Part shown: positions 1 through 34,775 of the stretch, in pieces | Numbering within the stretch: the stretch's first letter is position 1 | Layout of the letters: every line of letters starts with the position of its first letter | Source: an uncultured SAR86 cluster bacterium | Lineage (GTDB): Bacteria > Pseudomonadota > Gammaproteobacteria > Magnimaribacterales > Magnimaribacteraceae | DNA: 34,775 bases | Assembly: GCA_902606175.1 (NCBI GenBank) | Contig: CACLEZ010000013.1 | Coordinates: 1 to 34,775, forward strand | Direction of reading: 5' to 3' | Program-made: the position numbers and the translations under genes | The notes under the pieces: model-generated | The model's input: the letters and a program-made list of their open reading frames with translations, nothing else | Database searches by the model: none | Told to the model about the DNA's origin: nothing

Positions 1-347
1 TTGTGCAAGGTAGAAATCCCGACAAAGCAGAAGAGTTAATTAAAGAGGCTAAATTGCTAGAACAGTCTGGTGCAAGCATGCTTTTATTAGAATGTGTTCC
101 TTCTGAATTAGCAAAAAATATAAGCGAATCTTTAATGATCCCAGTGATAGGTATAGGAGCTGGTGTCGAAGTAGATGGTCAAATAATGGTAAATTATGAT
201 CTGCTTGGTATTACTCAAATGGAAAAGCCTCCTAAATTTGTGAAGAATTACCTGCAAGGCGCATCTTCTATTGAGGAAGCCATAAGAAGTTATGTTTCTG
301 AAGTAAAAGAAAAAAAATTTCCTGGTATAGAACACAGTTTCAAGTAA
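1..347 (+). CDS. panB: 3-methyl-2-oxobutanoate hydroxymethyltransferase, C-terminal part (5' end outside window)
   Basis: PanB transfers a hydroxymethyl group from methylene-tetrahydrofolate to 2-oxoisovalerate to give ketopantoate, the first committed step of pantothenate and CoA synthesis in the cytosol. The reading frame is open from the window edge (first whole codon at position 3), so only about the last 114 residues are seen. They match the PanB C-terminus: VQGR, then LLLECVP, then the family hallmark IPVIGIGAG followed by DGQI, and a C-terminal PGIEHSF. The apparent GTG at position 3 is an internal Val codon, not a start. The stop overlaps the panC ATG by one base (TAATG), so the two are translationally coupled. 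Confidence 0.95.
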   Translation, partial: VQGRNPDKAEELIKEAKLLEQSGASMLLLECVPSELAKNISESLMIPVIGIGAGVEVDGQIMVNYDLLGITQMEKPPKFVKNYLQGASSIEEAIRSYVSEVKEKKFPGIEHSFK

Positions 348-1174
348 TGCTGATAATCTCCGATACTGCTGAACTTGAAGAGGCATTAAGGATACACCGA
401 AGAAAATTCAAGCACATATCCTTAGTCCCTACGATGGGAAATCTTCATGAAGGTCATTTAAAGTTAGTAAATCAAGCAAGTGAAATTTCTGATTTCGTAT
501 GTGTTTCCATCTTTGTTAATCCTCTTCAGTTTGGACCAAAAGAGGATTACAGTGCTTATCCCAGAACTTTAGATGAAGATATTAGTAAACTAGAAAACAC
601 AAATTGTTCTCTTCTATTCCTTCCAGAGTCAAAGGATTTACTACTTAATATACGAGAATGCAAAGCCGATCCTTACTTATCCTCAATTTTATGTGGAAAA
701 ACAAGAACAAATCATTTTGATGGAGTAGTCACGATAGTCAACAGACTTTTTGAATTATTTAAACCAAAATCAACTTATTTTGGCGAAAAAGATTACCAAC
801 AATTGATGATTATTAAAGAGTTTGTTGCCAGAGATGATCTAAATATTAAGATTGAAGGAATATCAACTGAAAGAGAGGAGTCTGGTTTAGCAAAAAGTAG
901 TAGGAACAAGTATTTGAGCAATGACGAAAAAGAGAAGGCATCCTTAATCTATAGAAGCTTATGCAAAGTAAGACAATCTATTCTAGATTTATCGTCTCTA
1001 GATCAAGCTATATGTGAAGCTATCGAATTACTGGAAGAAAACAGTTTTAAAGTTGACTACTTCGAGGCAAGATCTAGAGTAAGTTTAAAGTCATCTAATG
1101 ATCTCGAAGATATTATTCTTTTTTGTGCAGCTACTATCAATAATGTGAGATTAATAGATAACCTTAAGGTTTAG
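347..1174 (+). CDS. panC: pantothenate synthetase
   Basis: PanC joins pantoate and beta-alanine using ATP, through a pantoyl-adenylate, to make pantothenate. The 275 residues are close to the family's usual length. Visible motifs are the nucleotide-binding PTMGNLHEGH (about residues 28-37, the HIGH-type signature), FGPKEDYSAYPRT (62-74), YFGEKDYQQ (144-152) and the KMSKS-equivalent loop GLAKSSRNKYLS (180-191). The ATG overlaps the panB stop by one base. The next gene starts 5 bp after the stop, so panB, panC and that kinase are likely co-transcribed. Confidence 0.95.
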   Translation: MLIISDTAELEEALRIHRRKFKHISLVPTMGNLHEGHLKLVNQASEISDFVCVSIFVNPLQFGPKEDYSAYPRTLDEDISKLENTNCSLLFLPESKDLLLNIRECKADPYLSSILCGKTRTNHFDGVVTIVNRLFELFKPKSTYFGEKDYQQLMIIKEFVARDDLNIKIEGISTEREESGLAKSSRNKYLSNDEKEKASLIYRSLCKVRQSILDLSSLDQAICEAIELLEENSFKVDYFEARSRVSLKSSNDLEDIILFCAATINNVRLIDNLKV

Positions 1175-1179
1175 TTGGT

Positions 1180-2073
1180 GTGAAACGAATACATGAAAAA
1201 GATTTATTTGAAGTATCAGATACTTTTTATCCTCATGGAAGGCTTATTAACGCAAAAAGGTTAGAGGGAGGGTTTTCATGCGATGTCTTCATTCTGGATA
1301 TCCAAACAACTAATAAAGAAGCCAAATTAGTTTTCCGATCCGAGGGCTCTTATCCAGCTGATAACTCAATTGAAACAGAATTTAATTTACTCAAAGTACT
1401 CAATAAAACCAACTTACCAGTTTCTGAAGCAATCTATTTAGACACAAGCTGTAAGATTTTACATAGACCTTTCATGATAATGTCTTACTTAGATGGATCT
1501 TTAGGAACTTCAAATGAAAAAGTAATTTGCGATCATGAATTGATGGCAACTCAACTTAGAAATATCCATCAAATAAAAATTGATAATTTACCTGAGTTAT
1601 CTCTTAGAGTTGATCCTCTAGATCAATTACTTGCTTATATTCCAAAAGGAAGAGATTGGAATGAGATTAGAAACTTTATAAAAAATCTTTCTATAGATGA
1701 ATATAAAGGAAAAAAATGCCTTTTACATGGAGACTATTGGCCAGGGAACATACTTTGGAACAATGAAAACATAAGCGGTATTCTTGATTGGGAATATGCC
1801 GCTATTGGAGATCCGCTCGCAGACCTTGCTGTGACTTGTTTGGATGCAAGATACTCTAATGGAGAAATAGGAATGAATTCCTTCAAGCAAAAGTACCTTG
1901 GAAACGAAAAGATTGATGAATATAGATTTAATCTTTGGTTAATTTATATTGCTGCATCTACACTGCATTACATAAATAATTGGAACCTGGATAAGCAAAC
2001 AAAAACTATAATGAAACGAGAGTCAAAATTAACGATATTGAGTTCTTTTAACATTATTAAGAATCAGTCATAG
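1180..2073 (+). CDS. APH/choline-kinase-like phosphotransferase, substrate unknown
   Basis: A 297-residue member of the aminoglycoside phosphotransferase (APH) fold, which phosphorylates small hydroxylated molecules with ATP. The catalytic loop HGDYWPGNI (about 183-191) holds the Brenner-type Asp and Asn, and ILDWEYAAIGDPLADLA (201-217) holds the metal-binding Asp and the downstream DPL.DLA helix. The N-terminal glycine-rich stretch LEGGFSCDVF (28-37) fits the nucleotide-binding lobe. The start is GTG at 1180, 5 bp after panC; there is no better in-frame start nearby. Relatives range from choline, homoserine and sugar kinases to drug-resistance enzymes, and the sequence does not settle the substrate. 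The link to pantothenate synthesis is positional only. Confidence 0.8.
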   Translation: MKRIHEKDLFEVSDTFYPHGRLINAKRLEGGFSCDVFILDIQTTNKEAKLVFRSEGSYPADNSIETEFNLLKVLNKTNLPVSEAIYLDTSCKILHRPFMIMSYLDGSLGTSNEKVICDHELMATQLRNIHQIKIDNLPELSLRVDPLDQLLAYIPKGRDWNEIRNFIKNLSIDEYKGKKCLLHGDYWPGNILWNNENISGILDWEYAAIGDPLADLAVTCLDARYSNGEIGMNSFKQKYLGNEKIDEYRFNLWLIYIAASTLHYINNWNLDKQTKTIMKRESKLTILSSFNIIKNQS

Positions 2074-2184
2074 GATAATCATACAAGAACCTAGTTTTCC
2101 ATTGAGCAGTGGTGCATATTCATTAAACCTATAGACTCAATAAAGAATGAAATGTTATTCTGATTTAAATTCTGGGGACATCTT

Positions 2185-2736
2185 ATGAGAAAATATATTC
2201 TAGTAATTTTTTTAGGCATTTTCGCTTTATCAGTTTCAAGTTCACCTATCTGTAATATCAATCAAGAACTTAACAAAGATACTGCAGCTAAATTAAGTGA
2301 ATTTAGAGATCAGACCTATTCAACCTGTTTAACATGTGCTGATAGTTCTTGTCAGTTGAAAACCTGGCCTGAAGAAAAAAAAGGCGATGAGGCAGTGTGT
2401 AAACTACTTTTTTGCACACCTAGTTATGTTTCCAAATTTTTTGAAAAGCCCGATAACGTTAAATCTGGCAAAACTAAAATTGAATTTTCCTACATCATTA
2501 ATTCCAAGGGGAAAATAAAAGATGTAGAAGTAAAATCTGCCAAAGGTGCTATGAATGCTAGGGAGTCTTATAAATACTTACAAAGCTTTACTTCTAAAAC
2601 TCAATTTGAGCCCTTATTAATTAATGATAAGGCAATAACATTAATTGATATTAAAGGAGAGCATATTGCCTACACAGGAAAATACGAAGACATTGATAAA
2701 AATATGCCGGTAAATCAAGGGATTTGGAGAAATTAG
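2185..2736 (+). CDS. secreted Cys-rich protein with a TonB C-terminal-like domain
   Basis: The 183-residue product begins with a clear signal peptide (MRKYILVIFLGIFALSVSSS) and is predicted to be exported. The mature part has six cysteines (about 23, 48, 51, 56, 72 and 77), including CLTCADSSC, in the N-terminal half, which suggests disulfides in the periplasm. Residues about 96-157 (KTKIEFSYIINSKGKIKDVEV, later FEPLLINDKAIT) resemble the C-terminal beta-alpha-beta domain of TonB-family proteins. There is no Pro-rich linker as in true TonB. The RBS is a GGGGA about 8 nt upstream of the ATG. The 111-bp spacer before it has no promoter I would defend. Function unknown. Confidence 0.6.
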   Translation: MRKYILVIFLGIFALSVSSSPICNINQELNKDTAAKLSEFRDQTYSTCLTCADSSCQLKTWPEEKKGDEAVCKLLFCTPSYVSKFFEKPDNVKSGKTKIEFSYIINSKGKIKDVEVKSAKGAMNARESYKYLQSFTSKTQFEPLLINDKAITLIDIKGEHIAYTGKYEDIDKNMPVNQGIWRN

Positions 2737-2751
2737 GCAGTTAAAAATTAG

Positions 2752-3843
2752 ATGATCGAAAAATCTAAGTTTATTCGTGAATTAGAATTTGTTTCCACGG
2801 ATAAGGAATTTATCGAGCCATATAATGTATTGATAGATTCCCTCAATGATGAGGCGAATTTAGGTTCTATCGGGCAACTAGCTGTTGAATATCAATTAAA
2901 ACAACACATAAATAACCGAATACTCATCGACAAGGCCTATAGCTTAAAAAATCATTCAGTATCAAAGCCTCTCATTGTCATTGGTTTGCCTAGATCAGGA
3001 ACAACATTTTTATTTAATCTTCTAAGCAAAGATCAAGATAACAGAAGTCCCTTATTTTGGGAGATGATGAAGCCTTTTCCTTTGCTAAATAAAGACGGCT
3101 TTAGAAAGAAAGTAAGAATATTGCAATCTGATTTAATTTTATTCTTTAAAGAAAGATTTATACCAAATCTAGATAATCTTCACAAAATAAAATCTACTAG
3201 TCCTGAAGAATGTCTGCTAATTAAGGTATTTGGTCTACAAAGTATTTTATATTTCTATATGGCGAATGTTCCTACTTACTTAAATTATTTATCAAATTGT
3301 GATACACGGATTAGTTATTCATGGCACCATAAATTTTTAAGTATTCTTGAGAATCAACTAAAGCCCACGAGATGGTTACTTAAAGACCCCAGCCACTTGG
3401 GTAATCTTAAAGAAATATTAAGCATTTATCCTGATGCATGTTTTATTCACATTACTCGAGATCCTGCCGAAACTATTCCTTCGATTTGTAGCTTAACAGC
3501 GCAAGTAAGAAAAGGGTTTTCGAAAGATTTGGATACAAAGCGCTTAGGTCAAGAGACACTTAATTTTTGGGCAAAATCGAATGACAAGAATGAAGCCCAA
3601 AGATCTGACTTATCCTCAAATCAATATATACAAGTTCAATATGAAGATTTATTAGATGACCCAATTAATTTAATAAAAGACATATACAAAAATTTTTCTA
3701 TTTCTTTGGACGATCGAACTCTATCTCTCATGAATGCTTATATCGAGGAAGGTTCTAGTGAAGCGAAAGCTGAACATAAATATTCTTTAGAAGATTATGG
3801 ACTTGAAAGGGCAGAAGTACATAATAAGCTGAATTATTCTTAA
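2752..3843 (+). CDS. PAPS-dependent sulfotransferase family protein
   Basis: This 363-residue cytosolic protein carries the two co-substrate motifs of the sulfotransferase superfamily (Sulfotransfer_3-like). The 5'-phosphosulfate loop is IGLPRSGTTF (about 77-86). The 3'-phosphate site is the strand-loop-helix FIHITRDPAETIPSICS (231-247). LLKDPSHLGNL (209-219) and a C-terminal YEDLLDDP (297-304) are also typical. Such enzymes move sulfate from PAPS to a hydroxyl or amine on a sugar, lipid or small molecule; the acceptor is not evident. It sits 15 bp after the TonB-like gene and 14 bp before an APS-kinase-like gene, so local PAPS supply is an attractive idea. No membrane segment is seen. Confidence 0.85.
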   Translation: MIEKSKFIRELEFVSTDKEFIEPYNVLIDSLNDEANLGSIGQLAVEYQLKQHINNRILIDKAYSLKNHSVSKPLIVIGLPRSGTTFLFNLLSKDQDNRSPLFWEMMKPFPLLNKDGFRKKVRILQSDLILFFKERFIPNLDNLHKIKSTSPEECLLIKVFGLQSILYFYMANVPTYLNYLSNCDTRISYSWHHKFLSILENQLKPTRWLLKDPSHLGNLKEILSIYPDACFIHITRDPAETIPSICSLTAQVRKGFSKDLDTKRLGQETLNFWAKSNDKNEAQRSDLSSNQYIQVQYEDLLDDPINLIKDIYKNFSISLDDRTLSLMNAYIEEGSSEAKAEHKYSLEDYGLERAEVHNKLNYS

Positions 3844-3857
3844 ATTATTACTTAAAT

Positions 3858-4268
3858 ATGAAAATTCTTGTTATGGGATTACCCGGGAGCGGTAAAACCT
3901 ATTTATCCGAAAGACTCCAGCCATTGCTAGAGTCCGCCTGGTTTAATGCTGATAAAGTCAGATCTATGGCAGGTGATTGGGATTTTAGTGAGGAAGGCAG
4001 ATTAAGACAAAGTTTAAGAATGAAATCAATTGCTGATTTCGAATCGCATCATAATAGGATTGTGATTTGTGACTTCGTTTGCCCAACTCAAGAAACCAGG
4101 AAGATATTTGATGCAGATATAACTATTTGGCTTGATACCATTGTAGAAGGTCGCTTTGAAGACACTAATGCATTGTTTGAACCACCTTCTTCAGTTGATT
4201 TTCATATCACTGAATGGAACGACCACAATCATGAAGACATAGCAAAACAAATTAAAAAAAATGTTTGA
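3858..4268 (+). CDS. short APS-kinase-like P-loop kinase
   Basis: A 136-residue P-loop protein resembling the adenylylsulfate kinase (CysC) family but clearly shorter than the usual 180-200 residues. The Walker A is MGLPGSGKT (about 6-14). FNADKVR (29-35) lines up with the LDGDNVR motif of APS kinases, DFSEEGRLRQSLRM (42-55) with their FSEEDR..N region, and DFVCPTQETR (72-81) with their F.SP...R segment. It overlaps the next gene by 8 bp, and the pair is probably co-translated. True APS kinase activity is plausible next to a sulfotransferase, but the degraded DGD motif (NAD here) and short length leave other small-molecule kinase roles open. Confidence 0.7.
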   Translation: MKILVMGLPGSGKTYLSERLQPLLESAWFNADKVRSMAGDWDFSEEGRLRQSLRMKSIADFESHHNRIVICDFVCPTQETRKIFDADITIWLDTIVEGRFEDTNALFEPPSSVDFHITEWNDHNHEDIAKQIKKNV

Positions 4269-4653
4269 TTGGAAAAAACCAACAGTTCAAATGTTAGGCA
4301 GATGGCAACCTTGGCATACAGGACATCAAGAATTATTTAAAAGAGCGATAGAAAAAACTGGGCAAGTCATGATCCAAGTCCGAGATGTACATGGCGCCTC
4401 GGGTGGTGATGGCCAAGATGATAACCCCTTCGACTGGGATGAGGTTTGTAGAAATATTTCTGATGGACTCCTTGTAGATGGATACGAAAGAGGAATTCAC
4501 TATGAAATTATGATGGTCCCTAATATCGTAAATATTACTTATGGCAGGGGAGTCGGATACGTCTTTGAAGAAGAAACTTTTGATGATTCGGTAACTAAAA
4601 TTAGTGCAACTAAGATAAGAAAAAAAATGAGAGAAGAAGGAGATCTAGATTAA
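4261..4653 (+). CDS. small nucleotidyltransferase (HxGH / ISxTxIR family)
   Basis: A 130-residue Rossmann-like nucleotidyltransferase. GRWQPWHTGH (about 13-22) contains the HxGH signature that binds the nucleotide phosphates, and ISATKIRKKM (114-123) is the family's C-terminal ISxTxIR motif. This superfamily includes NMN adenylyltransferase, glycerol-3-phosphate cytidylyltransferase, phosphopantetheine adenylyltransferase and the core of ATP sulfurylase. The GRWQPWH form is closest to the NMN-type branch by eye. The ATG lies inside the end of the kinase gene (8-bp overlap) and the next gene starts 3 bp later. The substrate is unknown; neighbours hint at sulfate activation or activation of a sugar or alcohol phosphate. 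Confidence 0.75.
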   Translation: MFDWKKPTVQMLGRWQPWHTGHQELFKRAIEKTGQVMIQVRDVHGASGGDGQDDNPFDWDEVCRNISDGLLVDGYERGIHYEIMMVPNIVNITYGRGVGYVFEEETFDDSVTKISATKIRKKMREEGDLD

Positions 4654-4656
4654 CGC

Positions 4657-5613
4657 ATGAAAATTTGCTTGAGTGAGTTTACCTATAAATCTTTTGAGGA
4701 ACTGCTAGAAAAAAACTTCAAAAACGATGAATTCATTCTTATAGATTCAGAGGCTAATATAACATCAGGAGAGGGTAAGCCAGATATTGCTTTGGTCTCT
4801 TACGAACTTATGTTCAAGGCTTTGAAGTCAGAAAGTTTTTTCGAAAGATATCTCGCTTTGATTGATGAGTGCTCTTTTGTGCAAGGATCATGGGCTGGTA
4901 CCGAATCTCCTCAAGCACAAGCCTTAATTTCTCATGCTAAAATTTTTTCTCATGGAGGTGGTCTTCATGCCATTCCAATAGCCACTTATGTTTTTGCACA
5001 GATTTTAAGATCTATAAAATCTATAGATGCTCACATTGAACTTCAAAGAGAAAAGAGCTGGAAACAAATGATGTCTGTAGGAGAGCTTACGGACATGACA
5101 ATAGGAATTACTGGATTTGGTGGCATAGGACAAGAAGTAGCAAGAATAGCTAAAGCTTTTCGCATGAAAGTATACGCTACAAAGAGAACACCTGTAATAT
5201 CAGATAATCTTGATCAGTTATTCAAACCAAGTGAACTAGATGAGATGCTCCCTCTTTGTGATTTTGTAATAAATTGTCTTCCATCTAGTGAAGAAACTTA
5301 TAGAGTTTTTTCAAAGTCTAGATTTGAATTAATGAAAACATCCTCGATGTTTATAAATGTAGGCAGAGGAGAATCAGTAGATGAAGTTAGTCTAGCGGAA
5401 GCTCTTCAAGAGAAGAAAATATTATGCGCTGCTATTGATACAACTGACCCAGAACCTCTTGATTCGAGTTCACCTTTATGGACTCTAGAAAATTGTTTTA
5501 TTACCCCCCATGATTCAGCTTGGGGTCCAAGGGCACCTTTGAGAGCGGTTGAACTGTTTATTGATAATTACAGGCGTTTGAAAGAGGGTAAAAAATTACT
5601 AAATCAAGTATAA
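4657..5613 (+). CDS. D-isomer-specific 2-hydroxyacid dehydrogenase
   Basis: This 318-residue NAD(P)-dependent enzyme of the D-2-hydroxyacid dehydrogenase family reduces a 2-oxoacid or oxidises a D-2-hydroxyacid. The dinucleotide fold is GITGFGGIGQEVA (about 150-162). The catalytic Arg is in FINVGRGE (R237), the Glu in DTTDPEPLD (E266) and the His in ITPHDSAWG (H285), so the triad is intact. It resembles the GhrA/SerA-like broad family; the substrate cannot be named. It is the last gene of the plus-strand run and ends one base before a strong terminator. Confidence 0.88.
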   Translation: MKICLSEFTYKSFEELLEKNFKNDEFILIDSEANITSGEGKPDIALVSYELMFKALKSESFFERYLALIDECSFVQGSWAGTESPQAQALISHAKIFSHGGGLHAIPIATYVFAQILRSIKSIDAHIELQREKSWKQMMSVGELTDMTIGITGFGGIGQEVARIAKAFRMKVYATKRTPVISDNLDQLFKPSELDEMLPLCDFVINCLPSSEETYRVFSKSRFELMKTSSMFINVGRGESVDEVSLAEALQEKKILCAAIDTTDPEPLDSSSPLWTLENCFITPHDSAWGPRAPLRAVELFIDNYRRLKEGKKLLNQV

Positions 5614-5637
5614 AAAAGGCCGCTTGTGCGGCCTTTT
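5614..5637. terminator. bidirectional intrinsic terminator between convergent genes
   Basis: A perfect 10-bp stem AAAAGGCCGC / GCGGCCTTTT with a TTGT loop. A-tract and T-tract flank both sides, so it can stop transcription from the dehydrogenase (plus) and from the aldehyde dehydrogenase (minus), whose stop codon lies 15 bp away. Confidence 0.93.
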
Positions 5638-5651
5638 AAGTTAGAGAAGCT

Positions 5652-7082
5652 TTAGCCAGTAAAGCCTACTACAGCTTTAACTTCTAAGAATTCTTCGAAT
5701 CCAAATAGACCCCATTCTCTTCCATTTCCAGACTGTTTATACCCACCAAATGGAGTTGTAAAATCTGCACCGGCTCCATTAATAGCTATACTTCCAGCTC
5801 TTATTCTGTTTGCAACTTTTTTAGCATGCTCTACATCTCCAGATGACACATAACCATAAAGGCCGTACTCAGTATCATTAGCGATTTCAATTGCTTCTTC
5901 CTCATCTTTGTAAGGAAGGATTGAAAGAACAGGACCAAATATCTCTTCTCTTGCAATTGTCATATCATTGTTAACATTTGCAAATACTGTTGGTCTAACA
6001 AAGTATCCTGCATTTAGACCTTCGGGTTTTCCTGGTCCGCCTGCTATAAGTTCAGCTCCTTCTTCAATTCCTTTCTCAATAAGACCTTGAATTTTATTGA
6101 ATTGAACATCGCTCACTACCGGTCCAATACCAGTATCTTCTGCAAAAGGGTCGCCGACTTTTGTAGCTTCAGCCGTTTTCTTTGCAATTTCTTTTGCTTC
6201 TTCGTGCCTAGATTCTGGAACCAACATTCTAGTAGGGGCATTACAAGACTGACCGCTATTATTGAAACAGTGCTTTGCACCTCCAGATATAGCAGATTCA
6301 AAATCTGCATCATCTAATATTATGTTTGCAGATTTTCCTCCTAACTCTTGAGCCACTCTCTTAACAGTGTCCGCAGCACCTTTGGCAACCGCTATTCCGG
6401 CTCGTGTTGAGCCAGTGAAAGACATCATATCAATGCTCGGATGAGAAGACATTGCTTCACCGACTGTAGGACCATCTCCATTGACTAGATTGAAAACTCC
6501 TGCGGGCACACCAGCTTCATGAAGTATTTCAGCAAAGATCATTGCATTTAGAGGAGCCATTTCAGTTGGTTTTAGAACCATCGTACATCCTGCAGCTAGT
6601 GCAGGGGCTACTTTGCAGGAGATCTGGTTAATGGGCCAGTTCCATGGAGTAATCATACCTACAACACCTATAGGTTCGCGTCTTAGGACTGTTTTACCTC
6701 TTGTTTCTTCCCACTCGAAGTTTTGTAAGACTTCTATTGCTTGTGCAAAATGACCAAGGCCTGTTGCCGCTTGCGCTGCTTTCGACAAAGATAATGGGGC
6801 TCCCATTTCTGAAGAAATAGTTTCAGCTATTTCGTCATATCTAGATTGATAGACCTCAACAATCTTTCCAAGTATGGCTAATCTTTCTTCGACCGTGGTT
6901 TGGCTAAAGCTATCAAAGGCTTCGGATGCTGCTTTGACGGCATTATCTACGTCAGCAGAACTCCCCATAGCAATTTGTCCTATTACTTCTTCGTTTGAAG
7001 GGTTTAAAACATCAAACATGTTTTTTCCTTCCACAGGATCAACCCATTCTCCGTTTATATAAAATTGTTCATAAGTTTTCAT
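5652..7082 (-). CDS. aldehyde dehydrogenase family protein
   Basis: A 476-residue NAD(P)-dependent aldehyde dehydrogenase, which oxidises an aldehyde to the acid. It has the full set of motifs: PWNWP (about 146-150, oxyanion Asn), KPTEMAPL (171-178, cofactor), FTGSTRAG (222-229), ELGGKS (246-251, general-base Glu) and NNSGQSCNAPTR (274-285, catalytic Cys near 280). The C-terminus ends with PFGGYKQSGNGRE-type residues as usual. Substrate is not evident. The RBS GGAG is about 8 nt before the ATG. It lies 71 bp downstream of the carboxyltransferase gene on the same strand and may be co-transcribed. Confidence 0.93.
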   Translation of the reverse strand: MKTYEQFYINGEWVDPVEGKNMFDVLNPSNEEVIGQIAMGSSADVDNAVKAASEAFDSFSQTTVEERLAILGKIVEVYQSRYDEIAETISSEMGAPLSLSKAAQAATGLGHFAQAIEVLQNFEWEETRGKTVLRREPIGVVGMITPWNWPINQISCKVAPALAAGCTMVLKPTEMAPLNAMIFAEILHEAGVPAGVFNLVNGDGPTVGEAMSSHPSIDMMSFTGSTRAGIAVAKGAADTVKRVAQELGGKSANIILDDADFESAISGGAKHCFNNSGQSCNAPTRMLVPESRHEEAKEIAKKTAEATKVGDPFAEDTGIGPVVSDVQFNKIQGLIEKGIEEGAELIAGGPGKPEGLNAGYFVRPTVFANVNNDMTIAREEIFGPVLSILPYKDEEEAIEIANDTEYGLYGYVSSGDVEHAKKVANRIRAGSIAINGAGADFTTPFGGYKQSGNGREWGLFGFEEFLEVKAVVGFTG

Positions 7083-7153
7083 TATTACTCTCCGTATATT
7101 TGACCTGTAAGTATATATTAGGATTAGACAAAGTTAAGTTAAATTTACTTTGT

Positions 7154-8692
7154 TTACCTGCTCATTAGACTGGCTTTGAGTTGGCTTTGAATTCTTTCAG
7201 CCCATAATGAAATATATTTTCTTGTCTCCCGAGGATCTATTATTTCATGAACGGAAAAAGCTTCCGCCCTAGGAAATGGATTCTGATTTTTAGCCATTTT
7301 TTCTTCTAGTTCTTTTCTTTTTGCTTCAGGATCTTCCGCCTCAGAAATTTCCTTTTTAAAAGCTACAGCTACTCCACCTTCTAATGGAAGCGGTCCAGAC
7401 TCTGCAGAAGGCCAGGCAAGAACATAACCATCTGGACCATAATGCGCTGCAGCAGCTACCCCGAATGATTTTCTAATCATTACCGTAGTCCAGGGAACCG
7501 TAGATTCTGTAGTGGCTAATACTGCTTCGGTACCATGTAAAATTGTTCCAGCTTTTTCTGCATCTGGTCCTATTAGGAATCCTGGTTCGTCTACTAAGCT
7601 AACAATTGGAATATTAAAAGTGTCACATAATCGTATGAATCTGGTGGTTTTTTGGGCACCTTCTGCAGACATTGACCCGGCATAAAAATTTGAATCATTA
7701 GCAAATATCGCAACTGCATACCCATTAATCCTTGCAAAACCCGTAATTATGCCTCGTCCATAATATCTAGTCATTTCAAAGAAAGAATCCTTATCAAATA
7801 TCAATTTGACTATGTCTCTCATTTCGTAGGATCTTTTTCTATCTTTTGGAATAATTGATAGTAAATCTTCTTCCATTCTTTCTATTGGATCGTCACAATC
7901 TAGTTTTTCAGTAATTTCATATTTATTTTGAGGAAAATAAGAAAGGAATTTCTTGATTTGAAGGAATGCATCTTGTTCTGTAGTGGCAACATTATCTGTC
8001 ACGCCATTTACCTTGTGGATTTCAGAACCACCTAACTCTTCTTTAGACATCTTTTTCCCAAAAGCTCTTTCTACAACCGCAGGACCTGCAACAAGTATTT
8101 GAGCCGTTTCTTTTGTCATTACTCTAAAATGTGAACCAACAAATCTAGCAGCAGGCATACCTGCAACAGGACCTAATGCTGCTGACGCTACTGGAATTTC
8201 TCTCAACGTATCTGCAATAGATTTAAACCTAGACTTTGAAAAGACGGGATCACCTCCATAGCCTCCAGATTTTTTTCCAGGACCAGCAACAGATCCGCCA
8301 CCACCTTCATGAAGCCTGATAAGCGGGATTTTGTACTTAAGGGCAAGCTCCTCTGTATAAACACTTTTTCTTAGACCTGCTGAATTAGGTGATCCACCTT
8401 TAACCGTAAAGTCTTCTCCGCCAACTACAACTTGTTTATTATTAATTTTGCCAAAACCTAGGATAAAATTTGCGGGTGTTAAAGATTCCAGCTTACCTTC
8501 TTCATTAAGTTCTGACCCGCCTGCGATTTCACCTTGTTCTTGAAAAGAGTTAGGATCTAACAAAAGCTCTATTCTTTCTCTTAAAGTTAGCCTTCCTTTT
8601 GCATGTTGAAGCTTAATAGCTTCCTTTCCACCTTGTGCCTTAGCAAGCTTTCTTCTTTTTTTAATTTCTGTTGTTTCTTTTTTCCAACTCAT
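7154..8692 (-). CDS. acyl-CoA carboxylase carboxyltransferase (beta) subunit
   Basis: This 512-residue protein belongs to the biotin-dependent carboxyltransferase family (propionyl-, methylcrotonyl- or geranyl-CoA carboxylase beta subunits), which moves CO2 from carboxybiotin to an acyl-CoA. The N-terminus (MSWKKE..., then HAKGRLTLRERIELLLDP) is diagnostic. The two crotonase-like lobes are visible: GGGGSVAGPG near the acyl-CoA pocket in the first, and SLVDEPGFLIGPDAEKAG, GAQKTTRF and AAAAHYG in the second. No biotin carboxylase or biotin carrier gene is adjacent, so the alpha subunit must be elsewhere. The exact acyl-CoA is not resolved. The ATG is only 8 nt from a tRNA 3' end and has no convincing Shine-Dalgarno sequence. 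Confidence 0.92.
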   Translation of the reverse strand: MSWKKETTEIKKRRKLAKAQGGKEAIKLQHAKGRLTLRERIELLLDPNSFQEQGEIAGGSELNEEGKLESLTPANFILGFGKINNKQVVVGGEDFTVKGGSPNSAGLRKSVYTEELALKYKIPLIRLHEGGGGSVAGPGKKSGGYGGDPVFSKSRFKSIADTLREIPVASAALGPVAGMPAARFVGSHFRVMTKETAQILVAGPAVVERAFGKKMSKEELGGSEIHKVNGVTDNVATTEQDAFLQIKKFLSYFPQNKYEITEKLDCDDPIERMEEDLLSIIPKDRKRSYEMRDIVKLIFDKDSFFEMTRYYGRGIITGFARINGYAVAIFANDSNFYAGSMSAEGAQKTTRFIRLCDTFNIPIVSLVDEPGFLIGPDAEKAGTILHGTEAVLATTESTVPWTTVMIRKSFGVAAAAHYGPDGYVLAWPSAESGPLPLEGGVAVAFKKEISEAEDPEAKRKELEEKMAKNQNPFPRAEAFSVHEIIDPRETRKYISLWAERIQSQLKASLMSR

Positions 8693-8700
8693 AATTCTAG

Positions 8701-8774
8701 TGCCCCGTACAGGATTTGAACCTATGGCCTCTGGATTAGGAATCCAGCGCTCTATCCGACTGAGCTAACGGGGC
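8701..8774 (-). tRNA. tRNA-Arg (anticodon CCT)
   Basis: Read on the minus strand, 74 nt fold as a standard cloverleaf. The 7-bp acceptor is GCCCCGT/ACGGGGC, the D-arm GCTC..GAGC, the anticodon stem CTGGA/TCCAG with loop TTCCTAA (anticodon CCT, reading AGG), and the T-loop TTCAAAT. The discriminator is A at 8701. CCA is not encoded; the next bases are CTA. The carboxyltransferase start follows 8 nt later on the same strand, so the two probably share a transcript. Confidence 0.96.
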
Positions 8775-8802
8775 ATTTTAAAGGCATTTTAACAATTTAG
8801 TC

Positions 8803-8830
8803 TTGATTTTAAATTTTCTTTGATTATTAT
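8803..8830 (+). promoter_or_regulatory. probable sigma-70 promoter of metY leader
   Basis: TTGATT (8803-8808), a 16-nt spacer and TATTAT (8825-8830). The predicted start of transcription falls about 8836-8838, right at the first stem of the riboswitch, which supports the assignment. Confidence 0.55.
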
Positions 8831-8835
8831 TCTTC

Positions 8836-8887
8836 AAGCACCGATTTGAACCAGATTGCGGGTGCTTTATAAATACTGCTAAATAGG
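8836..8887 (+). promoter_or_regulatory. SAM-II-type riboswitch aptamer
   Basis: The order and spacing of conserved blocks fit the SAM-II (SAM_alpha) aptamer as I recall it. The P1 stem is AAGCACC (8836-8842) with GGTGCTT (8861-8867). The loop is GATTTGAACC then ATTGC (8843-8859). After P1 comes TATAAAT, then GCTAAATAGG (8869-8887), which supplies the pseudoknot strand. It lies directly upstream of metY, a methionine gene, as expected for S-adenosylmethionine feedback control. SAM-II is best known from alphaproteobacteria and marine metagenomes; placement in a gammaproteobacterial context is less usual. No covariance search was run. Confidence 0.85.
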
Positions 8888-8900
8888 ATTCTTCAAGACC

Positions 8901-8934
8901 AACCTGTTTAGCGAAAGCTGGCAGGTTTTTTTTT
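8901..8934 (+). terminator. leader terminator (expression platform) of the metY riboswitch
   Basis: AACCTG (8901-8906) pairs with CAGGTT (8922-8927). The stem continues past a bulged T through TT/GG wobbles to AGC/GCT, capped by a GAAA tetraloop, and is followed by nine Ts (8926-8934). The metY Shine-Dalgarno GGAG (8935-8938) begins right after the T-run. An alternative pairing GCTAAATAGG (8878-8887) with CCTGTTTAGC (8903-8912) would prevent the terminator from forming. Confidence 0.85.
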
Positions 8935-8945
8935 GGAGAAATAAG

Positions 8946-10244
8946 ATGAGTTACGAAGGTAAAAATTTAGAAACAATAGCACTTCATGCAGGTTGGAGAG
9001 CAGATGCAACTACAGGATCAGTAGCCGTTCCTATACATCAAACAACTAGTTATCAGTTTGAAAGCACTGAAAAGGCTGCAGATCTATTCGCTTTAGCGGA
9101 ATTGGGTAATATTTATACAAGAATAATGAATCCCACTACAGCTGTTCTTGAAGAAAGGATGGCAGCTCTGGATGGAGGTGCAGCTGGCTTAGCTGTTTCA
9201 TCTGGACAAACTGCCTCGGCTTATTCTATTCAGAACCTAGCTAGAGCTGGAGATAACATTGTTGCTTCTTCTCATTTATACGGAGGTACTTATAACCAGT
9301 TCAAAAACAATCTATCCGAAATGGGCATCGAAGTAAGATTTGTTGATCCGACAGATCCTTTGATGTTTATTAAGGCTTCAGACACCAAAACACGAGCTTT
9401 TTTTGGAGAGACATTACCTAATCCAAAGCTACAAGTTTTTCCTATAAGAGAAGTTGCAGATCTTGGAAGAAAAAATGGAATTCCTCTAATAGTTGATAAT
9501 ACTGCCGCTCCAATATTTTGTAGACCCTTTGATCATGGGGCAGCAATAACTACCTACTCAACCACTAAATACATTGGAGGTCACGGAACTTCAATAGGAG
9601 GTTTAATAATAGATGGTGGAAATTTTGATTGGACCGAAGCTGGTTCGGAACGACAACCAACTCTTAATACACCAGATCCTTGCTATAACGGAGTAGTTTG
9701 GACTGAAGCTACAAAAGAAATGGGGCCGATTGCCTATATTATGAAAGCTAGAACTACCTTACTTAGAGATTTAGGCGGAGCAATGAGTCCATTTAATGCT
9801 TGGTCATTCATTCAAGGTCTTGAAACTTTACCTCTTAGGATGAGAGAACATGGTAAGAATGCCCTTCAGGTTGCTCAATATCTTGAAGATAATAGTCTTG
9901 TTTCTTCGGTCACTTATCCTGGAATTTCGGAAGGCATTAGTAAAGAGAGAGCAGATACATATTTATCAGGCGGCTATGGTGCTCTAATTGGTTTTGAGTT
10001 ACCTGGAGGAGTCGAAGCTGGAAGGAAATTTATTGATTCCCTTGAGCTTCTTTACCATGTTGCAAATATTGGAGACTCAAGATCACTGGCAATTCATCCA
10101 GCCTCTACAACGCACAGTCAATTAACCTCAAAAGAACAATTATCTGCTGGCGTAACACCTGGATATGTAAGACTATCGGTTGGTATTGAAAACGTTGAGG
10201 ATATTATTAACGATATTGATCAAGCCATTAAGAAGGCAAGTTAG
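8946..10244 (+). CDS. metY: O-acetylhomoserine aminocarboxypropyltransferase (sulfhydrylase)
   Basis: MetY makes homocysteine from O-acetylhomoserine and sulfide with PLP, the direct sulfhydrylation route to methionine. The length (432 residues) and the long insert after the PLP lysine are those of MetY rather than MetB or MetZ. The N-terminus reads ETIALHAGW..D..TGSVAVPIHQTTSY. SSGQTA (85-90) and Y-GGTYN (112-117) form the cofactor pocket. DNTAA (184-188) gives the PLP Asp, and TTYSTTKYIGGHG holds the Schiff-base lysine near 208. The ATG is preceded by GGAG at 7 nt. Expression is likely shut off by SAM through the leader described above. The gene is convergent with hisI, with an 18-bp gap. 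Confidence 0.95.
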   Translation: MSYEGKNLETIALHAGWRADATTGSVAVPIHQTTSYQFESTEKAADLFALAELGNIYTRIMNPTTAVLEERMAALDGGAAGLAVSSGQTASAYSIQNLARAGDNIVASSHLYGGTYNQFKNNLSEMGIEVRFVDPTDPLMFIKASDTKTRAFFGETLPNPKLQVFPIREVADLGRKNGIPLIVDNTAAPIFCRPFDHGAAITTYSTTKYIGGHGTSIGGLIIDGGNFDWTEAGSERQPTLNTPDPCYNGVVWTEATKEMGPIAYIMKARTTLLRDLGGAMSPFNAWSFIQGLETLPLRMREHGKNALQVAQYLEDNSLVSSVTYPGISEGISKERADTYLSGGYGALIGFELPGGVEAGRKFIDSLELLYHVANIGDSRSLAIHPASTTHSQLTSKEQLSAGVTPGYVRLSVGIENVEDIINDIDQAIKKAS

Positions 10245-10262
10245 TTTATCAACGAAATTTAC

Positions 10263-10736
10263 CTAAAGCTTGGTTGGATTTTCAATACCAGGATAAACTT
10301 CCTCTGGATCAAACACTTTCTCTGATTCGGTGAAATTTAGTATGACTTCATCTTTTTCTATTGAATCGACTGATCGATAAAAGCAGGATTTATAACCAAC
10401 ATGACAACTTGCCCCCAAGCCCTCTATGGTGACTTTCAGCCAGATGGAATCTTGATCGTCATCTATAAGTATTTCATCTATTTTATGGACCATTCCACTA
10501 GACTCACCTTTTTTCCATAAAGCTTTTCTACTTCTGCTCCAGTAGTGTGCTTCTTTGGTAAGAATTGTTTTATCTAAAGCTTCTTTATTCATATAACCAA
10601 GCATTAACACTAAATCTGATTTAGTTTCAGTAACAACAACAGGGATAACTTCCTCTGAATTAAATTTAGGTGCAAGGATATTCCCTTCTTCTACAAATTC
10701 AACAGATGATCGTTGGGCAAATTTTATTTTATTCAC
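10263..10736 (-). CDS. hisI: phosphoribosyl-AMP cyclohydrolase, variant zinc site
   Basis: HisI opens the purine ring of phosphoribosyl-AMP in the third step of histidine synthesis, using Zn and Mg. The 157 residues include the family motifs: MLGYMNKEAL (45-54), AHYWSRSRKALWKKGESSG (63-81) and GASCHVGYKSCFYR (108-121), whose two cysteines (about 111 and 118) are Zn ligands. The usual DCD motif, which supplies the third Zn cysteine, reads IDDDQDSIW here (91-99), with no Cys. There is no HisE (pyrophosphohydrolase) domain; it is longer than a minimal HisI at both ends. The start is GTG at 10736 with an AGGA upstream; no in-frame ATG fits better. Confidence 0.9.
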   Translation of the reverse strand: MNKIKFAQRSSVEFVEEGNILAPKFNSEEVIPVVVTETKSDLVLMLGYMNKEALDKTILTKEAHYWSRSRKALWKKGESSGMVHKIDEILIDDDQDSIWLKVTIEGLGASCHVGYKSCFYRSVDSIEKDEVILNFTESEKVFDPEEVYPGIENPTKL

Positions 10737-10841
10737 AATTTTTCCTATTAAGGAGTTTCATTTTAACAGAACATAATTGTCCCAAGCCAATAGCATCTTA
10801 AATTCAGTTTAAAGGAGTTTTTTGTTAAAATAGACCTATCA

Positions 10842-11441
10842 ATGCTTCCTAATTTAAAAGTAGAGAACCTGTCTTGTGTTCGATCAGAAAAAGCTATATT
10901 CAAAAATTTAAACTTTGAAGTTCTGCCTGGTCAAAATTTAGAGATTATTGGCTCAAATGGCTCTGGAAAGACTACATTACTAAGAATGCTTTTAGGTCTT
11001 ATTAACAAAGAGGAAGGGATTATTAATTGGTTGGATGAAGACAATAATTTCAATGAATATCGATCTTTTGATTGTTTCTATCAAGGACACCAAATGGGCA
11101 TAAAGAACATGCTTACGGTTTTTGAAAACTTAAAGTTAACTCATAACGCAAAAGGGATGAGCGAAGAGGATATAAATAAGTGCCTCGAGAGGGTGGGTCT
11201 TTATAAGATAAATGAGATGGCATCAGATCTATCTGTAGGACAAAAAAAGCGAATTTCAATTGCAAGATGGCTACTTAAAGACTTTAAAATTTATTTTATA
11301 GACGAACCTTTTACTGCTTTAGATGACTCTGCCTCCGACTTAATTAAAGAAATAATTAACGAACTCAATCAAAAGGGCAGTTCATTTGTTATTACAGGGC
11401 ACAGATCTTCAAATATTAACGCAACCCTTATTGAGATTTGA
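10842..11441 (+). CDS. ccmA: cytochrome c maturation ABC transporter ATPase
   Basis: CcmA is the cytosolic ATPase that, with CcmB, drives release of holo-CcmE from the CcmC complex during cytochrome c maturation. The 199 residues have Walker A GSNGSGKTT (about 37-45), signature LSVGQKKRISIARWLL and Walker B IYFIDEPFTALDD. The N-terminus (LKVENLSCVRSEKAIF) is typical. It is the first gene of a complete ccm operon. The ATG has no Shine-Dalgarno close by; an AAAGGAG lies 24 nt upstream, too far for normal use. TTAAAAT just before the gene (10825-10831) could be a -10 element giving a very short leader. Confidence 0.93.
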   Translation: MLPNLKVENLSCVRSEKAIFKNLNFEVLPGQNLEIIGSNGSGKTTLLRMLLGLINKEEGIINWLDEDNNFNEYRSFDCFYQGHQMGIKNMLTVFENLKLTHNAKGMSEEDINKCLERVGLYKINEMASDLSVGQKKRISIARWLLKDFKIYFIDEPFTALDDSASDLIKEIINELNQKGSSFVITGHRSSNINATLIEI

Positions 11442-11442
11442 T

Positions 11443-12117
11443 ATGAAGAGTTCAGTATTGGATTGGTTAGGAATTATATTAAAAAGGGATCTAATTATTG
11501 CTTTTAGAAGATCTTCCACATATATAACGCCGTTAGTCTTTTTTTTAATTGTCATTACTTTTTTTCCTTTAGCACTGGGACCTCAAGAAAGTTTATTAAG
11601 TTCTTTGGCCCCTGGAGTGATTTGGATTGCCGCTCTATTGGCTTCATTGCTTGCAGTAGAGAGTATATTTAGTGAAGACTTTAGAGATGGTTCTCTAGAT
11701 GATTTCTTTATTTCTTTAGAACCTTCCTTTATCTTGGTATTTGCAAAAGTAATGATCCACTGGCTAATTACTGGGCTGCCAATTCTCATTGCTTCTTCTC
11801 TTGCAGCAATTATTTTATATCTTCCTTTAGAAAGTTTTGTTCCTATGATTCTAAGCCTTCTTCTTGGAACGTCCTTTATGAGTTTGTTAGGTGCTCTGGG
11901 TGCAGCTTTATCCCTAGGAAAATCAGCTATCCTTAGCGCAATTATAGTTTTACCTTTTTCTATACCAACATTATTAATGGGTACTTCTGTAGTAACTTTT
12001 TCACTCAATAATCAAGATTATTCTGGTTTTCTAATGATGATGGGTGCCATGCTTGCAATAGGTATTCCATTGTTATGTTTGTTAACTGTAGAAGCTTTAC
12101 TGCTGAATTATGACTAA
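11443..12117 (+). CDS. ccmB: heme exporter permease CcmB
   Basis: CcmB is the membrane partner of CcmA in the ABC complex of System I. From the ATG at 11443 the protein has 224 residues, the family's normal length, with six hydrophobic segments. The early motif LKRDLIIAFRRSSTYITPLVFF and the following FPLALGP are characteristic. The open frame extends 57 bases further upstream into ccmA, but 11443 gives the conserved N-terminus and lies 1 bp after the ccmA stop. It overlaps ccmC by 8 bp. Confidence 0.93.
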   Translation: MKSSVLDWLGIILKRDLIIAFRRSSTYITPLVFFLIVITFFPLALGPQESLLSSLAPGVIWIAALLASLLAVESIFSEDFRDGSLDDFFISLEPSFILVFAKVMIHWLITGLPILIASSLAAIILYLPLESFVPMILSLLLGTSFMSLLGALGAALSLGKSAILSAIIVLPFSIPTLLMGTSVVTFSLNNQDYSGFLMMMGAMLAIGIPLLCLLTVEALLLNYD

Positions 12118-12865
12118 GATTTGGAATGTCACCAAAAGGTGGTTTATTGAAATGGGATCACCTCCTTTATTTTATCGATGGTCTTCAAAGATTATGCCTT
12201 GGTTAGGGATTTTGGCCATAATTTTTTTATCAATTGGACTTTTTTGGGGATTACTAATTGCTCCAACTGACTATAAGCAAGGTGATGTTTATAGAATTTT
12301 ATATGTTCATGTCCCCTCAGCGATACTTGGTCAGTCTATTTTTATGTTTATGGCAGCTTGCGGTCTTATTAATGTTGTCTGGAGAGCAAAGATATCTGGA
12401 ATGATGTTGAAATCTGCTGCACCTATAGGAATGAGCTTCACTCTCATAGCTTTAGTAACAGGTTCCGTTTGGGGCAAACCAACCTGGGGAACTTGGTGGG
12501 TATGGGATGCACGTCTCACTTCAACTCTTATATTATTCTTTATTTATGCAGCATTAATAGGCCTTTATTCATCAATAGATGATAAAACCAAAGCTGATAG
12601 GGCAGTCTCTATCTTGTCGATTGTAGGCTTGGCGATTATACCCGTGATAAAGAAATCAGTAGATTGGTGGCAAACACTTCATCAGCCATCTACTTTTACG
12701 TTGACTTCTTCTCCCTCAATGTCTCCCGACATGTATCAACCTCTTTTATTATGTGTGATTGGATTTTATTTAATTTTCGCTTTTACATTAACTTTAAATC
12801 TCAGGAATGAGGTCATTGATAGAGAAAGATCAAAGAATTGGGTCAAGCAAATATTTGTAAACTAA
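12110..12865 (+). CDS. ccmC: heme transport and handling protein CcmC
   Basis: CcmC presents heme to the chaperone CcmE on the periplasmic side of the membrane. The 251 residues form six membrane segments. The tryptophan-rich WGTWWVWDARLTS (about 126-138) binds heme, and the two flanking periplasmic histidines are seen in LYVHVPS (near 67) and TLHQPSTF (near 191). It overlaps ccmB by 8 bp, and ccmD starts 3 bp after the stop. Confidence 0.95.
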   Translation: MTKIWNVTKRWFIEMGSPPLFYRWSSKIMPWLGILAIIFLSIGLFWGLLIAPTDYKQGDVYRILYVHVPSAILGQSIFMFMAACGLINVVWRAKISGMMLKSAAPIGMSFTLIALVTGSVWGKPTWGTWWVWDARLTSTLILFFIYAALIGLYSSIDDKTKADRAVSILSIVGLAIIPVIKKSVDWWQTLHQPSTFTLTSSPSMSPDMYQPLLLCVIGFYLIFAFTLTLNLRNEVIDRERSKNWVKQIFVN

Positions 12866-12868
12866 GAA

Positions 12869-13021
12869 ATGTTAGAAAACTTTAATAATTTACTTTATAT
12901 GGATGGCAATGGCCTTTTTGTATGGTTCTGTATGGCTTTTTTTGTTCTTGTTGTCAGTCTAAATATCCTTTATGCCATAAAGAAGAAAAGGCAGCTTATT
13001 AAATTAATTAGATCTTTATGA
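12869..13021 (+). CDS. ccmD: heme exporter small subunit CcmD
   Basis: A 50-residue ORF exactly between ccmC and ccmE. It reads MLENFNNLLYMDGNGLFVW, then one hydrophobic helix (about 19-36) followed by a basic tail with KKKRQ, the standard CcmD layout (one transmembrane helix, Arg/Lys-rich C-terminus). CcmD stabilises the CcmABC complex and helps release holo-CcmE. Its stop overlaps the ccmE ATG by 4 bp (ATGA). Identification rests on position, size and topology, since CcmD is poorly conserved. Confidence 0.9.
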   Translation: MLENFNNLLYMDGNGLFVWFCMAFFVLVVSLNILYAIKKKRQLIKLIRSL

Positions 13022-13443
13022 ACCCATTAAGAAAACAGAGACTCTATGCCTTGATTGCAGTTCTAATTGGGTCGCTATTAGCTACATGGCTAGTTGTTTC
13101 TGCTTTATCCGAGAATATGAATTTGTTTTATTCACCTAGCGAAATATTAAAAGCTGATATTGATGAAAATGTTTTAATCAGAGCTGGAGGAATGGTGAAG
13201 CAAGGATCTATTGAAAAAAGTAAAGATTCTTTAAATGTCAGATTTACTGTCACAGATTATCAAAATGAATTGATAATAAATTACGAAGGTATATTGCCTG
13301 ATTTATTTGACGAAAATGCTGGAGTGGTTGTAAGAGGAAATTTGAAAACTGATGGCTCCTTTAAGGCAATTGAAGTTCTTGCTAAGCACGATGAGAATTA
13401 TATGCCTCCAGAGGTCGCCAAGTTAATTGAGGCGAATGGATGA
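13018..13443 (+). CDS. ccmE: periplasmic heme chaperone CcmE
   Basis: CcmE binds heme covalently through a histidine and carries it to CcmF. The 141 residues have an N-terminal membrane anchor (about 10-30) and an OB-fold periplasmic domain. The heme-attachment motif LAKHDENYMPPEV has the binding His near 124 and the axial Tyr near 128. The start overlaps ccmD by 4 bp and the end overlaps ccmF by 4 bp. Confidence 0.96.
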   Translation: MNPLRKQRLYALIAVLIGSLLATWLVVSALSENMNLFYSPSEILKADIDENVLIRAGGMVKQGSIEKSKDSLNVRFTVTDYQNELIINYEGILPDLFDENAGVVVRGNLKTDGSFKAIEVLAKHDENYMPPEVAKLIEANG

Positions 13444-15347
13444 TACCTGAATTCGGCCATTTAATTTTAATTGTTCATTTAGTTTTGAGTCTATTGGGTG
13501 GAACACTGCCACTTTTAGTAGTTTATGCAAACTATAGATCTCTTGAGATTTCGATAAAGAAGCTATCAGTTACACTTTTTATATTAATAACCATCTCTTT
13601 TCTATCTTTGATTTATTCTTTTCTTGTCGACGATTTTTCTGTTGCATATGTCGCTCAAAACTCCAATATCAATTTACCAGTTTATTATAAGTTTGCAGCA
13701 ACATGGGGAGCCCATGAGGGATCATTAGTTCTATGGATTCTGGCAATGAATGCTTGGCTGATAGGCTTTATCTTTTTTACACATTCTAAAGATAAAGACT
13801 TCCTGGCAACCGTATTTTCTATTTCTTGTCAGGTTATCTTTGCTTTTTCACTATTTACACTCTTCACATCCAATCCTTTTGAGAGAATTCTACCTATACC
13901 TCCTCTAAATGGAGCTGATCTTAATCCTTCACTACAAGATTTTGCTTTTACAGTGCATCCACCCTTACTTTACTTTGGATATTCTGGTTTATTGATCCCT
14001 TTTGCTATAGCAGTATCTGCAATGTTGTTTAAAAAAGATACTAGAGAATGGGCGAGTTACTCTAGACCTTGGACGCTTCTATCTTGCAGTTTTTTAACAT
14101 TGGGAATAGCGTTGGGAAGTTGGTGGGCTTATTATGAATTAGGTTGGGGCGGATGGTGGTTTTGGGATCCTGTAGAAAATGCAGCTTTCATACCTTGGCT
14201 TCTATCGGTTGCTTTATTCCATTCTTTGATCACCAGTCAAAATAGAGGAGTATTTGGTAAGTGGTCTATTCTTCTTTCAATCTTTGCTTTTGCTACAAGC
14301 TTACTGGGTACTTTTTTGGTTAGGTCAGGAATATTAACTTCTGTGCATGCCTTTGCTTTAGATCCTGAAAGAGGCCTGTTTATTTTAGCCATTCTTGCAT
14401 TCTTTGTAATAGGAAGTCTTTTGATCTATTCAATAACGGACTTTGGGCATGTTGAAGAAAATAAATATGAGCTCACTTCCAAAGAATTTGGTTTCTTATT
14501 GAATAACCTGCTACTTGTTGTTCTTGCTATCTCAATTTTATTTGGAACAATTTTTCCCCTTATCTACGAAGCATTTACCGGAGGAAAGCAAATATCTGTA
14601 GGGGCACCTTACTTCGAAATTATACTTTTCCCCTTTGCCTTGGCATTAGGATTGCTTCAAGGCGTTGCCCTTTATCTCTCTTGGGGCAAATCTTCATCTT
14701 TTAGTTTTTTACCTAGACTACTCATAGAGTCTTTATCTATATTTTCGCTAATCATTCTCATTTTATTTGTTCTCTTTGATAATCTATATCTCAGTTCTTT
14801 TGCGACAATATTTTTAGCCTCTTGGATCTTAGTAGGAACATTACAAATAACCAAAAAAAGAAATTTGAGCTATTGGAACTTCTTGAGAAAGAGATTAGCC
14901 GTAACATTTGCTCATGCAGGAATGGCCATTCTGACCATTGGAGTAGGGGTAGTATCAAGTTACTCACTGGAAAAAGAGATAATCTTATCGCCTGGAGATT
15001 CAACAGAATTCAGTGATCAAACCATTAATTTCCAATCTATAGATGATCTATTGGGACCAAATTACACATCTAAATCTGCAGTTGTCTCTTTTGACGATGG
15101 AAGCGGACTTTCTAATATATTAACTGAGAAAAGAACTTATTTACCCTCAGGCCAGATAACAACTGAGGCAGGAATTCAAGCAGACCTTTTCAAAGATTTA
15201 TATGTATCGATTGGAGACAATTTACAGTCTAATATTTGGTCTTTTAAGATTCAAATTAAACCTTTCATACGTTGGATTTGGCTAGGTGCTCTTTTGATCG
15301 CAATTGGTAGTTTCTTGGCAGGAGTAAAACAATTTAAAAGAAGATGA
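13440..15347 (+). CDS. ccmF: cytochrome c heme ligase subunit CcmF
   Basis: CcmF, with CcmH and CcmI, attaches heme to apocytochrome c. It is a 635-residue polytopic membrane protein of normal length. The WWD signature GGWWFWDPVENAAFIPWL lies at about 237-254. VHPPLLYFGY (172-181) carries a conserved histidine, and KFAATWGAHEGSLVLW (84-99) matches the family's N-terminal signature. It overlaps ccmE and ccmG by 4 bp each. Confidence 0.96.
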   Translation: MIPEFGHLILIVHLVLSLLGGTLPLLVVYANYRSLEISIKKLSVTLFILITISFLSLIYSFLVDDFSVAYVAQNSNINLPVYYKFAATWGAHEGSLVLWILAMNAWLIGFIFFTHSKDKDFLATVFSISCQVIFAFSLFTLFTSNPFERILPIPPLNGADLNPSLQDFAFTVHPPLLYFGYSGLLIPFAIAVSAMLFKKDTREWASYSRPWTLLSCSFLTLGIALGSWWAYYELGWGGWWFWDPVENAAFIPWLLSVALFHSLITSQNRGVFGKWSILLSIFAFATSLLGTFLVRSGILTSVHAFALDPERGLFILAILAFFVIGSLLIYSITDFGHVEENKYELTSKEFGFLLNNLLLVVLAISILFGTIFPLIYEAFTGGKQISVGAPYFEIILFPFALALGLLQGVALYLSWGKSSSFSFLPRLLIESLSIFSLIILILFVLFDNLYLSSFATIFLASWILVGTLQITKKRNLSYWNFLRKRLAVTFAHAGMAILTIGVGVVSSYSLEKEIILSPGDSTEFSDQTINFQSIDDLLGPNYTSKSAVVSFDDGSGLSNILTEKRTYLPSGQITTEAGIQADLFKDLYVSIGDNLQSNIWSFKIQIKPFIRWIWLGALLIAIGSFLAGVKQFKRR

Positions 15348-15865
15348 AAAAAATTATAGATGCATTACCCTTAGTTGTTTTCGCCTCATTAATCATTGTA
15401 CTTTTCTCTTTTTTAAGTGATAAAGATGATCAGTTAGAAACAGCACTGATAGATAGCTCTTTTCCAGATTTCAACCTTGGATCATTATCAGACGAGTCTA
15501 GGCTCTTAACTAAACAAGACATAATTAAATTACCAGCATTGATAAATGTTTGGGCTACATGGTGTATAGCTTGCAGAGTTGAGCATCCTTTTTTAATGAA
15601 ATTAAAAGAAGAATCTATACTCACAATATACGGCTTAAATTATAAAGATAATAAATTAAAGGCTCTTGATTTACTTGAAAGAGATGGAAACCCATTTGAA
15701 TTTTCAATATATGATTTTGAAGGCCGATTAGCGATTGACTTAGGAGTGTATGGCGCACCTGAAACTTTCTTTATTGACAAAAATGGTCTTATTCGAGAAA
15801 GACATGTTGGAGTAATAGATGAAAGAGTGTGGGAAGAAAAATTTTCTAAATATCTTAATGAATAA
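15344..15865 (+). CDS. ccmG: thiol:disulfide interchange protein CcmG/DsbE
   Basis: CcmG is a membrane-anchored periplasmic thioredoxin-like protein that reduces the apocytochrome CXXCH cysteines before heme ligation. The 173 residues have an N-terminal anchor (about 8-26) and the active site NVWATWCIACRVEHP with CIAC in place of the more common CPTC. The cis-Pro region GAPETFFIDKNG is present. It overlaps ccmF by 4 bp and ccmH by 8 bp. Confidence 0.93.
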   Translation: MKKIIDALPLVVFASLIIVLFSFLSDKDDQLETALIDSSFPDFNLGSLSDESRLLTKQDIIKLPALINVWATWCIACRVEHPFLMKLKEESILTIYGLNYKDNKLKALDLLERDGNPFEFSIYDFEGRLAIDLGVYGAPETFFIDKNGLIRERHVGVIDERVWEEKFSKYLNE

Positions 15866-16265
15866 ACTCATTCTTTTTTTATTATTTATCATTTGTTCTC
15901 TGCAAGTAAGCGTTGAGGAGGGGCAAGTAAATTTTGATAAAGATGCATATCCATTTACAAGTGAAACAAAAGAGTCATTATTTTATTCTCTTCTAAATGA
16001 GTTAAGGTGCCCTAAGTGCCAAAGTTCAAATCTTGCAGGTTCGAATTCACCTATTTCAAATGATTTGAAGCGAGAAGTTTATGAATTAGTGGTAGAAGGC
16101 AAATCTTCTAGACAGATTAAAGATCATCTAGTTGATAGATATGGTAATTTTATTATCTATAATCCGCCTATCGAGCCAGCTACATATGCATTATGGTTCG
16201 GCCCATTCATTTTGATACTCTTGTCGGCCTTAGTAATTATTTTAGTTAGAAAAAGAATAATTTGA
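15858..16265 (+). CDS. ccmH: cytochrome c maturation protein CcmH (thiol-reductant domain)
   Basis: CcmH works with CcmG and CcmF in holding reduced apocytochrome c. From the ATG at 15858 it has 135 residues: a signal peptide, the redox motif LRCPKCQSSNLAGSNSPI (cysteines near 51 and 54) and a C-terminal transmembrane helix (LWFGPFILILLSALVIILV). The open frame reaches back to 15819, but that would remove the signal peptide from the N-terminus; the ATG overlapping the ccmG stop is preferred. It is the short form, with the TPR part encoded separately by the next gene. Confidence 0.94.
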   Translation: MNKLILFLLFIICSLQVSVEEGQVNFDKDAYPFTSETKESLFYSLLNELRCPKCQSSNLAGSNSPISNDLKREVYELVVEGKSSRQIKDHLVDRYGNFIIYNPPIEPATYALWFGPFILILLSALVIILVRKRII

Positions 16266-16930
16266 TGAGCTATATCTATTTTTTTTTAATTATATTTATT
16301 CCTTTGTATGCTGTATTGGCTGATAAGGATAATTTTTTTAAATTTAATATCAAAATAATTATTGCTGGATTAGTTACAGTTTCTTCTTTGCTAGTTTATG
16401 AAAATTTACTCTCTAATGGATCTCTAGAGTTAGCATATCAGAAACAATCATTAGAGATATTTCTTGGAGAAGATCAGCAAGAAAAAGAAAATGAAAGAGA
16501 ACAAGTAAATAACTTGATTACTCAGCTTGTTAAAAAAAGAGATATAGAGCCAGGAGAATTATATATTCTCGCACGCCAGTTAAAGAATATTAATGAATTT
16601 ATGCTCTCTAGAGATCTTTACAAGGAGATTTATAATAGATTTGGTAATGATTTGGACGGAGAAGTAGTTGCTGAATATGCCCAAGTGTTGTTTATGAGTG
16701 AGGGTAGAAAATTTAATGACTCCATATATATTTTGTTAGAAGAAGCAGTTAAAAAAAATCCAAATAATCCTTCAGCCTTAACTCTAAAAGGTTTAGCTGA
16801 ACTTGAAAAAAGCAATCCTCAATTAACTATTCAATTATGGAACCAAGCTATCCCCTTGTTGAATTCTGAGAAAGAGAAAGATGATTTAAGGTCACTCATA
16901 GAAGCAGTAAAAAAAAGAAAAAATCAGTAG
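16265..16930 (+). CDS. ccmI: CcmI-like TPR protein of cytochrome c maturation
   Basis: The 221-residue product has two N-terminal hydrophobic helices (about 4-18 and 28-46), a charged coiled-coil stretch (EDQQEKENEREQVNN) and TPR-like repeats in the C-terminal half (AEYAQVLFMSEGRKF, LLEEAVKKNPNNPSALTLKGLAEL). This is the layout of CcmI, the apocytochrome chaperone that follows ccmH. It is short compared with many CcmI proteins, so the periplasmic part is reduced. The ATG at 16265 shares one base with the ccmH stop (TGATG); a TTG one codon earlier is possible but less likely. It ends the ccm operon; no clear terminator follows. Confidence 0.82.
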   Translation: MSYIYFFLIIFIPLYAVLADKDNFFKFNIKIIIAGLVTVSSLLVYENLLSNGSLELAYQKQSLEIFLGEDQQEKENEREQVNNLITQLVKKRDIEPGELYILARQLKNINEFMLSRDLYKEIYNRFGNDLDGEVVAEYAQVLFMSEGRKFNDSIYILLEEAVKKNPNNPSALTLKGLAELEKSNPQLTIQLWNQAIPLLNSEKEKDDLRSLIEAVKKRKNQ

Positions 16931-17040
16931 TTTCCAAAGCCTATATAGACTAAAATTTCTTAGCAAATGAAAGCTAATTTTGTTTCATTCATGCCTTTAT
17001 TCAAGGCATTGGTTTCTTACCCCCTAAAGGAATTACAATT

Positions 17041-19509
17041 ATGAGACTCAATTCTATCAAGCTTTCTGGCTTCAAATCTTTCGTTGACCCAACTTCTGTT
17101 ACGTTCCCTTCAAGTATGTCGTGTATCGTTGGCCCAAATGGTTGTGGGAAATCTAATGTTATAGATGCCGTTCGTTGGGTTCTAGGTGAGAGTTCGGCAA
17201 AAAATTTAAGAAGTGATTCTATGACTGATGTAGTTTTTAATGGCTCATCTTCACGAAAACCAGTCTCAAAAGCTTCAGTAGAATTATTTTTTGACAATAA
17301 AGAGGGACGAATAGGTGGAGAATTCTCAAGTTATAGTGAAATCTCTGTAAGGCGAAGTTTAGAATTAGATGGTCAATCTAATTACTATTTAAATGGAACA
17401 AGCTGCAGAAAAAAAGATATAACTGATGTTTTCTTAGGTACAGGATTAGGACCTAGATCTTATGCAATCATAGAACAAGGAATGATATCGCAATTGGTAA
17501 GCGCTAAACCTGAAGAAATGAGAGGCTACATAGAAGAAGTAGCAGGTATCTCAAGATACCTTGAGAGAAAAAAAGAAACCGAATCAAGAATAAAAAGAAC
17601 TAAAGAAAATTTATCAAGATTAGATGATTTAAGGGAAGAGATTACGAGATTATTATTTAAACTCCAGAGACAAGCCAAGGCTGCAGAAAAATATCATGAG
17701 CTAAGAAAGGATGAGACGCAAGCTCAATTAATACTTCTAGGTTCTAAATGGAGAGATGTTTCATCAGCACTGATAATAAAAGAACAGGAAGTGAAGAATC
17801 AGGAACTCAAAGTCGAAAAGATAAATTCTGAAAAAAATACATCTGATAGCGAGATTATTAAACTAAGGGCAAAGCAAATTGAGCTACAGACTGCATTAGA
17901 TAAAGTTCAACAAGAGTTTTATAGTTTCGGTGCCGATATATCTAGAACTGAACAAGATATTTCCCTTAAAAAAGACAGAGTTAATGAAATAAATGAAAAA
18001 ATTTCAACTAATTCAATTCTTATTGATGCACGATCTAAGGATTTAAAAAATCTTGAGGAAAATAAATCGTCTGCTCAGAAAGAACTTATTAATATTGAAA
18101 AGGAATTAAAGTTTCTTAAAGAATCGGGTGATGAGGAATCTAATAAAGCTGAAGCTAAAAAAATAGAAGGCTCTTGGCTGGTGTTTATAACTCAAACCAA
18201 AAACTTAATATTAGATCTTTCCACTGCTATTGAAAATATACAATCTAAGTTGTTTAAAAAAGAATCAATAGAAGATGTATTTGCAAAGGTAGATTCTATT
18301 CGGAAGGAGATAAGTAACCTTGAATCCGAACCAGTAAGGTTAACTAAGTTGACGCAAGATTTTTTGATTAATGCATCTGAAGGTGCGAAGCAACAAAGAA
18401 TAAACTTAATTGATAAAACTGATAAGTATGCTGAATTACAGTCAAAACTTGCTTCACTCAATTCTGAAGGATCTCATTTAGATGGGAAGATGCATGACCT
18501 AATAAAAGAAAATTTAAATCTCGAAGTGGAGTCGAGTGAATTGAAAGAGCCAATCAGTGAAATACAAAAGAAGCTTGATTCACTTTTATCAGATAGACTC
18601 AAGGTTGAGGATAAATTGCTACAATCAAGGAAAGATATTGAAGAATGTAATGCCTCTATACATAACATAGAAAGAGAAAAGATCGAGAAAGAGCAAGCCG
18701 CAATAATACTTAGAGAGCTGCTAGAAAATCTTAGGCTAGACAGACAAGCCTCGAAGATTGAGCAAGAGAATATTGAATCACAAGTCGTTGGTTTAAATGG
18801 AAATCTCTCAAAAATAAAAGAAGATTTAGATAAAAACAAAACAGTTGAGAACTACGCTGCTGAATTAGAGGAAATAGAATTAAAGATTTCTAGATTGGGT
18901 GCAATAAATCTTGTGGCAATGGAAGAATATGATCAAGAGTTAAAAAGAAAGACATTACTTGATGAGCAACATAAAGAACTTATGGAGGCTCTAGAAACTT
19001 TAGAAAGAGCTATAACTAAGATAGATAAAGAAACTCGTACGACTTTTAAAGATACTTTTGATAAATTAAACAAAAGTTTATCTCTATCTTTCCCAAAATT
19101 ATTTGGAGGTGGCCATGCTGAATTGGTGATGCTGGGAGATGATTTACTCACTTGCGGAATAGGAATTACTGCAAGACCACCAGGGAAAAAGAATGCAAGC
19201 GTTTCTCAATTGTCAGGTGGTGAGAAAGCACTTACTGCAATAGCCACTGTCTTCGCTTTTTTTGAACTTAATCCAGCCCCTTTCTGTCTTCTTGATGAGG
19301 TAGATGCACCTTTAGATGATCTCAATACTATGAGATTTATCGACCTTGTTGAGGAGATGTCCCAGAGAGTCCAGTTTGTATACATCACTCACAATAAGAT
19401 TTCTATGGAAAAAAGTAAGCATCTTATGGGAGTTACAATGCAAGAGCCTGGTGTTTCTAGAATGGTAGCAGTTGATGTGGATCAAGCTGTGGAAATGGCT
19501 GCGAGTTAA
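17041..19509 (+). CDS. smc: chromosome condensation ATPase SMC, short form without recognisable hinge
   Basis: SMC proteins organise and separate chromosomes with ScpA/ScpB. Both head halves are intact: Walker A GPNGCGKSN (31-39), Q-loop IIEQGMIS (143-150), signature LSGGEKAL (724-731), Walker B CLLDEVDAPLDD (749-760), and a C-terminal YITHNK..ME..LMGVTM. The protein is only 822 residues against about 1150-1190 for bacterial SMC. Between the heads I see coiled coil (about 165-360 and 430-620) joined by a short segment (361-430). The roughly 150-residue globular hinge with its glycine-rich motifs is missing. The frame is continuous, with no sign of frameshift. The gene order smc-zipA-ligA is that of many gammaproteobacteria. 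The RBS AAAGGAA lies upstream of the ATG. Confidence 0.92.
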   Translation: MRLNSIKLSGFKSFVDPTSVTFPSSMSCIVGPNGCGKSNVIDAVRWVLGESSAKNLRSDSMTDVVFNGSSSRKPVSKASVELFFDNKEGRIGGEFSSYSEISVRRSLELDGQSNYYLNGTSCRKKDITDVFLGTGLGPRSYAIIEQGMISQLVSAKPEEMRGYIEEVAGISRYLERKKETESRIKRTKENLSRLDDLREEITRLLFKLQRQAKAAEKYHELRKDETQAQLILLGSKWRDVSSALIIKEQEVKNQELKVEKINSEKNTSDSEIIKLRAKQIELQTALDKVQQEFYSFGADISRTEQDISLKKDRVNEINEKISTNSILIDARSKDLKNLEENKSSAQKELINIEKELKFLKESGDEESNKAEAKKIEGSWLVFITQTKNLILDLSTAIENIQSKLFKKESIEDVFAKVDSIRKEISNLESEPVRLTKLTQDFLINASEGAKQQRINLIDKTDKYAELQSKLASLNSEGSHLDGKMHDLIKENLNLEVESSELKEPISEIQKKLDSLLSDRLKVEDKLLQSRKDIEECNASIHNIEREKIEKEQAAIILRELLENLRLDRQASKIEQENIESQVVGLNGNLSKIKEDLDKNKTVENYAAELEEIELKISRLGAINLVAMEEYDQELKRKTLLDEQHKELMEALETLERAITKIDKETRTTFKDTFDKLNKSLSLSFPKLFGGGHAELVMLGDDLLTCGIGITARPPGKKNASVSQLSGGEKALTAIATVFAFFELNPAPFCLLDEVDAPLDDLNTMRFIDLVEEMSQRVQFVYITHNKISMEKSKHLMGVTMQEPGVSRMVAVDVDQAVEMAAS

Positions 19510-19510
19510 T

Positions 19511-22197
<2,687 letters not shown>

Positions 22198-22800
22198 ATG
22201 TATAAAGTAGTCATTAGTATTTTCATTTTAATAATATTGAATGCCTGTGCATCAAATAGCCCTCCAAGCACTACCACAGACGTTTGTAAGATTTTTAAAG
22301 AAAGATATAGCTGGTATAAAGCTGCAAAAAAGACTGAGAAAAGATGGAAAATTCCAGTCTCAGTTTCAATGGCTATCATTAAGCAAGAATCAAGCTTCAG
22401 GGCTGACGCACGACCAGAAAGAAGAAAGCTTTTAGGTTTTATCCCCTGGAAAAGAGTCACTAGTGCTAGAGGTTATGCTCAGGCAGTTGATGGTACATGG
22501 GAAATGTACCTAAATGATAGAGGAGGGTGGTTTGTCAGTAGGAATGATTTTGAAGATTCAGTTGATTTCGTAGGTTGGTACAACTATAAGACTCATAAAC
22601 AATTAGGCATATCAGTCACAAATGCTAGAGCTTTATATTTGGCCTATCATGAGGGACGAGGCGGATATAAAAGAGGAAGCTATAGAACTAAGCCATGGCT
22701 TCTATCAGTAGCTGACAAAGTACAAAGACAAGCTGATAGGTATCAAGTACAATATAATGGCTGCAAAAAGAAATTAGGAAGAAGATTCATTTTTTTCTAA
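22198..22800 (+). CDS. SLT-type lytic transglycosylase lipoprotein
   Basis: A 200-residue lipoprotein: signal sequence with lipobox ILNAC (Cys near 17), then a soluble-lytic-transglycosylase domain. MAIIKQESSFRADARP holds the catalytic Glu (near 64), followed by GYAQAVDGTWEMY and a later AYHEGRGGY, all typical of the lysozyme-like fold that cleaves peptidoglycan glycan strands to anhydro-muropeptides. Anchoring is probably to the outer membrane. It starts directly after the ligA stop and precedes another lipoprotein by 9 bp. Which Mlt type it equals is unclear. Confidence 0.85.
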   Translation: MYKVVISIFILIILNACASNSPPSTTTDVCKIFKERYSWYKAAKKTEKRWKIPVSVSMAIIKQESSFRADARPERRKLLGFIPWKRVTSARGYAQAVDGTWEMYLNDRGGWFVSRNDFEDSVDFVGWYNYKTHKQLGISVTNARALYLAYHEGRGGYKRGSYRTKPWLLSVADKVQRQADRYQVQYNGCKKKLGRRFIFF

Positions 22801-22809
22801 AATTTACAT

Positions 22810-23337
22810 ATGAAACATAAAATTAAAATATCTATTAGTGTAGCTTTCTTATCATTACTTACTTCATGTGCTAGCTCTCTCGTCGTTCAATCCGACTCTG
22901 ATTCGCAGTACGACTTATCTGCATTTAAAACCTATTCGATTGTCACGCCGACTCTTGATGATCAAGAAGAGATGATCAGCATAAACCCTATTCTTATTCA
23001 AAGAATTGCCAGAGCATTAGACTCTGTGCTAAGTCAAAAAGGACTTAATAAGTCTGAAAATTCTGACATAACAGTAAGATTTTATATAGGTACAAAGAGA
23101 GAAGTAGAAAGATCAACAGACCTTGGAGGCTATGGTTATTACCGATACGGGTACCTTGATTCAAGGGACCAACGTTTTATCAGGTCAGAAAAAGATGAGA
23201 TATCTATTAGATTTCACGATACCAAAACCGATGATGTCGTGTGGTATGCTTTTACTAGATTTAAAAGAGCGAGTGATAAGTATGATCAAGCTGGTGTAGA
23301 TTCCTTAGTCCAAGAGGTCTTGACTAGTTTTAATTAA
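22810..23337 (+). CDS. DUF4136-like lipoprotein
   Basis: The 175-residue product has a signal sequence and lipobox LLTSC (Cys near 20). The mature part begins YDLSAFKTYSIV, continues with ADITVRFYIGTKRE-type beta strands and a Gly/Tyr-rich loop (GGYGYYRYGY), and ends with EISIRFHDTKTDDVVWYAF. This pattern fits the DUF4136 family of envelope lipoproteins, whose function is unknown. The last 8 bases overlap the end of the convergent mnmC gene, so the two transcripts have complementary 3' ends. Confidence 0.75.
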   Translation: MKHKIKISISVAFLSLLTSCASSLVVQSDSDSQYDLSAFKTYSIVTPTLDDQEEMISINPILIQRIARALDSVLSQKGLNKSENSDITVRFYIGTKREVERSTDLGGYGYYRYGYLDSRDQRFIRSEKDEISIRFHDTKTDDVVWYAFTRFKRASDKYDQAGVDSLVQEVLTSFN

Positions 23338-25108
23338 ACCTTTCTGGCGATAGAGACTCTAATTCTCTCCCCATCAAAGGTGGCGCTTCATCTACGATCA
23401 TACTAGCAATAATTTCAGCGCTAATAGGGGCAGTAACAGACGCTCTCGATCCATGACAGGTATTTATGTAGATACCATCTTTCATGCCTACAACGGGCAT
23501 ATGGTCCTTAGAAACCGCTCTGAGACCAGTTTGTCCAGTGATCACATTCATTTCTTCATCTATTACTAACTTTAAGTTATTCAAATTATATAAATGCTCC
23601 TCTTCAGATAAATCTGTATCTTCACTATCGCTATAACTTGAGCCAACTAAATGAATATTATTTACTCGAGGTGAAATATATCCCTTTGCACAAATTGGTA
23701 ATTTGATTCTTGAAATATTATCTAGACTTTCTATATGAGTTACTTGACCTCTTTTTATACTGATACCGTCAATATCGACGATGTTAGCAGTCTCGCTGCC
23801 CGCACATACGCAAACATTCTGATATTCAAATTTTTTCTTTCCTATATTTAAATTAAAAACCTCTCCATTTTTTTTTATGCTTTTTATATGAGAAGAAGTA
23901 AAAATATTTATTTTTGGAGATTCTATAAGAAATTTACACATCTCCTCAGGCAGAATATATCCTGCATCTTCATAGATTAGCCCATTCAATTTAATATCTA
24001 TTCCTGATAATTCTGATGCTTCATCAGGATCAATATATCGATAGATCTCTCCATCAGCTCTTTTTTCAAGAAGAGATGATTGTCTTTTTTCAGTCGCTGC
24101 ATCATGGTTAAGGATAATTACTCCTGTTTTTTTCCATGTATCTGTTTTTAACTGTTTATAAAAATTTGTTGCAAAGATGTATGAATGGAGGGTAAAAGAA
24201 CCAAAAGCAGTATCATGAGCAGAAAGCCTAGGATAGGTAACAAGTAGCTCATGTGAAGACGCTCCTGAACAAATACTGTCAGACTTTTCGTATAAATCAA
24301 CCTCTATGCCTTTCTTAGCAAGTGTGTAACTCAATACACATCCTGCTATTCCAGATCCTATAACTGCTACTTTAGTGTTAGAAGTATTCTTCTTCAGTTG
24401 TGTATCAACAGTACCTTTAAGCATATGCCTTTTATCTGAAAATCCCATAGCTCTACTATGATTAAAACCAGATTCAGTTAAATTATTTTTAACTAACCCA
24501 GATGATGTATAGGTAGAAAATGTACTGTTTTCATGACAGGATTTATGAATACACTTAAATAGCTTTATTGACCAAAGATCAGGATTTTTTGAAGGAGAGA
24601 ATCCATCAAAATACCATGCATCTACTTTATCCATTAACTTTATATATTCCTGAGTATTATCAATTTCTCCAATTATTAAATTAAGAATAATCCTCCCACC
24701 AAATAATGATATTTTTTGAGCACCTTGAATATTTCTTGGATAATTACGTTCTAATTCTGAAATATATTCTTTAAGATCAGGGCAAGAAACATTTAATGTC
24801 TTAAAATCACTTAATCTGAATAGGTATTTATCAAACGAGTAAAACTCTAAAACCTGATTTTGTTTTGTATGATCTAACCAGCTCTTACATGTGGTTAAAA
24901 AATTAATTCCGATACCAAAACCTATCTCACCAATATAAAACTTTGAATTTTCTCCAAGGTTTTCAAACCTTTCATTGAGATTATTCCCTTTTATAAACAC
25001 ATGATTACATTCGGCAACTGCTCCCTTTGCAGAAGAGTATAAATCATCAAATTCTTCTGAAAAAAGGGTATTATTTTTTAAAGAAAAAGGCGCAAACTCA
25101 CTATACAA
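23330..25108 (-). CDS. mnmC: bifunctional tRNA mnm5s2U biosynthesis protein MnmC
   Basis: MnmC finishes the wobble modification mnm5s2U34. Its FAD domain removes the carboxymethyl group from cmnm5s2U, and its SAM domain methylates the resulting nm5s2U. The 592 residues (shorter than the 668 of E. coli) have the methyltransferase first (EIGFGIGINF, 61-70; DAWYFDGFSPSKNPDLW, 163-179) and the oxidoreductase second (VAVIGSGIAGCVLS, from about 247; GLRAVSKDHMPVVG near the C-terminus). The only plausible start is TTG at 25108, which lies in the loop of a terminator hairpin ending the upstream dehydrogenase operon. No Shine-Dalgarno sequence is visible outside the hairpin. Confidence 0.92.
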   Translation of the reverse strand: MYSEFAPFSLKNNTLFSEEFDDLYSSAKGAVAECNHVFIKGNNLNERFENLGENSKFYIGEIGFGIGINFLTTCKSWLDHTKQNQVLEFYSFDKYLFRLSDFKTLNVSCPDLKEYISELERNYPRNIQGAQKISLFGGRIILNLIIGEIDNTQEYIKLMDKVDAWYFDGFSPSKNPDLWSIKLFKCIHKSCHENSTFSTYTSSGLVKNNLTESGFNHSRAMGFSDKRHMLKGTVDTQLKKNTSNTKVAVIGSGIAGCVLSYTLAKKGIEVDLYEKSDSICSGASSHELLVTYPRLSAHDTAFGSFTLHSYIFATNFYKQLKTDTWKKTGVIILNHDAATEKRQSSLLEKRADGEIYRYIDPDEASELSGIDIKLNGLIYEDAGYILPEEMCKFLIESPKINIFTSSHIKSIKKNGEVFNLNIGKKKFEYQNVCVCAGSETANIVDIDGISIKRGQVTHIESLDNISRIKLPICAKGYISPRVNNIHLVGSSYSDSEDTDLSEEEHLYNLNNLKLVIDEEMNVITGQTGLRAVSKDHMPVVGMKDGIYINTCHGSRASVTAPISAEIIASMIVDEAPPLMGRELESLSPERFN

Positions 25109-25128
25109 AAATGAGTTTGCGCCTTTTT
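25085..25128 (-). terminator. intrinsic terminator overlapping the mnmC start
   Basis: On the minus strand GGCGCAAACTCA pairs perfectly with TGAGTTTGCGCC (12 bp, extended by A/T pairs), with an 11-nt loop, and is followed by TTTTTC. It sits 14 bp after the stop of the acyl-CoA dehydrogenase at 25143, so it should end that operon. Its loop holds the mnmC TTG codon and its second arm is mnmC codons 4 to 7. A-runs on the other side could let it work in both directions. Confidence 0.88.
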
Positions 25129-25142
25129 TGATATTTTTTTTT

Positions 25143-26372
25143 CTACTTATTTCCTGTAGGTATTTCGTTGAAAGGTAGTCCTTTATCTGCTCTCATGTCT
25201 TGAGGCATACCAAGTACCTGTTCTGAAATAATATTTTTAAGAATTTCATCTGTGCCACCGGCAATTCTTATTCCAGCGGCTCCATAAAATCCATATTGAT
25301 ACATAGATTGTTCAGCACCTTCTTCATCCGTTCTCAAAATTCCTGCAGAATCAAGCATATCTAAACCAAAATTAGCAATTTCCTGAAGTTTATTACCACT
25401 TACTATTTTAGTTATAGATGATTGTGGTCCAGGTGTTTCACCTCTTGATAGAGCTGAAATATTTCTATACTTAGCATATTTCAATCCACTCTGTTGACAA
25501 TACCAATCAGCTAGTTTTTCTCTGACAGAATCATTCTCGATAGCTAATTTGCCATTCAGGTCTTGTCCTCTGGCTAGAGAAAAAGCTTCTTCGAAATCAG
25601 GTCCCGAGGCATCACCAACAGCTAATCTTTCATTCATTAAAGTAGTTAGAGATACTTTCCATCCATCTCCTACAGCCCCGAGTCTTTGACTGTCAGGTAT
25701 TTTCACATCTGTGAAATAGACTTCATTGAAATTAGCACCACCGGAAATTTGTTTTATTGGTTTCACTTCTATTCCTGGAGATTTCATATCTACAAAAAAG
25801 AAAGTTAGACCTTTGTGCTTAGGTGCAGAAGGATCACTTCTGGTCACAAGTATTCCGTAATCACTAAAGTGAGCACCGGAAGTCCAAACCTTTTGTCCGT
25901 TGATAGTCCAGGTATCCCCATCCAGTTCAGCTTTAGTTTTGATGCCTGCAACATCTGATCCAGCAGCTGGCTCGCTGAAAAGTTGGCACCAAATTTCTTC
26001 ACCGGTCGCTAGAGGAGGAAGATATCTTTCTTTTTGTTCCTCAGTTGCATACATCATCATTACTGGTCCAGCCATTCCTTGACCAATTTCAAGATAGCCT
26101 CCAGGCACTTTGAATTTTGAGACTTCCTGTCCCCAAATTACTCTCTCTATAGGAGTAGATTCTCTGCCACCATATGTTTTAGGCCAATGAAGACATGCCC
26201 AACCACCTTCATGAAGTTTCTTTTGCCATACTTTGACTTGGTTTAAGCCTTCTTCTTCAGATGAGGCTCTCCAGCTATCTTTTGGTCCTTCTTTAAGCTC
26301 AGCATTTGATGCAAGCCACTCGTAAGCTTCTTTCCTAAATTTAGCTTCTTCGGGAGTATCATTAAAGTCCAT
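25143..26372 (-). CDS. acyl-CoA dehydrogenase, larger partner of an adjacent pair
   Basis: A 409-residue FAD-dependent acyl-CoA dehydrogenase that introduces an alpha-beta double bond in an acyl-CoA. Seen are QLFSEPAAGSDVAG (flavin and substrate contact), NGQKVWTSGAHFSDYG, and a C-terminal IAGGTDEILKNIISEQVLGMP. In the position where medium-chain enzymes have the catalytic Glu (YEGT), this protein reads AGGT. It lies 9 bp after another acyl-CoA dehydrogenase gene on the same strand. Such side-by-side pairs often form heterotetramers acting on steroid side chains or other bulky acyl groups; that is inference here. Confidence 0.92.
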   Translation of the reverse strand: MDFNDTPEEAKFRKEAYEWLASNAELKEGPKDSWRASSEEEGLNQVKVWQKKLHEGGWACLHWPKTYGGRESTPIERVIWGQEVSKFKVPGGYLEIGQGMAGPVMMMYATEEQKERYLPPLATGEEIWCQLFSEPAAGSDVAGIKTKAELDGDTWTINGQKVWTSGAHFSDYGILVTRSDPSAPKHKGLTFFFVDMKSPGIEVKPIKQISGGANFNEVYFTDVKIPDSQRLGAVGDGWKVSLTTLMNERLAVGDASGPDFEEAFSLARGQDLNGKLAIENDSVREKLADWYCQQSGLKYAKYRNISALSRGETPGPQSSITKIVSGNKLQEIANFGLDMLDSAGILRTDEEGAEQSMYQYGFYGAAGIRIAGGTDEILKNIISEQVLGMPQDMRADKGLPFNEIPTGNK

Positions 26373-26381
26373 ATCTTTCTC

Positions 26382-27485
26382 CTATATTTGATTGGCTCTT
26401 TCTAAAGAACCGATTAGTTTATCTTTCCAAATTGATTGGCTACCTATATTGGCAGCAAGTTGACGACATCTTCTATAGTATAGATGACAGTCAAATTCCC
26501 AAGTAAATCCCATACCCCCATGAGTTTGAATATTTTCTTTCGAACACTCATGAAAGGCCTGACTTGCACTTACTCGACAAGTAGCAGCAGCAGTGGGTAA
26601 TTCTGGAGCATCGGTACTTAACGCCCAAGCTCCGTAGTAGCAATTTGAACGAGCAAGTTCAACAGCTATAAACATGTCTGCCAGTTTATGTTTTATTGCC
26701 TGGAAGGATGCAATAGATCTTCCAAAAGCATATCTTCCCATAGCGTATTCCTTCGCCATATCCATACAAGCCTCTGCACCCCCTAATTGCTCAAAGGAAA
26801 ATAAAACAGCTGCCCTATCAAGTAAACTTAGAACATCTGACCACTCTGATTTAAGTTCAGTCGCTGGAGTATTACTAAAAGTTATAGAGGCATGAGATCT
26901 TGAAGGATCTAAAGTAGTTTGAGGCTCTATCTGTATGCCATCAGCTGTGCCGTCAACCAAATAAAGGCTTACACCTGAACCGTTATTAGCTGTCACTATA
27001 AAAGTATTTGCCACATCTCCGTCAGCTACAGCAATTTTTGTACCTGATAAAGTCCCACCAGAAAAAGAGCAGCTGATATTAGCTTCTGTAGGTGATGTAT
27101 TGGTTTCACTATGAGCAAAAGCGCCAATTTTTTCTCCGGATGCAAGGCCTGGAAGAAAAGATTCTTTCTGTGACTCATCCCCAAAATTTATTATCGCTTC
27201 AGATGCCAAGTACACACTTGATGAAAAGGGAGTTGGAGCCAAGCTTCTTCCTAGCTCTTCAGCGATAACACATAACTCCAAGTAGCCTAATCCTAGTCCA
27301 CCATATTCTTCAGGAATTGCAGTAGCGGTGAAACCCATTTCTATGATTTGGGACCAGAGATCTTCATCATAAGACGCTTCTCCTTCAAGCACATTTCTTG
27401 CTCTTTTAACTGATTCTTCTTTTTCAAGAAATTTTCTAGCAATATCTTTCAATTGCATTTGATCAGCAGAAAATTCAAAATTCAT
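26382..27485 (-). CDS. acyl-CoA dehydrogenase, smaller partner of an adjacent pair
   Basis: This 367-residue protein has the acyl-CoA dehydrogenase fold: an N-terminal helical domain (FSADQMQLKDIARKFLEKE), AIPEEYGGLGLGYLEL, a shortened middle domain (AHSETNTSPTEANI instead of the usual T.P.aGSD), and a C-terminal domain with GRYAFGRSIASFQAIKHKLADM and HGGMGFTWEFDCHLYYRR. The eroded middle-domain motif fits the less canonical subunit of alpha2beta2 dehydrogenases. First gene of the minus-strand operon. The following dehydrogenase starts 9 bp after its stop. Confidence 0.9.
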   Translation of the reverse strand: MNFEFSADQMQLKDIARKFLEKEESVKRARNVLEGEASYDEDLWSQIIEMGFTATAIPEEYGGLGLGYLELCVIAEELGRSLAPTPFSSSVYLASEAIINFGDESQKESFLPGLASGEKIGAFAHSETNTSPTEANISCSFSGGTLSGTKIAVADGDVANTFIVTANNGSGVSLYLVDGTADGIQIEPQTTLDPSRSHASITFSNTPATELKSEWSDVLSLLDRAAVLFSFEQLGGAEACMDMAKEYAMGRYAFGRSIASFQAIKHKLADMFIAVELARSNCYYGAWALSTDAPELPTAAATCRVSASQAFHECSKENIQTHGGMGFTWEFDCHLYYRRCRQLAANIGSQSIWKDKLIGSLERANQI

Positions 27486-27493
27486 AATATTCC

Positions 27494-27570
27494 TCTATTT
27501 AAATCTAATTCTATTTTATATTAATTGTTAAACTCTATTTTAGAATCTATTGTATATGCGATCAAATAGA
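27494..27570. repeat. recurrent TCTATT motif in a divergent intergenic spacer
   Basis: The 108-bp spacer between the divergent genes at 27485 (minus) and 27594 (plus) carries TCTATTT at 27494, 27510 and 27534, TCTATTG at 27546 and the inverse AAATAGA at 27564. It must hold promoters for both directions; TTGTTA (27525-27530) with TATTGT (27548-27553) at 17 nt is a possible plus-strand promoter. AT-rich chance repetition is possible. Confidence 0.3.
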
Positions 27571-27593
27571 ATGAAAGAGCAAATTGAGAAACT

Positions 27594-28271
27594 ATGAATC
27601 AAAATCTTAGTGAAGAAAAAAAGGATATAAAACCTGAAAGACCAGATTTGTCTTCAAATAGAAGAGCAAGAAAAACGGGTGGTGGAGGTTTTTTATTCTC
27701 CTCTTTGGTTCTTATATTGAATTCAATAGGTTTAATAATTTTGTTCTTATGGTTTTTTAATACCTCAGGGAATCAACAACAAGCTGGGCAAAATTTTGTT
27801 GAAAGAATTAGCGTCTTGGAAGAAAGACTCGCTCAAAAGGATCAACAAATAAAAATCTTATCTGAAGAAGTCGAGGCAGACTTGAAATTTGTCAATAAAG
27901 AAATAAGAAAATTATGGGATCTTAGCAATAAGAGAAATAGAAAAAATATCTCTGAAAATCTAAATTCAATTGAGAACTTGAATGAGAAAATTGAAAGCAT
28001 AGACAAAAAAGATGAAGTTTTATCTGCTCAACAAAGAGCTCTTACACTTGAGTTAGCCAGGATAAAAAATATTCAAGATAATATTAACAGTCAGCTAGAT
28101 AACTTTGATGAGAGTGCTCCTAATGAAACTGCATCCGATAAATTGGCAGATATTCAGGAAAGTATTGATTCTTTCAATGCATATCGCATTCAGGTAAATC
28201 AATCATTACTTAACCTAAGAGAGCAGCTTAATAATCTGGAGTTAGCCCTATCGCAAGCTGAAAACGAATAG
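27594..28271 (+). CDS. single-pass membrane protein with long coiled coil, unknown function
   Basis: I do not recognise a family. The 225 residues start with a charged cytosolic segment (about 1-30, with RRARK), then one membrane helix (about 33-56: FLFSSLVLILNSIGLIILFLWFF), then a long heptad-rich region (about 68-222) dominated by E, K, Q, N and L and typical of coiled coil. The topology suggests an inner-membrane protein with a periplasmic or cytosolic rod. There is a helix break near 170-178 (ESAPNETAS). It lies immediately upstream of tRNA-Leu, whose promoter begins just after its stop. The RBS is weak. Confidence 0.7.
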   Translation: MNQNLSEEKKDIKPERPDLSSNRRARKTGGGGFLFSSLVLILNSIGLIILFLWFFNTSGNQQQAGQNFVERISVLEERLAQKDQQIKILSEEVEADLKFVNKEIRKLWDLSNKRNRKNISENLNSIENLNEKIESIDKKDEVLSAQQRALTLELARIKNIQDNINSQLDNFDESAPNETASDKLADIQESIDSFNAYRIQVNQSLLNLREQLNNLELALSQAENE

Positions 28272-28272
28272 G

Positions 28273-28300
28273 TTACATTCTTCAATTGTATGCCTATAAT
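28273..28300 (+). promoter_or_regulatory. sigma-70 promoter of tRNA-Leu
   Basis: TTACAT (28273-28278), a 16-nt spacer and a consensus TATAAT (28295-28300), ten bases before the tRNA 5' end. It begins 1 bp after the stop codon of the preceding gene. Confidence 0.75.
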
Positions 28301-28310
28301 GATCGCTCTC

Positions 28311-28395
<85 letters not shown>

Positions 28396-28399
28396 ATAA

Positions 28400-29308
28400 T
28401 TAACTTACTTGTTGCAGTTTTCCGTAAGTTTTTAGCATTAAATCTCTCATCCATTTTGATGAGGACTCGTTGTCATTATTCTCGTGCCAATACAGATGCA
28501 AAACCAGTGGATCGATATCAAAAGGTAATTCTCTCCAAGCTAGATTTCTATCAACGGCAAATCCTTTTGTGGTTGTTATGGCCATATCTGACTGTTCAAC
28601 TATGTAAGGTGCCACTAGGAAATGCTGAGCTCTTAAATATATATCCCTAGTTAAACCCAACTTGTACAGAGTCATATCAACATGACCCATTCCAGTCTTT
28701 CTATTTGAAATATGGATATGTGAGAGGTCTAAATAATCTTCTATAGTTATTTTTTGTTTTTTTAGAATTGGATGATCTTCTCTAACGATCATCACATAAT
28801 CTTCTTGATATATTTTTTCATGTTTGAGGTGTTGATCACTTTGAAGTGGAGGGTCAATGCTAAAGTCTATTGCACCTGAAGCCAGTTCTCTAGGAGCATC
28901 TTTCCTTGCAGTGAGATATGTCTCAACTTTTACTTTAGGAGCTATCTCAGCAAGTTGTTTGATCAATAAAGGAAGAAGTCTATATTCTGATGTATCACCA
29001 ATTGAAATTTTAAAAGTCATTTCTGCAGTTGAGGGATCAAACTTTTCACTTACAGAAATTGTATTCTGTATAAGGGATAAAGCATTTCTTATGTCTCCAA
29101 TCAATTGATTTGCAACAGGAGTTGGAATCATTCCTCTTGATGTTCTTATGAACAACTCATCGTTAAAAAGGTCTCTTAACCTTGCCAATGCATTACTTAC
29201 AGCCGGTTGTGTTATCCCAAGAACTTGCCCAGACTTGGTCAAGTTTTTTTCTGTATAGATCACATCAAATGCTATGAATAAATTTAGGTCTGTATCTTTA
29301 ATTTTCAT
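28400..29308 (-). CDS. LysR-family transcriptional regulator
   Basis: A 302-residue LysR-type regulator: winged helix-turn-helix at about 5-65 (DLNLFIAFDVIYTEKNLT, then GITQPAVSNALARLRDLFNDELFIRT), followed by a periplasmic-binding-protein-like effector domain. The N-terminus resembles the NodD/SyrM-like branch by eye. It is divergent from the acyl-CoA dehydrogenase at 29458, 149 bp away, which by the usual LysR arrangement is its likely target. The effector is probably an acyl-CoA, fatty acid or related metabolite, but this is inference. Its 3' end lies 4 bp from the tRNA-Leu 3' end (convergent). Confidence 0.92.
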   Translation of the reverse strand: MKIKDTDLNLFIAFDVIYTEKNLTKSGQVLGITQPAVSNALARLRDLFNDELFIRTSRGMIPTPVANQLIGDIRNALSLIQNTISVSEKFDPSTAEMTFKISIGDTSEYRLLPLLIKQLAEIAPKVKVETYLTARKDAPRELASGAIDFSIDPPLQSDQHLKHEKIYQEDYVMIVREDHPILKKQKITIEDYLDLSHIHISNRKTGMGHVDMTLYKLGLTRDIYLRAQHFLVAPYIVEQSDMAITTTKGFAVDRNLAWRELPFDIDPLVLHLYWHENNDNESSSKWMRDLMLKTYGKLQQVS

Positions 29309-29351
29309 ATTGGATTGAATTTTTTTGCAGAATTAACTGAGACTTATAGAC

Positions 29352-29417
29352 TAACTAGTTATATATCTCTATGATTTACAAAATTGATAATAAAACGTTA
29401 TAACTAAGATTTATAAT
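29352..29417. promoter_or_regulatory. candidate LysR operator and promoter of the divergent dehydrogenase
   Basis: The 149-bp spacer holds a 10-bp palindrome TAACTAGTTA (29352-29361) and a symmetric element TTATAA-N7-TTATAA (29398-29416) that fits the T-N11-A layout of LysR sites. A TATAAT (29412-29417) overlapping the second could be the -10 of the dehydrogenase gene; there is no good -35 at normal spacing, as is common for activated promoters. Confidence 0.4.
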
Positions 29418-29457
29418 ATACCAAAACAGTATTTATATAAATGATAAGGGGAAAAAA

Positions 29458-30705
29458 ATGAGTTTTGAATTTTCTGATAGATCCAAAGATTTGCAATTGC
29501 GTATCTCTAAATTTTTAGATGATCATGTTTATCCGGCGGAAGCTATATATGCGCAACAAATGGAAGAATTTACACAGCAAGGGGATAGATGGCAAATTCC
29601 ACAAATAATTGAAGATAAAAAAGAAATAGCAAAATCTGAAGGTCTTTGGAATTTATTTCTTCCCGAGAATCCTATGGGTGAAAGCATGAGTAACTTGGAT
29701 TATGCGCCTTTAGCTGAAATTATGGGAAGATCAGGTTTAGCTTCGGAAATATTTAATTGTTCAGCTCCAGATACTGGAAATATGGAAGTTTTGGCAAGAT
29801 ATGCAAATGAAGAGCAACAAGAAAGATGGTTAAAACCATTATTAAATGGAGAGATTAGATCTGCCTTTGCAATGACCGAACCTGCGGTCGCTTCTTCTGA
29901 TGCTACAAATATTTGTTCATCTGCTGTGTTAGACGGAGATGAGTATGTGATTAATGGAGAGAAATGGTGGACTTCCGGAGCAGGCGATCCACGATGTAAA
30001 GTTCTCATTTTTATGTGCATGACAAACCCTGACAATCCCAAACATCAAAGACAATCACAGATTATTGTTCCAATGGATACTCCTGGAATTAAAATTGAAC
30101 AAATGATGCATGTATTTGGCTATGACGACGCACCTCATGGACACGGTCGTGTTTCGTTTAAAGACGTAAGAGTACCAAAAGAGAATTTACTTCTCGGTGA
30201 AGGGAGAGGTTTTGAAATATCTCAAGGAAGATTAGGACCTGGAAGAATCCACCACTGCATGAGAACCATCGGAGTGATGGAAAGGGCGCTTGAATTCATG
30301 ATCAAACGATCTGAAGAAAGAGTTGCATTTGGAAAGAAAATTTCGACCTTAGGCGCTAACTATGACTATATAGCTGAAAGTAGAATAGATATCGAAACGT
30401 CAAGATTACTAACTTTAAATGCTTCGCATATGATGGATACAGTTGGAAATAAGGTAGCTAGAAGTGAAATAGCTCAAATAAAGGTACATGTACCTATTGT
30501 AGCTTGTAGATTAATTGATAGAGCAATACAAATGCACGGTGGCGGAGGAGTCAGTCAAGACTTTCCATTAGCAAGCATGTACGCTCACATGAGAACACTT
30601 AGATTAGCTGATGGACCTGATGAAGTTCATAGAAGAGTAATTGCAAGGGAAGAACTTTCTAAATATGCCGACCAATCTGAAGAGACCATTGTCACAAGAG
30701 ATTAG
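29458..30705 (+). CDS. acyl-CoA dehydrogenase (ACAD10/11-like branch)
   Basis: This 415-residue FAD-dependent acyl-CoA dehydrogenase has the middle-domain motif [16 protein letters not shown], then [36 protein letters not shown] and a C-terminal [33 protein letters not shown]. The ADGPDEVH ending and the SSDATN motif are typical of the branch that includes eukaryotic ACAD10/11, which handles long or 4-hydroxy acyl-CoAs; the substrate here is not known. A strong AAGGGG precedes the ATG. Control by the divergent LysR regulator is likely. The gene ends before a two-way terminator. Confidence 0.93.
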
Positions 30706-30725
30706 AGCTTCATCTCAATAATTAA

Positions 30726-30749
30726 TAAAAGGTCCTTTAGGACCTTTTA
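30726..30749. terminator. bidirectional intrinsic terminator
   Basis: A 10-bp stem TAAAAGGTCC / GGACCTTTTA with a TTTA loop between the convergent dehydrogenase and esterase genes. The esterase TAA stop is the last three bases of the second arm. Confidence 0.92.
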
Positions 30750-31751
30750 TTTTGTAAGCTCTTTAAACTCCTTACATATCTCATCAATTGATTTTTTTAT
30801 ACCTGGAATTTGTAGCATATTAAAGAAACCATGAATATAAGACGGATATTCTTTATAAACAACAGTAACATTGTCTTGTTTCAACTTTTCTGAATATTGT
30901 AGTCCTTCATCTCTTAATGGATCAAAACCGGCAGTGATAATCAAAGCCGGGGGGAGGCCGTCAAACTTCTCTTCCAGCAAAGGCGAAACTCGTGGATCAT
31001 TTTTTAGCTCATCCGAATCCAGATAATGATTAACAAACCACTTCATCAACTCCTCAGTAAGCACAAATCCTTCATTACAATCTTTTACCATTGAATTAGT
31101 TACTAATCTAAGATCTGTTGCTGGATAGATAAGAAGTTGAGCCTTCGGTGAAGGTTTTTCTTTTTTCTTTCTCTCTATACATATTGAAGTAGCTAGGTTT
31201 CCACCGGCACTGTCTCCACCAACTGAAATCATCTCAGAATCAATCTCTAAGAGCTCTGCATGATTTGTTATCCATTCATAGGCATCAAAACAATCATTAA
31301 AAGGAATTGGAAATTTATATTCTGGTGAGAGTCTATAATTTACTGAAAATATTTTTATATTTAATTTTTTGCAGATATATCTGCAGACATTGTCATGAGT
31401 ATCAGTATCACCAATTACCCAACCGCCTCCATGAAAGTAAACTAATGAAGAACCAGATTTGTTAATTTTTTCAGAAGAATATTCCCTTACCTCTATAGTA
31501 TCTCCGTCAACTGGCACTTTGTGGCTTGAAGTAATTATCTCTTCAAGGCCAATGCTTGAACTATTCTGAGATATATAATTCGCTCGTAAATCTGCAGGAG
31601 AGATATCTTTGTATTGGATTCCTAACTTTTCGTTTTGCTCACAAATAAGTTGAAAAGCAGGAAGTAATTTTCTTTCTCCTAGTATGATTTGTTTTTTGCC
31701 CGATAACCATAGAAGGATAAAATTGGGCAACTTCAGTATTAAGCTGATCAT
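30747..31751 (-). CDS. alpha/beta hydrolase, hormone-sensitive-lipase-type esterase
   Basis: A 334-residue esterase or lipase of the HSL (family IV) group. The oxyanion motif is VYFHGGGWVIGD, the nucleophile elbow GGDSAGGN (Ser), the acid is in AGFDPLRDEG and the His in YIHGFFNM, so the catalytic triad is complete. The N-terminal cap is about 90 residues. No clear signal peptide is seen; the first hydrophobic stretch is short. The ATG lies only 8 bp after the terminator of the upstream gene, leaving no room for a normal promoter and RBS, so a later start or initiation from read-through should be considered. Confidence 0.9.
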   Translation of the reverse strand: MISLILKLPNFILLWLSGKKQIILGERKLLPAFQLICEQNEKLGIQYKDISPADLRANYISQNSSSIGLEEIITSSHKVPVDGDTIEVREYSSEKINKSGSSLVYFHGGGWVIGDTDTHDNVCRYICKKLNIKIFSVNYRLSPEYKFPIPFNDCFDAYEWITNHAELLEIDSEMISVGGDSAGGNLATSICIERKKKEKPSPKAQLLIYPATDLRLVTNSMVKDCNEGFVLTEELMKWFVNHYLDSDELKNDPRVSPLLEEKFDGLPPALIITAGFDPLRDEGLQYSEKLKQDNVTVVYKEYPSYIHGFFNMLQIPGIKKSIDEICKEFKELTK

Positions 31752-31759
31752 AATTCACA

Positions 31760-31783
31760 AAAAGGCTCCCTTGAGAGCCTTTT
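31760..31783 (-). terminator. intrinsic terminator between the secreted-protein and esterase genes
   Basis: Stem AAAAGGCTC / GAGCCTTTT (9 bp) with a 6-nt loop. On the minus strand the T-run continues (TTTTTG). It lies 6 bp after the stop of the gene at 31790 and just before the esterase ATG. Confidence 0.85.
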
Positions 31784-31789
31784 AGATGT

Positions 31790-32173
31790 TTAATTGGAAG
31801 CTTCTCTGACTTGCCTTGAATCAACCAAAGTATGAGATGAGCAATTAGTCATTTTCTCAAACTCTCCGTGGATCTCTGCTCCTTTTCCTTCAGCAAAATA
31901 TTCCTGAAAACCAGAACCCATGGTCGCATAACTGCTCCATGATCCTGCCCAAACGAAATCTACATTTCCTAGATTACTTGTAAAACTTGGTGTCATAACA
32001 TATGCCGAGTATGATTGATCATCAAGTTCATCAACAACTTTATTCCATTTGATAACCCAGTTATTCAAGTCTTCCATATTGTAGCCATCTGCAAACTTAC
32101 AGCTCCAGAATTCAACAGGTGCTGAAAATAGAGTCAAAGGAAGAAAGCCGATTATAAATATAATTTTTTTCAT
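31790..32173 (-). CDS. small secreted protein, unknown function
   Basis: The 127 residues start with a signal peptide (MKKIIFIIGFLPLTLFSA). The mature part has two cysteines, in FWSCKFADG and MTNCSSH, and is rich in aromatic residues and Ser. The pattern S..xM...F (SYATMGSGF) followed 22 residues later by a Cys also appears in the protein at 34003-34407 (SIEAMEKAF), suggesting the two are distant relatives. I do not recognise the family. A good AGGAG lies before the ATG, and its own terminator follows. Confidence 0.7.
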   Translation of the reverse strand: MKKIIFIIGFLPLTLFSAPVEFWSCKFADGYNMEDLNNWVIKWNKVVDELDDQSYSAYVMTPSFTSNLGNVDFVWAGSWSSYATMGSGFQEYFAEGKGAEIHGEFEKMTNCSSHTLVDSRQVREASN

Positions 32174-32230
32174 TTTTTTCTCCTAAAGAATATACCTTAA
32201 AGTTTTATCTCTTAAGAATAAAGAATTAAT

Positions 32231-32254
32231 AAGGAGAATTTATAGATGATATGA
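32231..32254 (+). promoter_or_regulatory. Shine-Dalgarno with a two-codon mini-ORF before lpdA
   Basis: AAGGAG (32231-32236) is followed 9 nt later by ATG ATA TGA (32246-32254), 16 nt before the lpdA ATG, which itself has no nearby Shine-Dalgarno. TATGAT (32250-32255) in the same place could instead be a -10 giving an almost leaderless lpdA mRNA. The two readings exclude each other on one transcript. Confidence 0.35.
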
Positions 32255-32270
32255 TTATAACCTTTTTAGT

Positions 32271-33671
32271 ATGTATGACATTTTAATAATTGGAAGCGGA
32301 CCTGCAGGATATGTTGCTGCAATACGAGCTGCACAACTTGGAAAGAAAGTAGGGTGTATTGAGCAATTGTCTATTGGTGGAACTTGTTTAAATATTGGCT
32401 GTATTCCATCAAAATCGTTACTCGATTCTTCATATAAGCATTATCAATTAGAAGACGAGTATTCAAAACATGGCATAGAAATAAAGGATGTAAATATTGA
32501 TTTGAAAAGGATGATGTCCAGGAAAGATGAAGTAGTAGGACAGCTTACTAATGGAGTGAGTGCATTATTTAAGTCTAATAAAATTGATCTGATTGAAGGT
32601 AAAGCAAAAATTATTTCTGATTCATCAATTGAAGTGTTTAAAGATAGAAAAAGTCAGACTTTCGAAACTAAGAATATCATTATTGCTACTGGTTCTCGCC
32701 CTGCAGAATTAAATAGCGTTAACTTCACAAGTACTATCGTCGACAGTGAGGGTGCTTTGAAGTTTGAAAGAGTACCCAAACAATTAATAGTCATTGGAGC
32801 AGGAATAATCGGGCTGGAATTAGGAAGTGTTTGGGCAAGATTAGGTTCTAAAGTAACAATTTTGGAAGCTCAACAAGAGTTCTTGCCAATGTTGGATGCA
32901 AGGATGTCTAGACAAATTCTTAGAGAATTTAATAGACAAGGGCTAGATATAAGATTTGGGTCTAACATTTTAGATATTTCAGATACAACGACTGGTGTGG
33001 AAGTTAAGTTCCAAGAAAATGGAGAAGATATTAATCTGAAGGCTGAAAAAATGATTATCGCAATTGGAAGAAAGCCTAATACTCAAGATTTATTCAATAA
33101 TGATTTAGTTTCCATAGATGATAAAGGCTTTATCGAAGTCGATGAATATTGCCAGACTAAGACTAAGAGCATATGGGCAATTGGAGATGCCGTGAGAGGA
33201 CCAATGCTAGCTCATAAAGCTTCAGAAGAAGGAATTATGGTTTCGGAAAGAATAGCCGGAGAGAATTTCCAAATAAATTACGCACATATTCCTAATGTAA
33301 TATATACCCATCCTGAGGTTGCTTGGGTAGGTAAAAATGAAAAAGAACTTAAGAGTCTAGAGGTAGATTACAAATCTGGATCTTTCCCTTTTGCCGCAAG
33401 CGGAAGAGCGCTTGCATCTGGTGAGTCAACTGGCTCTGTTACCATCCATGCTGATAACAAAACAGATCAAATTTTAGGGATTCAGGTTTTTGGTCCTTCA
33501 GCATCTGAAATCATGCATCAAGGCTTGATTGCAATGGACAACAAAATAACTTCAGAAAAATTCAGTTCAACTATATTCAGTCACCCCACCGTTTCAGAGG
33601 CCCTTCACGAGGCGACACTTGCGATGAATCAAAAGGCTATTCATATTCAAAATAGAAAAAAGAAAAAGTAA
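32271..33671 (+). CDS. lpdA: dihydrolipoyl dehydrogenase
   Basis: LpdA (E3) reoxidises dihydrolipoyl groups of 2-oxoacid dehydrogenase complexes and the glycine cleavage system, passing electrons to NAD. The 466 residues show FAD-binding IIGSGPAGYVAA (6-17), the redox disulfide GGTCLNIGCIPSK (Cys near 39 and 44), NAD-binding VIGAGIIGLELG, FAD-site AIGDAVRGPMLAHKA, and the C-terminal HPTVSEALHEA with the catalytic His-Glu pair. No E1 or E2 gene is adjacent, so it may serve several complexes. Its 3' end is 3 bp from the convergent ppnP. Confidence 0.95.
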   Translation: MYDILIIGSGPAGYVAAIRAAQLGKKVGCIEQLSIGGTCLNIGCIPSKSLLDSSYKHYQLEDEYSKHGIEIKDVNIDLKRMMSRKDEVVGQLTNGVSALFKSNKIDLIEGKAKIISDSSIEVFKDRKSQTFETKNIIIATGSRPAELNSVNFTSTIVDSEGALKFERVPKQLIVIGAGIIGLELGSVWARLGSKVTILEAQQEFLPMLDARMSRQILREFNRQGLDIRFGSNILDISDTTTGVEVKFQENGEDINLKAEKMIIAIGRKPNTQDLFNNDLVSIDDKGFIEVDEYCQTKTKSIWAIGDAVRGPMLAHKASEEGIMVSERIAGENFQINYAHIPNVIYTHPEVAWVGKNEKELKSLEVDYKSGSFPFAASGRALASGESTGSVTIHADNKTDQILGIQVFGPSASEIMHQGLIAMDNKITSEKFSSTIFSHPTVSEALHEATLAMNQKAIHIQNRKKKK

Positions 33672-33674
33672 CCC

Positions 33675-33992
33675 TTAGTCCTCTAAATAGGAGCAACAGT
33701 AATCAAATATAGTTTGTACTTTTAGTTTAAAAGAAGAGTCTTTTGGCACCTCAAAAGACATACCGGTTTTCAATTCTTTCCAACTTTCTTCTCCGGATAT
33801 CAATACTTCAATTTCGCCAGAGGTAATTTCCACTAATTCTTTCTGACTAGTATTAAATTCATATTCTCCGGGAAGCATAATTCCAAGGGTCTTTTTACTT
33901 CCATCATCAAAAAATACATTTCTACTTGTTACCTTTCCATCGAAATAAAAGTTAGCCTTTGTTTCTATACTTACATTTTTGATTACTGTCAT
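33675..33992 (-). CDS. ppnP: pyrimidine/purine nucleoside phosphorylase (PpnP, DUF1255)
   Basis: A 105-residue single-domain cupin matching the YaiE/PpnP family, which phosphorolyses a broad range of nucleosides to base and ribose-1-phosphate. Conserved family segments are NFYFDGKVTSRNV, GIMLPGEYEFNT, EITSGEIEVLISG and FEVPKDSSFKLKV. It is slightly longer than the usual 94 or so residues because of about ten extra N-terminal ones. The upstream secreted-protein gene ends 10 bp before its start, so it may share that transcript. Confidence 0.85.
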   Translation of the reverse strand: MTVIKNVSIETKANFYFDGKVTSRNVFFDDGSKKTLGIMLPGEYEFNTSQKELVEITSGEIEVLISGEESWKELKTGMSFEVPKDSSFKLKVQTIFDYCCSYLED

Positions 33993-34002
33993 ATGCTCGA
34001 AT

Positions 34003-34407
34003 TTATCTAGCTACCAAGTTCACAACAGCAAATTCTTCAACCGTAGTTCCGCACTTCTTAGCAACTTGGTCATAAAGATCCGACCATGTCTTATCATTTG
34101 CTTGCCAATCAAATGCTTTTTCCATAGCCTCAATTGAGTCATGAAGGTCAACTGCTCCTATGGTGCCATCTGACCAAACTCCAGGAGAAGAAGAGTAGGA
34201 GATAGGACTATTAACTTTTTCATAAGCGATTGTCTTTTTTATAATCTCAATCGATTCATCAACTTTTCCTGAGGGACATTCTCCTTTATAAATAACGATG
34301 ACTTGACCAGGTTTCGCAACGGGCATTAACATTTCACTTGATGCATGATGCATTGCAAAAATATTAATTGAACTCATTAACAAAAAGGTTCCTAAAATAT
34401 ATCTCAT
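34003..34407 (-). CDS. small secreted protein, likely distant relative of the one at 31790
   Basis: The 134 residues have a signal peptide (MRYILGTFLLMSSINIFA), a His/Met-containing N-terminus (MHHASSEMLM), one Cys in GECPSG and one in AKKCGTT. DLHDSIEAMEKAFDWQ followed by the second Cys resembles the C-terminal half of the 31790-32173 product (S-x3-M-x3-F, then Cys after a similar distance). The alternating strand and helix character hints at a small alpha/beta fold. Function unknown. Good AGGAG before the ATG. Confidence 0.65.
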   Translation of the reverse strand: MRYILGTFLLMSSINIFAMHHASSEMLMPVAKPGQVIVIYKGECPSGKVDESIEIIKKTIAYEKVNSPISYSSSPGVWSDGTIGAVDLHDSIEAMEKAFDWQANDKTWSDLYDQVAKKCGTTVEEFAVVNLVAR

Positions 34408-34469
34408 ATAAACTCCTAAAATAATTTAACTAATAATAGCACTAAGAATTGAGTGTTTAGGGATAATTC

Positions 34470-34679
34470 TCATTTATCCTTTTTACAACTTACCCATTTC
34501 TTTCTGAGCTTATTTCCATAATTCGGAAAAGTTCTATCACACTTTTTCTTTATTATCTCCTCAACTTTACTCAATCTAGAATCATCAGTATTTATAGTAT
34601 TCTTGTATTGATCTTCGAAAGAAAAAGAATACAGACCATAAGAAGACAGAAAGCACAGTAAAAACATCAATTTTTTCAT
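34470..34679 (-). CDS. small exported protein, unknown function
   Basis: A 69-residue ORF with a signal peptide (MKKLMFLLCFLSSYGLYS) and a short, basic mature part holding two cysteines in KKKCDRTFPNYG and WVSCKKD, spaced about 17 residues apart, which could form a disulfide. It starts 9 bp after the stop of the partial gene at the window end, with AGGATATTTGT just before the ATG, so co-transcription is likely. I do not recognise the family. Confidence 0.55.
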   Translation of the reverse strand: MKKLMFLLCFLSSYGLYSFSFEDQYKNTINTDDSRLSKVEEIIKKKCDRTFPNYGNKLRKKWVSCKKDK

Positions 34680-34688
34680 ACAAATATC

Positions 34689-34775
34689 CTAATTTCGTTG
34701 ATTCTCCTTGAGGTTATTGAAAACTGAATCAACTTCTTCTTCTTCGAGGTTTTCACCAAATTCATCAATCAGCTG
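34689..34775 (-). CDS. C-terminal end of an unidentified gene (5' part outside window)
   Basis: On the minus strand the frame is open from the window edge for 28 residues and ends in TAG at 34689. It begins QLIDEFGENLEEEEVD, continues SVFNNLK and ends ENQRN. The acidic, helical tail is not enough to name the protein. No ATG in this fragment suggests a start here; it reads as the tail of a longer product. Confidence 0.5.
   Translation of the reverse strand, partial: QLIDEFGENLEEEEVDSVFNNLKENQRN

Follow-up and report, generated by a model that had tools for sequence, protein, structure and literature searches.

An SMC orthologue with no recognisable hinge in SAR86 marine bacteria

Ring and loop-extruding-motor models of SMC proteins rest on dimerisation through the hinge. 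The smc gene at positions 17041–19509 (+ strand) of the stretch of SAR86 DNA analysed here (34,775 nucleotides, termed the window) was described in a preliminary description as an intact SMC ATPase that lacks this domain. This raises the question of what kind of protein the gene encodes and how two copies of it could be held together. We find that the protein is an orthologue of bacterial SMC with an intact head, no recognisable hinge and similar losses from both arms. It is under selection, its genome carries scpA and scpB, and the same form is present throughout the SAR86 genomes searched. On the joining of the two copies our conclusions are more guarded.

The smc gene of the window and its missing parts

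The gene is one uninterrupted frame of 822 amino acids (aa) plus a stop codon, exactly as the preliminary description had it. Its product scores 807 bits against the NCBIfam model TIGR02168 (SMC_prok_B, cut-off 567) and matches Pfam SMC_N. The N-terminal half of the ATPase head (residues 1–165, positions 17041–17535), delimited by sequence, alignment and an AlphaFold2 model, carries the Walker A motif GPNGCGKS at residues 31–38, whose residues are invariant in alignment A1. The C-terminal half (positions 18955–19506) carries the signature motif LSGGE at residues 724–728 and the Walker B/D-loop LLDEVDAPLD up to residue 759. None of the three motifs is missing from any of the 128 SAR86 rows (97 distinct sequences), which agrees with the claim that both head halves are complete.

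Genes for ccm-type cytochrome c maturation lie upstream of smc, and a zipA-like gene and ligA lie downstream. The zipA-like frame (19472–20161, +) matches TIGR02205 with an E value of 1.2e-4, which is under the cut-off of that model, and as listed it begins within smc; its real start is probably further downstream. The gene for NAD-dependent DNA ligase, ligA (20170–22197, +), is the conserved downstream neighbour of smc. A ccmF-like gene (13440–15347 in the window) stands upstream of smc in every SAR86 locus (86 of 86) that extends more than 3 kb upstream and in none of 14 full-length gammaproteobacterial loci.

No match to the hinge model PF06470 (SMC_hinge) is found in the 822-aa protein even up to E = 10, nor at E ≤ 0.1 in any of 61 SAR86 genomes. 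The same model detects the hinge in 12 of 12 full-length gammaproteobacterial SMCs. It also finds the hinge, more weakly, in all seven alphaproteobacteria-like SMCs used as controls, four of which come from one family and two of which fall under the cut-off. Furthermore, a profile–profile comparison of the SAR86 tip with hinges is null (probability 0.1), and a positive control of gammaproteobacterial against alphaproteobacterial hinges matches at a probability of 94.1. These results bear out the reported absence of the hinge. They come from separate PF06470 searches for SAR86 and for the putative SAR11 order described below, with the profile–profile comparison as additional evidence for family f128; the Pfam scans of alignments A1 and A5 cover the best 25 of 100 and the best 25 of 39 families, respectively, and PF06470 in one or two members could be missed there. 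Since no hinge was recognised, we file the protein as an SMC orthologue by descent and not as a canonical SMC.

A zinc hook at the arm tip was considered and rejected, as the middle of the protein holds no CXXC motif in any of the 128 SAR86 rows. The motif is likewise missing from 20 of 20 putative SAR11 proteins and six of six other short proteins.

More than the hinge is gone. Against a reference profile of 16 full-length gammaproteobacterial SMCs (1168 positions), residues 1–372 of the window SMC correspond to positions 1–375 and residues 438–821 to positions 784–1167, almost without gaps. In a full-length relative the hinge occupies 525–621, within the missing stretch, so the hinge was lost together with parts of both arms: about 149 profile positions from the N-terminal arm and 163 from the C-terminal arm. 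The corresponding N/C losses in eight further SAR86 SMCs are 134/179 (L022), 161/165, 160/153, 157/146, 173/203, 184/178, 179/202 and 172/209, and those in two f128 proteins are 56/111 and 89/107; the ends of the matches are fuzzy, and in some pairs the two losses differ by 18–55. This comparison leaves aside L028, whose N-arm match extends to profile position 493 and overlaps its C-arm match, and also the 995-aa, f38 and SAR11 rows. For a rod to keep working, its two antiparallel strands have to shorten to a similar extent.

The AlphaFold2 monomer model of the window SMC is of low confidence (mean pLDDT 73.9, pTM 0.38), and therefore only its secondary structure was used. It predicts one long helix at residues 170–361 for the N-terminal arm (residues 166–361, positions 17536–18123), where the profile match runs up to residue 372. 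Three helices (367–405, 411–427 and 430–443) are predicted for the tip at the hinge position (residues 362–446, positions 18124–18378), a segment with neither hinge similarity nor CXXC. A further long helix starts at 447 for the C-terminal arm (residues 447 to about 638, positions 18379–18954), whose extent follows from profile and model, the outer end being our estimate from the profile. Thus, a predicted helical tip of about 85 residues, evolving fast, stands in place of the hinge. The predicted arms (about 170–361 and 447 to about 638) are of similar length, as the preliminary description proposed, and the missing arm positions go beyond that account. The best Foldseek matches of the model are SMC head, Smc5/6, condensin, Mre11–Rad50 and cohesin chains.

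Comparison with known systems places the protein close to the SMC of SMC–ScpAB, as represented by TIGR02168, with which it shares the head, the neighbourhood, descent and the presence of scpA and scpB in the genome. It differs from bacterial SMC in having no recognisable hinge, a helical tip instead, and arms of about 190 aa (our estimate, counting long helices only). The arm length reported for Bacillus subtilis SMC is 344, and arm length matters in that species with a period of about 91 aa; prokaryotic arm lengths are described there as having modes at 163 and 238 (PMC5344682), between which the window SMC lies. MukB, Wadjet-II/III and Acetobacter SMCs likewise have an altered far end of the arm, reported as channel-less hinges with a tendency to longer arms (PMC12647877), but they retain a hinge, in contrast to the SAR86 protein with its lost hinge and shorter arms.

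Conservation and evolution within SAR86

The SAR86 set comprises 61 genomes, the window's own and 60 relatives of the same order, from four families. A smc gene is present in 56, and the five genomes without it are 70–84% complete. The longest open smc frame in the set is no more than 1006 codons. All 26 genomes that are at least 90% complete have smc, as a whole short frame in 24 and as a frame cut at a contig end in two (G047 and G054). The same short architecture is seen in 78 loci of named records, most of them SAR86, two of which (L099 and L129) are fragments; on GTDB contigs, the identity of the window SMC to that of the nearest named SAR86 cluster bacteria reaches 97%. Whole SAR86 SMCs span 727–995 aa (821–827 in f1, 809–810 in f3, 727–736 in f2 and f4, and 995 in one genus), and no SAR86 relative combines the same flanks with a full-length smc. 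The protein sets exclude contig-end fragments (for example L029, L099 and L129) as well as L182 and L211, which the start-motif pattern missed.

The window's genome (1.32 Mb in 32 contigs, 80.7% complete) yields the 822-aa frame as its only SMC match; because this genome is 81% complete, the absence of a second smc rests mainly on the 26 SAR86 genomes with a completeness of 90% or more. MukB (PF04310) is found in none of the 61 SAR86 genomes, and an Escherichia coli control was matched. The preliminary description had proposed a search for scpA and scpB: ScpA and ScpB are each present in 57 of the 61 genomes, including the window's own, where the two genes adjoin each other on another contig.

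The gene order also held up. Downstream of smc, ligA lies in the same orientation in 83 of the 89 SAR86 loci with sufficient sequence, and 14 of 15 loci with a full-length gammaproteobacterial smc show this order too. This shared order indicates the same gene by place and by descent. Because distant gammaproteobacteria carry a full-length smc before ligA, the loss is assigned to the SAR86 line and not to an assembly fault. Indeed, the SAR86 relatives with the same form, along with low dN/dS ratios, support the earlier suggestion of a lineage-level in-frame loss rather than a damaged copy.

The ratio dN/dS over six near pairs, chosen because dS is saturated in four same-genus pairs, is about 0.05–0.06 for the whole gene and 0.06–0.14 for the tip (our calculation), which points to strong purifying selection on smc. 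The tip changes much faster than the head: between the window SMC and four same-genus relatives its identity is 43–63%, compared with 93–100% for the head halves (L009 was excluded here for its differing length). Across SAR86 the tip and the outer arms vary to the same degree; in full-length SMCs, by contrast, the hinge core is more conserved than the arms. Compared profile to profile, SAR86 tips, f128 tips and those of the putative SAR11 order showed no mutual resemblance. Within families, tip motifs are conserved and family-specific, such as SPxEKA and LKxLLxxIL in f2.

The 995-aa SMCs of one SAR86 genus carry a tandem duplication in both arms. In L146 (SAR86E record AMWX01000005.1), residues 218–345 are repeated at 338–465 (128 aa, 42% identity, E = 6e-37) and, in the C-terminal arm, residues 515–670 are repeated at 658–813 (156 aa, 42% identity, E = 1e-41), shifts of about 120 and 143 residues. 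The arm repeats of L037 are 32% and 35% identical. The 995-aa form is also present in L039, L139, L140 and L147, and the arm-by-arm comparison covered L146 and L037. As controls, no match was found between the N- and C-terminal arms, nor within the arms of the window SMC. Duplication in both arms suggests that the two-stranded rod was kept and lengthened again on both strands, and by eye a family-typical tip stands at the new end of the duplicated arms.

Short SMCs in other lineages

A phylum survey returned, among the matches listed, an 809-codon smc in G764, a genome consisting of a single contig of 1.2 Mb. In the order to which G764 belongs, 101 of 117 genomes have smc, and 98 of these 101 have frames of 799–891 codons; the gene is broken or cut in G909, G814 and G831. 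PF06470 matches over its cut-off in none of the 117 genomes. Two sub-threshold matches (15.6 and 13.9 bits) were to 99-codon frames with a stop that lie away from smc and were taken as noise. In twenty scanned 20-kb stretches, G764 has alphaproteobacterial tmRNA and the ffh RNA motif known from Candidatus Pelagibacter ubique (PMC2704228). The SAM-V riboswitch, listed for Pelagibacter in the same source, was not found in the scanned third of the genome. From the tmRNA, the ffh RNA, the small genome and the gene content, this order is almost certainly Pelagibacterales (SAR11).

Short SMCs with no recognisable hinge also occur in the gammaproteobacterial families f128 and f38 (genomes of 1.0–1.1 Mb), in all six of their genomes among a sample of 54 hand-picked, mostly small genomes. 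The SMCs are 926–944 aa in f128 (four read) and 932 and 937 aa in f38; for f38, the absence of a hinge means none among the Pfam matches listed (best 25 of 39 families) together with a reading of the sequence. The smc frame has at least 1127 codons in 40 of the 54 genomes, and hence a small genome does not in itself entail loss of the hinge region. The other 14 comprise the six f128 and f38 genomes and eight more, whose smc is cut or broken, encodes a hinge (G063) or has no clear match (G151 and G617). Counts from the class and phylum surveys are at-least values, taken from the matches listed.

Several short or otherwise unusual frames were seen in these surveys. Those of G069, G140, G092, G242 and G300 (L170–L174) run off their contigs and are not genuine short SMCs, and the same is true of G486, G402 and G257. 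The SMC of G063 (L232, 1000 aa) keeps its hinge at 443–536 on shortened arms, a case of short arms with no loss of the hinge. The frame of G315 (L233) closes at 840 aa despite the presence of hinge-region residues, indicating a frameshift or truncation. In G214 (C1, 453174–453771), a single-contig genome of 1.0 Mb, smc is split into two short frames, possibly a sign of SMC decay. Very long SMC frames of 1523–1531 codons were present, among the matches listed, in G456 (L177), G700 and G768, from one family outside the class. Downstream, the f128 loci (L226–L229) have a ligA match 17–29 bases after smc with no zipA hit between them, and the f38 loci (L230–L231) have a smc–ligA gap of about 700 bases.

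A tree of SMC heads (52 rows) was rebuilt after removal of L177, L222, L223 and L232, which had long branches. It unites the SAR86 rows with support of 100/100 and, with no actinobacterial sequences included, places them among gammaproteobacterial SMCs. The putative SAR11 rows also stand together (100/99) and group with alphaproteobacteria-like full-length rows, and f128 and f38 stand apart from SAR86, such that the best tree requires four changes in all. A single shared origin of the SAR86 and SAR11 short forms is rejected by the AU test (p = 5e-5). A single loss shared by all three gammaproteobacterial groups (p = 0.167) is not rejected, nor is one shared by f128 and f38 (p = 0.131). By these comparisons of head sequences, the short SMC arose separately in SAR86 and in the putative SAR11 order; the tests and the tree together show at least two independent hinge losses and suggest up to four.

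Sussfeld et al. (2025, PMC12153180) used a metagenomic gene catalogue to describe a 'hinge-less SMC' from a clade of marine Actinobacteria. As described there, it resembles the SAR86 SMC in having an SMC head on a coiled coil, neither hinge nor CXXC hook, and a marine source. That protein comes from Actinomycetes, whereas the cases described here come from SAR86, the putative SAR11 order, f128 and f38 and are accompanied by genomes, synteny and a tree (and, for SAR86, by scpA and scpB). The words SAR86, SAR11 and Pelagibacter do not occur in the main text of PMC12153180, and we found no other report of a hinge-less SMC in SAR86 or SAR11, nor of convergence, in the open-licence PMC literature. 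The kind of protein is therefore already known, and it is its occurrence in SAR86 and SAR11 and the convergence that appear unreported in the literature searched.

How two hinge-less chains may be held together

No other SMC was found in the genome and the hinge-less protein is under selection, so it very probably acts with ScpAB. We lean slightly towards an overall explanation in which it is an SMC orthologue that had its hinge removed and works in the ScpAB complex, its tips most likely pairing. On this account, an ancestral bacterial chromosomal SMC would have lost its hinge and about half of each arm, the outer part, through one or more in-frame changes on the SAR86 line. ATP would close two SMC heads on each other, ScpA together with ScpB would bridge both heads, and the shortened arms would lie as a rod. 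Weak pairing of the short helical tips would then hold the two copies at the far end, with the tip serving as a generic dimeriser in place of the hinge. An unrelated dimeriser can serve in B. subtilis, in which growth is reported as normal when an unrelated zinc hook takes the place of the hinge (PMC5344682). Counting against this explanation, the N- and C-terminal arms have sometimes lost unequal lengths, as in L022 and three other proteins. Moreover, the tip is the fastest-changing and a poorly conserved part of the protein, and tips of different lineages do not resemble one another, which speaks against a precise dimer interface; whether two copies pair through their tips is, in our judgement, evenly balanced.

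The main competitor, to which we give appreciable but clearly lesser weight, is an open-ended clamp: the tips would make no contact, and nothing but ATP-dependent engagement of the heads and bridging by ScpA would hold the chains together. An unconserved tip that is not recognisably a domain fits this arrangement, as does the retention of scpA and scpB. Also consistent with it is the report that hinge-less, hydrolysis-deficient (EQ) yeast Smc5/Smc6 sub-complexes associate when ATP is present (PMC8327961). However, the predicted tip of the window SMC has helix breaks instead of a tight turn, and the tip motifs typical of a family are shared by its members and, as judged by eye, persist where the arms have been duplicated.

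The protein might instead have left chromosome folding for another task, such as repair. RecN and Rad50 set a precedent as SMC-like ATPases without an SMC hinge, and Rad50/SbcC combines a head with an antiparallel coiled coil and likewise lacks this hinge. These shared features do not extend to the CXXC hook of Rad50/SbcC, which the SAR86 SMC lacks, and its equivalog score lies far over the cut-off. Furthermore, it is the only SMC found in its genome, MukB was not found, and scpA and scpB are retained, which makes a change of task improbable.

A hinge that is present but has diverged beyond the reach of sequence models is less probable still. PF06470 is indeed weak on alphaproteobacteria-like hinges, as the two controls under its cut-off attest, but it matched every gammaproteobacterial control, and the profile–profile comparison was null. 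Only about 65–85 residues are left, nearly all predicted to be helical, for a hinge model of 116 positions. Although the window comes from a draft genome, there is a negligible chance that the gene is dying or that its short frame stems from a deletion or a mended frameshift in the assembly: relatives with the same architecture in dozens of separate assemblies refute this, as does the low dN/dS.

Beyond SAR86, one can imagine that the most abundant streamlined ocean bacteria (SAR86, SAR11, other small-genome gammaproteobacteria and, on the evidence of the 2025 report, marine Actinobacteria) got rid of the hinge several times over, each time independently, that SMC–ScpAB in these organisms is an open-ended clamp closed by heads and kleisin with free tips, and that chromosomes can be organised without a closed tripartite ring. 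We advance this broader proposal only tentatively and consider it rather unlikely as a whole. Even so, nature has removed the hinge more than once and across whole lineages, and in SAR86 has left scpA and scpB in place, which offers a ready-made test of the function of this domain. SAR86 and SAR11 are among the most numerous bacterial groups of the surface ocean; if the SAR11 assignment is true, the trait occurs in two such groups and is testable in cultured SAR11 strains. The same loss throughout the SAR86 relatives examined and in the other group, in all likelihood SAR11, may mean that the hinge is dispensable.
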